Below are positions 1-64,000 of a stretch of DNA of 64,000 nucleotides, in pieces. Both the position numbers and the translations under genes were made by a program. The stretch spans positions 1 to 64,000 of the forward strand of contig JADIMU010000030.1 of NCBI GenBank assembly GCA_017694495.1. Direction: 5' to 3'. The DNA is from Candidatus Aphodenecus pullistercoris. Its GTDB lineage: Bacteria > Spirochaetota > Spirochaetia > Sphaerochaetales > Sphaerochaetaceae. The notes beneath the pieces were generated by a model, which was given only the letters and a program-made list of their open reading frames with translations, was not told where the DNA came from and searched no databases. Each line of letters begins with the position of its first letter. Position 1 is the first letter of the stretch.

Positions 1-44
1 GACAATCGCATATGTGTCCATGAGACCAGAGAAAGGAGGTACTC

Positions 45-839
45 ATGGACAAGGTCGACAACTGCGTGACGCAGGAGAACCTGGAGAGGATCGGGCGGAT
101 GACGCTCTTCAACGACATACTGTTCCGCAACGTCGCGAAGGACAGGGACGTGGCCCGGCTCTTCGTCCGCCTCTTCACGGGGCGGGAGGATCTGGACGTC
201 GTCGCCAGGGACACGCAGTACAGCGTGGTCCCCGTCACGGGCCAGCGTGGTGTCGTCATGGACTTGCACATCGTGGACGATGAGGGCTCTGTCTTCGACT
301 TCGAGATCCAGGACTACAGGGAGCTGCATCTGGCCCTGAGGGCGCGCTGGTACCACAGCCAGCTGGACTGGGAGCATGGACCGGAGAGCGGACAGGAGTA
401 TGACAGCCTGCCGCAGGTCCAGGTGGTGTTCATCATGAGGCACGACCCATTCGGACAGGGGAGGCTGCTGTACAGGGTGAGGAAGGAGGCCGCGCCGGGC
501 CTGGTCTACGACGACGGGAGCCACACTGCCTTCATGAACGTGGGTGCGGCGGACGACAGCGCCCTTGGCCGTCTGGCGCACGACCTTGTGCAGACGAGGG
601 CCGAGGACATGTATTATGATGAGCTCAGAAAGCAGGTGCGCCACTACAAGACGACGAAGGAGGGAACGAAGAGGATGTGCAGGGAACTTGAAGAGATGAA
701 GATGGAGACTGCTGACAAGAAAGCCCGCATGATTGCGGAAAACCTTTTGAAATTTGGAATGTCTGTAGCAGATGTCGCAATGAACACCGAGTTGGACAAG
801 GCTGTGGTCGAAGAGCTTGCTGCGAAGAAGGGCAAGTGA
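45..839 (+). CDS. Rpn/PD-(D/E)XK nuclease family transposase-like protein
   Basis: 264-aa ORF with RBS aaggaggt; N-terminal LFNDILFRNV and MDLHIVDDEGSVFDFEIQ resemble the D...ExQ core of PD-(D/E)XK 'putative transposase' proteins; C-terminal helical GMSVADVAMNTELDKAVVEEL tail typical of the family. Confidence 0.8.
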   Translation: MDKVDNCVTQENLERIGRMTLFNDILFRNVAKDRDVARLFVRLFTGREDLDVVARDTQYSVVPVTGQRGVVMDLHIVDDEGSVFDFEIQDYRELHLALRARWYHSQLDWEHGPESGQEYDSLPQVQVVFIMRHDPFGQGRLLYRVRKEAAPGLVYDDGSHTAFMNVGAADDSALGRLAHDLVQTRAEDMYYDELRKQVRHYKTTKEGTKRMCRELEEMKMETADKKARMIAENLLKFGMSVADVAMNTELDKAVVEELAAKKGK

Positions 840-863
840 GGTCTTGGGGAGAATGATGATTGG

Positions 864-888
864 GAAAGCGGCCGATGTGGCCGCTTTC
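864..888. terminator. bidirectional intrinsic terminator
   Basis: Perfect 10-bp stem GAAAGCGGCC-gatgt-GGCCGCTTTC between convergent genes. Confidence 0.75.
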
Positions 889-895
889 TCTCATC

Positions 896-1708
896 TCAGC
901 ACAGGACTGAGCGCCGCTTCCAGACCATCCATGCGTCGAAGACCTTGGTCTGGGCCCCGCTTTCCTCGGTGCGCATGATGTCGAACCAGAGCTTCGGCTC
1001 CTCGTTTTTGAGCTCGTCCTTGTCTGCTGCCCTGACGATGACTGTCAGGTTGTCGTGGCGGTAGCACTGCTTGATCCAGCGCACGTCGACGAGGGCCGGC
1101 TTGTATTCGTCACGGAACTCGTCCGGAAGGGCGTCCTGGCACCAGCTGAAGTAGCTCAGGTTGTTCACATGGCGGTTCAGGTCGGTGTCGAGGTAGTGGA
1201 TCTGCGGGATGTAGCGCGCGATGATGCTCTGGCAGCGGTCATCCTCCTCACCGAGGTTGGGGAAGACGCATTCTCCTTGCATCTCCTTGGGCGGGGTCTG
1301 GAGGGCCGAGTTGATCTCGCTCGCCCTCACCGGGCGACCCGTCTTGAAGTTTATGACCGCCCACTTCGTCTCGCATGTGAAGAGGGGACGGCCGGTGCTG
1401 TCGGCGCACTCGACGTGGCGTGGGCAGTTGAAGCCGGTCGAGTCGTATGGCCAGGTCAGCACCTTCACATCCTGCGGCCAGCCGCCGTAGTGGAAGATCT
1501 CCATGCGGCTGCGGGCTATGACCCAGGTGCGGTCGATCTTCTGGAGCTGGAAGATTCCTATCTCCCTCATCGTGGCATGCATGCCCGCCGCCTCCTGGAC
1601 GAGGTTCTCATAGGTCGTCAGGCGGGTCACGGAGTGGCCGTCCACGTCGTTGCATGTCAGGCTGTAGTCGAGCACTGCCTGGTTGTTCTCGTTGATTGTC
1701 ATCGGCAT
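896..1708 (-). CDS. acyl-[acyl-carrier-protein] thioesterase
   Basis: Hotdog thioesterase-like protein (HATMREIGIFQLQKIDRTWVIARSRMEI...); likely start MPMTINENN inside the 289-aa ORF. Confidence 0.8.
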   Translation of the reverse strand: MPMTINENNQAVLDYSLTCNDVDGHSVTRLTTYENLVQEAAGMHATMREIGIFQLQKIDRTWVIARSRMEIFHYGGWPQDVKVLTWPYDSTGFNCPRHVECADSTGRPLFTCETKWAVINFKTGRPVRASEINSALQTPPKEMQGECVFPNLGEEDDRCQSIIARYIPQIHYLDTDLNRHVNNLSYFSWCQDALPDEFRDEYKPALVDVRWIKQCYRHDNLTVIVRAADKDELKNEEPKLWFDIMRTEESGAQTKVFDAWMVWKRRSVLC

Positions 1709-1709
1709 T

Positions 1710-2249
1710 CTATTGTCCCTTCCTGTAGAAGCGCAGCATCGAGCGGCCGTACTTCCTCTTGTCAATGAGCGTGAGCTGTCCTACGGCCTCGCTCCAGAGC
1801 CTGTCCTCCTCTTCGGGGTAGTGGATGATGAAGAGTCCTCCGTCCTCCAGAAGCCCTGCCGCGTCGACTTTGGCGGCGATGGCCACCTTGTCCTCCATCT
1901 TGAATGGAGGGTCGGCGTAGATCACGTCGTAGCGCCTCATGCATGACGAGAGGTAGCGCATGACGTCCATGATGAAGAGGTGCTTGTCCTCTTTGACGAA
2001 GGAGAGGTTGCCCTCTATCGTCTCCTTCTTTCCCCTGTCCCCTTCCACGAGGTGGATCGGTTCGGCTCCGCGGCTGGCCGCCTCGATCGCGACGCAGCCT
2101 GAACCTGAGAAGAGGTCGAGGAAGCTCATCCCGTCAAGTGGGCCGAGGATGGAGAAGAGCGACTCCCTCATCCTGTCCATGGCAGGTCTTATGATGCCAG
2201 GAGGGCATACGATGTTCCTCCTGAGGTATTGGCCACCGGTTATTCTCAT
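1710..2249 (-). CDS. rsmD: 16S rRNA (guanine966-N2)-methyltransferase RsmD
   Basis: MRITGG...R...RPAMDRMRESLFSIL, FLDLFSGSGCVAIEAASRGA, YADPPF motifs. Confidence 0.93.
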   Translation of the reverse strand: MRITGGQYLRRNIVCPPGIIRPAMDRMRESLFSILGPLDGMSFLDLFSGSGCVAIEAASRGAEPIHLVEGDRGKKETIEGNLSFVKEDKHLFIMDVMRYLSSCMRRYDVIYADPPFKMEDKVAIAAKVDAAGLLEDGGLFIIHYPEEEDRLWSEAVGQLTLIDKRKYGRSMLRFYRKGQ

Positions 2250-2265
2250 AGCCTATGAATAGTAA

Positions 2266-4314
2266 TCAATCGGACGGCTCTTGTGTACCGTCGGCGCTGA
2301 GGATGCGTCTGAGCGTCGCATGCCGGCTCTGCAGCAGTCCCCTGTCCTCCTGGATTATGGCCTCGGCGTCCTCCTTGGCCTGTGCCATGAGCTCGACGTC
2401 GTCGACGAGGGAGGCGACCTTCAGACGGAGGAAGCCGGACTGCCTGTTTCCGATGAAGTCGCCGGGACCCCTCAGCCGGAGGTCGGTCTCGGCGATGCGG
2501 AAGCCGTCGTTCGACTCCCTCATGACGATCAGCCTCGCCTTCGCCTCCTCGGTCAGTGTGCCGTAGTAGACGAGGAAGCACCAGCTCTGCAGCTCACTGC
2601 GTCCGACACGGCCGCGCAGCTGGTGCAGAGCCGCCAGGCCGAAGCGCTCGGCATGCTCTATGACCATGCATGTGGCATCCTTGATGTCTATGCCGACCTC
2701 CACGACCGAGGTTGAGACCAGGTACATGAGCTTCTTGTCGCGGAAGTCGTCCAGTATCCTCATCTTCTCGTCCTCGGGGAGGCGGGAGTGGATGAGGGCC
2801 GAGGGTATGCCGGGATACTTCTCCTTCAGGAAGGAGAACATCGTCGTGACGTCCTTCAGGTCGCCTTCGCCCTCGTCGTCGATCCTGGGGTAGACGAAGT
2901 AGGCCTGGTGTCCACGGGAGAACTCTACGCCGATCGAGGCGTACATCCTCTCGCGGTTCTTCTCGTCCACGATGTGCGTGATGATGCTCTTGCGTCCCAT
3001 CGGCTTGCTGTAGATCGTCGAGATGTCCATCGAGCCGAAGACCGTCATGGCGAGGGTGCGCGGGATTGGGGTGGCGCTCATCATGAGGAGGGACACGTCC
3101 TTTCCCTTGCTCCTCAGCGCCTCCCTCTGCTCGACGCCGAAGCGGTGCTGCTCGTCTATGATGACCAGGCCCAGGCGCTTGAAGGCGACGTCCTTCGAGA
3201 AGAGGGCGTGGGTGCCTATGGCCAGGTCGATGCCACCCTGGTGCAGGGCATCGAGGAGGTAGCCCCTCTCCTTGCCCTTGACGTCTCCCGTCAGGAAGGC
3301 GACGCGCACGCCGAGCTTCTCCAGGAGGGCGGCAGCCCCCTCGGCATGCTGTCGCGCAAGCAGCTCCGTGGGTGCCATGAAGGCGACCTGGAAGCCCCTC
3401 TCGATGCAATGCAGGGCCGCCATCCAGGCGACGAGGGTCTTGCCGCTTCCGACATCTCCCTGGAGCAGGCGGTCCATCGAACCTGCGTCCAGATCCTCTC
3501 TGATCTCGTCCAGGACCCTGAGCTGGTCCTCCGTCAGGCTGAAGGGAAGGGAGGCCTGCAATGCCTGTTCCAGCTTGCCCGCTTTGGGTGGGTGGGTGGA
3601 CTTGGCCCGCTTCTCCCTCTGGCGCTCGAGGCGCAGCTCGAGGTGCAGCAGCTCAGTGTATGCCAGCGTCAGGCGCGCCCGGTCGAGGCTGGCCCTGTCG
3701 CTGGGCTGGTGCAATTGTCGGATCGCCTCATCCGTGTGCATCAGGCCATGCTTCGCGACCAGGTCGTCCGGGACCTCGTCGTCGAAGTGTATGTACTTGT
3801 TTGAGAGGATGGCCTCGACGGCCTTGCGCACCGTCTTCTGGCTCAGATTGCCCGACAGCGGGTAGATTGGCAGGATCCGTCCGATGCCCACAGCCTCCTC
3901 GCTGGAGCCGAGGGTGAAGGCCGAGGCCGACCAGGCCGAGCCCAGGCGTGTCACGCTGGCGTTGATGTACCAGCTCGTTCCGACAGGGTAGGCGTTCTCC
4001 ATGAAGGCGCGTCCGAAGCAGTGGAGGTAGAGCGTCCGTCCGCTTCTCAGGTCCTTGGCTCCAATCTTGAGGACCCTCTTGCCCTTGGCCATGTAGTGGC
4101 CGTGGTCCGTGATCGAGACGATCGTGTTGATCGTCCCGCCTTCGGGAGGCAGGTCGGCCAGGCTGGTCATGACAGTCCTGTCGTCGTAGTCGCGCGGGTA
4201 GAGCGTTATGAGGTCGCCTCCGGTCTCGACGCCGAGCGCGGCGAAGTCCGCGGCGCTCACCTTGCCTATCCCCTTGAGCTTCGTGATGGGGAAGGCCAGC
4301 TGGCGCGCGAGCAT
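2266..4314 (-). CDS. recG: ATP-dependent DNA helicase RecG
   Basis: 682 aa; LLQGDVGSGKTLVA, IIDEQHRFGVEQR, MMSATPIPRTLAM, VVEVGIDIKDAT, LRGRVGR. Confidence 0.97.
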   Translation of the reverse strand: MLARQLAFPITKLKGIGKVSAADFAALGVETGGDLITLYPRDYDDRTVMTSLADLPPEGGTINTIVSITDHGHYMAKGKRVLKIGAKDLRSGRTLYLHCFGRAFMENAYPVGTSWYINASVTRLGSAWSASAFTLGSSEEAVGIGRILPIYPLSGNLSQKTVRKAVEAILSNKYIHFDDEVPDDLVAKHGLMHTDEAIRQLHQPSDRASLDRARLTLAYTELLHLELRLERQREKRAKSTHPPKAGKLEQALQASLPFSLTEDQLRVLDEIREDLDAGSMDRLLQGDVGSGKTLVAWMAALHCIERGFQVAFMAPTELLARQHAEGAAALLEKLGVRVAFLTGDVKGKERGYLLDALHQGGIDLAIGTHALFSKDVAFKRLGLVIIDEQHRFGVEQREALRSKGKDVSLLMMSATPIPRTLAMTVFGSMDISTIYSKPMGRKSIITHIVDEKNRERMYASIGVEFSRGHQAYFVYPRIDDEGEGDLKDVTTMFSFLKEKYPGIPSALIHSRLPEDEKMRILDDFRDKKLMYLVSTSVVEVGIDIKDATCMVIEHAERFGLAALHQLRGRVGRSELQSWCFLVYYGTLTEEAKARLIVMRESNDGFRIAETDLRLRGPGDFIGNRQSGFLRLKVASLVDDVELMAQAKEDAEAIIQEDRGLLQSRHATLRRILSADGTQEPSD

Positions 4315-4315
4315 C

Positions 4316-4903
4316 TCAGAAAGGTATCCTTCCTGCCAGGACGATCAGGAGGCTGGCCAGGTAGCGGAAGGCGAAGTAGGCGAGCACTGCGATCGCGTCG
4401 GCGATGAGGCACAGCGTCGTCTCCCTGACGATGCGGTGGGGGAAGAAGAGCTCCTGGACGCGGCGGATCAGGTTCTCCGTCACCATGCCCATGCGGGAGA
4501 GGGCGGGTGAGTGGGTGAAGGCGCCGATCGTGCGCATGACGAGCATGATGATGAGGATCATCAGCAGCGGCGCCATGGCGTAGCTCCAGAATGCGCTGAT
4601 CAGCATCTGGACGGCCAGGGAGAGAGTCATTACGCCGAAGACGGAGTAGACGCTCAGCAGCGACTGGGCCACGGAGAGCAGGCCGATGGCCAGCAGTGGC
4701 GAGAAGTCGAAGTAGCCCACCTGGAAGCGCCTCGAACGGAAGAGGTTGAGGTAGGGGTCGATGATCCTGGAAAAGTACCAGGTGAGGCTGCCCTCCCTAG
4801 GATAGGGGACGAACCACGACATTATGATCCTGACCCAGATCAGGAAGGAGTAGAGGCTGAGGAGGCGGGCAAGGAAGCCGGCGATCTGCATCATCACGTA
4901 CAT
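4316..4903 (-). CDS. YggT family membrane protein
   Basis: Hydrophobic protein with SFLIWVRIIMSWF...RIIDPYLNLFR repeats characteristic of YggT. Confidence 0.75.
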   Translation of the reverse strand: MYVMMQIAGFLARLLSLYSFLIWVRIIMSWFVPYPREGSLTWYFSRIIDPYLNLFRSRRFQVGYFDFSPLLAIGLLSVAQSLLSVYSVFGVMTLSLAVQMLISAFWSYAMAPLLMILIIMLVMRTIGAFTHSPALSRMGMVTENLIRRVQELFFPHRIVRETTLCLIADAIAVLAYFAFRYLASLLIVLAGRIPF

Positions 4904-4919
4904 TTTTTTCTCTCCTAGG

Positions 4920-8378
<3,459 letters not shown>

Positions 8379-8412
8379 ATCTCAACAGTCTAGCCTAAAA
8401 ACAGGCTGTGCG

Positions 8413-9330
8413 TCAGGCCATCCTCTCGCCTTCTCGGCCGCTCCAGCACAGGGCACGCTCGTTCATGTCCCTCATCATGTCGTGGAAGAGGCCTTTGACG
8501 CGCTCCTCCTGCAATCGGCCGATCTGGCCGAAGTTCTCGTGCAGGTAGTCGATGATGTAGTCCTCGATCTGGCGGTAGCGCGACAGGCCTACCGGCAGAT
8601 GTATGCTCGTGATCAGGTTGTCCAGGTCGCGGCTGTAGCAGAAGCCTTTGTCGTGCAAGGTGAAGATGATCCTCGCGTAGGAGATGCTCGCCGACTCGAA
8701 GCGGGCCACAAGGGCCAGGGAGCAGGCGTTCTGCGGGTCCTTCATGACGGAGCCGGCCTTGCGGAAGTACTGGTAGTCGTATTGCTGGATTGCGATCCTG
8801 ACCTTGCTCAGCAATGCGCCCGTGGGCACTTCCAGCTTTCCGTTCTTGTCGTAGATGCGCGAGAGCTGGAACCACTTCGAATGCATCCTCTTCTTGAGGA
8901 ACCGCACCTCGGCGGCGGCGTCGAGGATCATGAGGGTGGAAGAGAGGCTCGTCTTGAAGGAGCGGGTGCACAGGCTTCCCCCGATCGTTATCTTCTCGCG
9001 CACGGTCCGGCTCGCCGTAGAGTCGATCGTGTCCAGGAGGATGCGGGGCAGGACGAGCTTGCCAGCCTGGGCGATGTCGTTGATGCTGACCATGGCCCCG
9101 AACTCGGCGTAGCGGTCGTTGCGCAGGAAGTGGTGGAGCTCTTCGACCTTGTCCAGGCTTATGATCTCCATGTTCCCCCTGTCGGCAGGGTAGAAGTCGC
9201 TCTCGCTCATGATGCCCGTGCCTCCGGCCCAGAGGAAGGGTGTCGTGCCGCGGTAGTTGAGTATCGTGTTGTTGTATGCCGCGATGTTCTCCGGCTCGTG
9301 GATGTTGGGAGACCTAAGCTCTGCGTACAT
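8413..9330 (-). CDS. xanthine dehydrogenase-like FAD-binding subunit
   Basis: PFLWAGGTGIMSE and TIGGSLCTRSFKTSLSSTLMILDAAAEVRF resemble the FAD_binding_5/CO dehydrogenase flavoprotein family. Confidence 0.7.
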   Translation of the reverse strand: MYAELRSPNIHEPENIAAYNNTILNYRGTTPFLWAGGTGIMSESDFYPADRGNMEIISLDKVEELHHFLRNDRYAEFGAMVSINDIAQAGKLVLPRILLDTIDSTASRTVREKITIGGSLCTRSFKTSLSSTLMILDAAAEVRFLKKRMHSKWFQLSRIYDKNGKLEVPTGALLSKVRIAIQQYDYQYFRKAGSVMKDPQNACSLALVARFESASISYARIIFTLHDKGFCYSRDLDNLITSIHLPVGLSRYRQIEDYIIDYLHENFGQIGRLQEERVKGLFHDMMRDMNERALCWSGREGERMA

Positions 9331-9811
9331 TCTTGCGCTTCCTCCTGTTGGCTATGCTCTCCCTGACGACGGCCAGGAAGCTGGCGCTGTCGAGGCAGGA
9401 GCAGTCGACCAGGAAGGCCTCCTGGAGGATCTCCTCCTCGTCGATCTCGCTGCCGGCCATCTCATAGCGTCTGACTATGCCTTCGATCAGGAGGGTGCGG
9501 GAGGCGTAGCACTCCTGGCACGGGTAGGCGCCGACCGAGGCGTAGGCCTTCTCGATGTCGCGGTAGTCGCGGGTGCGCGAGAAGGAGTCGTAGGTCACCA
9601 CATTGGTTCCCCTGACGCTGAAGGAGGGCACGAGGCATGAGAGGACTGGGCGTCCATCCACAAGGACGATGCAATTGCCGCACATCCTGCCCTTGCAATG
9701 GTTCTTCAGACTCCTGATCTCCAGGTCCTCCTCGAGCAGGAGGTCCAGCGGCTTGTCGCTGGAGACGGAGAGCGCCAGGTACTTGCCGTCGACGGTCAGC
9801 TCTATCCTCAT
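9314..9811 (-). CDS. xanthine dehydrogenase-like [2Fe-2S] subunit
   Basis: MRIELTVDG...NHCKGRMCGNCIVLVDGRPVLSC (plant-type 2Fe-2S) and YPCQEC...DCSC second cluster; start overlaps upstream stop (ATGA). Confidence 0.75.
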   Translation of the reverse strand: MRIELTVDGKYLALSVSSDKPLDLLLEEDLEIRSLKNHCKGRMCGNCIVLVDGRPVLSCLVPSFSVRGTNVVTYDSFSRTRDYRDIEKAYASVGAYPCQECYASRTLLIEGIVRRYEMAGSEIDEEEILQEAFLVDCSCLDSASFLAVVRESIANRRKRKNVRRA

Positions 9812-11769
9812 TCCTGTCCTCCTCTGTTCATGACGGCCTTCTCCATCTGCGCGGGACTGGTCGGCAGGACGGGCTCGATGTGGCTGAGGCACTGCCTCAG
9901 GGCCGAGAGCGTCGCGGAGCGCGCCAGGGCGTCGAGCGCCTGGTCCAGGCTCGAGGCCTTGAGCGAGGAGTCCTGGCTGAGATGCATTTCCACTTTGAAT
10001 GGCCTGGATGCCTCGCACGAAAGGGCGATTCCGCTCTGTCTCAGAGCTCTGACGACGGCATGCCTGATCTGGGCCTTCACCGTCTTCTGGTCGTCCAGGG
10101 TGCCATAAGTAGCTGCGACCCAGGCTCCCAGGGCCACGGGCTGGAAGTCGATGTCGTCCAGCCTGAGCTCGACGATGAGGGCGGCCATTCCACGCGGCTC
10201 GAACTCGCATGGCATGAGGCTCTCGTCGCAGTTGAAGATCTGCGACCAGGGCAGGTGGGCGTCCTCGCCCTTGCCCTCGAGGTTCAGCCTGATGCATGCC
10301 TGGGAGAGCTGGTAGGGGAACTGGCCACGCTGACGGTCAAGGATGGCAGGTCCGCTGTCGATCTGGCACCCGTCGTTGTCGAGGATGATCACATCCTTGT
10401 CGCCGGTGAGGTCGACTTCCTGCATCACGGCGCGCTTGACCCCCTCGCTCCAGCCGTCCCTCTCAGGGAAGCTGGTCAGCAGAGTGACGTTGTGCTTCTC
10501 CGTCAGCGTCAGCTTCGCCGATGCCGGGTGTTCCTTTGCGTAGCTTGTCGAGAAGCCGGCGATCGAAATGCCAGTCGCAAGGCCTATGCCTCTGTTGAAG
10601 GGGAGGACGGAGAACTCGTCCGTCTGGGTCGAGTAGCTGGCCCACTTGCGCTTGAAGTCGCTCTCGGCGTCTATCATGTCGACCAGCGCGTTGAGCTCGT
10701 CCAGCTCGACGGATGGCATGTAGTCAGTGAAGGGACGACGCACCTTGAGGTGCAAGGCCTTCCAGGATGATGGCGGGGTCTCGAAGGTGCGTGCCAGGTC
10801 CGTAGCGTGGGCCTCCACCGAGGCCAGGGCCTGGCTGTATCCTGCCCCTCCATGGAAGACCGATGGCATCGTCGCACTCCGGTGGGTCGTGACGACTGCA
10901 TGGAAGTGGGGGACGTCGTAGTTGGGCACCAGCCCCGCCATGCTCTGTCTGATGAACTCCTCGTCCTCGATCTGGAAGGCTCCCAGAGAGGCGTCCAGAC
11001 GGCACTCCTCGCTCACGAGATGGCCTTCATCGTCGCACCAGGTCCTGCGTGTGACCGTGATGTCCGGCCTGACAGAGGACACGTTCCAGGAGAGCACCGT
11101 AGGCACTCCGGCCTTCAGGGCGGCCATGGCGCACACGATGGCCATCAGGGTAGGCTGGATGAGGTATTCGTCGGCGTCCGGAGAGCATGGCATTTGGTGG
11201 ACGACGACGTCGGTGGGGGCCATCGAGAGGATGCGTGCCAGGTTCGTCGCGACCAGGGCGGGCCATTGGGTCGGCAACTCCACATGGAGCTTCTCTCCCT
11301 CCTGCCAGCACTCGCATTCCACCCTCGCCGGGCTTGGCTGCGTGATGCCTTTGAAGTGGATGTTGCCCGCCACTTCCCTCAAGCCTTCGAGGGAGGCCGG
11401 TGGTGTGCCTATCGTGATCTCGTTCACGGCCCCTTCGTCGAGGTCGAGCGCCTCCTCCTTCTCGAGTGGCGCAGTCTCGAGGGCGAACTGGCGGGCCATG
11501 AGGACTACGGACTCGCTGTCCGGTCCGAAGAGGGCCAGGACCGGCTGTCCTTCATAGACGATCTTCTCCTCGCTCAGGACAGGCATCGTCCCACCGCATA
11601 TGGACAGGACCGCCTCCTGGGGGAAATCGCTGCGGCGCAGCGTGAAGTAGCGCTCGCCCAGACTGGGCTCATCGATCTTCACGATCCTGACGCCGGGCGT
11701 GGGGCAGACGACCAGTGTGCCGTAGAATTTCGTGCTCTTGCTCTGGCTCGCGCGCATGTGTTCAGCCAT
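9808..11769 (-). CDS. xanthine dehydrogenase-like molybdopterin-binding subunit, shortened and divergent
   Basis: 653 aa; HRSATMPSVFHGGAGYSQALASVE and AALKAGVPTVLSW match the family, but the Gly-rich MPT-binding motif is not present at its expected position. Confidence 0.6.
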   Translation of the reverse strand: MAEHMRASQSKSTKFYGTLVVCPTPGVRIVKIDEPSLGERYFTLRRSDFPQEAVLSICGGTMPVLSEEKIVYEGQPVLALFGPDSESVVLMARQFALETAPLEKEEALDLDEGAVNEITIGTPPASLEGLREVAGNIHFKGITQPSPARVECECWQEGEKLHVELPTQWPALVATNLARILSMAPTDVVVHQMPCSPDADEYLIQPTLMAIVCAMAALKAGVPTVLSWNVSSVRPDITVTRRTWCDDEGHLVSEECRLDASLGAFQIEDEEFIRQSMAGLVPNYDVPHFHAVVTTHRSATMPSVFHGGAGYSQALASVEAHATDLARTFETPPSSWKALHLKVRRPFTDYMPSVELDELNALVDMIDAESDFKRKWASYSTQTDEFSVLPFNRGIGLATGISIAGFSTSYAKEHPASAKLTLTEKHNVTLLTSFPERDGWSEGVKRAVMQEVDLTGDKDVIILDNDGCQIDSGPAILDRQRGQFPYQLSQACIRLNLEGKGEDAHLPWSQIFNCDESLMPCEFEPRGMAALIVELRLDDIDFQPVALGAWVAATYGTLDDQKTVKAQIRHAVVRALRQSGIALSCEASRPFKVEMHLSQDSSLKASSLDQALDALARSATLSALRQCLSHIEPVLPTSPAQMEKAVMNRGGQE

Positions 11770-11865
11770 GCCGGAAGTCTAGCACATAGAAAAAGCATTT
11801 TCCACATTCTGGTCTGAATTGTACCTGTGGCGGGGTTTAGACTTCAGCTTGAGGAGAAAGTCAGG

Positions 11866-13098
11866 ATGATACATGTCATTGAGGAGGCGCAGCGCTGCCT
11901 CCAGTGCCGCAAACCACTGTGCATGACCGGCTGCCCGATCTCGACCGGGATTCCGCAGATGATCAGGCTGCTGAAGGAGAACCGCGTCCACGAGGCGGGC
12001 AAGATGCTCTTCGAGAACAATCCCCTGTCCGTCGTGTGCTCACTCGTGTGCGACCACCAGAAGCAGTGCGAGGGACATTGCGTGCTTGGCCGCAAGGGCC
12101 AGAGCGTCCACATCTCGTCGATCGAGAACTACATCAGCGAGACCTGTCTGGACACCGTCGAGATCGACAAGGAGCCGGACAACGGCGACATGATAGCAGT
12201 CATCGGAGCCGGACCTGCCGGCATCACGATAGCCATTGAGATGAGGAAGCGTGGCTACGACGTCACGATCTTCGACTCCCGCGACAAGATAGGCGGAGTC
12301 ATGCGCTACGGCATTCCCGAGTTCCGCCTGCCCAAGAGCCTGCTCGACCGCTACAAGAGCCGCCTCAGGGCGCTGGGGATCCAGATCAGGCCCAACACGA
12401 CGATCGGGGGCGCTCTCGTCATCGACGACCTGCTGCGCGACGGCTACAAGGCCATCTTCATCGGAACCGGCGTCTGGCGGCCCAAGAAGCTCTCCGTGCC
12501 AGGTGAGACGCTTGGAAACGTCCACTTCGCCATCGACTTCCTCGTAAACCCGCAGGCCTACGATGTGGGACGCCGCGTCGCCATCATCGGGGCGGGCAAC
12601 ACGGCAATGGACGTCGCGAGGACGATCCTCCGCTTCCCGGGCCAGCATGAGGTCACGATCTATGCCCGACGCAGCGCGAGCGACGCGAGCTATGACGAGC
12701 TGGAGTACGCCCGCCTTGAGGGCGCGCAGTTCGAGTACTGCGTCCGCCCCCTCAGGATAGAGAAGGACGGACCCGTCTTCGTGCGCACCATCGTCGACGA
12801 GGAGGGGCAGATCATCGGTGAGGAGGAGGGTGAGCTGAAGCGTGAGGCTGACACGACCTTCATCGCCATCTCGCAAGGCCCCAAGAGCAAGCTCGTCGAC
12901 ACGACGGAAGGCCTCAAGCCCAGCCGCAACGGCCTCCTGCTCACGGACGAGAAGGGCGAGACGACCCATCCTGGCATCTTCGCCGCTGGAGACGTCGTCC
13001 TGGGCGCAAGGACAGTCGTCGAAGCCGTCAACTACGCCAAGAAGGTCGCATGCAGCATGGATGAGTACGTCAGGGGGCTCAGAGGGGAGAAGGCCTAG
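11866..13098 (+). CDS. GltD-like NAD(P)H/FAD-dependent oxidoreductase
   Basis: RCLQCRKPLCMTGCPISTGIPQMIRLLKE, VIGAGPAGITIAIEMRKRGYDVTIFD, IIGAGNTAMDVART, GIFAAGDVV; SD gaggag before ATG 11866. Confidence 0.88.
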   Translation: MIHVIEEAQRCLQCRKPLCMTGCPISTGIPQMIRLLKENRVHEAGKMLFENNPLSVVCSLVCDHQKQCEGHCVLGRKGQSVHISSIENYISETCLDTVEIDKEPDNGDMIAVIGAGPAGITIAIEMRKRGYDVTIFDSRDKIGGVMRYGIPEFRLPKSLLDRYKSRLRALGIQIRPNTTIGGALVIDDLLRDGYKAIFIGTGVWRPKKLSVPGETLGNVHFAIDFLVNPQAYDVGRRVAIIGAGNTAMDVARTILRFPGQHEVTIYARRSASDASYDELEYARLEGAQFEYCVRPLRIEKDGPVFVRTIVDEEGQIIGEEEGELKREADTTFIAISQGPKSKLVDTTEGLKPSRNGLLLTDEKGETTHPGIFAAGDVVLGARTVVEAVNYAKKVACSMDEYVRGLRGEKA

Positions 13099-13125
13099 GC
13101 CGAGCAGGGTACAAGGTCATAATGT

Positions 13126-13156
13126 CCCCTGTCCTTGTTTCGGGCAGGGGATTTTC
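13126..13156 (+). terminator. intrinsic terminator after GltD-like gene
   Basis: CCCCTGTCC-ttgtttc-GGGCAGGGG followed by attttc. Confidence 0.75.
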
Positions 13157-13420
13157 ATATCCGCATGTGCCATCACACCAGTCATGAACTTTAGGAGCCG
13201 GAATTCGCAATAATCCAACCTAAATCCAGGAAGCGCAATATCCTGCTTCAAATGATCGCAGCCTTGGGCTTGTACTACTGAATCTGCTTTGACAAATCTT
13301 CTGGTCCCTCCAGACAGTTTCCCAGCAGGAGCCCATGATGGCGGAGTCTCCGTCCGCCGTGTGGCCGAAGACATGATGGTCCCGGGTATCGTCATCATGC
13401 GCATGTGCTATCATTCAAGC

Positions 13421-14401
13421 ATGTCTGATGATGGAAAGATCTTCCTCTCCCGCCTGGTCAAAGTGTCGCGCCTGCTTGCCCGCGACGAGGGGGCGACGCT
13501 CTATGAGATCATGGAGAATGTCGGATACAGGACGCGCAAGGGCGCGCAGGATGCCATAGACCGTCTCGAGGACTTCGGCATCCCCGTCGTGGAGGATGGA
13601 GCCCGACGTGGCAGGAGGAAAATCTACAGACTCCTTGATCCGGATAGCCTTCTCGTCTTCGGACGCAGGATGCTTGACGTGCTCCTCGACGAGGAGGAGT
13701 CACTGCTCTTGGGCTTCTGCCTGGAGAGCCTGTCCCGCTCGTCGGCCGTCGTGGACGTCTGCGGCGACCACTTCCTGTCGAAGCTTTCCGGCATGATGGG
13801 TGCCGATGTCGAGCCGAAGCTGATGGAGAGCGGGAACTGGTTCCGCTCCACTGAAGGATCGCACAGGTATCTGGTGACCTTCCTCAAGGCCTGTGCCAGG
13901 CACCTTCCTGTCCAGATCGACTACGTGAACGCCGAAGGAGATGAAAAGAGGCACAAGGTCTATCCTCTCAAGTGCTATGTCTTCGAGGGCGGAGTCTACA
14001 TCCAGACTTTGAATTGGCGTGGACAGGTGATGACCCTCTCCCTTTACAGGGTCAAATCAGCCGAGCTGTGCGGTCCGGAAGAATATCCACAGCCGCTCGA
14101 CGACCCTGTCTCATTGCTGGACGACCCCTTCGCCATCGTGCCGGAAGAGGAGGAGCTGGACTGCCTTCTCAGACTGGATGGAAGGCAGGCTTCCTACGAG
14201 ATGGCCAAGGCCTGGCCAGCCTCCGTCAGCTTCGAGAACGAAGATGGCGGTACTGTCCTGATGCGCCTGAGGACGCGTGGACGCTATTGGCTCACCCGCT
14301 GGATCCTGAGCCTCGGGGCAAGCGCACAGGTCCTGGAACCTGACGACCTGAGGTCCGAAGTCGCCCAGGCCATCGAAAACATGGGGAATCTGTACCGCTG
14401 A
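13421..14401 (+). CDS. WYL-domain transcriptional regulator
   Basis: N-terminal winged-helix-like region; HLPVQIDYVNAEGDEKRHKVYPLKCYVFEGGVYIQTLNWRGQVMTLSLYRVKSAEL core and WCX-like C-terminus (RTRGRYWLTRWILSLGASAQVLEPDDLRSEV). Confidence 0.75.
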   Translation: MSDDGKIFLSRLVKVSRLLARDEGATLYEIMENVGYRTRKGAQDAIDRLEDFGIPVVEDGARRGRRKIYRLLDPDSLLVFGRRMLDVLLDEEESLLLGFCLESLSRSSAVVDVCGDHFLSKLSGMMGADVEPKLMESGNWFRSTEGSHRYLVTFLKACARHLPVQIDYVNAEGDEKRHKVYPLKCYVFEGGVYIQTLNWRGQVMTLSLYRVKSAELCGPEEYPQPLDDPVSLLDDPFAIVPEEEELDCLLRLDGRQASYEMAKAWPASVSFENEDGGTVLMRLRTRGRYWLTRWILSLGASAQVLEPDDLRSEVAQAIENMGNLYR

Positions 14402-14451
14402 TGACACATCAGACTTGCGGAGAAAAGTGGTTTTTCATCAATTCTGTATCC

Positions 14452-14465
14452 TGTGAGTATACACA
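14452..14465. promoter_or_regulatory. candidate operator TGTG-N6-CACA
   Basis: TGTGAGTATACACA palindrome upstream of the 78-aa ORF. Confidence 0.3.
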
Positions 14466-14500
14466 TCATGTCCGACCATGAGCTCAAAAGGAGATGAGAC

Positions 14501-14737
14501 ATGGCGACAATGCTCAATTTCAAGGGTCGACTGATAAGGATCAATCCGACGAATGCGAAACAGCTCCAGTACTCGACGAACAATGGTCTGTCCTGGCATG
14601 TGAAGTCGAGCACCTCTTCAAGCATGGGCGGCTTCATCGAGCTGATGGACGGAGGTGGCGAACTCATCGCCCGTTGTGAGAAAGGCTTGTACTACTCGAC
14701 GAACGAGGGTCTGTCCTTCCATTTCAGATCCAGATGA
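14501..14737 (+). CDS. small protein with two Asp-box-like motifs
   Basis: 78 aa with SD aaaggag; QYSTNNGLSWH and YYSTNEGLSFH repeats; stop overlaps next start (ATGA). Confidence 0.65.
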   Translation: MATMLNFKGRLIRINPTNAKQLQYSTNNGLSWHVKSSTSSSMGGFIELMDGGGELIARCEKGLYYSTNEGLSFHFRSR

Positions 14738-16608
14738 GGGCTGTCTTCAAACGCAGCGGTCTTGGCTATGACAGGGCCGCATTCTTCATGTCAGGGCCAC
14801 GGCTCGATGTCTGCTTCGAAGGCTGGACCCGGGAGCGGTATGCCATCCATTGTAAGGCGGAGGGCGACCTGGATGGCGAAGTGTGCCTGTGTGGCGACTC
14901 CTGGCAAGCCGCCCTCATCCTCCATGCCTGGAACATCGAAGATGACGACTTCGTTTTCGTGACTGGCAGGAAGGATGTACCGGATCTGGACTGGGTCTCA
15001 CATGCTGAAGCGGGTCGGAACCTGGACCGTTTCACTGTCGCACTCGACTGGAGAAGCCTCGATGGCAGGGCCTTCCTTGAACACAGACGGGGAGGTCGAA
15101 CCATCATCATCGACTCTCTGGAGGACAGATGTGCGTGGGAGGGCATGAGGACCTTACTGCTGTCAGACTGCCATGTCGAAGAGGGACGAAGCATCCATGA
15201 AGTGTATTCGTCGCTTGGCGATGTGGAGTTCGATGCGGCTGAAGTGGAGGCGGTCGCAGACTGCCTCTTCGACGAGGATACGGACCTTGAGACCTTGAAG
15301 AAGGTGCTGGCCCTGTCGTCAGACTTCACTGTCACGATTGGAAAGGAAAGGTACTCGGCCCTTGCCCTTGCATGCGTGAGGGAGATGTCCGACGAGTGCA
15401 TATCCTACCTTGTCCACAAGGGACTGAGGTTCTCCGTCGTCCAGAATCTCCGTCTCTTCGTCTACGAGCCGGCTCTGGAGCGTGTGGTCCAGGACCTCTT
15501 TGACAGTCCTCAGCTGGCAAGAGTCCTTTCCGCAGTCCTTTCCTCAGGCTACAGGACGAGTGTGGAGGATCTCTTCTCACTGATGGATTCCTTCATCGAC
15601 TGGTCGGTCCACTTCGATCATCTTGTTCCAATAGGCTCCAGTGACGAAGTGCTTGATGAGGTGCGCTGCCGCCAGTTCGACACGCTTCTTCCATTCCTGC
15701 CGGAGGATGTCTTCTCCTTCCGCGACTGCTGTGGCGACACATTGCTTTCCCTTGCCAGTGGTCATCTTGGCCGCCATCGGGTGCTTGAGGGCCTCTTCCG
15801 GAAGATCCTCGACAAGAGTCCTGACGTGAATTTCATCAACGAGGATGGCCACACGGCCCTCGACTGCGCTTCTGATGGGGCCTTCATCGCCGCCTTGCTC
15901 GAAAGGGGTGCGATCCATGGTCCCGGTCCTGATGAGAGGAAGAGCAGCAGTCCGGCTGGATCGCGGCTTGGCGATTGTGACAGGAAGCTCTTCAGCCTGA
16001 TTGATGACTGTGGATGGAATATGCACGAGGAGTGCTTCTGCGAGCTTGCCGATTTCCTCGACCGGAATGGAGACCGTCTGGACAGGAATGCGGTCAGTGA
16101 GGATGGGACCACGGTCTTCATGAGTCTTATGTGGGGAGATTTCTACAGGCCGGAGCTCTATGATGTTTTCCTCACACTGGGCTATGACGTGAACAGTATC
16201 GACGCGGACGGGGAGAATGCCTTCTTCAGTGCGGTCAGGTGTCCCGACTGCCACCTGGACCATGTAGGATGGCTTCTCGACCATGGTGCCGACTGGAGGC
16301 TCGTGAACGCCTGGGGCGAGACCATCTTCCACCAGGCTGCCAGGCTGTTCCATTGCAAGGAAGAGACCTGGCATCGTTTCGACTTCATCCGCGACAAGGA
16401 CATCTTCCTTGCCCGTGATTGTAAAGGACACAGTCCCCTCCACATCGCTTTCGAGTACATGAACATGCCTGCGATAAGCTACCTGATGGAGAATGGCTGT
16501 GTCGCGGAAGATGAGCTCGAATGGATCAGGGAGCAGGCGAGGAAGATACGTGGCCGGGCGCTGAAGGAGACCCTGATATGCCTCTTCCACAGCTATGGTG
16601 GGCTGTAG
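14734..16608 (+). CDS. ankyrin-repeat protein with unknown N-terminal domain
   Basis: DVNFINEDGHTALDCASDGAFIAALLERGA, DVNSIDADGENAFFSAV...LLDHGADWRLVNAWGETIFHQAA, CKGHSPLHIAFEYMNMPAISYLMENG. Confidence 0.75.
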   Translation: MRAVFKRSGLGYDRAAFFMSGPRLDVCFEGWTRERYAIHCKAEGDLDGEVCLCGDSWQAALILHAWNIEDDDFVFVTGRKDVPDLDWVSHAEAGRNLDRFTVALDWRSLDGRAFLEHRRGGRTIIIDSLEDRCAWEGMRTLLLSDCHVEEGRSIHEVYSSLGDVEFDAAEVEAVADCLFDEDTDLETLKKVLALSSDFTVTIGKERYSALALACVREMSDECISYLVHKGLRFSVVQNLRLFVYEPALERVVQDLFDSPQLARVLSAVLSSGYRTSVEDLFSLMDSFIDWSVHFDHLVPIGSSDEVLDEVRCRQFDTLLPFLPEDVFSFRDCCGDTLLSLASGHLGRHRVLEGLFRKILDKSPDVNFINEDGHTALDCASDGAFIAALLERGAIHGPGPDERKSSSPAGSRLGDCDRKLFSLIDDCGWNMHEECFCELADFLDRNGDRLDRNAVSEDGTTVFMSLMWGDFYRPELYDVFLTLGYDVNSIDADGENAFFSAVRCPDCHLDHVGWLLDHGADWRLVNAWGETIFHQAARLFHCKEETWHRFDFIRDKDIFLARDCKGHSPLHIAFEYMNMPAISYLMENGCVAEDELEWIREQARKIRGRALKETLICLFHSYGGL

Positions 16609-16636
16609 TGCGCTGGGGGGATCAATGGGGGGTTTC

Positions 16637-16650
16637 TGTGGCGTGCCACA
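16637..16650. promoter_or_regulatory. candidate operator TGTG-N6-CACA
   Basis: TGTGGCGTGCCACA palindrome upstream of the DUF262 pair. Confidence 0.3.
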
Positions 16651-16697
16651 TCAGGTATTGCCAGCAGGATACTTGTCATGTGAGGACGGATAATATG

Positions 16698-16726
16698 TTG
16701 ACTTCTGGCGTGTCGGGTGTGATGCT
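16698..16726 (+). promoter_or_regulatory. sigma70-type promoter for the DUF262 pair
   Basis: TTGACT, 17-nt spacer ending TGT, GATGCT. Confidence 0.4.
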
Positions 16727-16762
16727 TTGACTTGTGCATCAGGTTTGATTGATGGGGGAACG

Positions 16763-18826
16763 ATGTCTTGTTCAAATGATACGAAATCGGTGAAGGAGCT
16801 TGGAGGGTATCGCTTTCTGATACCTTCCTATCAGCGTGGTTATCGATGGGATTCGGGAAAAGAAGGTGACCAGGTCGACAGATTGCTTGATGACATCACT
16901 TCTTATTTGGGCCACAACGGCTTCTCGACCCAGACTTATTATTGTCTTCAACCGCTGGTCGTCAGAAAAAACTCCGGTGATGATTCTTGGGAAGTCATCG
17001 ACGGCCAACAACGGTTGACCACCATCTTCCTCATCCTCAAGTATCTGGAAAAGCACTTCCCCTACGAGAATCTTCCGCTCTTTGAAATCGAGTACACGAC
17101 AAGAGCAGAGTGCAAAGCGTTCCTCAACGGCATCGATGAACTATGCGATGACCCATCGGCGAATGGAAACATCGACTTCAATTGCATCGCCAAAGCCTAT
17201 AGGACTATTCGTGGATTCTTCGATGGCAAGGAGAATGCGAAGCGCTTCTGCGAGCTGTTCACTTCCAGCTTGAGAGGAGATGTCCGTTTCATCTGGTACA
17301 ACGTCACAAGTGAGTGTGACCAGCAGCCTGGCTATGAGAAGAGTCTGTTCTCTCGCCTGAATGAGGGAAAGATTCCTCTCACGAAATCGGAGCTCGTGAA
17401 GGCCCTGCTCCTAAATAACATCGAGGGCCAGCTCCGCTTACAGATTGAAACTGACGCAAGGCCCACAAGCGCACCAGGGTTGGATGCAGATGATGTGTCC
17501 CAGCGGGTTCTTGTGGATGTCGCTGACTGCCTTGATTCGATGAGCGGGAGCATCAGATTGTTGATTGCGGCAAAAATGGGGCAACTTCCTTCAGCAGTCG
17601 GAAGCCGAGAGATGGGACAGCTTGCCCAGCTGTTGCGTCAGCGGATTGCCGAGCAGTGGGACAGAATGGAGCTCCGCTTGTCGGACCAGGAGTTCTGGTC
17701 ATTCCTCTATGGACAGAGGGAAGACGGCAAGTATCCTGCAAGAATGGACTTCATGCTGTCTCTTCTTGTTCCGGAGAAAGAAGATGTATTTGTCTACTAT
17801 GAAAGGCGGATCAGCAGTCAGGATGCCACAGGTGTCCATACTCCGGAAGATATTGCTGTCTTGAAGGCATGGAAGGAGGTTACAAGTCTTTTCCAAAGGT
17901 TGGACGACTGGTTCAAGGATCGGGAAATCTTCCATCTTGCTGGTTTCCTGCGTCACATGGGCGTTTCTATCAGGCAGCTGATGGACTTCTATGAGAAAGA
18001 GGCTACAGGGATTTCAGACTTCAAGAAGCGACTGCGGTTGAATGCCATCTACATGGCAATCCCCGGTAATGGTCAATCAGCTCTGAAGACAAGTTTTGAT
18101 GATGAGGATCCTCGGGATTCAAGTTGGCTTGATGATGTTGTGTACAATGACGGAAAATCGGATGTGAAGAACATTCTGTTGCTGCTCAACATTCTCAGCA
18201 TCCTCCACAACAAGGAGTCTTCACAGCGGTTCTCGTTCCACCACTTTCTGAGTGAAGATTATGACATTGAGCACATCAAGCCTCAAACTCCCAAAGACTT
18301 TAAAACCAGGAAGCAAAAGGAAGAATTCTGCAAGCAGGTCATCGATTGCCTATTTTCCGGTTATGACGATACGAAGAGGGGTGAAATCATCAAGAAGATC
18401 ACCAGTGTGCAAAGGATCCATCGTAAAAGCATTGGAATTCCCGACTGGGGCTTCGCGGACACAGGTTCAATCATCAATGTGGTCAAGAAGATTACCGCTT
18501 TCCTTGATGATGAGAGTATGCCAGATCCTGGGTTTGAAAATGAGGAACTTGCCATGCTTGGTGCCGATTCTCAGGGGGGAGGAGATGGTCTTGGCAATCT
18601 AGTCCTGCTTGACAGTTCATCCAACAGGAAGTACGGGAATGCAATTTTCCTTGTGAAACGCAAAACTGTGATGGACCGTGAGCATGAAGGAAGATACATT
18701 CTTCCATGCACAAGAGATGTCTTCGGAAAAATGTACACTACAACATTCTCAAATCCTTTCAAATGGACTAAGGCGGATGGGGAATGTTACCTCGAAAGCA
18801 TGAAGAAACTGATTGAGGAGGCTTGA
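16763..18826 (+). CDS. DUF262 + DUF1524/HNH (GmrSD-like) protein
   Basis: IPSYQRGYRW, VIDGQQRLTTIFLI, FSRLNEGKIPLTKSELVKALLL (DUF262); DYDIEHIKPQT and GLGNLVLLDSSSNRKYGNAIFLVKR (DUF1524 HNH-like). Confidence 0.88.
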   Translation: MSCSNDTKSVKELGGYRFLIPSYQRGYRWDSGKEGDQVDRLLDDITSYLGHNGFSTQTYYCLQPLVVRKNSGDDSWEVIDGQQRLTTIFLILKYLEKHFPYENLPLFEIEYTTRAECKAFLNGIDELCDDPSANGNIDFNCIAKAYRTIRGFFDGKENAKRFCELFTSSLRGDVRFIWYNVTSECDQQPGYEKSLFSRLNEGKIPLTKSELVKALLLNNIEGQLRLQIETDARPTSAPGLDADDVSQRVLVDVADCLDSMSGSIRLLIAAKMGQLPSAVGSREMGQLAQLLRQRIAEQWDRMELRLSDQEFWSFLYGQREDGKYPARMDFMLSLLVPEKEDVFVYYERRISSQDATGVHTPEDIAVLKAWKEVTSLFQRLDDWFKDREIFHLAGFLRHMGVSIRQLMDFYEKEATGISDFKKRLRLNAIYMAIPGNGQSALKTSFDDEDPRDSSWLDDVVYNDGKSDVKNILLLLNILSILHNKESSQRFSFHHFLSEDYDIEHIKPQTPKDFKTRKQKEEFCKQVIDCLFSGYDDTKRGEIIKKITSVQRIHRKSIGIPDWGFADTGSIINVVKKITAFLDDESMPDPGFENEELAMLGADSQGGGDGLGNLVLLDSSSNRKYGNAIFLVKRKTVMDREHEGRYILPCTRDVFGKMYTTTFSNPFKWTKADGECYLESMKKLIEEA

Positions 18827-18830
18827 GAGG

Positions 18831-21455
18831 ATGAGCAGTAGAATGACTTTTCTGGAGCTGACCAGGAATCACGTAATTCAGATTCCGGACCTTCAGCGTG
18901 ATTACGCTCAGGGGCGGGTGACGGAAAAAGAGAAGCGGCAAGGCTTCGTCGCATTCCTCAGTGGGGTCCTGAAGAATGGAAAAGCTGACAGTCTTGGCTA
19001 CATTTATGGTGTGGTGGACAGGCCTTACCACAATGGGCCCTCCCGTCTTACTTTGATAGATGGCCAACAACGACTGACAACGTTGTTCCTCCTGCATTGG
19101 TATCTGGCCGCCAAGGATGGCCAACTGAGCGCGGAAGCATTCAGAAGTGCCATGACTCCGTCGGATGGACTGCTTCGATTCTCATATGAGACGAGAGCCT
19201 CTTGCCGAGATTTCTGCATGGCTATGGTCAAGCATGTCACGGATCTGGACTTGTCTGGCCGTGATGTCTCGACAGCCATAACTGGGTGCAAATGGTTCTA
19301 CATGGGATGGAATGATGATCCGACAGTCACATCCATGCTGATCATGTTGGATTGCATTGGAGAGGCGCTGTGTGAGTCCTCAGGCCTGTACCAACGGCTT
19401 TGCGACGGGGCCATCTCATTCGACCTGCTGATATTGGATGGTTTCGGCTTGGAAGCTGCTGGAGATTTGTACATCAAGATGAACTCCAGAGGAAAGGCCC
19501 TGACCAATTTCGAAATGATCAAGTCCATGATTCTGGATGAGACTGCCAGATTCTCTTCCGGCTTGGAAGCTATTGCTGCAGAAGAGAAGAAGATTGGTGG
19601 TCTGTCTCCTGTGGACCGGCTTGGATGGCTCTTTGACGTCAAATGGAGTGATGCGGCATACAGGCAATCGAAAGACGATCCTGATGCTGTTGATGGAATT
19701 CTGCTGTCGCTGGTTCTTCTTCCAATGGTAAGCGAATACATGTCGCGGCGGGAAGCCTCCGACAGCACACTGTCCATCTCTTTCCTTGCCCATCCATCGA
19801 CCAGTCAGTTTGGAATGATACTGCATGGATGTGATGAGCCCGGTTCCTCTTTCAAGGATTCAGTAGTCTTCCGCATGATGCGGTTCATCGACAGCATCGT
19901 CGAGGAGGACGTTGACGGAGGCTGGCGCTTTCATAGTCTGCTTCCTGACGGTTTCAGACAATATTGCTATGATGACAGCCATATTTTTGAAGGAGACGGC
20001 TCTCTGGTCCGGCTCTTGAGTGGCTCGAATCGCATATCTTATGGCGATCTGTTGAAATTCTTCGCCTACTACCTTTGCGTGTCCACTCCAGACAAAGAGG
20101 AATGGGCCTTGCTCGTCTGGATGCGTTTTGCAGTGAACATGATCGAGAACAGCTTGGGCCACCTCGTTGGCGACGAGGAGTCGTGCAAGAGGGCTTTGGA
20201 TTCCATAAGGCACCTCTATGAGGACTTTGTGGAGGCGCAGTTTGAGTTCTCAAAGATAGAGGAAAACCTTGGAAAGGGCGGCAAACCGTACCCCGGATTG
20301 GACTATGGCCAGCTGGTCGAGGAAATCCTCAAGTGGGAATTGCGCAAGCTTCCTCTGTGGGCACCTGTCATTGATGATGCTGAACAAAGGCTTCATTCCT
20401 ATTTCAAAGGACAGCTGTCCTATGCGTTATTTTCTTCGGGGCTTCTGCTTGGTACTCCAGACGATGCGAAAGCTGGAAAGCGATGGTATGATGACGACAT
20501 TGGGAAAATCGACGCTTTCAAGGCTGTCGTCGCGTCTCTTGGCCTGCTGTTCTGCCCAGAAAGGAACAGCCAGAACAGCAAACTCCTGCTGCTCCTGTCG
20601 AGGGCCTTGCTCACCAAAGGCTTGTACATGATGACTGACAACGCTCGTGAGCGGAAGGAGTTCATTTCTGAGCGGCGGTACAGTCTGCTGTGCCCATCAG
20701 ACCGTGATTTCAGCTGGAAGCGCTTTCTGCAGTCGGACAGCGAGGGCAGGACGCTCTTCGACGACCTCTTCAACGGACATCTGCTGCATGCATCCGACAT
20801 GGCTGTCGCATTGAGGACTGTCATAGATGATTATTCCAGAAACACCGATGAGTCGGAATATTATTGGCGCTATATTCTCGTGACCAATGACAGATTGTTC
20901 GACGGAGATGTCCTTGTCGAATATCCATATCAAGAGAAGCGTGGCATCTGGAATTCCACCCGGACCTTCTACGCTTGGACGGAAGGTGATGACGGCAATA
21001 ACGCCCACCCATCGTGGATATATCCCCTCAGGGAGAAGATGACACGCATCACCAGCTTTCATAGTGAGCTGACGACCTTGCACCTCTATACGAAACTTGA
21101 TGGGCTTCTGGCTTTTGGCTGGAAATTGGGTTATAGGCAAGCCAAAACGATTGATGGTGCCCCTTGTGTCGTACTACATCCGGATGGCGATGACAGGAAC
21201 CGGATCCAGATTGAAGTTTCGAAACACGATGATGATCGATTCGCAGTTGAGGTTGTTCTGAATTGTGAGGCAGGCACCATCTCACGTGATGAGGTTGTCA
21301 GCCTGTCTGACGAATTGGGTTTCGAGATGCCTGACGGTGAATCAGAAGAAAAAGATCGATTCAGACTCATTCCATTCGACAAGGCTGAAAAGGCGGTCCT
21401 TGCGCTCGCTGAGCGTTTGGCTCTATTGCCGGGAATCACGACCACTTCTCCTTAA
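18831..21455 (+). CDS. second, larger DUF262-domain protein without a recognisable HNH
   Basis: IPDLQRDYAQGR, LIDGQQRLTTLFLL, LYIKMNSRGKALTNFEMIKSMI; starts 4 nt after the upstream stop with SD gagagg. Confidence 0.85.
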   Translation: MSSRMTFLELTRNHVIQIPDLQRDYAQGRVTEKEKRQGFVAFLSGVLKNGKADSLGYIYGVVDRPYHNGPSRLTLIDGQQRLTTLFLLHWYLAAKDGQLSAEAFRSAMTPSDGLLRFSYETRASCRDFCMAMVKHVTDLDLSGRDVSTAITGCKWFYMGWNDDPTVTSMLIMLDCIGEALCESSGLYQRLCDGAISFDLLILDGFGLEAAGDLYIKMNSRGKALTNFEMIKSMILDETARFSSGLEAIAAEEKKIGGLSPVDRLGWLFDVKWSDAAYRQSKDDPDAVDGILLSLVLLPMVSEYMSRREASDSTLSISFLAHPSTSQFGMILHGCDEPGSSFKDSVVFRMMRFIDSIVEEDVDGGWRFHSLLPDGFRQYCYDDSHIFEGDGSLVRLLSGSNRISYGDLLKFFAYYLCVSTPDKEEWALLVWMRFAVNMIENSLGHLVGDEESCKRALDSIRHLYEDFVEAQFEFSKIEENLGKGGKPYPGLDYGQLVEEILKWELRKLPLWAPVIDDAEQRLHSYFKGQLSYALFSSGLLLGTPDDAKAGKRWYDDDIGKIDAFKAVVASLGLLFCPERNSQNSKLLLLLSRALLTKGLYMMTDNARERKEFISERRYSLLCPSDRDFSWKRFLQSDSEGRTLFDDLFNGHLLHASDMAVALRTVIDDYSRNTDESEYYWRYILVTNDRLFDGDVLVEYPYQEKRGIWNSTRTFYAWTEGDDGNNAHPSWIYPLREKMTRITSFHSELTTLHLYTKLDGLLAFGWKLGYRQAKTIDGAPCVVLHPDGDDRNRIQIEVSKHDDDRFAVEVVLNCEAGTISRDEVVSLSDELGFEMPDGESEEKDRFRLIPFDKAEKAVLALAERLALLPGITTTSP

Positions 21456-21468
21456 GTGGATGTAGAAA

Positions 21469-21497
21469 GGGCCCTTGGCCGTCGCCGGCCAGGGCCC
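21469..21497. terminator. hairpin between convergent genes
   Basis: GGGCCCTTGGCC / GGCCAGGGCCC stem with one bulge. Confidence 0.5.
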
Positions 21498-21509
21498 ATA
21501 CAAGGAGAA

Positions 21510-22655
21510 TCACCAGTTCTTGACAGCTCCGTCGCATGAGCGGCGGGCGGCCATGCCTCCACGGCATACTGCCGGATAGAGCTCTTCGGCATCCGGGCTC
21601 AGCGAGAGGCCTATGCCGGGAGCGTCCGGAATCTCGATGAAGCCCTGTGAGAAGCGGATCGGCCTGTCGACCATGGCATCCTCCTTTCCGTTGAGGCAGA
21701 AGCCTGGCAGCTCCTGGATGGCCAGGTTCGGCGTGCATGCGCAGATCTGCAGGCAGGCGGCGGACGATACCGGTCCAAGCGGATTGTGCGGGATGATGAG
21801 GACGTCGTGGGCCTCGGCGAGGGCGGCGACCTTCTTCGCCGTCGTGATACCGCCGATGGCGCAGACATCAGGCCTCACATAGCATGCCGCATGGCGGGAG
21901 AGGATGGCCTCGAACTCACCAAGCGAGATGAAGCGCTCTCCTGTCGCGATCGGGATCGCGACCTTTGAGGCGACTTCCGCCATCGTGTCATAGTTGTCAG
22001 GCGGGACAGGGTCCTCAAGCACCATCGGGTGGTACTTCTCGACCTCGCGGCCGAAGGCGATCGCCTGAGCCTTGTCCATGCCGCGGTGCACTTCGAGAAC
22101 GAGGTCGAAGTCGTCGCCGACGGCTTCCCTGACGAGGGCGACCTTGCGCGCCTCCTCATGGATGCGTGAGGCGTGGAACTCTCCCTTTCCGTCCGGTGAG
22201 GAGATGGGGCCGTTGACGAAGATCTTCGCCGCCGAGAAGCCCTGGTCCTTCAGTTCCTTGTAGCTGGCCTTCAAGGCCTCGTGTCCGTCGACGACATGCA
22301 TGGGGGAGGCGTAGCAGCGGACCTTGTCGCGGACCTTTCCTCCCAGAAGCTCATACACTGGCACACCGAGCCTTTTCCCCTTGATGTCCCACAGCGCGAT
22401 GTCGATGGCGCTGATCGCGCTCATGACCACCGAGCCGCGGAAGTACTGTGCCCTGTAGAAGTTCTGGTTCCAGTCCTCGATGCGGGAAGGGTCCTTGCCG
22501 ATCATGAAGTCGCACATCTCGCGTATGGCTTCGGCCGTCGGCTTCAGGAAGGTCCAGTTGCCAGCCTCCCCAAGTCCGGTGATGCCCTCGTCCGTGTCGA
22601 TCTCGACGAAGAGGTAGTGTTTCGCGTAGCGTATCCTGTATCCTGTTATCTTCAC
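21510..22655 (-). CDS. mandelate racemase/muconate lactonizing enzyme family (sugar-acid dehydratase-like)
   Basis: Enolase-superfamily pattern: GLGEAG, SAIDIALWDIKGK, LEDPVPPDNY, ATGERF, D-CAIGGITTAKKVAALAEAH. Confidence 0.88.
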   Translation of the reverse strand: MKITGYRIRYAKHYLFVEIDTDEGITGLGEAGNWTFLKPTAEAIREMCDFMIGKDPSRIEDWNQNFYRAQYFRGSVVMSAISAIDIALWDIKGKRLGVPVYELLGGKVRDKVRCYASPMHVVDGHEALKASYKELKDQGFSAAKIFVNGPISSPDGKGEFHASRIHEEARKVALVREAVGDDFDLVLEVHRGMDKAQAIAFGREVEKYHPMVLEDPVPPDNYDTMAEVASKVAIPIATGERFISLGEFEAILSRHAACYVRPDVCAIGGITTAKKVAALAEAHDVLIIPHNPLGPVSSAACLQICACTPNLAIQELPGFCLNGKEDAMVDRPIRFSQGFIEIPDAPGIGLSLSPDAEELYPAVCRGGMAARRSCDGAVKNW

Positions 22656-22680
22656 TTCTTACACTCCTTGCGTTTCCTGC

Positions 22681-23979
22681 TCAGAAGGCCGGCAGGACCG
22701 TCATGGTATAGAAAATGTACACGAGCGAGATGAGGATCGTGATCAGCCAGCCGGAGCTCAGCAGCTGCTTCAGGCTGTAGCCACCCTGTTCCATCGCGAC
22801 GGGGACGGCAGGAGTCGCCATCGGCGTGAGGAAGGCGGTGAGGGAGCCGGCGGCCACGAGGACGACCAGGCCGACAGGGTTCGCGCCCATGGCCTGGCAT
22901 GTCATCAGGCAGATGGGCGTGAAGACTGCGATTACGGCCCTGTTGAGCATGAACTGCGTGATGATGAAGGGGACGAGGAAGAAGACGGCTCCAAGGATGT
23001 AGTTGTTCGTCGTTCCTCCGACGAGGCGGGAGACGAGGCTTCCTACGACATCTCCGGCACCTGTGCTGCTGAGTGCGGTTCCAAGGGCGAGCGAGCCGAC
23101 ATACAGGAGCACCATGTCCCAGGCGATGTTCTTCATGCATGTCTTCGGGTCGAGGACTCCAGTGAGGATCATCAGCAGGCCGCCTGCGAAGGCGATGAAC
23201 CAGACTTCAAGACCAATCTGGTTGGCGAAGATGAGGGCGATGAGGTCGGCGAAGAAGATGACGGGAGCCGCGATGTCCTGGAACTTCGACAGTCCATTGC
23301 CTCCAATCTTCCTGCCTGCCACCTGGGAGACGACAGCCTTGTCCATCTCGATCTCAGGTGTCTGCCTGGGGCCGATGAAGATCGCCCACAGCGGGATGAT
23401 CAGGAGCATGGGCCACATGCCGATGAAGTAGTCCATCGCGCTCATCTCGATGTCGAAGCCGTAGGCGGCGAGGAAGCCTGTCGCCTGTGCGGCCTGCTGG
23501 ACGGCGGTCGCCAGCGGAAGGACGCCGCAGGTTCCGACAACGGTGACCATGGCGGGGAACATGACCTTGCTGCGCTTGACGCCCATCCTGTCGCAGAGGC
23601 TGGCGATCAGGGGACAGATGATCGTGTAGCACGCGACGGGGCTCGAGATGAAGTTGGCCAGCAGCACGGCCAGGATGATGTAGACGGCATAGGCCTTCGT
23701 GAAGGAGCCTCCTGCCAGCGAGATGACCTTGTCGCACAGCTTGTCGACGAAGCTCGACTTCTGGAAGCCTGCCGCGACGAGCAGCATGCCTACAAGGACT
23801 ATCGTGTTGCTGTTGCCGAAACCGGAAAGGGCCTCCGTCGAAGTGAGGCAGCCCGTGAGGTAGAGCAGGCCCATGGATGCCATCGCCGTGACCCAGAGGG
23901 GAATCTTGTTCAGTATGAAGCTGACGAGGGTCAGGACGAAGATTACGAGACAGATGATGAGTTGCACGCTCATTTCCAA
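22681..23979 (-). CDS. SLC13/DASS family permease
   Basis: Multi-TM; TEALSGFGNSNTIVLVGMLLVAAGFQKS and C-terminal AAGSLTAFLTPMATPAVPVAM. Confidence 0.85.
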   Translation of the reverse strand: MEMSVQLIICLVIFVLTLVSFILNKIPLWVTAMASMGLLYLTGCLTSTEALSGFGNSNTIVLVGMLLVAAGFQKSSFVDKLCDKVISLAGGSFTKAYAVYIILAVLLANFISSPVACYTIICPLIASLCDRMGVKRSKVMFPAMVTVVGTCGVLPLATAVQQAAQATGFLAAYGFDIEMSAMDYFIGMWPMLLIIPLWAIFIGPRQTPEIEMDKAVVSQVAGRKIGGNGLSKFQDIAAPVIFFADLIALIFANQIGLEVWFIAFAGGLLMILTGVLDPKTCMKNIAWDMVLLYVGSLALGTALSSTGAGDVVGSLVSRLVGGTTNNYILGAVFFLVPFIITQFMLNRAVIAVFTPICLMTCQAMGANPVGLVVLVAAGSLTAFLTPMATPAVPVAMEQGGYSLKQLLSSGWLITILISLVYIFYTMTVLPAF

Positions 23980-24179
23980 CCTCCTGTTTTTTCCTGTGAG
24001 TCTCAGGTGGTTTGAGCGTGCGCGAAAGGAGATTCTTCAGGCTGAAGTGGCAGAGCTCTATGTGCTTTTGATGGTCAGAAATGGCCTCCTGGAGGTGGAA
24101 AATGCAATAAACGTGCCTGATTGTGACAGCTGAGGACATTTTCTTTGCGGAAAATGTTCAGGTGTGAGAGAATTGGGAC

Positions 24180-25133
24180 ATGCAACCGAAGAACAGCATC
24201 GAGCCCATGAAGATACCCGACCGGGGACGCCACCTGGACATGGAAGTCTTCATCAACCGCATCCTCAACTACCGCTACCACTGGCATGAGACGAAGTATG
24301 AGGTCACGACGGTGCTGCGGGGTCGGGCCATCTACAGCCGGGGAGGCGAGGCTGTAGAGCTCGGTGAGGACGACCTTGTGGTCATCGAGCCTTTGATGGG
24401 CCACGCTTCCCTTGCGCTTGAGAAGGGGACGCTGACGATGACGGCATACTTCGACATGGCCGCCACGGCAGGACTGGCCGAGGCTGGCAGCATCCTCTCC
24501 TTCGGCATCTACCGATGCGATGGCACGAACCGCCATGAGGAGCGTTTCCGCCTCCTCAGGGCGACTGTCGCTGACATCATCCTCTCGGCGATCGACACGT
24601 CTCCACTGGCGCGCGATGCGCTTGCATGCCATTCCGGCCTGCTGCTTCCAGTCCTCATGGCCCATTTCGAGCCGACAAGCCGGCCGGACAGCAGACGCGG
24701 CGAGCTGAGCCCGATCTCGGCCTCGGCAATCGTCGACTTCCTCGAAGCGCATTACATGGACAAGGTCTCCCTTGAAGCCCTTGCGTCCTACACCGGGTAC
24801 AACAGGACCTACCTGTCGACCTTCTTCAAGACGAACACTGGCCTCAATTTCCACGACTACCTGACGCGCATCAGGCTGAAGCACAGCCTCTCCGACCTGG
24901 CGTACACCGACAAGCAGATGACGGCCATCGCCCTGGACAACGGCTTTTCCGACCTGAAGACCTTCACTGTGGTCTTCAAGTCGAATTTCCACACGACTCC
25001 ATCGGCCTACAGACAGACCGTCCAGGGAGTGGAGAAGGCCGAGAGCGTCGACAGCCGCATCCTGCTCGATCCGCACGACCCCTTCGTCCTTGCCAAGCTG
25101 TCCAGCTACAGCCAGCGGGGTCTGGTGTCATGA
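24180..25133 (+). CDS. AraC family transcriptional regulator
   Basis: Cupin-like N-terminus; C-terminal SLEALASYTGYNRTYLSTFFKTNTGLNFHDYLTRIRL...GFSDLKTFTVVFKSNFHTTPSAYR. Confidence 0.9.
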   Translation: MQPKNSIEPMKIPDRGRHLDMEVFINRILNYRYHWHETKYEVTTVLRGRAIYSRGGEAVELGEDDLVVIEPLMGHASLALEKGTLTMTAYFDMAATAGLAEAGSILSFGIYRCDGTNRHEERFRLLRATVADIILSAIDTSPLARDALACHSGLLLPVLMAHFEPTSRPDSRRGELSPISASAIVDFLEAHYMDKVSLEALASYTGYNRTYLSTFFKTNTGLNFHDYLTRIRLKHSLSDLAYTDKQMTAIALDNGFSDLKTFTVVFKSNFHTTPSAYRQTVQGVEKAESVDSRILLDPHDPFVLAKLSSYSQRGLVS

Positions 25134-25173
25134 GCGCTCCTCCAATGGTCTGAAATGGGCTATACTCCGGGCC

Positions 25174-27273
25174 ATGGATCTGAAAGAAAGGGTGGAGACG
25201 CTCAGCGCCCGTCTCCTGGAAGCCCAGAAGGCATACTACGTGGATGGCCGCCCCATCATGAGCGACCTGGAGTACGACGGACTCTTCGATGAGCTCAAGG
25301 CCATCGAGGACAGCCATCCTGAGCTCAGGAGCGCGACCAGCCCTACGAACAGGGTCGGCAGCGATCTGACTGCAGATTTCCCTGAAGTCGCACATACGAT
25401 ACCCGTGCTCTCCCTCGACAAGGCCTACAGCGCCGACGAGGTCGTCGCCTGGATGGACAAGACGATGAAGGGGGCCGAGACTCCGCTCTCCTTCGTGGAG
25501 GAGGAGAAGATCGACGGCATTTCGATGGTCCTCTACTACGAGGAGGGCCTGCTTGTCAGGGCGCTCACCCGCGGCAACGGCTACGTCGGCAACGACGTCA
25601 CCGAGAACATCAAGACGATAAAGGCAGTGCCTCTGCGCCTTCCTCGTCCCGTCTCCCTTGCCGTGAGGGGTGAAGTCTACCTTCCCAAGAAGGACTTCGA
25701 GGCGCTCAAGGAGTCGAATCCGGACGTCGCGAATCCACGCAACATGGCCGCCGGCGCCGTGAGGAGGCAGAAGAGCAGCGAGACTGCCGCCATCCCGCTC
25801 ACGATCTTCGTCTACGAAGGCTTCTGGAGTGATGAGGCCGAGACTCCGAAGGACCACCTCTCCATCCTGCGCACGCTCAGGGACCTGGGCTTCAGGATCA
25901 ATCCCCACATCGCGCTCTTCAGCGAGTCGAAACGACGCTCACAGGAGCTGCTTCGCGAGGCTGGGCTGGAGGCGAGGGCCTTGGCCTATGAAGACCTCGC
26001 CTCCTATCTTGAGGAGGTCACCGCTGCCCGCTCCGGCCTCGAGTACGAGATAGACGGCATGGTGACGAAGGTCAACGAGCTGGACGTGAGGCAGGCCCTC
26101 GGCTATACGGAGCACCATCCCCGCTGGGCGATCGCATACAAGTTCGAGTCCCCGCAGGCCGTCACCAAGGTCCTTGGCGTCACCGTCCAGGTCGGCCGCA
26201 CCGGCCGCATCACGCCGGTCGCGGAGCTGGAGGCCGTCCCCCTGGGAGGCTCGACCGTCAGGAGGGCCACCCTCCACAACCAGGAGTACATCGACGAGCT
26301 CGAGCTGGCGGTGGGCGATACCGTGTCCGTCGTCAAGCGTGGCGATGTCATCCCTGCCGTCGAGGAAGTGCTCGAGAAGAACGGGGAGGGCAACACGACC
26401 TTCCACATTCCGCACAGCTGTCCCAGCTGCGGAAGCGCGCTGGAAGAGAGGGGCGCCCACCTCTACTGCCCCAACAGGGACTGTCCGGACCAGGTGCGCG
26501 GCCGCATCTCCTTCTTCACTGCACGCGACCAGATGGACATGGACTCGATCGGCCCCAAGGCCGTCGCCAAGCTTGTCGACATGGGCCTCGTGAAGGACAT
26601 TCCCGACCTGTACAGCTGCGACTATGGCAAGCTGCTGGACGAGAAGGGCTACGGCGAGAAGATGGTCAAAGCCTTCCAGGACGCCGTAGAGGAGTCGAAG
26701 AAGAGGCCCTTCTCGACAGTGCTCGCCTCCCTTGGCCTTCCTGAGGTGGGTTCCAAGGGTGCCGAGATCCTCGTGCGTGGAGGCTTCGATTCCATGGACA
26801 AGCTGCTCAAGGCGGCCGACGATGAGGACGTGGAGGCCTTCACGAAGATCGACCAGATTGGAGAGCAGACGGCGCACAGCATCATAACTGCGCTGAGGGA
26901 TCCTGTGATGAGGCAACGCATCGAGCGCCTGAGGGCTGCCGGTCTCCAGTTCGAGCAGAAGGCCGACGGCGGGAATCTTGAGCAGATCTTCGCCGGCCAG
27001 GTCTGGGCCGTGACCGGCTCCTTCGAGCATTTCAACCCACGGACCCTCGCAGTGAAGGAACTTGAAAAGAGGGGTGCGCGTACTGTATCTTCGGTGACAG
27101 GCAGGACGACCCATCTGCTTGCCGGCCATGGTGGCGGATCGAAGCGCCAGACGGCCGAGAAGCTGGGCGTCAGGATCGTCAGCGAGGACGAGTTCCTGGC
27201 CATGCTGGGCCAGGAAGGGGAAGGGGAGAGGGAGAAGGCCACATCTTCCGGACAGCTCTCCTTCGATTTCTGA
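25174..27273 (+). CDS. ligA: NAD-dependent DNA ligase LigA
   Basis: VEEKIDGISMVLYYEEG adenylation motif, C-x2-C zinc finger SCPSCGSAL...CPNRDCP, BRCT C-terminus. Confidence 0.97.
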   Translation: MDLKERVETLSARLLEAQKAYYVDGRPIMSDLEYDGLFDELKAIEDSHPELRSATSPTNRVGSDLTADFPEVAHTIPVLSLDKAYSADEVVAWMDKTMKGAETPLSFVEEEKIDGISMVLYYEEGLLVRALTRGNGYVGNDVTENIKTIKAVPLRLPRPVSLAVRGEVYLPKKDFEALKESNPDVANPRNMAAGAVRRQKSSETAAIPLTIFVYEGFWSDEAETPKDHLSILRTLRDLGFRINPHIALFSESKRRSQELLREAGLEARALAYEDLASYLEEVTAARSGLEYEIDGMVTKVNELDVRQALGYTEHHPRWAIAYKFESPQAVTKVLGVTVQVGRTGRITPVAELEAVPLGGSTVRRATLHNQEYIDELELAVGDTVSVVKRGDVIPAVEEVLEKNGEGNTTFHIPHSCPSCGSALEERGAHLYCPNRDCPDQVRGRISFFTARDQMDMDSIGPKAVAKLVDMGLVKDIPDLYSCDYGKLLDEKGYGEKMVKAFQDAVEESKKRPFSTVLASLGLPEVGSKGAEILVRGGFDSMDKLLKAADDEDVEAFTKIDQIGEQTAHSIITALRDPVMRQRIERLRAAGLQFEQKADGGNLEQIFAGQVWAVTGSFEHFNPRTLAVKELEKRGARTVSSVTGRTTHLLAGHGGGSKRQTAEKLGVRIVSEDEFLAMLGQEGEGEREKATSSGQLSFDF

Positions 27274-27297
27274 GAACAATTTCTTTTCGGAGGATAT

Positions 27298-28593
27298 ATG
27301 AACGCACTTGCAATCGAGCTTGACAGGACACTCGAGACCTCATCCGCCTACGGCTTCCTCTCCTCGGTCGGCCGCAGGATGTATTTCCCCAAGGGGATCG
27401 TCGCTCAGAGCGACGAGGCCAAGGAGAAGGCCAAGACCTACAATGCTACGGTCGGACTTGCGACGAGCAAGGGACAGCCCATGCACCTGAGCGACATAAT
27501 GGACATGCTGAGGGAAGGGGAGTTCAAACCCTCCGAGATCTTCAACTATGCCCCCGGCGGAGGCGACAAGGCCCTGCGCGCCATCTGGAAGGACGAGATG
27601 TTGCGCAAGAACCCCTCGCTGGAAGGCAAGCTCTTCTCGCTGCCCCTCGTCACCGCAGGACTGACGCATACGATCAGTATGCTCGCGACCCTCTTCTTCG
27701 ACGAGGGCGACAGTCTGGTCCTGCCCGACCTCTTCTGGGACAACTACGACCTCGTCTTCGGCGAACTGCGTGGCGCCCAGCTCCACACCTTCCCCTTCTT
27801 CAAGGATGGAGGCTTCAACACTGAAGGCATGAAGGCTGCCCTGATGTCAGAGAAGGGCGACCATGTCAGACTGCTCTTGAACTTCCCCAACAACCCCACA
27901 GGCTACACTCCCACAAACCGCGAGATGGACGACATCGTCGCCGCGCTCAAGGATGTCGCCGACAGCGGCAAGAAGGTCATGGTGATCAGCGACGACGCCT
28001 ACTTCGGCCTCTTCTTCGAGGAGGAGACGGCCAAGGAGAGCCTCTTTGCCCGCCTCGTCGACGCCCATGAGAACATCTTTGCTGTCAAGGGTGACGCCGC
28101 TACGAAGGAGGACATGGTCTGGGGCTTCCGCGTAGGCTTCGTCACCTACGGCTCGAAGGGTCTGGACGCCGCCCAGCTGGATGCGCTGGTCAAGAAGACT
28201 CTGGGCGCCATCAGGTGCACAGTCTCAAACTGCGACAGGCCGGGCCAGTCGATGCTGCTGCACGCCTACCAGAATGGGAAGAACGTCGAGCGGGACAAGA
28301 AGCTCACATTCGAGGAGATGAAGGCCCGCTACCAGATCGTCCACAGGGCCGTTTCCCGCCAGGACGACAGCCTGCTTTCAGCCTATCCATTCAACTCAGG
28401 CTACTTCATGGCCTTCGACACGAAGGGGCACAGCGCCGAGGAGCTCAGGACCTACCTTCTGGACAAGTACGGAATCGGAACGATCAACATCATGGACAGG
28501 ACCTTGCGTCTGGCCTACTGCTCCGTCGAGCAGGACCAGCTGGAGGACCTCATCGCCAAGGTCTACCAGGCGGCAGGTGAGCTGTGGACCTGA
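27298..28593 (+). CDS. aminotransferase class I/II
   Basis: PGGGDKALR, LLNFPNNPTGYTPT, VISDDAYFGLF. Confidence 0.9.
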   Translation: MNALAIELDRTLETSSAYGFLSSVGRRMYFPKGIVAQSDEAKEKAKTYNATVGLATSKGQPMHLSDIMDMLREGEFKPSEIFNYAPGGGDKALRAIWKDEMLRKNPSLEGKLFSLPLVTAGLTHTISMLATLFFDEGDSLVLPDLFWDNYDLVFGELRGAQLHTFPFFKDGGFNTEGMKAALMSEKGDHVRLLLNFPNNPTGYTPTNREMDDIVAALKDVADSGKKVMVISDDAYFGLFFEEETAKESLFARLVDAHENIFAVKGDAATKEDMVWGFRVGFVTYGSKGLDAAQLDALVKKTLGAIRCTVSNCDRPGQSMLLHAYQNGKNVERDKKLTFEEMKARYQIVHRAVSRQDDSLLSAYPFNSGYFMAFDTKGHSAEELRTYLLDKYGIGTINIMDRTLRLAYCSVEQDQLEDLIAKVYQAAGELWT

Positions 28594-28952
28594 AAGTCAA
28601 GCTCTACATCGTCGACGACAAAGGCGAGAAGTTCATGGGCATAGGTGTCCTGTGGCTTCTGGAGCGTGTCGAGAGTCTTGGAAGCCTCAGAGCGGCCGCA
28701 AAAGACATGACAATCTCCTATACAAAGGCTTACAATATGGTCAAGAGGCTCGAGGCCACCTTGGGCCACGAGGTCCTCGAGATGAGAAGAGGAGGAGCGT
28801 CCCATGACGGGGCGTGCCTGACAGCCTTCGGACGGCGGCTGTGCTCCCTCTACCGCGACTTCCAGCAGGAGGCCAAGGAGAGGGTGATGGAGCCTTATGG
28901 AACCTTCAAAAGTCGTCTCGAAGAAATGATGGAGGAAAGAACGGATGGGTGA
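28584..28952 (+). CDS. ModE N-terminal-like winged-helix protein
   Basis: GVLWLLERVESLGSLRAAAKDMTISYTKAYNMVKRLEATLGHEVLEMRRGGASHDGACLTAFG; no molybdate-binding domain. Confidence 0.75.
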   Translation: MDLKVKLYIVDDKGEKFMGIGVLWLLERVESLGSLRAAAKDMTISYTKAYNMVKRLEATLGHEVLEMRRGGASHDGACLTAFGRRLCSLYRDFQQEAKERVMEPYGTFKSRLEEMMEERTDG

Positions 28953-30270
28953 TCGGCTTTACGATTTCGAGATCGAGACCCTCGGAGAGGCCAAGCTCCA
29001 GTCTCCGATCAGGATGAGCCACCAGGGCGGAGACGGCATGGCCGACTACGTCAAGGACGAGGACAAGGTCCTCTATTCGACAGAGACCGAGGTCGTGGAC
29101 GGCAAGAGGCAGCCTGTCCATGAGGACGCCATGGAGGTCGCCGGACCCAGGGAGAAGATCTACTTCAACCCCAGCCATGTGCACGCCGCGATATGCACCT
29201 GCGGAGGCATCTGCCCCGGACTGAACAACGTCATCAGGGCCGTCGTCCGCTGTCTGTGGTACCGCTACGGCGTCAGGAGGATCTCCGGAATCCAGTACGG
29301 CTACCTTGGCCTGCTCGAGAACTCCTCCTGGCCCCTGATCCCCCTCGATCCTGATGTCGTCGACGACATCCAGGAGAAGGGCGGAACCATCCTCGGCAGC
29401 GCCCGCGGCGGCGGAAAGCAGGTCGAGGAGATCGTCGACTCCCTCGAAAGGCTGAACATCAACATCCTCATCTCGATCGGTGGCGACGGCACCCTGCGCG
29501 GAGCATACGACATCGGTGAGGAGATCGCCAAGCGCGGCCTCAAGATTGCAGTCGTCGGCGTTCCCAAGACGATCGACAACGACCTCAGCTTCATCGACTC
29601 CTCCTTCGGCTTCGACACCGCCGTCGCATCGGCCGTGCCCGCCGTCCGAGGAGCCCACGTCGAGGCCAAGAACTCGATCAACGGCATCGGACTTGTGAAG
29701 GTCATGGGACGCGAGTCCGGCTTCATCGCCGCGCACACCTCCCTGGCGCAGTCCGATGTGAACTTCTGCCTGATCCCCGAGAGCCCCTTCGACCTCGAAG
29801 GACCCAACGGATTGCTCGAGCACCTCAAGAGGAGGATCCTCGAGCGCGGACACGCCGTCATCCTGGTCGCTGAAGGTGCGGGCCAGGAGTTCGCTCCTCC
29901 CACGGGAGAGACGGATGCCAGTGGAAACATCAAGTACCATGACATCGGCATCTTCCTGAAGGAGAGGATCAAGCAGTACTTCAAGGACGAGGGCATCCCG
30001 ACCTCCGTGAAGTACATCGATCCTTCCTACATCATCCGCTCCTCCCCGGCAAACAGCTACGACTCGATCTACTGCGCCCGTCTTGGCGCCCACGCCGTCC
30101 ATGCGGCCATGGCCGGCAAGACCCGCTGCCTGGTCAGTCGTGTGAACAACCAGTTCGTCTACCTGCCCATCAAGCAGGCAGTCTCGCGCAGGAGCCACGT
30201 CGACACGGAGGGAAGCCTCTGGAGGGACGTCCTCGAGAACACGCGCCAGCCATTCAGCATGAAGAACTGA
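28945..30270 (+). CDS. 6-phosphofructokinase family (ATP- or PPi-dependent)
   Basis: CTCGGICPGLNNVIR, ISIGGDGTLRGAYDI, GVPKTIDNDLSFIDSSFGFDTA, KVMGRESGFIAA. Confidence 0.92.
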   Translation: MGDRLYDFEIETLGEAKLQSPIRMSHQGGDGMADYVKDEDKVLYSTETEVVDGKRQPVHEDAMEVAGPREKIYFNPSHVHAAICTCGGICPGLNNVIRAVVRCLWYRYGVRRISGIQYGYLGLLENSSWPLIPLDPDVVDDIQEKGGTILGSARGGGKQVEEIVDSLERLNINILISIGGDGTLRGAYDIGEEIAKRGLKIAVVGVPKTIDNDLSFIDSSFGFDTAVASAVPAVRGAHVEAKNSINGIGLVKVMGRESGFIAAHTSLAQSDVNFCLIPESPFDLEGPNGLLEHLKRRILERGHAVILVAEGAGQEFAPPTGETDASGNIKYHDIGIFLKERIKQYFKDEGIPTSVKYIDPSYIIRSSPANSYDSIYCARLGAHAVHAAMAGKTRCLVSRVNNQFVYLPIKQAVSRRSHVDTEGSLWRDVLENTRQPFSMKN

Positions 30271-30279
30271 GAAGACATC

Positions 30280-30304
30280 GCCCGGGTCAAGGCCCGGGCA
30301 TTTT
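30280..30304 (+). terminator. intrinsic terminator after PFK
   Basis: GCCCGGG-tcaagg-CCCGGGC followed by ATTTTT. Confidence 0.9.
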
Positions 30305-30500
30305 TCTGTCCATTGCCCATCACTTTCCTTCCAGATTGGTCAAAATCGAGCTATCGGACAGAAAATTCTCAAGAATTTCAAAAAATTTTACAAAGAGAAT
30401 AAATATATACAACACAAAGAAAAATCTCTGGGGAAATGGCTGCATTGTCCCAAATGGGAATAAAAATCGAAGATTTGTATACAAATTTTCCAAAAAAATA

Positions 30501-30529
30501 TTGACACACAATCCGTATTCCTATATCTT
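30501..30529 (+). promoter_or_regulatory. sigma70-type promoter
   Basis: TTGACA, 17-nt spacer, TATCTT. Confidence 0.7.
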
Positions 30530-30535
30530 AGGGCC

Positions 30536-30633
30536 ATAAACACAGGGAACGGAAGTTCCCAGACATATAAATTTACCTCCTTTTGTTCCCCTACAGCGGT
30601 TTACCTCCTTTTTCCCGCATAGGGGTTTTTTTT
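30536..30633 (+). ncRNA. putative sRNA or attenuated leader with two anti-SD repeats
   Basis: Promoter 7 nt upstream; hairpin GGGAAC-GGAA-GTTCCC; TTTACCTCCTTTT at 30572-30584 and 30600-30612; terminator stem CCCCTA/TAGGGG with inner GCGG/CCGC then T8. Confidence 0.6.
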
Positions 30634-30797
30634 ACCCAGACGCCATCCTCGACCGGCTTGAAGCTCCAATTGCCGGCAGGAGCCGTAGATTAGCCATCTC
30701 AAACATTCTTGGTCTCTGCCGCTTGACCTGTGTTAGCTTTATTTAACATTTCATCTCCTTTTCTCATCAGATGTTCTTCCTCAATCCCAAAAAGGTG

Positions 30798-30826
30798 TTG
30801 ACCTCCTGTGTCTGTTTGCATATGCT
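30798..30826 (+). promoter_or_regulatory. feo operon promoter
   Basis: TTGACC, 17-nt spacer, TATGCT; overlaps GCTAA/TTAGC repeats. Confidence 0.6.
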
Positions 30827-30870
30827 AACTCTCGAACTGGAAATTAGCACCAGCTAACAAAAGAGGACTG

Positions 30871-31089
30871 ATGATGCCACTTACATTGATGCAGATTGGA
30901 GACAGGGCGACCGTCTCGAGGATTGGTGGAAACGAGGATACCAGACGGTACCTGATGAATCTCGGTTTCGTGAACGCGGCCGAGCTTGAAGTGGTCAACA
31001 GACTAGGCGGCAACGTGATCGTCAGCGTCAAGGACGCACGCATCGCACTGAACGCCGATATGGCGAAGCACATTATGGTGGATCTCTGA
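30871..31089 (+). CDS. feoA: FeoA domain protein
   Basis: 72 aa SH3-like FeoA; MPLTLMQIGDRATVSRIGG...YLMNLGFVNAAELEVVNRLGGNVIVSVKDARIALN. Confidence 0.88.
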   Translation: MMPLTLMQIGDRATVSRIGGNEDTRRYLMNLGFVNAAELEVVNRLGGNVIVSVKDARIALNADMAKHIMVDL

Positions 31090-31109
31090 GATCCACAGGG
31101 AGGATATAC

Positions 31110-31334
31110 ATGACACTAGGGGAAGCCCAGGTCGGAAGCAAGGTGCGTGTCCTGTCGATCGACGGGGACGGCGCCTACAAGAGGAGGATCATGGACATGG
31201 GGATCACGAAGGGGACTGAACTCTACATCAGGAAGGTCGCCCCGCTTGGAGACCCTGTCGAGATCACTGTCAGGGGCTACGAGCTCTCCGTAAGGAAGGG
31301 CGACGCGGCCTGCGTAGAGGTCAAGGAGGCGTAA
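31110..31334 (+). CDS. feoA: FeoA domain protein (second copy)
   Basis: 74 aa; RRIMDMGITKGTELYIRKVAPLGDPVEITVRGYELSVRKGDA. Confidence 0.92.
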   Translation: MTLGEAQVGSKVRVLSIDGDGAYKRRIMDMGITKGTELYIRKVAPLGDPVEITVRGYELSVRKGDAACVEVKEA

Positions 31335-31336
31335 GG

Positions 31337-33532
31337 ATGGAATTGAAGTTCGCCCTTGCAGGAAACCCCAACTGTGGAAAGACGACGATGTTCAACGCCC
31401 TCACGGGTGCGAACCAGTACGTCGGAAACTGGCCCGGCGTCACCGTCGAGAAGAAGGAAGGCAGGCTCAAGGACAGGAAGCGCGGTGAGCAGATCACTGT
31501 GACCGACCTGCCCGGCATCTACTCCCTCAGCCCTTATACGCTTGAGGAGGTCGTCTCCCGGAACTACCTTCTGGAGGAGAATCCGGACGTCATCATCGAC
31601 CTTGTCGATGCGACGAACATCGAGCGCAACCTCTATCTGACCACCCAGCTCATCGAGACGGGCATCCCTGTGGTCATCGCCCTGAACATGGCCGACCTGA
31701 TGGAGAAGCGGGGCCTGAAGATCGACAGCAAGAGGCTGTCCATGGTCCTCGGCTGCCCCGTCGTCGAGACCTCGGCACTGAAGAAGACGGGACTAGACAG
31801 CCTGATCGACACTGCGGTCAAGGTCGCCCACCAGGGTGAGGCCGCCCTGCCCAAGGACATCTTCTCCTCGGACATCGAGGCATCCGTGTCCAAGGTGATG
31901 GACCTGCTGGAGGACCTTCCCGCCAACAAGAGGCGCTGGTACGCCGTCAAGGCCCTCGAGAACGACCCGAAGGTCATGCCGACACTCAGCATCAGCGCCC
32001 AGGCCAAGGCGACGATCGCCGACGAGCGGAAGCTGGTCGAGCAGAAGAAGGACGACGACATCGAGTCCATCATCACGGACGAGAGGTACAAGTACATCCA
32101 GAAGCTCGTCTCGACGACTGTCAGGAAGGCGGGAGCCAAGCTCTCCGTCTCAGACAAGATCGACCGCGTCGTCACGAACAGGATCCTCGGCATCCCCATC
32201 TTCATCGCAGTCATGTTCATCGTCTACTACATCTCGGTCACGACTGTGGGAACCTGGGTGACGGACTGGACGAACGACACCTTCGGCGGCTGGGTCGCCG
32301 ACCTCTTCACGAACATGCTCGGCGCCATAGGTGCGGGTGAGGTCGTCACGAGCCTCGTCGTCGACGGCATCGTAGGCGGACTGGTCGCCGTCCTGGGCTT
32401 CGTGCCCCAGATGGCCATCCTCTTCCTCTTCCTGTCGATCCTCGAGGACTGCGGCTATATGGTCCGCATCGCCTTCGTCATGGACCGCGTCTTCCGCCAC
32501 TTCGGCCTGTCGGGCAAGAGCTTCATTCCCTTGCTGATCTCCTCTGGATGCGGAATCCCGGGCATCATGGCCAGCCGCACCATCGAACAGGACAACGACA
32601 GGAGGCTGACGATCATGACGGCCACCTTCATCCCCTGTGGAGCGAAGCTGCCTGTCATCTCCCTGATGGCCGGCGTCATCGGAGGAGCCGTCATGGGCTA
32701 CGCCGAGAGCGCCTGGGTCGCTCCCACGACCTACTTCATGGGCATCGTGGCCGTTCTGGTCAGCGCCATCATCCTCAAGAAGACGAAGCCCTTCGCCGGC
32801 AAGCCGGCCCCCTTCGTCATGGAGCTGCCCTCCTACCACATCCCCTCCGTACGCACAGTCCTGCTGCATGTCTGGGAGAGGCTGAAGGGCTTCATCATCA
32901 AGGCTGGAACGATCCTCTTCCTCGCCTGTGTCGTCATGTGGTTCCTCGGAGGCTTCGGCTTCGGACCTGACGGCTTCGGCATGGTGGACAGCGACGATTC
33001 GCTGCTTGCGGCCATCGGTGGAGCCATCGCTCCCGTCTTCGCGCCCCTCGGCTTCGGCGAGTGGCAGCCTGTGGCGGCCTCCCTCTCCGGATTCACCGCA
33101 AAGGAGGCCATCGTCTCCACGATGGGCGTCCTGGCGAGCGTCGCGGGAGATGTCGAGGATGCGGGAGTCGTCGCACCCGGCGTCGCCCAGTGGTTCACCT
33201 ATGCAGGTGCGCCGAGCGCGCTGGCGGCCTTCTGCTTCCTGATGTTCAACATGCTCGACAGTCCCTGTCTGGCGGCCATCGCGACAATGGCGCAGCAGCT
33301 GCAGAGCAGGAAGTGGTTCTGGTTCGCCATCATCTTCCAGAACGTCTTCGCCTACGTGACGACGATGATCGTCTTCCAGCTGGGCAAGCTCTTCATCTAC
33401 GGCTCGTTCTCACTCGGCACTGTAGTGGCCTTCGTCTTCCTGGCCGCCATGCTCTATGGCCTCTTCAGGAAGGATCCCTACAAGGACCTCAAGAGCTACA
33501 GCAAGCGGAGCGTCGAAGCGGCAAGCGCCTGA
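31337..33532 (+). CDS. feoB: ferrous iron transport protein B
   Basis: 731 aa; G domain AGNPNCGKTTMFNALTGANQYVGNWPGVTVEKKEG, DLPGIYSLSPYTLEE, gate domains. Confidence 0.97.
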   Translation: MELKFALAGNPNCGKTTMFNALTGANQYVGNWPGVTVEKKEGRLKDRKRGEQITVTDLPGIYSLSPYTLEEVVSRNYLLEENPDVIIDLVDATNIERNLYLTTQLIETGIPVVIALNMADLMEKRGLKIDSKRLSMVLGCPVVETSALKKTGLDSLIDTAVKVAHQGEAALPKDIFSSDIEASVSKVMDLLEDLPANKRRWYAVKALENDPKVMPTLSISAQAKATIADERKLVEQKKDDDIESIITDERYKYIQKLVSTTVRKAGAKLSVSDKIDRVVTNRILGIPIFIAVMFIVYYISVTTVGTWVTDWTNDTFGGWVADLFTNMLGAIGAGEVVTSLVVDGIVGGLVAVLGFVPQMAILFLFLSILEDCGYMVRIAFVMDRVFRHFGLSGKSFIPLLISSGCGIPGIMASRTIEQDNDRRLTIMTATFIPCGAKLPVISLMAGVIGGAVMGYAESAWVAPTTYFMGIVAVLVSAIILKKTKPFAGKPAPFVMELPSYHIPSVRTVLLHVWERLKGFIIKAGTILFLACVVMWFLGGFGFGPDGFGMVDSDDSLLAAIGGAIAPVFAPLGFGEWQPVAASLSGFTAKEAIVSTMGVLASVAGDVEDAGVVAPGVAQWFTYAGAPSALAAFCFLMFNMLDSPCLAAIATMAQQLQSRKWFWFAIIFQNVFAYVTTMIVFQLGKLFIYGSFSLGTVVAFVFLAAMLYGLFRKDPYKDLKSYSKRSVEAASA

Positions 33533-33600
33533 GCTGCGCCACACACAAGACCACAGGGGCCTCGCAAGAGGTCCCTGCGTCTTGAGGGAGGATTTGTCTG

Positions 33601-33723
33601 ATGGGAGATTCCACATCGTCGATGCTGATCTTCTTCGGCATCATCATCGTCGTCTACATCATCGGTGCCGGCATCTATACGCTGGTCGAGAAGCTGCGCG
33701 GAAGGCGCGGCAAGGGGAAATGA
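33601..33723 (+). CDS. 40-aa single-TM protein of the feo operon
   Basis: MGDSTSSMLIFFGIIIVVYIIGAGIYTLVEKLRGRRGKGK; SD gggagg; next start 2 nt after stop. Confidence 0.6.
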   Translation: MGDSTSSMLIFFGIIIVVYIIGAGIYTLVEKLRGRRGKGK

Positions 33724-33724
33724 G

Positions 33725-34090
33725 ATGGTCGACACAATCATATTCGTCATCGTCGTCATCCTGATGGTCTTCGCCGTCAAGGGGTCAATCCGCCACTTCA
33801 AGGGTGACGGTTCATGCTGCAAGTCATCAGCAGGACAGTCTGCGGTGCCGGTCAAGAAGCTTGATGGAAGGACGGCCCAGCTGAGGCTGACTGTCAGCGG
33901 CATGCATTGCACAGCATGTGAGGACAGGCTGCACAGGGCCCTGGACGCCATCAGCGGCGTGGCCGTCACATACATCTCCTACGACAGGAAGCTCGTCCTG
34001 CTCGATGTGGACAGAGACTTGCCTGATGGCCTTCTCAAGAAGGTGGTCGAGGGTGAGGGCTATGCGCTGGAGAAGGTCGAGGAGCTCTAG
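33725..34090 (+). CDS. FeoB-associated Cys-rich membrane protein fused to an HMA domain
   Basis: N-terminal TM + KGSIRHFKGDGSCCKSS; C-terminal LTVSGMHCTACEDRLHRALDAISGVAVTYISYDRKLVLLDVD. Confidence 0.75.
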   Translation: MVDTIIFVIVVILMVFAVKGSIRHFKGDGSCCKSSAGQSAVPVKKLDGRTAQLRLTVSGMHCTACEDRLHRALDAISGVAVTYISYDRKLVLLDVDRDLPDGLLKKVVEGEGYALEKVEEL

Positions 34091-34093
34091 TTC

Positions 34094-35158
34094 CTACTTG
34101 AAGGAGAGGGCGAACTCGATCGAGAGGACATCTCGCGGAGCGAGGCCATAGTCGATGCCATAGTCCTCCCACCACCAGCCGAGTGCCAGGTCGAAGCACA
34201 GAATGTCGAAGGCGAGGCCCAGCGAGGGGTATCCTCCATTGATTCCCGCGTAGATGTCGATGAACCTCGTCAGACCCAGCCTCGCACCGGCATTGAAGCT
34301 CTCCATCCAGGCGACGGCGTCGACGAGCGATATGATGTCCCTCAGGCCGACTTCCAGCTCGAGTGAGAGGAAGGACCACTGCCCGCTCCAGCCGAGTGCG
34401 GTGTCGATTGAGAAGTCCATCGCTTCTGAGTGCCGGTCGCCTGTACGGTCCTTCGTCTCCGTCCAGCCTCCGGTGTCCCGCATGACGAGGGCCGCCTTGA
34501 AGCCGAGTGGGAGCTGGGCGAGCATGCCCAGATCCAGCGAGATTGAACTCGTGACGCTGTAGTCCAGCTCATCGAGCTGACGCTCGTCGAGCATGAGGCC
34601 TACGACCGTCTCGGCTCCGACGCTCTGGCTTTCGAATGCGTATGAGAACTTCTGCGCCATTCCAAGGGAAAGCGACCAGGTGTCGAAGTCGATTGTCCGG
34701 CCCAGACCGTATGAGGCCTGTCCTCCCGCACTCAGGATGAGCTGCGTGCCGACGGATCCACCATTCGTAAGCAGGCCTTGCCAAAGTCTTAGGTCCACTC
34801 CAAATCCTCCTGCAGTAAGGCTCAAGCCTTCATCGAGGTCGATGAAAGGCATCTGGCCGTTGAAGGAACGCAATATGTCCAGAAGGGAGTTCACCATCCT
34901 CTGTCTGTCCATCGAGGCGAGGTCCTGGATGTGGGCAATGAGGTCGTTGCTGGCGATTGGCGTGAAGTTGTAGAGACTGGCGTCCACAGGCAGGCGCAGC
35001 GAGAAGCCGCTGGCAGAAAGGGCTGCCGGGTTGTGTGTGAATGCGTAGTCAGTGTCGTAGGCTGTGAGGCGGGCGTCGCCCATCGCCATGGCGCGTGTGT
35101 CCGCACCGCCAAGCATGGCCGGTATGAGCAGCAGGATGACGAGCCAGACCTTCCTCAT
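34094..35158 (-). CDS. predicted outer-membrane beta-barrel protein
   Basis: Signal peptide; GDARLTAYDTDYAFTHNPAALSASGFSL; alternating beta-strand pattern, terminal Phe-x-Leu-Ser-Phe-Lys. Confidence 0.65.
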   Translation of the reverse strand: MRKVWLVILLLIPAMLGGADTRAMAMGDARLTAYDTDYAFTHNPAALSASGFSLRLPVDASLYNFTPIASNDLIAHIQDLASMDRQRMVNSLLDILRSFNGQMPFIDLDEGLSLTAGGFGVDLRLWQGLLTNGGSVGTQLILSAGGQASYGLGRTIDFDTWSLSLGMAQKFSYAFESQSVGAETVVGLMLDERQLDELDYSVTSSISLDLGMLAQLPLGFKAALVMRDTGGWTETKDRTGDRHSEAMDFSIDTALGWSGQWSFLSLELEVGLRDIISLVDAVAWMESFNAGARLGLTRFIDIYAGINGGYPSLGLAFDILCFDLALGWWWEDYGIDYGLAPRDVLSIEFALSFK

Positions 35159-35955
35159 AATAGGCCATCCACTATCGTCGAGAGGCTGACGAAGTCGGGA
35201 ATGCGGCTTGAGACCAGATCTGCGTTCGAGACTCCGTCCAGCAGACAGTCCGTCATGCTGACGATGTTCTCGGAGGCGGCACTGAGCAGTTGTTCAGGTG
35301 TCAGACCTTTTCCTTTGTTTATGAACTCATCCCAGGTGAAGGATGCGGCGTCAGGCACGAGGTCCAGAAAGACGATCGAGACGAGCTCGAAGCATGAGGA
35401 CAGAAGGTCGAGCGTGAGCTGTATGGCAAGGTAGTCCATCACAGTCTCGGCTTGATTCGATGCTACCATATCCTTGAAGAAGTCGAAGAAGTTCTGGAAG
35501 GCTCCAGCGTTGATTCCTCCAAGCTCGGCAAGGCCATCGACGACACGCATGACGATGTCCTCGATGTCCTCAATGATGTCCTGTGCGAGCGCTTTCGTGT
35601 CTTCTGTGGCCTCTTTCGTGGCATCATCGAGCTTCATCGCCAGGAAGGCCTCCAGGTCTCCATGCCTGTACAGATAGTCGATGCTCTGGATCAGACGTGT
35701 CATGTCGCTCCCGTCCAGCTCCTTGAGGAGGACGGACTCCTGGCCGAGTGTGTAGTTTATGACAAGGCGCTGGGGGCGTGAGCTGAGGCTCAGGAGGTTG
35801 AAGCTTCCTGCCTTTACGAGCACCGTCTCCACTTCTCCAAGGTTGTCGTCGACGGGAGAGTATAATCCCAGCGCCGAATAGATGTTCGGCTGCTTGCATG
35901 CTGGGACCAGCAGAAGGCTAATCGTCAGCAGCAGAAGCGCTGGAATCCTTCTCAT
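35155..35955 (-). CDS. predicted lipoprotein
   Basis: MRRIPALLLLTISLLLVPACKQPN lipobox; start/stop overlap with adjacent OMP gene. Confidence 0.7.
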   Translation of the reverse strand: MRRIPALLLLTISLLLVPACKQPNIYSALGLYSPVDDNLGEVETVLVKAGSFNLLSLSSRPQRLVINYTLGQESVLLKELDGSDMTRLIQSIDYLYRHGDLEAFLAMKLDDATKEATEDTKALAQDIIEDIEDIVMRVVDGLAELGGINAGAFQNFFDFFKDMVASNQAETVMDYLAIQLTLDLLSSCFELVSIVFLDLVPDAASFTWDEFINKGKGLTPEQLLSAASENIVSMTDCLLDGVSNADLVSSRIPDFVSLSTIVDGLL

Positions 35956-37003
35956 GAAGCCTCTCCTTTGCCGCTTGCATCTTCATGCGGCCATCCCTCT
36001 TGAGCTCCGTCTCCGTCAGGGGCTGGATCTTCTGACATGGGCGCCCGGATGTGAACTGGCGCAGCATGCAGTCCGTCTGGGCAGTGCCCGTCGCATGGGG
36101 ATAGAGGGCATAGCCGTGGACTGTGCCCTTCACGCACAGATAGTTCGCAGTGGAGCCAGCCGCATTCAGGGCCTCGGCATACAGGCGGCCGTCATCCTTC
36201 AGCGGATCGTAGTCCGCTCCGATGACCAGCGTGTCGGGCTGCCGCGAGAGGTCGCTGGCGAGCAGCGGCGAGAAGAGCGGCGAGAGTATGTCCTTCGGCT
36301 CCCTCTGGTAGCTCGAGATGTAGAACTGCATCTGCTTTTCCGAGAGCGTCGGACTGTCGGAGTACTGGGCGAAGGACTCCGTGCGCAGCCTTCCGTCCGT
36401 ACATGGATAGAGGAGTATCTGGCCGGAGGGCATCATGACCTTCCGGTCACGTGCCAGGAGGCTGACGCCTGCGCACAGCGTTCCGCCTGCGCTGTCGCCC
36501 ATGAGGAAGACCCTGTCGGGGTCGACCTTCCAGTATTTTATGCCTTGCAAGGCCCACAGGTAGGAGTCGTAGCAGTCCTCGACTGCGGTCGGGAACTTGT
36601 ATTTCGGTGCAAGCCTGTAGTCGACCAGGAGGACGCATGCTCCTGTCAGATGGGCGACATGGCTGCAGTACATGCCGTACAGGTCCATGTTGCCGAAGAC
36701 CCAGCCTCCACCATGGAAGTAGATGATCATGGGCTTCAGGCTGGTCAGCGTCAGGTCCTCGAGCGAGTTGAAGAAGTATCCTGTCACGACACCCTCGTTG
36801 ACCGGGATGACGTAGGTGGTCTTCGAGATGAGCCGGCTGGGCTTGTACAGCAGCTTGCGCACGACACGCCTCGATGCTACCGAGCGCGTGTTCATCGCAT
36901 CGATCGTCTCTGGTGTGAGCTTGTCGACATCCCGCTCTATGAAGAGAGCCGAGATGTCTATGATCTTCCTCATCTTTCTTGATAAAGGATATTTCTCACT
37001 CAT
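35918..37003 (-). CDS. alpha/beta hydrolase (HSL-type esterase)
   Basis: IIYFHGGGWVFGNMD and FLMGDSAGGTLCAG. Confidence 0.88.
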   Translation of the reverse strand: MSEKYPLSRKMRKIIDISALFIERDVDKLTPETIDAMNTRSVASRRVVRKLLYKPSRLISKTTYVIPVNEGVVTGYFFNSLEDLTLTSLKPMIIYFHGGGWVFGNMDLYGMYCSHVAHLTGACVLLVDYRLAPKYKFPTAVEDCYDSYLWALQGIKYWKVDPDRVFLMGDSAGGTLCAGVSLLARDRKVMMPSGQILLYPCTDGRLRTESFAQYSDSPTLSEKQMQFYISSYQREPKDILSPLFSPLLASDLSRQPDTLVIGADYDPLKDDGRLYAEALNAAGSTANYLCVKGTVHGYALYPHATGTAQTDCMLRQFTSGRPCQKIQPLTETELKRDGRMKMQAAKERLHEKDSSASAADD

Positions 37004-37210
37004 GTCTCAGAATTATAAAGCACGCGCTTTGGACCGTGGCAAGCCAAAAAGGCGTCGGGCAGGCTTCCAGAATGTGCAAAAGAGGTCAAATATGGTCCAA
37101 TCCGCATTGGCCATGCGGGAAAAAGGCCACAAGTTGGGCATTTTTCCATTCCTCCGGCAAAATTGTCAGGGTATAATTGCACACAAAGAAAAAAAGGATG
37201 GCCTTGATTT

Positions 37211-38668
37211 ATGAAGAAGATATTGTTCGTCGCCTCCGAATGCGTGCCCTTCGTCAAGACTGGAGGTCTTGCCGACGTCGTGGGCTCGCTGCCGAAGGCC
37301 CTTCCAAAGGAAGAGTATGACATCCGTGTCATGCTGCCCAACTACAGGTGCATAAAGCCGGAGTACCGGGAGCACACAGAGACCGTCTACTACTTCCAGA
37401 TGGACAACCGCATCTATGTCGGCGTACAGAAGCTCGAGCTTGATGGAATCACATACTATTTCATCGACAACGAGCAGTACTTCTCCGGCATGGTGCCGTA
37501 CTACGACATGTTCCAGGACCTAGAGCGCTTCGCCTATTTCAGCAAGGCATGCCTCTCGGCCCTGCCTCTGATCGGCTTCCGCCCTGACATCATCCACTGC
37601 CACGACTGGCAGGCCTCCCTGGTGCCCGTCTACCTCAATACGGTCTTCCAGGGCGACCCCTTCTTCCAGGGCATCAGGACGGTCATGACGATCCACAACC
37701 TCCGTTTCCAGGGAACCTGGAACGTTGGCCACATCCGCTGGGTCTCCGGCCTGCCTGATGAATGCTTCCAGCCTGGAAAGCTGGTGAGCCCCTACCAGGA
37801 CACCTCGATCCCCCAGCAGGAGTGGAACTGCTCGATGCTGCGCGGCGGCCTCGTCTACAGCGACTACATCACGACGGTGAGCAACACCTATTCCTGGGAG
37901 ATCCAGACGCCGAACTTCGGCGACGGACTGGACGACATCCTCAAGTGGCGCCATGAGAGGCTGTGGGGAATCATCAACGGCCTCGACTACAAGGTCTGGG
38001 ATCCGGCGACGGACGACAAGATCTACGTCAACTACAGCGTGAAGGACTTCAGGAGCCTGAGGAAGGCCAACAAGAAGGCCCTCCAGGAGGAGCTGAAGCT
38101 GCCTGTCGACGACTCGGCCCTGATGCTCGGCCTCGTCTCACGACTGACCGACCAGAAAGGTCTGGACCTGATCGACGGAATCATGGACCAGCTGTGCGGC
38201 ATGCATGTCCAGCTCGTCGTTCTTGGCACCGGCGCATCGAACTACGAGAACATGTTCCGCTACTACGCCTGGAAGTATCCTGGAATCGTCAGTGCGAACA
38301 TAACGTACTCCGATACGCTCTCGCGCAAGATCTACGCGGCGGCTGACGCCTTCCTCGTCCCTTCGGCCTTCGAGCCATGCGGCCTGACGCAGCTGATCAG
38401 CCTGCGTTACGGCGCGATTCCAATCGTCCATGAGACTGGAGGCCTGAAGGATACTGTCAAGCCTTACAACCCGATGGAGAATACGGGCACGGGCTTCTCC
38501 TTCGCAGGCTATTCCTGTGACGAACTGCTTGGACGGATCAAGCACGCACTCTTCGTCTACAACAGCGAAAGGGAGCATTGGGACCAGATGGTCGAGCGTG
38601 GAATGCTCGAGGACTGGTCCTGGAACAATTCGTCCAAGATCTACATGGACCTCTATTCGAGGATGTAG
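37211..38668 (+). CDS. glgA: glycogen synthase GlgA
   Basis: KTGGLADVVGSLPKAL, CHDWQASLVPVYL, PSAFEPCGLTQLISLRYG. Confidence 0.96.
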   Translation: MKKILFVASECVPFVKTGGLADVVGSLPKALPKEEYDIRVMLPNYRCIKPEYREHTETVYYFQMDNRIYVGVQKLELDGITYYFIDNEQYFSGMVPYYDMFQDLERFAYFSKACLSALPLIGFRPDIIHCHDWQASLVPVYLNTVFQGDPFFQGIRTVMTIHNLRFQGTWNVGHIRWVSGLPDECFQPGKLVSPYQDTSIPQQEWNCSMLRGGLVYSDYITTVSNTYSWEIQTPNFGDGLDDILKWRHERLWGIINGLDYKVWDPATDDKIYVNYSVKDFRSLRKANKKALQEELKLPVDDSALMLGLVSRLTDQKGLDLIDGIMDQLCGMHVQLVVLGTGASNYENMFRYYAWKYPGIVSANITYSDTLSRKIYAAADAFLVPSAFEPCGLTQLISLRYGAIPIVHETGGLKDTVKPYNPMENTGTGFSFAGYSCDELLGRIKHALFVYNSEREHWDQMVERGMLEDWSWNNSSKIYMDLYSRM

Positions 38669-38693
38669 CAGCAAACTCCTAAGGTCCAACAAC

Positions 38694-38726
38694 TCCCGGT
38701 CAGGTTCCGCCTCGGCCGGGATTTTT
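38694..38726 (+). terminator. intrinsic terminator after glgA
   Basis: TCCCGG...CCGGGA followed by TTTTT. Confidence 0.8.
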
Positions 38727-38876
38727 CTTGCCCTCAGACATCAATCGATTCCAAATCAGATTATGAATTAACTGAAGATATCTGATTCAGGAATTGAATA
38801 GATTGTTTTTATTTGCTGATGTGGTGCACCAGCGTCAGTGGTCGTTGACTTTCCGGATTCCGTGTGATGGAAGGAC

Positions 38877-38910
38877 AAAAAAAGGCTGCCGGTCGTGCTT
38901 CCGGCAGCCT
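38877..38910 (-). terminator. intrinsic terminator after proS
   Basis: AGGCTGCCGG-N8-CCGGCAGCCT with a T-tract on the minus strand. Confidence 0.9.
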
Positions 38911-38917
38911 GCGCTTC

Positions 38918-40684
38918 TCAGTTGAGCTCTTTCTCGACGATGTTGTCGTCGATCTCCTTCTGGAGTCTTGCGACTGTCGCCTTGACTTCGTCGGCCAGGT
39001 CGCTGACCAGGAAGCTCGTCTCCTCGCCAGTCTCGCGGATCTTCACCTCGACCTTGCCTTCCTTGAGGCTCCTGTTGCCCACTGTGATCCTGATGGGCAG
39101 TCCAATCAGGTCGGCATCGGCGAACTTGACGCCAGCCGACTCCTTCCTGTCGTCGTAGAGGACTTCGATTCCGGCGCTCTGGAGCTTCTCGTAGAGCTCC
39201 TCGCCGACAGCGTTGTCCTTGACCAGACTGATCAGGTGGACCTGATAGGGCGCCACCGAGATCGGGAGCTTGAGGCCTGCTTCGTCGTTGTACTCTTCGG
39301 CGATGCATGCCAGAAGGCGTCCCACTCCGATGCCGTAGCTGCCCATGATCACAGGCTTCCTCACTCCGTCCTCGTCCTGGTAGTAGCATCCCATGCTCTC
39401 GGAGTAGCGGGTGCCGAGCTGGAAGATGTTGCCGATCTCGACTCCCTTGGAGGAGTTGAGGGGTTGTCCGCAGACGGGGCAGCGGTAGTCCTGGCGGGCC
39501 GAGGCGATGTCGGCGACGGTACCATCGTAGTCGCGGCCGTAGTTCGTGTTGATGAAGTGGTAGCCGGCCTCGTTGGCGCCTGCCACCAGGTTGTTGGACT
39601 TGGCGACCGAGTCGTCGACGATGGCGATGATGTCACCCTTGGCACCTATCAGGGAGCCGAAGCCGGGCACGATGCCGTGCTCGAGGATCTCCTCCTCGTG
39701 TGCAGGGCGGATGGAGTTGGCGCGCGCCGCGTTGGACAGCTTGCTCTCCTCGACGTCCATGTCGCCGCGGATGATGGCGACGATCAGCTTCTCGTGCTCC
39801 TCGCCGGTGTGGTCGTTGACGAAGGTGCCCACCATGAAGACTGCCTTGGCCGTCTGGCGGGGCTCGATCTTCAGGAAGGCGCAAAGGTCGTCAATCGTCT
39901 TGGCATCGGGCGTCGCGATCTTCTCGATGGCCTTCTCAGGCTCTGCGTAGTAGTCCTTCTGGAAGGTGGCGACCTGCCTGTTCGCCGTATAGCCGCACTT
40001 GGGGCAGTTTATGATCGTGTCCTCTCCGATGGGGGACAGGTACATGTACTCGTGGCTGACCTTGCCTCCCATCATGCCCGAATCGGCGCCGACGGCGATC
40101 GCAGGCAGCGCACAGCGTGAGAAGATGCGGAAGTAGGCCTTGTAGTGGGCCTTGTAGACCTTGTCGAGGCCTGCCTGGTCGCGGTCGAAGGAGTAGGAGT
40201 CCTTCATCGTGAACTCCCTCACGCGGATCAGACCTGCCCTGGGGCGGGGGTCGTCGCGCCACTTCGTCTGGATCTGGTAGACCAGGAGGGGCAGCCTCTT
40301 GTAGGAGTCGATCTCGCCGCGGGCGATGTCCGTGACGGCCTCCTCATGGGTCATGGCGAGGACCATGTCGCGTCCGACCCTGTCCTCGAAGCGGCTCATC
40401 TCCTTGTCGATGGAGTAGTAGCGGCCGGTCTCCTTCCAGATGTCGGCGGTGTTGACGACGGGCATCAGGATCTCCTGAGCTCCAATCCTCTCCATCTCCT
40501 GGCGGATGATGGCCTCTATCTTCGCCGTGGCGCGGAAGCCGAGGGGCAGGAGGGAGAAGATTCCAGCTCCCATCTGCCTGATGAAGCCCGCGCGCAGCAG
40601 ATATTCGTAGCCCTTGCTGTCGGCTCCGTTGGGAGCTTCCCTAAGGGTTCTTGAAAACATGTTTGACATTCTCATTTCAGGCAT
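38918..40684 (-). CDS. proS: proline--tRNA ligase
   Basis: 588 aa; FSRTLREAPNGADSKGYEYLLRAGFIRQMGAGIFSLLPLG, editing insertion and anticodon domain. Confidence 0.96.
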   Translation of the reverse strand: MPEMRMSNMFSRTLREAPNGADSKGYEYLLRAGFIRQMGAGIFSLLPLGFRATAKIEAIIRQEMERIGAQEILMPVVNTADIWKETGRYYSIDKEMSRFEDRVGRDMVLAMTHEEAVTDIARGEIDSYKRLPLLVYQIQTKWRDDPRPRAGLIRVREFTMKDSYSFDRDQAGLDKVYKAHYKAYFRIFSRCALPAIAVGADSGMMGGKVSHEYMYLSPIGEDTIINCPKCGYTANRQVATFQKDYYAEPEKAIEKIATPDAKTIDDLCAFLKIEPRQTAKAVFMVGTFVNDHTGEEHEKLIVAIIRGDMDVEESKLSNAARANSIRPAHEEEILEHGIVPGFGSLIGAKGDIIAIVDDSVAKSNNLVAGANEAGYHFINTNYGRDYDGTVADIASARQDYRCPVCGQPLNSSKGVEIGNIFQLGTRYSESMGCYYQDEDGVRKPVIMGSYGIGVGRLLACIAEEYNDEAGLKLPISVAPYQVHLISLVKDNAVGEELYEKLQSAGIEVLYDDRKESAGVKFADADLIGLPIRITVGNRSLKEGKVEVKIRETGEETSFLVSDLADEVKATVARLQKEIDDNIVEKELN

Positions 40685-40825
40685 CTCCTAGAAACAGGGC
40701 CATTGTAACGGAATGCACCGGACAAGGCAATTGAGTGGTGGACAATGGTTTGCGGCCCTTACGAAGTCTTTTTTCTGGCCTTCGCCCGCCTTGGACTGCT
40801 AGAATGGGGGATAAGGAGGCTTCTT

Positions 40826-41549
40826 GTGAAAATCGAGCTTGAGACCATACCCGTATGGGACGGGCTGAGAAGCGGCAGCGAGTGCTTCATATGCGACCTT
40901 ATGGCAGTGGCGGGGGAAGATGCCCTGAACTACTACCTCGGGCCGGCCATCATGGTGCCGGAGATCCGTGTCGAGATCAACCGCAAGGGCTTCTGTCCGA
41001 CCCACTTCCAGGCCCTGGCCGAGAAGAACAAGGCCCAGAGCCTGTCGCTGGTGCTGGACACCTACATGAACGAGTCGAAGGGTGAGCTGTATCCCCTGCT
41101 TGAGCGCATCGGGGAGTGCACTTCCGCCCGGAAGGGCCAGAAGCTCTACGCCCAGCTGGGCGAGTGGGTGGCGAAGCGGGAGAAGGGCTGCCTCGTGTGC
41201 GACTACATGGACCAGAGGCTTGAGCGCTATGTGCGCACCGTCGCTGCGCTCTACAGGGACGACGCCGAGTTCGCGAAGGCTTTGGCTGAGGGCAAGGGCT
41301 TCTGCATCCATCATACGCTTGAGATTGCGCACGGCCCATGAGGAGCTCTCTGGCGACCGCCTGGCCGACTTCCTCGCCCTGCTTGCCCGGTTGCTGAAGG
41401 ACAACCTCGAGCGCTGTCAGGCTGATGACGTCTACCTCTCCCAGAAGTACAAGAGCGAGAACCGTGACAAGCCCTGGAACGGCTGCGAGGACGCCCACAA
41501 GCGCTGTGTACGCAAGCTATTCGGAGAGGGGCGCATCCTCAGCCGCTGA
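40826..41549 (+). pseudogene. DUF6062-like protein with apparent frameshift
   Basis: GTG start with SD aaggagg; CFICDLM, GFCPTHFQAL, GCLVCDYMDQRLERY, GFCIHHTLEI in frame to 41341; ELSGDRLADFLALLARLLKDNLERC...NGCEDAHKRCVRKLFGEGRI continues in the +1 frame to 41549. Confidence 0.65.
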
Positions 41550-42077
41550 TGCCTTCTTCCCGCGGCGGCGGACCAGCTTGAAGCGCAGCTGGTCGTCGAA
41601 GATGTCCTCGTCGACGCCGCAGCGTTTGAGGACGGTCTCGCTGAAGTCGTCGCGGGAGATGTGGAGGTAGTCCGTGTAGTTCTCCGCGAAGCGGTAGATC
41701 AGGAAGTAGTCCTTGTCGGGAAGCAGACTGAAGGCCAAGGTGAAGCAGCGCTTCTCCTTGTGGAAGTCCCTGGCGTTCTCCCTCTCGTGGGCGCTCAGGT
41801 AGCCGTCCTGCCAGAAGAGGGCCATGTACTCTTCGCCCATGCGGTTGTGGACGACGATGTCCGGTGTAAAGCATTCCTTCTCGCTTCTGATCTGGAACTG
41901 TGTGTCGCACAGCATCGCCGGATTGGCCAGCTCCTGTTCAAGGTACATCGCGATGCGGTGTGTGATTGGACCTTTCTTCTTCTGTGTGGAGAAGAGGAGG
42001 TAGTCGTCTGCGCACAGCCTCTTGAGCGAGGCGCTGAAGGCGTCGAAGAGCAGGATCTCAAGTTCCCTTATGTTCAC
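41517..42077 (-). CDS. hypothetical protein, possible degenerate PD-(D/E)XK fold
   Basis: GTG start NIRELEILLFDAF; ITHRIAMYLEQEL...CFTPDIVVHNRMGEEYMALFWQDGYLS. Confidence 0.55.
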   Translation of the reverse strand: MNIRELEILLFDAFSASLKRLCADDYLLFSTQKKKGPITHRIAMYLEQELANPAMLCDTQFQIRSEKECFTPDIVVHNRMGEEYMALFWQDGYLSAHERENARDFHKEKRCFTLAFSLLPDKDYFLIYRFAENYTDYLHISRDDFSETVLKRCGVDEDIFDDQLRFKLVRRRGKKASAAEDAPLSE

Positions 42078-42457
42078 TTGACCACCTCGCAGCTGACATG
42101 CATGGTGCTGACGCACCTTATCGTCTGGTACATCGAGCAGTGCTCCTTGGTCTTCCCGACGGCTTCGAGGATGGCCTCCGCGCTTTCTGCCGGGGCGTGG
42201 ACGCTCAGGTCGATGAAGGTCTCCTCCAGCGTCGTCGGCACGCTCTCCCGCTTCCTGCCATAGCAGTGGACGTCGATGTCGCCGACTTCGACGCCTGCCG
42301 CCGCGAGCTCGTCCAGAAGGGTCGATGTGAAGCAGCCCGCCAGGGCGCCCATCAGGTACTCGTATGGCCCGAGTCCCTCCTCGTAGTCGAAGCGCCTTCC
42401 CTTGGCGCTGAACCAGCGTTCCGTGTGGGTGAAATGGGCCTTGGCCTCTCTGTACAT
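42074..42457 (-). CDS. OsmC family protein
   Basis: GPYEYLMGALAGCFTSTLLDELAAAGVEVGDIDVHCYGRK and CVSTMHVSCEV; SD ggaggtga before ATG. Confidence 0.8.
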   Translation of the reverse strand: MYREAKAHFTHTERWFSAKGRRFDYEEGLGPYEYLMGALAGCFTSTLLDELAAAGVEVGDIDVHCYGRKRESVPTTLEETFIDLSVHAPAESAEAILEAVGKTKEHCSMYQTIRCVSTMHVSCEVVK

Positions 42458-42528
42458 GGCGTCACCTCCGCTGCCCACTACCTTAGCATGTTGTTGATGA
42501 ATCGTCACCAAAGATTTACTCTCATGCC

Positions 42529-43731
42529 ATGTTGACATTGGACTCACTCTACCAGGCGGTCTTCGCCCTCAAGGGGGTCGCCAGACAGACCGACCTCATC
42601 CGCGCTCCGCGCATGTTCCCGGACAATGAAGTCTACCTCAAGACGGAGAACCTGCAGCTCACAGGTTCCTTCAAGCTGCGCGGCGCCTACAACAAGATCC
42701 ACAGGCTCAGCGCCGAGGAGAAGGCGAGGGGTGTCGTCGCATGCTCTGCGGGCAACCATTCACAGGGCGTGGCCCTGGCGGCCCAGAGGGCCGGAATCGA
42801 CGCCGTGATCTGCATTCCAGAGGGCGCTCCGATCTCCAAGGTCGAGGCGACGAGGGGTTACGGAGCCCAGGTCGAGCTTGTTCCCGGCGTCTACGACGAC
42901 GCCTACGAGAGGGCCCTCGCAATCGCGGCCGAGACTGGACGCACCATGATCCACCCCTTCGATGACGACGATGTCATCGCGGGCCAGGGGACGATAGCGC
43001 TCGAGATCCTCGACGCCCTTCCCGACATGGACATCTGCCTCGTGCCCGTCGGTGGCGGCGGCCTGATCAGCGGCATGGCCTTCGCGATAAAGTCGCTGCG
43101 CCCATCGTGCCGTGTCGTCGGAGTGCAGGCGGCCGGCGCCGCGAGCATGAAGAAGGCACTCAGCTCGCACAAGAGGCTCACTCTGGAGCGTGTGGCCACC
43201 ATCGCCGATGGAATCGCGGTCAAGACGCCTGGCGAGAAGACCTTCGACTATTGCTCTAAATACGTCGACGAGGTCGTCACGGTCAGCGAGGACGAAATCG
43301 CCAGCGCCATCCTCTCGCTGATGGAGCAGCAGAAGCTTGTCGCAGAGGGTGCTGGCGCCGTCTCCGTCGCCGCCGCGATGTCCGGAAAGGTCGACCTTGC
43401 CGGAAAGAAGACTGTATGCCTGGTCAGTGGAGGCAACATCGATGTGACCATCCTCTCGCGCGTCATCACGAGGGGCCTCATGATGCAGGGCCGCCAGGTC
43501 GAGCTCGAGATCGAGGTCTACGACAGGCCCAAGCAGCTGGCCCTCGTCAGTGCCCTGGTCGCCCAGCTGGGGGCCAACGTCGTATCCGTCGAGCACGACA
43601 GGAAGACTGACAGCACGGACCTCCAGCATTGCATGCTCCGCCTTGGCCTCGAGACGAGGAACCAGGACCATATCGACCAGATCGTCGCCGCAATCCGCAA
43701 CGACCTGGGCTACAGGTGCGTGGAACTGTGA
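42529..43731 (+). CDS. threonine ammonia-lyase
   Basis: TGSFKLRGAYNKI, ACSAGNHSQGVALAAQ, VPVGGGGLISGMA; C-terminal ACT domain. Confidence 0.93.
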   Translation: MLTLDSLYQAVFALKGVARQTDLIRAPRMFPDNEVYLKTENLQLTGSFKLRGAYNKIHRLSAEEKARGVVACSAGNHSQGVALAAQRAGIDAVICIPEGAPISKVEATRGYGAQVELVPGVYDDAYERALAIAAETGRTMIHPFDDDDVIAGQGTIALEILDALPDMDICLVPVGGGGLISGMAFAIKSLRPSCRVVGVQAAGAASMKKALSSHKRLTLERVATIADGIAVKTPGEKTFDYCSKYVDEVVTVSEDEIASAILSLMEQQKLVAEGAGAVSVAAAMSGKVDLAGKKTVCLVSGGNIDVTILSRVITRGLMMQGRQVELEIEVYDRPKQLALVSALVAQLGANVVSVEHDRKTDSTDLQHCMLRLGLETRNQDHIDQIVAAIRNDLGYRCVEL

Positions 43732-44531
43732 GGCGCAACCTCTTCTTCGACGTGGACGGGACCTTGCTACCCTTCGGCAGGGGCCTGCCCCAGGACACGC
43801 TCGAGGCCCTGCTTGAAGCCCGCTCGAAGGGCCACAGGCTCTTCCTCGCCACAGGACGCAGTCCGGCGGAGCTTGACGACAGGCTCTCCGCCATTCCATT
43901 CGACGGCGGGGTCTACAGCGGAGGCGCGAGGGCCTTCCTTGAAGGGAAGGACGTCTACGCCTCCTACTTCACCCGAGAGGACCTCGACTTCTACCTCGAG
44001 GTCTGCCAGAGCCATGGATGGCAGGTCCTCCTCCAGACTGACGGGCACTCATTCTGCCTGTCCGGTTTCGCCGACCTCATGGTCTCCTGGTTCCGCCGCT
44101 ATGCGGGAGGGGACATAAAGATAGCCAACGTGGAGCTCGTCGACAGCCTCGATGGCATAGACAAGGTCACGAAGCTGCTCCTCCTCGCACCCAAAGGTGA
44201 CATGGACGAGGCCCACCGCCTCCTCGATGCCCGCTTCGACGTCATCGTGAACACTGTAGGCGTGCCCGCCAGATTGATGAGCGAGGTGTGCCAGAAGGGC
44301 GTCGACAAGGCCTCCGCCATGCTCGCCCTCCTGGAGGCGGAGGGGGAGGATGTCGCCTCCTCGATCGCATTCGGGGACGGCTCGAACGACATCCCGATCA
44401 TAAGGGCCGCAGGCATCGGAGTCGCCATGGGCAACGCCGACGATGAGGTGAAGGCGGCCGCCGACTTCGTCACGGCGGACTGCGGCGATGGCGGCATCCG
44501 CCTGGCGCTTGAGCATTTCGGGGTGTTGTGA
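43728..44531 (+). CDS. Cof-type HAD hydrolase
   Basis: FFDVDGTLLPF, LATGRSPAEL, IAFGDGSNDIPIIRAAGIGVAMGNADDEVKAAADFV. Confidence 0.9.
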   Translation: MRRNLFFDVDGTLLPFGRGLPQDTLEALLEARSKGHRLFLATGRSPAELDDRLSAIPFDGGVYSGGARAFLEGKDVYASYFTREDLDFYLEVCQSHGWQVLLQTDGHSFCLSGFADLMVSWFRRYAGGDIKIANVELVDSLDGIDKVTKLLLLAPKGDMDEAHRLLDARFDVIVNTVGVPARLMSEVCQKGVDKASAMLALLEAEGEDVASSIAFGDGSNDIPIIRAAGIGVAMGNADDEVKAAADFVTADCGDGGIRLALEHFGVL

Positions 44532-45142
44532 TGGAGAAGGTCGAGTACAAGTCGGCGAGGCGCAGCCGGGCACTGATCCGCAGCGCGCTCCTGTCGCTGC
44601 TGGGGGAGAAGGGCATCGACGAGATCACGATCACAGAGCTCTCGCGGAGGGCCGACGTCAACCGTGGGACCTTCTACGCCCACTACAGGAACGTCTCTGA
44701 GGTGCTTGAGGACATCCAGAACGATGTGGCCGCCCAGCTGGCCGACCTCTTCAAGGACCTCGACATAGCAAGACTGTATGCGGACAGCGAGAGGATACTC
44801 GCAGAGTGCGTCAACATGATCCGCAAGGACCCTGAGTTCTACAAGACGCTGCTGTCGATGGACAATGGGCGCGGCGTCCTCGAACTGTGGCGCGGCAGTG
44901 TCATAAACTATCTGGAATCGGCCAGCTTCCTGTCCGGCCTTCCGATCTCGAACAACCTCTCATACCGCTGCGCCGTATCCTTCGTCATCAACGGCACGGT
45001 CGAGTGCATCGTCGACTCCCTCGTCGGACGCAACAGCATCCCGCTGGACGCATTGCCACGCCAGCTGTCGCGCCTGATCACAGTGGCGCTCGCCCCATAC
45101 ATGGAGCGCATTCCGTCGAAAGCTCAGCAGAAGAAGCCGTAG
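44531..45142 (+). CDS. TetR/AcrR family regulator
   Basis: [40 protein letters not shown]. Confidence 0.9.
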
Positions 45143-45714
45143 GGACAGCAGCACATCTGGAGGAAGAAGAGGGTGCAGCATGCGTTCCCTATTCCGCCCG
45201 CCGGCGTGTAGGTCGTATAGGTCCTGCGGTAGGCGGTGCGCCCCGACTCGAGGTATTGCAGCAGCTCCTGGTACTCTCCGTTGCCTGGGTCCATCTGGCA
45301 TGCCTTGCGGGCCGAGAGCGTCGCCTCCATCCTGTTGCCGATGCCTGCGAAGGCGACGGCGTTGAGATGGTACCATCGCGCAGTCCTCTGCTCGAGCGGA
45401 ATCTGGCTGAGCGCCGTGATCGCCTCGTTGAAGCGGTGGGCGCGGATGTAGTTCTGGACCGCCTGGAAGATCAGGGGCTCCTCCTCATAGGGCCTGCCTG
45501 ATGAGGATGTGCCCTGCTCGAAGGGGTTGTAGCCGCTCCTGCGGTTCATGAGCCCGTCGTAGGCGGCGTTGATCTCCTGCATCTTGGCCTCCGCCTCGGG
45601 GGAGTTGCCCGTCACGTCAGGATGGTACTTCTTCGCAAGGGCCTTGTAGGCCTTCTTGATCTCGTCTTCGCTGGCGCCGGGACTGACACCCAGGACGCTG
45701 TATGGGTCTCTCAT
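45124..45714 (-). CDS. DnaJ-domain protein
   Basis: [32 protein letters not shown]. Confidence 0.9.
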
Positions 45715-46526
45715 TTCTTCCTAATTCCCTCGAACCTGGTCCAGATTCCACTATATACGCAATTGCGCAGGATAGAAAGGTTCCTGTCCAGTGGCAGCCT
45801 CTCCAGCGCTTCGGCGGCGAGGGAGGCTGAGATCTCCAGCTCCTCCCGCACTTCCTTCTTGAACCCATCATCCTTCACACGTCCCGAGAAGGGGTTGTAT
45901 GCGCCCTTCCTCCTGTCCTTGTCCAGGTCGTCCCAGGCGTCGAGGATGTATACGAAACGGCCCAGCCCCTGGCCGATCTGCAACAGGTCACGTCGCCAGA
46001 TGTCGTCGTAGGGACAGAAGACCTCTCCAAGCAGTGAGGCGAAATGGCCCGACGGGATGTCGACATCCTTCTCGTCCCTTGCTTCGCACCCGGCTATGGC
46101 CGCCAGGGCCTCGCGCACTGCGCCGCTCTGCCTTGGCCAGGCGGCGACGACCTTGTCGACATCGTCCCTGAGGGCCGCCATGAAGCGTTCCGCCTTGGCC
46201 GAGCCATCGTCCTTCGCCTTGTCCTCGGCGACATGCCAGCTGAGCAGGAGCTGCATGGCGGCACAGTAGGAGGAGACGGGGCTCGCGATGAAGCTGCGCC
46301 CTTTGACGGGGTGGACCACGCAATGCTCCCTCTCCTCGACGCCCTCCTGGTTGTAGAGGTCGGCAAGGAGCATGTACAGGAAGGTCATGTCGTAGCTGAG
46401 GGCCTTGGTCGCAGTGCGGCCGTAGCCGTGCTCCAAGGCCTTGCACAGTCCGCAGTAGTACTGCCTGTAGCGCCTCTTCTCCTCGTCTGTGGCGCCGTTG
46501 GGGTTGAGCGTTACGTAGCCGAACAT
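45711..46526 (-). CDS. DUF5685-like protein
   Basis: [54 protein letters not shown]. Confidence 0.8.
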
Positions 46527-46963
46527 CAGGTCTTGCCTATGAACTTCTCGCCGCATTTGGGGCAGGTGATGCGCACCTTGCCCTTTCCCTTGGGCACATA
46601 GCACGCCGCCTTGCACTTGGGACAGTAGAAGAGCTCGTGCGTCTTGAGCTTCTCCTTCATCCTGGCCTTCCTCTCCTTCTCGGCCCTGCGTCTGGCCGCG
46701 GCCGCGCCGTCACGGCGAAATGGCCTCATGAAGGCCTCGTTCTCCTTCGTCCGCGCCGCATCGTCCTTCGAGAAGACGCGGAAGACGGAATATATCACAA
46801 GCGCGATGCCGAGGAAGGACAGGGTCGTCCTGAGCCCCTGGCTGCTGAAGGCCGGCGAGCAGAAGACCAGCACCAGACCAAGCAGCGAGAGCGTGAATGA
46901 CAGCTGGTCCGATCCGTGGCGTCCACGGAGGAAGTCCTCGAGTTTTTTCTGAAAGCCGTTCAT
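46526..46963 (-). CDS. zinc-ribbon membrane protein, hypothetical
   Basis: TM segments; C-terminal FYCPKCKAACYVPKGKGKVRITCPKCGEKFIGKT. Confidence 0.7.
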   Translation of the reverse strand: MNGFQKKLEDFLRGRHGSDQLSFTLSLLGLVLVFCSPAFSSQGLRTTLSFLGIALVIYSVFRVFSKDDAARTKENEAFMRPFRRDGAAAARRRAEKERKARMKEKLKTHELFYCPKCKAACYVPKGKGKVRITCPKCGEKFIGKT

Positions 46964-47039
46964 GCTTCTGAATATCCGAAAAAGAATGACAAAGGTCAAC
47001 AAAAGGTGCACCATTGCCAAGTAGGCAAGGAGGTTTTCC

Positions 47040-47252
47040 GTGGAGAAAATCCAGTACATCTGCCCCAAGTGCGGCAATATGCACTATGTCGTCGACCAGT
47101 TCCAGGCGACAGGGGGCAACTTTGCGAAGATCTTCGACGTGCAGAACAAGAAGTTCACCGTCGTCAGCTGCAGCCAGTGCGGCTACAGCGAGCTTTACAG
47201 GAAGGACAACAGCACAGGCTGGGACGTCCTCGACTTCCTGATCGGAGGCTGA
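47040..47252 (+). CDS. zinc-ribbon protein
   Basis: MEKIQYICPKCGNMHYVVDQ...VVSCSQCGYSELYR; SD aaggagg. Confidence 0.8.
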   Translation: MEKIQYICPKCGNMHYVVDQFQATGGNFAKIFDVQNKKFTVVSCSQCGYSELYRKDNSTGWDVLDFLIGG

Positions 47253-47253
47253 T

Positions 47254-47991
47254 ATGGGACAGGCTAAAGTATTTGCCCACCGCGGTTCGAGCGGACAGTG
47301 GCCGGAGAACACCATGCTCGCCTTCCGCAAGGCGATGGAGGAGGGTGCCGACGGCATCGAGAACGACGTCCATCTTTCCAAGGATGGAGAGGTCATGATC
47401 ATCCATGACGAGAGCCTTGCCAGGACGGCAGGCGTCGATTCCATGGTCTGGGACCTGACGAGGAGCGAGCTTGAGCGCATCAGCGCCGGACGGACTCAGC
47501 AGGACCGATATGGCTTCACGCCCATCCCCTCGCTGGACGAGTACCTCACCTTCATGGAGGACCACCGTGACAAGGTGACGAACATCGAGCTCAAGACGGC
47601 GCCAGTCTACTATCCCGGCATCGAGGAGAAGGTCCTGGAGCTCGTCAGAAGGCACGGTCTTGAGGAGAACGTCATCTACTCCTCCTTCAACTGGCTGTCC
47701 GTGGTCAAGATGAAGCGCATGGACCCGACATGCAAGGTCGGCCTCCTGTTCAGCGGCATGAGGCTCTACCACCTGGGGTCAATCATGAGGCAGCTGGACA
47801 TCGACTGCTACCATCCCGACTTCAACGACATGGACGGCGGCCTGGTCAAGGCCCTCCAGAGCGAGGGGCGTCAGGTCAACATGTGGACCGTCAACGAGAC
47901 GCTCGACATCCGCAATGCCATAGAGTGGGGCGTGGATGGGATCATCACGAACCATCCGCTGCGCGTGCTCCACGAGCAGGGCAGGGTCTGA
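47254..47991 (+). CDS. glycerophosphodiester phosphodiesterase
   Basis: FAHRGSSGQWPENTMLAFRKAMEEGADGIENDVHLSKDGEVMIIHDESL. Confidence 0.95.
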   Translation: MGQAKVFAHRGSSGQWPENTMLAFRKAMEEGADGIENDVHLSKDGEVMIIHDESLARTAGVDSMVWDLTRSELERISAGRTQQDRYGFTPIPSLDEYLTFMEDHRDKVTNIELKTAPVYYPGIEEKVLELVRRHGLEENVIYSSFNWLSVVKMKRMDPTCKVGLLFSGMRLYHLGSIMRQLDIDCYHPDFNDMDGGLVKALQSEGRQVNMWTVNETLDIRNAIEWGVDGIITNHPLRVLHEQGRV

Positions 47992-48007
47992 AGCGCTTGA
48001 CACAAAC

Positions 48008-48036
48008 TGCAATTTGGGAATAATTCCCAATTTGCA
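48008..48036. promoter_or_regulatory. near-perfect 29-nt palindrome, candidate Fur/Zur box
   Basis: TGCAATTTGGGAATAATTCCCAATTTGCA; overlaps -10 of TTGACA promoter (47997-48002) and the start codon. Confidence 0.65.
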
Positions 48037-48407
48037 TGGAATACGATACTCGGCAGAAGAAGGCTGTGCTCGACCTCCTCAGGTCCTCACATGAGGGCTT
48101 GGGAGCGCGTGAGCTCGCCTCGAGGCTGGATGGCGTCGGCCTCTCGACAGTCTACAGGATACTTTCACAGGCCCGGCATGAGGGCCTCGTGGCTCCCGCG
48201 ATGCGGGGTCGTGAGCGGATATGGTCCTACGTGGGCTCATGCTCCCACCACCTGCATGGAGTGTGCGCCTCCTGCGGCGAGCTCGTCCACCTGGACGAAG
48301 AGCTCAGCGGCAAGATGGCCTGTCTGCTTGCATCCAAGGGCCTGGCCCTGAGCGAGGATGCCATGATCAGCCTCATCTGTCCGAAGTGCGCCAAGAGGGG
48401 GAAGTGA
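48036..48407 (+). CDS. Fur-family regulator, probably zinc-responsive
   Basis: RQKKAVLDLLRSSHEGLGARELASRLDGVGLSTVYRILSQA, HHLHGVCASCGELVHLDEE, CPKCAKRGK; adjacent to Zn ABC genes. Confidence 0.88.
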   Translation: MEYDTRQKKAVLDLLRSSHEGLGARELASRLDGVGLSTVYRILSQARHEGLVAPAMRGRERIWSYVGSCSHHLHGVCASCGELVHLDEELSGKMACLLASKGLALSEDAMISLICPKCAKRGK

Positions 48408-48409
48408 CG

Positions 48410-49345
48410 ATGAGGCCCTTCCTCCTGGCTCTGGCCACCCTCGCGCTGCTCGTCTCCTGTTCTCCTGTGCATGAGGTTGACGATGGCCGAATCGACATCA
48501 TCGCATCATCTTTCCCTGCCTATGACGCCGCCAGGGCCATCGTCGGGGAGGATGCGAAGCTGAGTATGCTCCTTCCTGTGGGCAGTGACAGCCACTCCTA
48601 CGAGCCCTCTGCCGAAGACGCTGTGCGCATCGCCGAGGCCGACCTCTTCATCTACAACGGAGGAGAGGGGGACAGCTGGATCGAGGACCTCATCTCCTCT
48701 CTTGATGGCGTCAGGGCCTTCCGCCTCGTGGACCATGTCCCCACGCTCCTTCATGAGAGCCAGGATGGGATAGTCGAAGCCGAGGATGAGCACGACCACG
48801 ACCACGGCCATGGGGACCTCGTCGACGAGCATGTCTGGACGAGCCTCGAGAACGAGATGGCCATCGTGGACAGTCTGTGCGCCGAGATCTCCTCGCTCGA
48901 CCCGGAGAAGGGGGAGGCCTACAGGAGGCGTGCCGACGCCTACATCGCCCAGATCGAGAATCTCCGCCAGGCCTTCGTGCGCATCGTCGCCGACGCTCAG
49001 CGCAGGACGATCGTCGTCGCGGACCGCTTCCCTCTGATCTACTTCGCCCGCGAGTTCGGACTCGACTGGCTGGCGGCCTATCCCGGATGCGCCGCCGGGA
49101 GCGAGCCTTCCGTGCGCACCGTCGCCGCCATGATCGACTTCGTCCGTGACAATGACATCCCCGTCGTCCTCCACATGGAGAACGCCAATACGGCCCTCAG
49201 CTCCGTCATAGCCGACGAGACGGGGGCCAGGGTCCTCCAGTTCAACAGCGCGCATAACGTCACGAAGCGTGAGTTCGATCAGGGCATGACCTACGTCGAC
49301 CTGATGGAGGAGAACCTGAAGACACTTGAGGAGGCTCTGAATTGA
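48410..49345 (+). CDS. znuA: metal (Zn) ABC transporter substrate-binding lipoprotein
   Basis: LLVSCSP lipobox; SDSHSYEPSAEDAVRIAEADLFIYNG; His-rich loop EDEHDHDHGHGD. Confidence 0.88.
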   Translation: MRPFLLALATLALLVSCSPVHEVDDGRIDIIASSFPAYDAARAIVGEDAKLSMLLPVGSDSHSYEPSAEDAVRIAEADLFIYNGGEGDSWIEDLISSLDGVRAFRLVDHVPTLLHESQDGIVEAEDEHDHDHGHGDLVDEHVWTSLENEMAIVDSLCAEISSLDPEKGEAYRRRADAYIAQIENLRQAFVRIVADAQRRTIVVADRFPLIYFAREFGLDWLAAYPGCAAGSEPSVRTVAAMIDFVRDNDIPVVLHMENANTALSSVIADETGARVLQFNSAHNVTKREFDQGMTYVDLMEENLKTLEEALN

Positions 49346-50043
49346 GACTGATCGAAGCCAGGAAGCTGACCCTCGGCTACGAGGGGCAGGCTGTGGTGAA
49401 GGATATAGACTTCACTCTGGACGAGGGCGACTACCTTTGCGTCGTCGGAGACAACGGTGCGGGCAAGTCGACGCTCGTGAAGGCCATCCTGGGCCTGATC
49501 CGCCCGATGGCCGGGCAGCTCGACTTCCATGTCCCCTCCGGCTCGATAGGCTACATGCCCCAGAGCATGCAAGGGGACAGGAACTTCCCGACCAGCGTCT
49601 GGGAGGTCGCACTGAGCGGGGCCGTCAACAAGCTTGGCCACCACTTTTTCCACGGCGCCCAGGCCAGGAGCCGGGCGAGGGACAACCTCGAGCGCATGGG
49701 GATGTGGGAGATGAGGAAGCGTTCCTTCCAGGAGCTTTCCGGGGGACAGCGCCAGCGCGTCCTCCTGGCGCGGGCCCTGGTCGCGGCCCAGTCCATCCTG
49801 CTGGTCGACGAGCCGGTCGCCGGCCTGGACATACACAGCGCGAGCGAGCTGTATGCCCTGATAGACAGCCTCAACAGGGAGGGCATGACGATAATGATGG
49901 TCACACACGACATACATCCCGCGCTCAACAGCGCGAGCCACATCCTCCATCTGGGCCATGATTGCTTCTTCGGCCCAAAGGCCGACTATTTCTCCAGCCG
50001 TATCGGCCAGCGCTACCTTGAGGAGGCCGGACACCATGATTGA
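49342..50043 (+). CDS. znuC: metal ABC transporter ATP-binding protein
   Basis: VVGDNGAGKSTLVKAILG, LSGGQRQRVLLARAL, LLVDEPVAGLD. Confidence 0.92.
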   Translation: MRLIEARKLTLGYEGQAVVKDIDFTLDEGDYLCVVGDNGAGKSTLVKAILGLIRPMAGQLDFHVPSGSIGYMPQSMQGDRNFPTSVWEVALSGAVNKLGHHFFHGAQARSRARDNLERMGMWEMRKRSFQELSGGQRQRVLLARALVAAQSILLVDEPVAGLDIHSASELYALIDSLNREGMTIMMVTHDIHPALNSASHILHLGHDCFFGPKADYFSSRIGQRYLEEAGHHD

Positions 50044-50872
50044 GTTCTTCAGCTACGCCTTCATCCAGAGGGCCTTCGTCGTCGGCATCCTGGTCTCGCT
50101 GTGCTCCTCCCTGCTGGGAGTGTCCCTCGTCCTGAGGCGCTACTCGATGATAGGCGACGGACTGTCGCATGTAGGCTTCGGAGCCTTGGCGCTCGCCAGC
50201 GTCCTCTCCTTGCCCCCGATGGCCGTCACAATACCTGTGGTGGTCGTCGCCGCCATCCTCCTGTTGCGCCTCGACGGGCACGGCAGGATGGGAGGGGAGG
50301 GCGCAGTCGCCCTCCTTGCGGCCTCCTCGTTGGCCATCGGCGTCGTCCTGATCAGCTACGTCAAGGGGACGAACACGGACATCAACAACTTCCTCTTCGG
50401 AAGCCTCCTGGCCGTAGGCCGGCTCGACATGGTCCTGTCCATCGTCGTCTCCCTCTTCGTCCTGGCAAGCTACATCTGCCTCTACCCGAGGCTCTATGCG
50501 CTGACCTTCGATTCGACCTTCGCCCAGGCCAGCGGGCTCAAGGTCGAGCGCTACACGATGCTGCTTTCCATCCTCTCGGCAGTGACGATAGTGCTGGGCA
50601 TGAGGATGCTGGGAAGCCTGCTCGTCAGCGCGCTGGTCATCTTCCCATGCCTCACTGCGATGCGTATCGCCCGCAGCTACAAGGCTGTGACCCTGGTCAG
50701 CGCCGTCCAGTCCGTCGTCTGCTTCGTCCTGGGCTTCACGATGAGCTGTCTTGCAGGCACGCCAGTCGGGGCCAGCATAGTCGTGGTCAACCTGCTGGCC
50801 TTCCTTGTCTTCTGGCTTCTTGGCGCCATGCGCGACAGGGGCCTCTTCGTCAGGAAAGGCCCTTCCCTCTGA
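50036..50872 (+). CDS. znuB: metal ABC transporter permease
   Basis: ABC-3 family: VVGILVSLCSSLLGVSLVLRRYSMIGDGLSHVGFGALAL. Confidence 0.92.
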   Translation: MIEFFSYAFIQRAFVVGILVSLCSSLLGVSLVLRRYSMIGDGLSHVGFGALALASVLSLPPMAVTIPVVVVAAILLLRLDGHGRMGGEGAVALLAASSLAIGVVLISYVKGTNTDINNFLFGSLLAVGRLDMVLSIVVSLFVLASYICLYPRLYALTFDSTFAQASGLKVERYTMLLSILSAVTIVLGMRMLGSLLVSALVIFPCLTAMRIARSYKAVTLVSAVQSVVCFVLGFTMSCLAGTPVGASIVVVNLLAFLVFWLLGAMRDRGLFVRKGPSL

Positions 50873-52196
50873 TCTCCTTCCAGACTTTGGCGACGATCAG
50901 GAGGGAGAGGATCGCGGCGAGGATGTTGCTTCCCGCGAAGTTGAACCAGATGCCGTCCAGACCGAAGCCCTGGAGGAGGAAGAGCAGTGCGAGGGGGAAG
51001 ATGCAGGCCGTCGAGATGCTTATCGCCGCCGCGTAGTGCGGCTTCTCTATGGCAAGCATGAAGCTCTGCGTCGTGAAGCTGATCCAGCGCGTCAGGTAGG
51101 CGTATGAGAAGACGGTGAGGGCCGGTATCGCCATGGCGAGCAGGGCCGTCTGCGACTCGTCGACGAAGATCCTCACGACAAGTTCGGGGATGCCGTGGAT
51201 GACGAGGAAGGAGATGGCGCACACGCTCACCGCCGCAGCGATCGCGCACTTCTCGATCGCCCTCACACGCGACTTCTTGCCTGCTCCCCAGTTGTAGCCG
51301 ATGGCAGGCTGGAGGGAGTCGACCATGCCGTACATGACAGGCTGGACGAGGCCGTCCGCGTACATCAGGGTGCCGTAGACGGAGACTGCGTCCTGGCCTC
51401 CCATGCGCACGAGCATCATGTTCATGACGATCGATGTCATGCGTCCCGCGATGTTGTTCAGGAAGTTCGGTGTGCCGTTGGCGAGTATCCTGCGGACCAT
51501 GGCCAGCGTGATGCGCGGCCTGACGAAGCGCAGGTTCCTGCGTCCCAGGATGAAGGGCATGATGGCGATGGCGAGCGAGATCGCCATCGACAGGCATGTT
51601 CCGAGGGCCGCGGCCCAGACGCCGCCACCAAGCACGATGATGAAGAGGAACTCCAGCGTGGCCGAGCAGCAGCTCATGAAGATGTTGAGCCACATGCTGC
51701 TCTGGGTCTTTCCACAGATCCTCATGTAGTTGTCAGTCGCGAAGACCAGCGTCGTCACCGGCGAGAAGGCGGCGTAGACGCGCAGATACTGCGTCGCCAG
51801 ACGGTGGAAGTCCCCTTCGGCGCCCATCAGCGTCATGAGGGCGGGGGCCAGGAGGAACATGAGGGCTCCCAGGACGGTGGAGGCGGCGATGATCATCAGG
51901 ACGGAGGATGAGAAGATCTGGTCCGCATCGTCCCTCCTTCCCTGGCCCAGGCTGATCGAGATTGGGACTGAGGAGCCGACTCCGATCAGGTCTGCGACGG
52001 CGAAGTTTATGATCACGAAGGGCATGGCCAGGTTGATGGCCGCGAAGGCCGTGCTGCCCAGTCCCTGGCCGACGAACATACCGTCGAGGGTCTGGTAGAG
52101 GGAGCTGGCCAGCATGCTGACGGCCCCTGGAATGGCCGCAAGGAGGAAGATCTTGCCAGGGCTGGTGTGGGCGAAGAGCTTGTCGGATGAAGTCAT
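50850..52196 (-). CDS. MATE family efflux transporter
   Basis: Multi-TM; LYQTLDGMFVGQGLGSTAFAAINLAMPF, ANGTPNFLNNIAGRMTSIVMN. Confidence 0.9.
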   Translation of the reverse strand: MTSSDKLFAHTSPGKIFLLAAIPGAVSMLASSLYQTLDGMFVGQGLGSTAFAAINLAMPFVIINFAVADLIGVGSSVPISISLGQGRRDDADQIFSSSVLMIIAASTVLGALMFLLAPALMTLMGAEGDFHRLATQYLRVYAAFSPVTTLVFATDNYMRICGKTQSSMWLNIFMSCCSATLEFLFIIVLGGGVWAAALGTCLSMAISLAIAIMPFILGRRNLRFVRPRITLAMVRRILANGTPNFLNNIAGRMTSIVMNMMLVRMGGQDAVSVYGTLMYADGLVQPVMYGMVDSLQPAIGYNWGAGKKSRVRAIEKCAIAAAVSVCAISFLVIHGIPELVVRIFVDESQTALLAMAIPALTVFSYAYLTRWISFTTQSFMLAIEKPHYAAAISISTACIFPLALLFLLQGFGLDGIWFNFAGSNILAAILSLLIVAKVWKEIRGKGLS

Positions 52197-52795
52197 GCCC
52201 CACCTCCCCAGGCCTTGGCGTAGGCCGCGAGGGCCGGAACCAGGGCTCCTATCCTCTTGGCGCTCGTGTTGACGCACAGGTCGTAGCATGCCTTGTCTCC
52301 CCACTTCCTGTCGCTGAAGAGGGCGTGGAAGTCCTCGCGCCCCTTGTCGATGGCCTTCATGCGCTTCTCGATCTCCTTTGCACTGATGGCCTCGTCCTCT
52401 TTGCGGCGGGACAGACAGCGCTCGACCTTGGACTGCTTGTCGGCGTAGACGAAAATCCTCAGCGGCCTGAGGTGGGAAAGGATGGCGTCCGCCGCTCTGC
52501 CTACGATGACGCAGTCACCCTCGCATGCCGCCTCCTCGAGGACGCGGCTCAGGGTGCCTGCGACGAGCGCGCCATGCATGGTTCCTGACGACAGCCGGCT
52601 GGCTATGGTCGTACTGTAGAAGCTTGTCGTCCCACGCTCGGCCACATGGTGGACGAAGCTCTCGTCCAGACCCCTCTCCTGTGCCGTCTTCTGGATGAGC
52701 TCGTTGTCGAAATAGGAGTAGCCGAGCTCGTCGGCAAGGCGGCGGGCGAGCTCACGGCCCCCGCTTCCAAACTCTCTGCTCACTGTGATCACCAT
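52193..52795 (-). CDS. cytidylate kinase-like family protein
   Basis: MVITVSREFGSGGRELARRLADELGYSYFDNELI...CVIVGRAADAIL. Confidence 0.88.
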   Translation of the reverse strand: MVITVSREFGSGGRELARRLADELGYSYFDNELIQKTAQERGLDESFVHHVAERGTTSFYSTTIASRLSSGTMHGALVAGTLSRVLEEAACEGDCVIVGRAADAILSHLRPLRIFVYADKQSKVERCLSRRKEDEAISAKEIEKRMKAIDKGREDFHALFSDRKWGDKACYDLCVNTSAKRIGALVPALAAYAKAWGGGA

Positions 52796-52894
52796 GATAG
52801 GCGGCAGGATAATCCATGGAGCGGCTCCATGGTCAATGAGCTTGCAAAAAACTTGTCGAGGTATCATATTCCTTCAAGAAAGGAGGATGCGCAA

Positions 52895-53446
52895 ATGGTA
52901 TCCAGAATGCAGGCGCTTGACCTGTTCAGGAAGTACAACAAGACGGAGAGCCTCTACCACCACGCCCTCTGTGTCGAGGCCGTGATGAGGGCCTTCGCCA
53001 GAGAATATGGAGAGGACGAGGACTACTGGGGCATCGTAGGACTGCTCCATGACATCGACTGGGAGATGTTCCCTCAGGAGCATTGCCACAAGGCGCCTGA
53101 GCTCCTTGCCGAGATCGACATGCCACAGGACATGGTCCACGCCATCTGCTCCCATGGCTGGGGCCTTGTGACCGATGTGGCGCCAGAGCGGCAGATGGAG
53201 AAGGTCCTCTACGCTGTGGACGAGCTGACGGGCCTGGTCTATGCGACGGCCCTCATGAGGCCGGAGCGCATGGTCGGCATGAGCGTGAAGTCCGTCAAGA
53301 AGAAGTGGGCCAGCAAGTCCTTCGCCGCCGGCGTCAACCGCGAGGTGATAGAGAAGGGCGCAGAGCTTGCCGGAATCCCGAAGGAGCATCTGATCGAGGT
53401 GACGATCGCCGCATTGGGCTCCATAGCTCCGGAGATCGGCCTGTGA
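52895..53446 (+). CDS. HD-domain hydrolase
   Basis: YHHALCVEAVMRAFAREYGEDEDYWGIVGLLHDIDWEMFP. Confidence 0.85.
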   Translation: MVSRMQALDLFRKYNKTESLYHHALCVEAVMRAFAREYGEDEDYWGIVGLLHDIDWEMFPQEHCHKAPELLAEIDMPQDMVHAICSHGWGLVTDVAPERQMEKVLYAVDELTGLVYATALMRPERMVGMSVKSVKKKWASKSFAAGVNREVIEKGAELAGIPKEHLIEVTIAALGSIAPEIGL

Positions 53447-53622
53447 GGGACGACGACGCCTGGCGTGTCGGCGACCCCACTGTCGAGTGGACTGGGCGCG
53501 CCGATGGCATAGAGGACGCCCAGTTCTCCTTCTCCGACATGGAGGCTGTCCTGAAGGCTCAGGAGGAGGAGAGGCTGCGGGCCGCAAGGGCCGCCGATGC
53601 GAAGGCGAAGGAGAGGTTGTAG
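53443..53622 (+). CDS. 59-aa hypothetical protein
   Basis: GTG start overlapping the HD gene stop; RDDDAWRVGDPTVEWTGRADGIEDAQFSFSDMEAVLKAQEEERLRAARAADAKAKERL. Confidence 0.45.
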   Translation: MRDDDAWRVGDPTVEWTGRADGIEDAQFSFSDMEAVLKAQEEERLRAARAADAKAKERL

Positions 53623-54716
53623 CCGCCGCAGCATCCGTCGACGTCCAGCGCCTCCCCGATGATGTACAGGCCGGGGCAGATGCGCGAGGCCATCGTTTTG
53701 CGGTCGACCTCAGCCGTGTCCACGCCACCGCATGTGACCGTCGCACGGGCCATCTCGCCCTTCGTCGAGCATGGTGAGCTGTAGGCCGTGATGGCCTTGA
53801 CGACAGCCTTCCTCTCCTCCTTCGTGAGGGTGGAGACCTTCCTGTCGGCAAGGTCATCAAGCAGGGCCGTGACCAGACTCGAGGCCAGCCCAGTGCGCTG
53901 TGCGATGGCCTTGGCCAGCTTCTTCGCGCCATCGAAGCCGAGGATGTCCCTGTCCGAAAGCTGTGCGAAGGCGATCTCCACGCTCTGCGTCCTGTCGGCA
54001 TGGCGCGAGATGTCCATCGCGGCCGGTCCCGAGACGCCTCTGGCAGTTATGACCAGCGGCCCCATGGTCTCATGGGTGCCGATCCTCACTCTGGTCTCCT
54101 TGACGTCGACACCTTCGCACTGGCCCAGGGGCCTGTCCAGGACCAGCTGGCACAGGGCGGGGCGCGGTGGGACTATGCTGTGGCCAAGCGCATGGGCGAA
54201 GGCGAGGCCGTCGCCTGTGCTCCCCGTGCCTGGGTAGGAGAGGCCTCCCGTCGCAATGACGAGCCTAGTGCATGAGATTGTGCCCTTTGCCGTCTCGAGG
54301 ATGAAGCCATCATCCCGCCTCAGCACGCTTGTGACGGGACAGTCCACCACGAGATTCCTGACGCATTTCATGAGTGCGGCGACCACATCGTGGGCATCGC
54401 CCCTTGCCGGAAAGACCTTGCCGTCAGGGCGCACGACAGTATCCAGGGCCAGGCTTGAGAAGAAGCTCCTTATCTTCTCAGGAGGAAGGTTGTGGAGGGC
54501 AGGGGAGACGAAGTTCTCCTTGCCGTTGTAGCAATGTGCCATCTGGCGGGCATCCTGGTCATGGGTCAGGTTGCACAGTCCTCCGCCTGTGACGAGGATC
54601 TTGCGCCCTGGAGAAGGCATCTTCTCCAAAAGGAGGATGTTGGGACGCAGGGCGCACAGAAAGAGGCCGGCGGCGCCGGCCCCTATGCATATCGTCTCAG
54701 TCCTTTGCGGGAGCAT
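53559..54716 (-). CDS. HI0933-family NAD(P)/FAD oxidoreductase
   Basis: ICIGAGAAGLFLCAL, PGRKILVTGGGLCNLTHDQD, VIATGGLSYPGTGSTGDGLAFAHALGH. Confidence 0.92.
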   Translation of the reverse strand: MLPQRTETICIGAGAAGLFLCALRPNILLLEKMPSPGRKILVTGGGLCNLTHDQDARQMAHCYNGKENFVSPALHNLPPEKIRSFFSSLALDTVVRPDGKVFPARGDAHDVVAALMKCVRNLVVDCPVTSVLRRDDGFILETAKGTISCTRLVIATGGLSYPGTGSTGDGLAFAHALGHSIVPPRPALCQLVLDRPLGQCEGVDVKETRVRIGTHETMGPLVITARGVSGPAAMDISRHADRTQSVEIAFAQLSDRDILGFDGAKKLAKAIAQRTGLASSLVTALLDDLADRKVSTLTKEERKAVVKAITAYSSPCSTKGEMARATVTCGGVDTAEVDRKTMASRICPGLYIIGEALDVDGCCGGYNLSFAFASAALAARSLSSS

Positions 54717-56484
54717 CGACTGAAAGGTGCAGCTCCTTGAGCTGGATCGGCTCGACTTCCGCCGGGCAGTCGTCCATCGGACTCATGGCCGCAGTGTTCT
54801 TCGGGAAGGCTATGACCTCGCGTATGGTGTTGACCTTGCTGACGATCATGCACAGCCTGTCGATGCCAGGAGCGATTCCTCCGTGTGGAGGGGGCGAGAA
54901 GCGGAAGGCGTCAAGCAGGAAGCCGAAGCGCTCCTGGGCCTTCTCGTCCGAGAAGTTGCATATGCGGAAGATTCTCTTCTGCAGCTCGATGTCGTGGATC
55001 CTTATCGAGCCGGAGGCCAGCTCGTAGCCGTTCAGGACGAGGTCGTAGAGGTCGCCCTTGACGGCACCCGGGTCCTCCTCCAGGTGGTCGATGTACTCGG
55101 CCTGGGGCATGGAGAACATGTGGTGGGCCGCTTCCCAGTGGCCTTCGTCCTCGTTGTACTCGAACAGCGGGAAGTCGATGATCCAGCAGAAGGCGAAGCC
55201 GTCCTCGATCAGCTCAAGGTCGCTTCCCAGCTTGCTGCGCACCGCTCCGAGGCTGTTGCAGCACTTCTTCCAGTCCTCGTGGGCCACAATCAGGATGATG
55301 TCGCCGTCCTTGGCGCCCGTCTCCTTGAGGATCTCGGCCTCCTTGCCTGCGAAGAACTTCGTGACGCCGCCAGTGAGGCCGCCGTCCTGGGCCTTCATCC
55401 AGGCCAGGCCGTGGGCGCCGTAGACCTTGGCCGCATCCTCGAGCTCGGTGATGTACTTCCTCGTGTACTCCCTCTTGTCGCTCTTCGGGGCGACGATGTA
55501 CTTGACGGCTCCTCCCTTGGCCAGGGCCTCGGTGAAGGCGTTGAAGGCACAGCCTTCGGCGAAGGGGAAGTCGTGCATCTCGAGGCCGAAGCGGAGGTCC
55601 GGCTTGTCGTTGCCGTAGGTGTTCATCGAGTCGTGGTAGCTCAGGCGCCTGAAGTGCTTGGGCAGGTCGACGTCGAGGACCTTCTTGAAGACGTCGTTGA
55701 AGAGGTCCTCGACCAGGGCCAGGACGTCGTCACGCTGGACATAGCTCATCTCGATGTCGAGCTGTGTGAACTCCAGCTGCCTGTCGCCTCTGGGGTCCTC
55801 GTCGCGGTAGCAGCGGGCAATCTGGAAGTACTTGTCCATGCCTGAGACCATGAGCAGCTGCTTGTACAGCTGGGGTGACTGGGGCAGGGCGAAGAACTTG
55901 CCCGGGTAGATCCTCGAGGGGACGAGGAAGTCGCGGGCGCCCTCAGGCGTGCTGCGGATCAGCGTCGGCGTCTCGATCTCGAGGAAGTCCGTCTTGTAGA
56001 AGTACTCCCTGATGGCCTTGACGATCTTGTGGCGCATGACGATGCGCTCGCTCATGCCCTTGCCGCGCAGGTCGAGGTAGCGGTACTTCAGCCTGAGGTC
56101 CTCCTTGGCCTTGTTCTCGTCCTCGATCATGAAGGGCAGGACGGCGCACTGGCTGAGGATCTCGATGTGCTCTGCCTTGACCTCGACCTCGCCTGTGGCC
56201 ATGTCGGGGTTGACCATCTCACCCGGGCGGCGGCGCACCGTTCCCCTGACCGCTATGCAGTATTCCAGCTTGATCTGGCTGGCCGTCTCCTGCAGTTCCT
56301 TGGAGGCGTCGTCGTCGACCACCACCTGTGTGATTCCGTAGCGGTCGCGAAGGTTGATGAAGTGGAGGGCACCGTGGTTCCTGTCGCGGTGTACCCAGCC
56401 GTTCAGGACGACAGTCTTTCCCTCGTCCTGGGCCCTGAGCGCGCCACAGGTCGTCGTCCTCTGGAGGAATGCTTGTTCAGACAT
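54697..56484 (-). CDS. aspS: aspartate--tRNA ligase
   Basis: 595 aa; VLNGWVHRDRNHGALHFINLRDRYG, FLEIETPTLIRSTPEGARDFLVPSR, GGIAPGIDRLCM. Confidence 0.97.
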   Translation of the reverse strand: MSEQAFLQRTTTCGALRAQDEGKTVVLNGWVHRDRNHGALHFINLRDRYGITQVVVDDDASKELQETASQIKLEYCIAVRGTVRRRPGEMVNPDMATGEVEVKAEHIEILSQCAVLPFMIEDENKAKEDLRLKYRYLDLRGKGMSERIVMRHKIVKAIREYFYKTDFLEIETPTLIRSTPEGARDFLVPSRIYPGKFFALPQSPQLYKQLLMVSGMDKYFQIARCYRDEDPRGDRQLEFTQLDIEMSYVQRDDVLALVEDLFNDVFKKVLDVDLPKHFRRLSYHDSMNTYGNDKPDLRFGLEMHDFPFAEGCAFNAFTEALAKGGAVKYIVAPKSDKREYTRKYITELEDAAKVYGAHGLAWMKAQDGGLTGGVTKFFAGKEAEILKETGAKDGDIILIVAHEDWKKCCNSLGAVRSKLGSDLELIEDGFAFCWIIDFPLFEYNEDEGHWEAAHHMFSMPQAEYIDHLEEDPGAVKGDLYDLVLNGYELASGSIRIHDIELQKRIFRICNFSDEKAQERFGFLLDAFRFSPPPHGGIAPGIDRLCMIVSKVNTIREVIAFPKNTAAMSPMDDCPAEVEPIQLKELHLSVDAPAKD

Positions 56485-56553
56485 CTTCTTCTCCTCGTCT
56501 TGGTGTTGGCGAAACTATATCACCACAAGGCTTCAGGCGCAATTGAGCACAGC

Positions 56554-57078
56554 TCAACCGCGTCCGCCGTACTCTGCCCTGAGCACCTCGCACATGTCCT
56601 CGGGGCTCTCATTGCATCCCCCGGCCAGCCACATCTTGATGATGGCCGTGATGCCGCTGCGGAAGAACTCCATATGGTACTCCACGAAGCGGTCGTCGAA
56701 TTCCGCCTTCGCCCTGTCCACGTCATACTTCTTGATGCGGTAATGCTCATCGAAGCCCAGACGGAAGTAGGTCGCATAGAATTTCTGGTTGTCCTTGATG
56801 TGGCGAAAGAGCTTGAGGTAGTCGTTGCCGTTGTAGCCCTTCTCGATCTCCGAGAGGTACATCACGTCGAGATTGTCCTCCAGCTTCCTCCTGATCGAAT
56901 CGGCCAGGTCCCAGATCCCCTCGTAGACCGCATAGAAGGTCGTGCGGTTCAGCCCCGCCTCCTTGCATAACCGCGAGACCGTGATGTCCTCGAGTTCCTC
57001 CTTTTCCAGCAGAGCCATGAAGGCATTCTCCATGCGTTCCACCGAGCTCCGGCGCCGGCTGTTGTTCTGTGTGTTCAC
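56554..57078 (-). CDS. TetR/AcrR family regulator
   Basis: LLEKEELEDITVSRLCKEAGLNRTTFYAVYEGIWDLADSI. Confidence 0.88.
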   Translation of the reverse strand: MNTQNNSRRRSSVERMENAFMALLEKEELEDITVSRLCKEAGLNRTTFYAVYEGIWDLADSIRRKLEDNLDVMYLSEIEKGYNGNDYLKLFRHIKDNQKFYATYFRLGFDEHYRIKKYDVDRAKAEFDDRFVEYHMEFFRSGITAIIKMWLAGGCNESPEDMCEVLRAEYGGRG

Positions 57079-57191
57079 TCTTTTTCCTTTATCTCGACAG
57101 TTGTTGGACTATTGTCGTTGTCCTTCGTGTCCATCGGGAATTATAGTCGGGCCAGATTATAAAAACAACTGTTGGTTTAACCGGAGGAAAA

Positions 57192-57566
57192 ATGAAGAAA
57201 AGCAGTCTTGTTGCATTGGTGCTTGGCAGCCTCAGCGGTGTGCTCTTCGCCCTTGGCATGTGCATGGCCCTGATTCCCCAGTGGGGGACCTTCACACAGG
57301 GCATCGTCGTCGGTGCCGTCGGCATCATCCTGGCTCTTGCCACTCTGGCCATCTGGCGGAAGATGACGGGCATGGGACCTGTCCACGTCTCGGGAAGGAC
57401 GGCGGGCCTGGCCATGCTCGGCGTCGCAGGCGCCCTGCTCCTGGGTGTCGGAATGTGTCTGACGATGGTCTGGAACATGATGGTGCAAGGTATTGTCGTA
57501 GGCCTTGTCGGCATCGTCCTCCTGATCATCCTCATTCCCCTTGCCAAGGGCGTGGAGGAGGGCTGA
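57192..57566 (+). CDS. small 4-TM membrane protein with internal duplication
   Basis: GMCMALIPQWGTFTQGIVVGAVGIILAL vs GMCLTMVWNMMVQGIVVGLVGIVLLI; SD ggagg. Confidence 0.75.
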   Translation: MKKSSLVALVLGSLSGVLFALGMCMALIPQWGTFTQGIVVGAVGIILALATLAIWRKMTGMGPVHVSGRTAGLAMLGVAGALLLGVGMCLTMVWNMMVQGIVVGLVGIVLLIILIPLAKGVEEG

Positions 57567-57567
57567 G

Positions 57568-58080
57568 ATGAAGAAGTCCATCCTGATCTGCCTCATCCTG
57601 TCGGTCGCCTTGTGCGGCGCCTACGCCTCGTTCGACGGCTACAGCAGCCTGGGTGTGGGTTACAGCTGGTCTGACGGCCTCAGTCTGGGCGGCTTCTCGT
57701 CCCAGAACTTCGGCTACGTCGACTCGTCTCCGATCGGCTACCTGGTATCGGTCAACGCGGACTTCAACATCGCCCAGGAGGCGATGACGATACGCATGCT
57801 CGTCGGTCCCTCCTGGCGTTACATGCTTACGAATGTCCCCATGTCGATCGACGTCGCCCTGGGCGCCGCCTTGGCGGGCAGCTTCATCAGCTCTCCGGCC
57901 TTCACGCTGGGCCTGGGCGGCTACATCGGAGCCACATACTACCTGAATCCGTCGCTCGCCCTGCTCATAGGCTGCGAGCTGGGAGGCGATCTCATGTCCG
58001 TCGACCTCAGGACTGGTGAGGTCGGCTGGGCGGGCACCTTCTTCGCGACTCCCTCGCTCGCACTGGGAATAAGGTACTAG
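57568..58080 (+). CDS. predicted secreted/outer-membrane protein
   Basis: Signal peptide MKKSILICLILSVALCGAYA; beta-barrel-like pattern, C-terminal SLALGIRY. Confidence 0.65.
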   Translation: MKKSILICLILSVALCGAYASFDGYSSLGVGYSWSDGLSLGGFSSQNFGYVDSSPIGYLVSVNADFNIAQEAMTIRMLVGPSWRYMLTNVPMSIDVALGAALAGSFISSPAFTLGLGGYIGATYYLNPSLALLIGCELGGDLMSVDLRTGEVGWAGTFFATPSLALGIRY

Positions 58081-59255
58081 TCCAGCATCAGCGGCTCCAC
58101 GTGGGCGTTCTCGATGAGCTTCTTCTCGTAGCTGTCGCCCTTGCGCACACCAGGAATCGAGGACAGGCGCACAAGCTGGCTGCCCCCGAGCCCGTCCATC
58201 GTGGTGAAGAAGATCTGGTCCCTGCGGAAGGCCTTGTCCATAAGGGATGAGATTCCCGCCGTGATGACGAGCTGTCCGCAGGAGGGGTTGTGTGCGCCGC
58301 TTGAGAAGAGCGAGAGGATGTAGTTCGAAAGGAAGGTGTTCATCATCGAGGTGAAGTCGTTCACGAAGAGGACAGCACCCTGGTCCAGAGCCTTGACGAC
58401 GAGGGCCAGACGGCACAGAAGCTCGACCGTCCCGTCGGAGTAGAGTTGTCTGTCCTGGAAGAGGCGGCTGTGCATGATTTTGACGGGATTGCCATCCTTG
58501 TCGCGGACCTTGCGCTCCGTCTCGATGTCGACATAGCTTCCGTCCTGGATCAGGTGCGCGTCCTCGATGCCGCATGGCAGCTTGCGCACGATCCTGAGGG
58601 CGGAGGCCAGGTAGTCCTCCTTTTCAGTGTAGATGAGGAGGTCCTCCCGCCTCGGCTCCAGCGAGACCGTCAGCCTGCTGAACCAGGCCAGCACGTCTCC
58701 CACTTCCCGGTTGATGTCCAGGTTGAGGGAGGCTGCCATGCTGATGAAGAGCGTCGAGGGAGAGGGTGCGATCAGGCGGGCTTCGTTCTTCGACAGTCCA
58801 GCGACCTTCAGCGAGTACTCGTCCCGGCTGAAGAGGGTGGTGAGCCTCTCGCTGCGGCGCATGAGCCATTCCTTGACGATCTCCTTCCTTCTGATTACGA
58901 AACCATAGCGATAGTATCTGCCGTTCTCGATGAACTCCACTTCATAATGGCTGTCCAGGTCCTGTGAGCCCTCGATGAAGGCGTTGGTCTCGCACTGGCG
59001 CACGATGCGTACATGCGAGGCCGAGATCAGTACGACACGCTTCATGTAGTCCAATGCGCACAGGACGTTCGTCTTGCCGCTGGCCATCGCGCCGAAGATC
59101 GCGGCCGTCTTGAGCACTCCTGCACTCTGTGGCAGCAGCTCCTTCGACACTGGCGCTATGTTCTCTCCCATCATGTCGTCGCCCGAGGCGACCAGATTCA
59201 GGCACTGCTCCTGGATGAAGGAGCGTACGTTCTTGAATGTGAATTTTACGAGCAT
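58077..59255 (-). CDS. AAA_15/AAA_21-type ATPase (COG1106-like)
   Basis: FKNVRSFIQEQCLNLVAS; Walker A GAMASGKTN; SDGTVELLCRLALVVKAL signature; altered Walker B region LFVNDFTS. Confidence 0.75.
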   Translation of the reverse strand: MLVKFTFKNVRSFIQEQCLNLVASGDDMMGENIAPVSKELLPQSAGVLKTAAIFGAMASGKTNVLCALDYMKRVVLISASHVRIVRQCETNAFIEGSQDLDSHYEVEFIENGRYYRYGFVIRRKEIVKEWLMRRSERLTTLFSRDEYSLKVAGLSKNEARLIAPSPSTLFISMAASLNLDINREVGDVLAWFSRLTVSLEPRREDLLIYTEKEDYLASALRIVRKLPCGIEDAHLIQDGSYVDIETERKVRDKDGNPVKIMHSRLFQDRQLYSDGTVELLCRLALVVKALDQGAVLFVNDFTSMMNTFLSNYILSLFSSGAHNPSCGQLVITAGISSLMDKAFRRDQIFFTTMDGLGGSQLVRLSSIPGVRKGDSYEKKLIENAHVEPLMLD

Positions 59256-59570
59256 GGCATCACCTCCAAGGAAAACTTTAAACCTTAGATGCAGAATTTG
59301 CAAGAAAAATGCAAAATGCTCTGTTAAGAAGTTGAGATGAGGGCAAAATAAAAGGCATTGGTTTCCAGTCGATTTATGGTAAAGGTGTGTTGAGGGAAAT
59401 TGTTATGCTGACCAGAAACCTAATGCCAGTGTCTAGCGTGATGATAATCGGAAAAATGCATATTTGAAAAGCCCTTTTTTCTGACAAATGTCAATATAAT
59501 GCGATTTTCCTGCACGATTTTGACCTTTTGTCCCAAAGAAGAGGGGAATCCGAGTGGCAGCTGTGTCAAG

Positions 59571-59610
59571 TTGACCCGCAAAAGAGGGACTTCCGTTGCC
59601 GGCGGGTCAA
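59571..59610. repeat. inverted repeat upstream of hsp20, candidate activator site
   Basis: TTGACCCGC-N22-GCGGGTCAA, perfect 9-bp arms. Confidence 0.45.
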
Positions 59611-59658
59611 ATTGTCCGCAATCGGCCGGCGGAAGGCCCTTGGAAGCTTTGCCTCCAG

Positions 59659-59675
59659 TTGGCAATTCCTTTGCC
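59659..59675 (+). promoter_or_regulatory. sigma54-like promoter element 1
   Basis: TTGGCAATTCCTTTGCC: GG-N10-GC spacing. Confidence 0.45.
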
Positions 59676-59693
59676 TGTCAGTCATTGTCCATC

Positions 59694-59710
59694 TTGGCAC
59701 GCCCCGTGCT
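59694..59710 (+). promoter_or_regulatory. sigma54-like promoter element 2
   Basis: TTGGCACGCCCCGTGCT: GG-N10-GC spacing, near-consensus. Confidence 0.6.
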
Positions 59711-59749
59711 ATGTTGTTGGCACAGAGAAAAGACTTCAGGAGGCCTGAT

Positions 59750-60148
59750 ATGGCAAGAGATATGGACAGCATGATGAGGGATATGGACAGGCTCTTCGAC
59801 AGCGTGTTCACATCCAAGGGCTCCGGTCCCGCGATGGACGTCGTGAGGACGAAGGACGAGTACAGGCTGAGCCTGGACGTGGCCGGCTACAGGGCCGAGG
59901 ATCTGGGCGCATACATGGAGGACCATGTGCTCCATGTGAAGGGAGAGCCCCACAAGGAGGACGAGGACGGCAGGCGCTACATCGTGCGCGAGAGGAGGCA
60001 TGGAGGCTTCGAGAGGAGCCTTACGCTTCCCGAGGATGCGGACGAGGAGAGGATGAGCGCTTGTCTGAAGGACGGACTGCTTACGCTTGTGCTGCCACGC
60101 AGGGCGAAGGAGGAGCCGAGGCGCATAGAGGTGAGCCTTGGAAAGTGA
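59750..60148 (+). CDS. Hsp20/alpha-crystallin family protein
   Basis: DEYRLSLDVAGYRAEDLGAYMEDHVLHVKGEPHKEDEDGRRYIVRERRHGGFERSLTLPEDAD; SD caggagg. Confidence 0.93.
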   Translation: MARDMDSMMRDMDRLFDSVFTSKGSGPAMDVVRTKDEYRLSLDVAGYRAEDLGAYMEDHVLHVKGEPHKEDEDGRRYIVRERRHGGFERSLTLPEDADEERMSACLKDGLLTLVLPRRAKEEPRRIEVSLGK

Positions 60149-60161
60149 GGAGGATGACGAG

Positions 60162-60575
60162 ATGAGATACTACTACAGGACATATGACCCGATGTGGGGC
60201 TTCGACAAGCTTTTCAACGACGTGTTCAGCGGCTGGAGCGAGAGCGGCAGGAGGTTCCCTCCTGTGGACATCTACGAGACGGAGAAGGCCTTCGTCGTGG
60301 AGATGGAGCTCTCGGGCTACGGCGAGGACGATGTGGCGATGCATGTGGACAAGCACGTGCTGACGGTCTCGAGCGAGGGCGTCGGGAAGGAGAAGGACAG
60401 GGACTACATCGTGCGCGAGGTGGCGACACCTTCCTTCAAGAGGAGCTTCGCCTTGCCCGAGGGCGTTGACGAGGCTGCGATAGAGGCCAGAATGGCCGAT
60501 GGCGTGCTGACGGTGACGCTGCCCAAGAAGGCCGAGGACAGGCCGAGGCGCATCGAGGTCAGGATCGCACAGTAA
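60162..60575 (+). CDS. Hsp20/alpha-crystallin family protein
   Basis: FVVEMELSGYGEDDVAMHVDKHVLTVSSE...FKRSFALPEGVDEAAIEARMADGVLTVTLPK. Confidence 0.95.
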   Translation: MRYYYRTYDPMWGFDKLFNDVFSGWSESGRRFPPVDIYETEKAFVVEMELSGYGEDDVAMHVDKHVLTVSSEGVGKEKDRDYIVREVATPSFKRSFALPEGVDEAAIEARMADGVLTVTLPKKAEDRPRRIEVRIAQ

Positions 60576-60625
60576 CATACACAGGGGAGGCCTGCCCACA
60601 GCAGCGTACCCGATTGGATATTGGC

Positions 60626-60666
60626 GGCGCCGGTTGTCACGGAGAGAGGACAGCCGGCGCCCTTTT
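60626..60666 (+). terminator. intrinsic terminator after hsp20 pair
   Basis: 13-bp stem GGCGCCGGTTGTC/GACAGCCGGCGCC followed by CTTTTC. Confidence 0.85.
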
Positions 60667-60671
60667 CGTCA

Positions 60672-61520
60672 TCAGACACGCCTGTCGCTGCGGATGAAGG
60701 GTTCCTCGACCTTTTTGTCGATGAGCATTCCGTAGAGCTCTGGATGGCGGTAGCAGTTGCCATGCACTTCACTGCGGCGGTAGGCGCGCAGGGCCTCAAG
60801 GTCGAAGGATGCCGTGAAGAGTCCGCTTCCGCTTCCCGCCTTGAAGACGCACATATCCCTCGAGCCTTCTTCGCTGTAGGCGATGCCGTCGAAGAGGGTG
60901 GAGGCGCCGTTGCACTCTCCGACGCCCTCAGGGTAGTTGCATGTGGCGATGGCGAGCATGTTCTCGTAGGCGCGTGAGCGCAGCTGGCACAACCTGTTGA
61001 TCTCCATCGGGCATGCGTTGGGCGTGAGGATGAGCTCGGCGCCTTCAAGCATGAGGATGCGGGCGCTTTCGGGGAACTCCCTGTCGAAGCAGATCATGAT
61101 GCCGACATTGACCGGACCGGCCTTCGTCTCGAGCGTGCATGTTCTGAAGCCGTTTCCTGGACTCAGGTGCCGCTCGGCGGCGAAGTCGCATGTGTGGACC
61201 TTTGCATACTTCAGGACGATGCTTCCTGTCCGGTCGATGAGGAGGGCCGTGTTGCGCGCGCCTTCGTCAGTGGCCTCGAGCAGTGTCGCGAGGATGGCGA
61301 CCTCGTGCCTCCTGGCCAGGGTGCGGAAGCCTTCGACGTAGGCCGAGTCGAGTGTGAGTGCTCGGCTCAGCCAGACTTCAGGCTCCTCTTCGCTGATGCC
61401 GTAGCCTATGTTCCACATCTCGGGAAAGAGGAGGATGTCCGCACCCTGCCTTGCGGCCTGGGCGCAGATGTCCTCCACAGGTGTGGAGGGCTCGAGCTGG
61501 GCGAAGGCGATGGTGGGCAT
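60672..61520 (-). CDS. carbon-nitrogen hydrolase (nitrilase superfamily)
   Basis: LFPEMWNIG, KVHTCDFAAERHLSPG, VGIMICFDREFPESARILMLEGAELILTPNAC. Confidence 0.93.
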   Translation of the reverse strand: MPTIAFAQLEPSTPVEDICAQAARQGADILLFPEMWNIGYGISEEEPEVWLSRALTLDSAYVEGFRTLARRHEVAILATLLEATDEGARNTALLIDRTGSIVLKYAKVHTCDFAAERHLSPGNGFRTCTLETKAGPVNVGIMICFDREFPESARILMLEGAELILTPNACPMEINRLCQLRSRAYENMLAIATCNYPEGVGECNGASTLFDGIAYSEEGSRDMCVFKAGSGSGLFTASFDLEALRAYRRSEVHGNCYRHPELYGMLIDKKVEEPFIRSDRRV

Positions 61521-61521
61521 T

Positions 61522-64000
61522 TCAAATCTCCCTGACGATGTACTCCTGGCGCTGGAGGTAGCGGATCGCGTCGACGGCGGCGCTGGCGGCGCTCGTCGTG
61601 GTGGTGTAGGGGATCTTGTTCCTCATCGCCTCTGTGCGGATGTCGTCGTCGCTCTTCGTCGCATGGAAGCCCATGGGCGTGTTGATGACCAGATCGACCT
61701 TGTGGGCCCGGATCATGTCGACGATGTTCGGCCGGCCTTCGTGGACCTTGAGCACGACGTCGCACAGAACACCTTCGTCGAAGAGGTCGCGGGCCGTGCC
61801 GCGCGTCGCGAGGATGCTGAAGCCGAGCTCCTGGAGGGCCTTCGCGATCGGGACTATGGTCTTGCGGTCCTTGCGGTTCACGCTGATGACGACCCTGCCG
61901 CTGGTCGGAAGTCTATTGCCGGCTCCCGCCTGGCTCTTGGCATAGGCCTCTCCGAATGAGCGGCCCAGGCCGACGACCTCGCCAGTGCTCCTCATCTCGG
62001 GACCGAGCTGGGGATCGACGTTGACGAAGCGGTCGAAGGAGAAGACTGCCTCCTTGATGGCCCAGCCTGTATGGCAGCGGCCTTCGCCGATATTGGTCTT
62101 CGGGTCGACGAGGCCCTGGCTGACGAGGCTCTCGCCCAGCCAGACCTTCACAGCCTTCTCGATCAGGTTGACGCCGCTGGCCTTGCTGATGAAGGGCACT
62201 GTCCTGGAGGCGCGGGGGTTGACCTCTATGATGTAGAGCTTGCCGTCCTTCTCTGCGAACTGGATGTTCATCATGCCGCGCACGTTCAGCTCGCGGGCGA
62301 TCTTCAGCGTCCACTGCCTCATCTGCTCGAGGATCTCGGGCTTGCTCTTGTAGGGCGGGAAGACGGCCGCGGAGTCTCCGGAGTGGATGCCCGCCGCCTC
62401 GATGTGCTGGAGGATGCCTCCGATGTAGACGCTCTCGCCGTCGCACACTGCGTCGAGGTCGTACTCGAAGGCGTCCTCGAGGAACTGGTCGACGAGGACT
62501 GGAGAGTCCTTCGACAGTGTGACGTTGCCATTTGCCAGGAAGTCCTTCAGGCCGTCCTCGTCGTAGGCGATGAACATGCTCCGGCCGCCCAGGACGAAGG
62601 AGGGGCGCAGGAGGACGGGGAAGCCGATCTCCCGTGCCTTCTCGTAGACTTCCTCCTCGCATGAGGCCATGCGGTTCTCTGGCTGCCTCAAGCCAAGTCT
62701 TCTGACGAGGGCGCTGAACAGACCCCTGTCCTCCGTCTCGTCTATGCCTTCCAGACTGGTTCCGACGATCTCGGCACCACACTCCTCGAGGCGCTGTGCC
62801 ATGTTGAGCGGAGTCTGGCCGCCGAGCTGTACGATGACCTTGCGGCAGCCCTCCTTGCGCATGATCTCGATCACCTCTTCCGCGTTCAGCGGCGAGATGT
62901 AGAGCCTGTCCGAGATGTTGAAGTCGGTCGAGACGGTCTCCGGGTTGGAGTTGACCATGACCGTCTTGTGGCCATGGGCCCTCAGTGCCAGGGAGGCGAG
63001 GGTGCAGCATGTGTCGAACTCGAGGCCCTGTCCGATGCGGTTGGGGCCGCTTGCCACGATGATGACGGCGTCCTCGCCGAGGCCTTCACCCTCATCTTCC
63101 TCGCCATATGTCGTATAGCAGTAGGGTGTCAGAGCCTTGAACTCTCCGGCGCAGGTGTCGACGAAGTGGACGCATGCGTGGATGTCCTCCTCATCCCCCA
63201 GCCTGGCGACCTCATCCTCGCCCTTGCCTGAGAGGCAGGCGATGCGCCTGTCGCTCATGCCGAACCCTTTGGCTTCCAGAAGAAGCTTTGCCGTGAGCTC
63301 TTCCGTCCTCAGCCTCCGGTCCATGAGGGACTGCTCGTAGAGGCTGGAGAGGAAGAAGCGGTCGAAGCCGGTCAGGCGGCCAATCTCCTCGAGGCAGGAT
63401 TCTCCTTTCTCGCAGATGACTGTATAGGCGGCGAGCAGGCGCAGCGGGTGGGCCGAGCGGAGCAATGTGTCGACGTCGTTTGTCCTGCGGTCCAGCTCGA
63501 CGAGGCCTTCAAGCTTGCGCTCGCTGGCGCGGATGGCCTTGTTCAGACCTTCGCACATGTTGCGGCCCAGGGCCAGGGCCTCGCCGACGCTCCTCATCTG
63601 TGTGCCCAGCGCCGAGGAGGGAAGCGGGAACTTCTCGAGCTCGAAGCGGGGGACCTTGACCGCGACGTAGTCCAGAGCGGGCTCGAAGCATGAGGCGCTC
63701 TGGCCCGTGATCTCGTTCATGACTTCATCGAGGGTGTAGCCGACGGCCAGCTTGGCGCTGATGCGGGCAATCGGGAAGCCGGTCGCCTTGCTCGCCAGGG
63801 CGGAGGAGCGCGAGACGCGGGGATTCATCTCGATGACGACCATGCGGTCGCTGTCAGGCTTCATGGCGAACTGGACGTTGGAGCCGCCGCAGTCGACGCC
63901 GACGGCGCGCAGGATGTCAATCGAAGCGTCCCTCATCCTCTGGTACTGCCTGTCGGACAGGGTCTGGATCGGGGCGACCGTGATGCTGTCGCCGGTATGG
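61522..64000 (-). CDS. carB: carbamoyl-phosphate synthase large subunit (5' end outside window)
   Basis: [80 protein letters not shown]; the frame stays open upstream of M63936 to the window edge. Confidence 0.96.

Follow-up and report, generated by a model that had tools for sequence, protein, structure and literature searches.

The window, the whole 64,000-nt stretch of DNA analysed here, contains a putative small RNA (sRNA) of about 98 nt on the plus strand at 30536–30633, delineated by a promoter, a predicted fold, a terminator and its conservation. The conserved upstream neighbour, lying outside the RNA on the same strand, is pfk (28945–30270), a 6-phosphofructokinase gene identified by Pfam (PF00365, E 5e-65) and by synteny. 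This gene carries its own terminator at about 30281–30305, and the RNA is therefore a separate unit. On the other side, feo starts about 240 nt downstream of the RNA. Inverted repeats (TTAGC-ACCA-GCTAA and TTAGCTTTATTTAACA) are present before the feo genes at 30690–30870, and are possibly operators of a DtxR-type iron regulator.

The anatomy of the locus, its conservation, the promoter motifs and the statistics of ribosome binding sites (RBSs) were computed. Read directly, the sequence has a -35 box TTGACA (30501–30506), a 17-nt spacer and a -10 box TATCTT (30524–30529), which form a plus-strand sigma-70-type promoter (30501–30529) that is kept in same-genus relatives. It is followed by a 5' hairpin (30545–30560, plus strand) with arms GGGAAC (30545–30550) and GUUCCC (30555–30560), found in the fold and supported by compensatory changes in relatives. 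The exact repeat TTTACCTCCTTTT occurs twice on the plus strand, at 30572–30584 and 30600–30612. It has no third match in the 64-kb window with one mismatch allowed, and 0 were found in 100 shuffles. Each copy forms an anti-Shine-Dalgarno (anti-SD) site reading UUUACCUCCUUUU with an invariant core. Site 1 is in an unpaired linker and its conserved core reaches 30591 (ACCUCCUUUUGUUCCCC); site 2 is in the terminator loop, with a variable stem around it. The terminator stem (30588–30625, plus strand), seen in the fold and in its covariation, comprises two stacked helices, 30588–30593 with 30620–30625 and 30596–30599 with 30615–30618, which enclose a loop at 30600–30614. A run of eight T residues (T8, 30626–30633, plus strand) follows, and a T-run is present in 28 of 28 aligned copies. 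The minimum free energy given by RNAfold is -24.5 kcal/mol (z -2.08), and both sites are unpaired in the predicted folds. The preliminary description of this DNA had placed the promoter, the 5' hairpin, the two exact 13-nt repeats, the terminator and T8 correctly to the base. RNAfold returns the fold that it had drawn, with the first repeat in a single-stranded linker and the second in the terminator loop.

A 151-nt stretch of the locus is single-copy in its own genome. The unit, for which the preliminary description had made conservation in close relatives decisive, is present in each of the other 15 same-genus genomes (15/15) and, across the family, in many genomes. The same architecture is predicted in the 16 same-genus sequences examined. 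Within the genus the 5' hairpin shows compensatory changes (GGGAAC/GUUCCC, GGAAAC/GUUUCC and CAGGAA/UUCCUG). A promoter with a 17-nt spacer, whose -10 box lies 40–47 nt from CCTCC, is found in 15 of the 16 sequences; the other one ends at a contig edge. Across 28 aligned copies CCUCCUUUU (site 1) and ACCUCCUUUU (site 2) are unchanged. In the same alignment CCTCCTTTT, TTCCCC and the second ACCTCCTTTT are invariant and the stems vary.

The RNA is also found well beyond the genus. A covariance model built from the core matches 146 of 398 Spirochaetia genomes, belonging to 52 of 135 genera, at E <= 0.01, and 15 families are matched at E <= 1e-4. In a phylum-wide sample the matches are confined to the class Spirochaetia. 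An exact composite pattern searched for in 85,488 species gave 44 contigs, 44 of 44 titled Spirochaetota, with Sphaerochaeta spp. among them. The search of related genomes that the preliminary description had suggested recovers the unit class-wide. The description had assigned the RNA to "this lineage", which agrees with its conservation in the genus but is too narrow, because the RNA occurs in many Spirochaetia families. In 75 sequences the terminator stem has a covariation score of 0.335, compared with 0.123 for shuffled and at most 0.096 for slid controls; this score leans towards structure because the 75-copy alignment was fitted to the model. Retention of the stem is expected of any intrinsic terminator, and what is telling is the near-constancy of the loop: the stem sequences covary and the repeats stay fixed. 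Three loci from two families (L070, L083 and L098) carry an additional hairpin on the upstream side that repeats the loop, GGTTTCACCTCCTTTCC, and gives the anti-SD module in tandem hairpins.

The stand-alone anti-SD sRNA of the preliminary description has strong comparative support, in that the promoter, the hairpin, two CCUCC sites and the terminator are conserved and no ORF is. The hallmarks of a trans-acting anti-SD sRNA, which are unpaired CCUCC-type segments, a promoter and a terminator of its own and no conserved ORF, are all found here. Judged from these comparisons, the locus very probably encodes a regulatory RNA of about 98 nt that is conserved across the class Spirochaetia.

The promoter of the RNA differs between families. 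Outside the Sphaerochaetaceae the pattern TGTWACY-N14-16-KGTT is present in 22 of 32 copies, against about 0.05 expected from shuffled sequence, mostly 51–67 nt upstream of the start of the covariance model. This layout is that of an ECF sigma promoter. It is found in 0 of 29 Sphaerochaetaceae copies, the window included. Scans of three entire genomes place this pattern 6 nt before an ECF sigma gene and also before genes for an HtrA-type protease (trypsin/PDZ), a protein with weak SurA/rotamase similarity and predicted exported proteins; the identities of these downstream genes are suggestive. The genome-wide scan gave roughly as many matches as the reversed control, and single matches are therefore leads only. 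TGTWACY-N15-KGTTW sites at L164, L160, L157, L155 and L158 are candidates for a sigma-E-like regulon of Spirochaetia. These motifs suggest that the RNA may belong to an envelope-stress regulon in the non-Sphaerochaetaceae families that have the pattern, and that the Sphaerochaetaceae may use a sigma-70-type promoter for it instead of the ECF type.

A perfect palindrome, ATTTGTATACAAAT (30473–30486), lies upstream of the -35 box at a fixed distance in the genus and is a possible operator. It is found 98–102 nt before CCTCC in same-genus copies with enough upstream sequence, except in the L018/L019 pair, which has a degenerate palindrome (TCTGTATACAAA). The core of the palindrome, TTGTATACAA, has two occurrences in the 1.8 Mb of its own genome examined, one of them elsewhere.

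The 3' end of 16S rRNA reads GGATCACCTCCTTTCT in five relatives and has ACCTCCTTT in common with both sRNA sites; the own assembly has no match for the 16S 3' end. Both repeats copy ACCUCCUUU of the 16S tail and continue with U where 16S has C. Pairing with SD regions and a block of translation, as shown by experiment for LhrC and AbcR1, would be the natural mode of action.

The predicted targets come from 1.80 Mb assembled from the own genome, in which 1633 ORFs were called. A first ranking included C residues of the stem and gave G-rich artefacts; it was replaced by one using the unpaired segments only. Ranking by raw duplex energy gave a weak enrichment of signal peptides, and a signal for solute-binding proteins (SBPs) emerged with contiguous complementarity. 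In this genome the longest complementarity to the unpaired segments is crowded with SBP genes carrying ACAAAAGGAG. Genes with AAAAGGAG in the RBS are SBP-like in 12 of 33 cases, compared with 8 of 451 among other AGGAG RBSs (p 1e-10), an association that could be inflated either by the A-rich leaders of SBP genes or by the use of SD strength in choosing start sites. With matching for A and AT content, 12 SBP-like genes are found where 2.5 are expected (0 of 20,000 permutations). In ranking SBP genes, native site 1 outranks 148 of 150 versions with shuffled CCUCC flanks. SBP-like genes were classified by a crude rule on sequence; Pfam finds SBP_bac_1, SBP_bac_8 or Bmp in 7 of 7 solute-binding candidates scanned. 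Of two further candidates scanned, one is a DUF1015 protein and the other is lipoprotein-like. For exported proteins outside the SBP group there is no clear enrichment in this genome (3/21 versus 36/443).

This signal was found and then tested on the same genome, and the count in other genomes is an independent check. Among 32 distinct ACAAAAGGAG genes from other members of the genus and family, 9 are SBP-like (p 1e-8, with a base rate of 2.1% taken from the own genome). Exported proteins account for 14 of these 32, and by eye further ACAAAAGGAG genes resemble those for permeases and ATPases of ABC or TRAP transporters. The target signal was not reproduced in 400 kb of one genome of the family (G036), where 0 of 14 SBP-like genes have CAAAAGGAG. 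The RNA core is conserved in G036 all the same, and SBP targeting is therefore not family-wide. The RBS comparisons support SBP targeting for the genus of the window and some relatives, not for the whole family.

Other candidate targets were also noted. An EF-G-like gene, recognised by eye at L289, L296, L297 and L332, retains the RBS ACAAAAGGAGG in at least four same-genus genomes. This RBS is complementary to site 1, and an identical string from RBS to start is found in two more genomes. A DUF1015 gene (contig C17, L183, about 3884–3900) matches site 1 over a greater length than any other gene in the own genome; its GGAGGTAAATTTAT runs into the start codon and gives 14 contiguous pairs. An exact 11-nt complement, AAGGAGGTAAA, was rejected as a long target, since its one site in the genome outside the sRNA sits within a coding frame.

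We infer transcription, base pairing, translational repression and an inducing signal as parts of the following model. The RNA would be a stand-alone, trans-acting sRNA of about 98 nt, made from its own promoter and ended by the intrinsic terminator. Its two unpaired copies of ACCUCCUUU, in the linker and in the terminator loop, would pair with the SD regions of mRNAs and keep ribosomes off. The bases flanking CCUCC would choose the targets, the 3' flank of site 1 (UUUUGU) matching RBSs that read ACAAAAGGAG. The mRNAs of ABC-transporter SBPs would probably be its preferred targets in this genus and in some sister genera. The RNA would act without Hfq, which was not found in any of 61 genomes (0/61) in a search whose controls were positive. 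In most other Spirochaetia families its control appears to lie with an ECF (sigma-E-like) factor for envelope stress. On balance, the explanation we consider probable is an sRNA that acts in trans and independently of Hfq to mask SD sites, with SBP mRNAs favoured. Within it anti-SD action is likely and SBP regulation is plausible; as far as sequence can tell, the RNA probably blocks the translation of chosen mRNAs, notably those of transport proteins that capture nutrients.

Several other readings of the locus were considered, some of which start from its neighbours. The preliminary description had suggested an iron link, and the RNA could be an iron-linked RNA or a leader of the feo operon, which begins so close to its 3' side in the window. 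An intrinsic terminator lies between the two, however, and the predicted pairing of the RNA with the feo RBSs is modest (-7.8 to -12.0 kcal/mol). Synteny contradicts this reading as well: genes downstream of the RNA change freely, and feo adjoins it in a few nearest relatives only, with unrelated genes elsewhere. The upstream pfk is kept in most Spirochaetia copies examined. In most Sphaerochaetaceae examined the RNA is about 110–330 nt 3' of pfk on the same strand, a spacing also seen in members of families f3, f4, f5, f17 and f22. The iron link was dropped because the conserved neighbour is pfk and not feo, and we regard it as very improbable. The position downstream of pfk might instead make the RNA a mere extended terminator or 3' UTR of that gene. 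This seems just as improbable given that pfk already has a terminator and the RNA has its own conserved promoter; moreover, pfk lies 1–3 kb upstream of the RNA in several further families and was not found within the approximately 3 kb fetched around it in some others. A functional element on the minus strand, with two SDs (AAAAGGAGGTAAA) before a small ORF, would account for the complement reading AAAAGGAGGTAAATTTATATG in several relatives. The frames downstream are only 12–32 codons and differ between relatives, the ATG is missing in many copies, and it is the plus strand that has the promoter and T-run; a minus-strand gene was rejected on these grounds and is hardly credible.

The remaining readings accept the sRNA and differ in what it acts on. 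Both sites copy the 16S tail, and the ACCUCCUUU bases are invariant in the family of the window while their surroundings differ between clades, as would be seen if the RNA were a general mimic of the tail that binds many strong SDs, has no specific targets and lowers translation as a whole under stress. A plain mimic would not be expected to have the extra U in both sites, or the 3' flank GUUCCCC, whose conservation in the same family extends past the SD complement. The RBSs of SBP genes also favour AAAAGGAG (12/33) over GAAAGGAG (2/19), which matches 16S, and general mimicry seems unlikely to us. Slightly less unlikely, though still doubtful, is an envelope-stress sRNA acting class-wide on outer-membrane or lipoprotein mRNAs as RybB and MicA do, with SBPs as a local subset. 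It is favoured by the ECF-type promoter, which is also found before HtrA-, SurA- and ECF-sigma-like genes, and by the proportion of exported proteins among the ACAAAAGGAG genes of other genomes. It is at odds with the lack of this promoter in all 29 Sphaerochaetaceae copies and with an enrichment in the own genome that concerns SBPs and not clearly other exported proteins. SD masking by a trans-acting sRNA with favoured SBP mRNAs agrees best with these observations.

Rfam gave no match at gathering in the window. The best score in 30450–30900 is an insignificant one to LhrC (RF00616; 20.5 bits, E 1.1, gathering cut-off 110 bits), and AbcR/alpha-r15, RsaE and csRNA-type families are not among the Rfam matches up to E 10 in this region. 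Streptococcal csRNAs and staphylococcal RsaE have C/U-rich anti-SD segments in unpaired regions. They come from a different phylum and have no Rfam match here. The analogy with them in the preliminary description is reasonable for the mode of action, but the closest published architecture is that of Listeria LhrC. LhrC1-5 have a very similar terminator hairpin with a GCGGUUUAC-rich loop, and combine a CU-rich single-stranded stretch with a CU-rich terminator loop as the present RNA does, which is a likeness of design and not of membership. The CU-rich regions of LhrC pair with SD regions and repress oppA, which encodes a substrate-binding protein, tcsA and others (PMC5880928). LhrC differs in being multicopy and LisR-controlled and in having loop A, a third loop rich in CU; the present RNA usually exists as a single copy, with no demonstrated sequence homology to LhrC. 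In Rhizobiales, the anti-SD sequence UCCUCCC in a loop of AbcR1 silences mRNAs of periplasmic SBPs of ABC transporters (PMC3712013). AbcR1 and AbcR2 (alpha-r15) share with the present RNA an exposed anti-SD and SBP mRNAs as targets, predicted ones in our case. They occur as tandem paralogues, fold into three hairpins and have predicted Hfq sites, whereas the present RNA has its sites in a linker and a terminator loop and occurs where Hfq was not found. RybB and MicA are Hfq-dependent and are not known to carry CCUCC repeats. These enterobacterial sRNAs are sigma-E-dependent and act on envelope-protein mRNAs (PMC1804206); unlike them, the copy in the window is not behind an ECF-type promoter. 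The RNA is a member of neither LhrC nor AbcR1; it is a new family within a functional kind of sRNA that is already known, and its action is likely to be LhrC/AbcR1-like.

No paper describing this RNA was found in the open-licence literature on Sphaerochaeta and Treponema sRNAs, with subscription journals outside the scope of the search. A 2022 review gives six annotated sRNAs for the whole spirochaete phylum (PMC9029176), and a Borrelia transcriptome paper states that neither of its two putative base-pairing sRNAs had been shown to pair directly (PMC10319736). Very little of the post-transcriptional control in spirochaetes has been charted. We tentatively propose, at somewhat less than even confidence, an ancient Spirochaetia-wide sRNA family with two copies of the 16S tail, which would first have been wired to a sigma-E-like ECF factor and then rewired to a housekeeping-type promoter in Sphaerochaetaceae, linking envelope or carbon status to the translation of SBPs and exported proteins without Hfq. 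The present RNA is a ready candidate for a new Rfam family. With its defined pairing sites, recognisable promoter type and ranked targets, this class-wide sRNA offers a model of Hfq-free riboregulation that can be tested directly.
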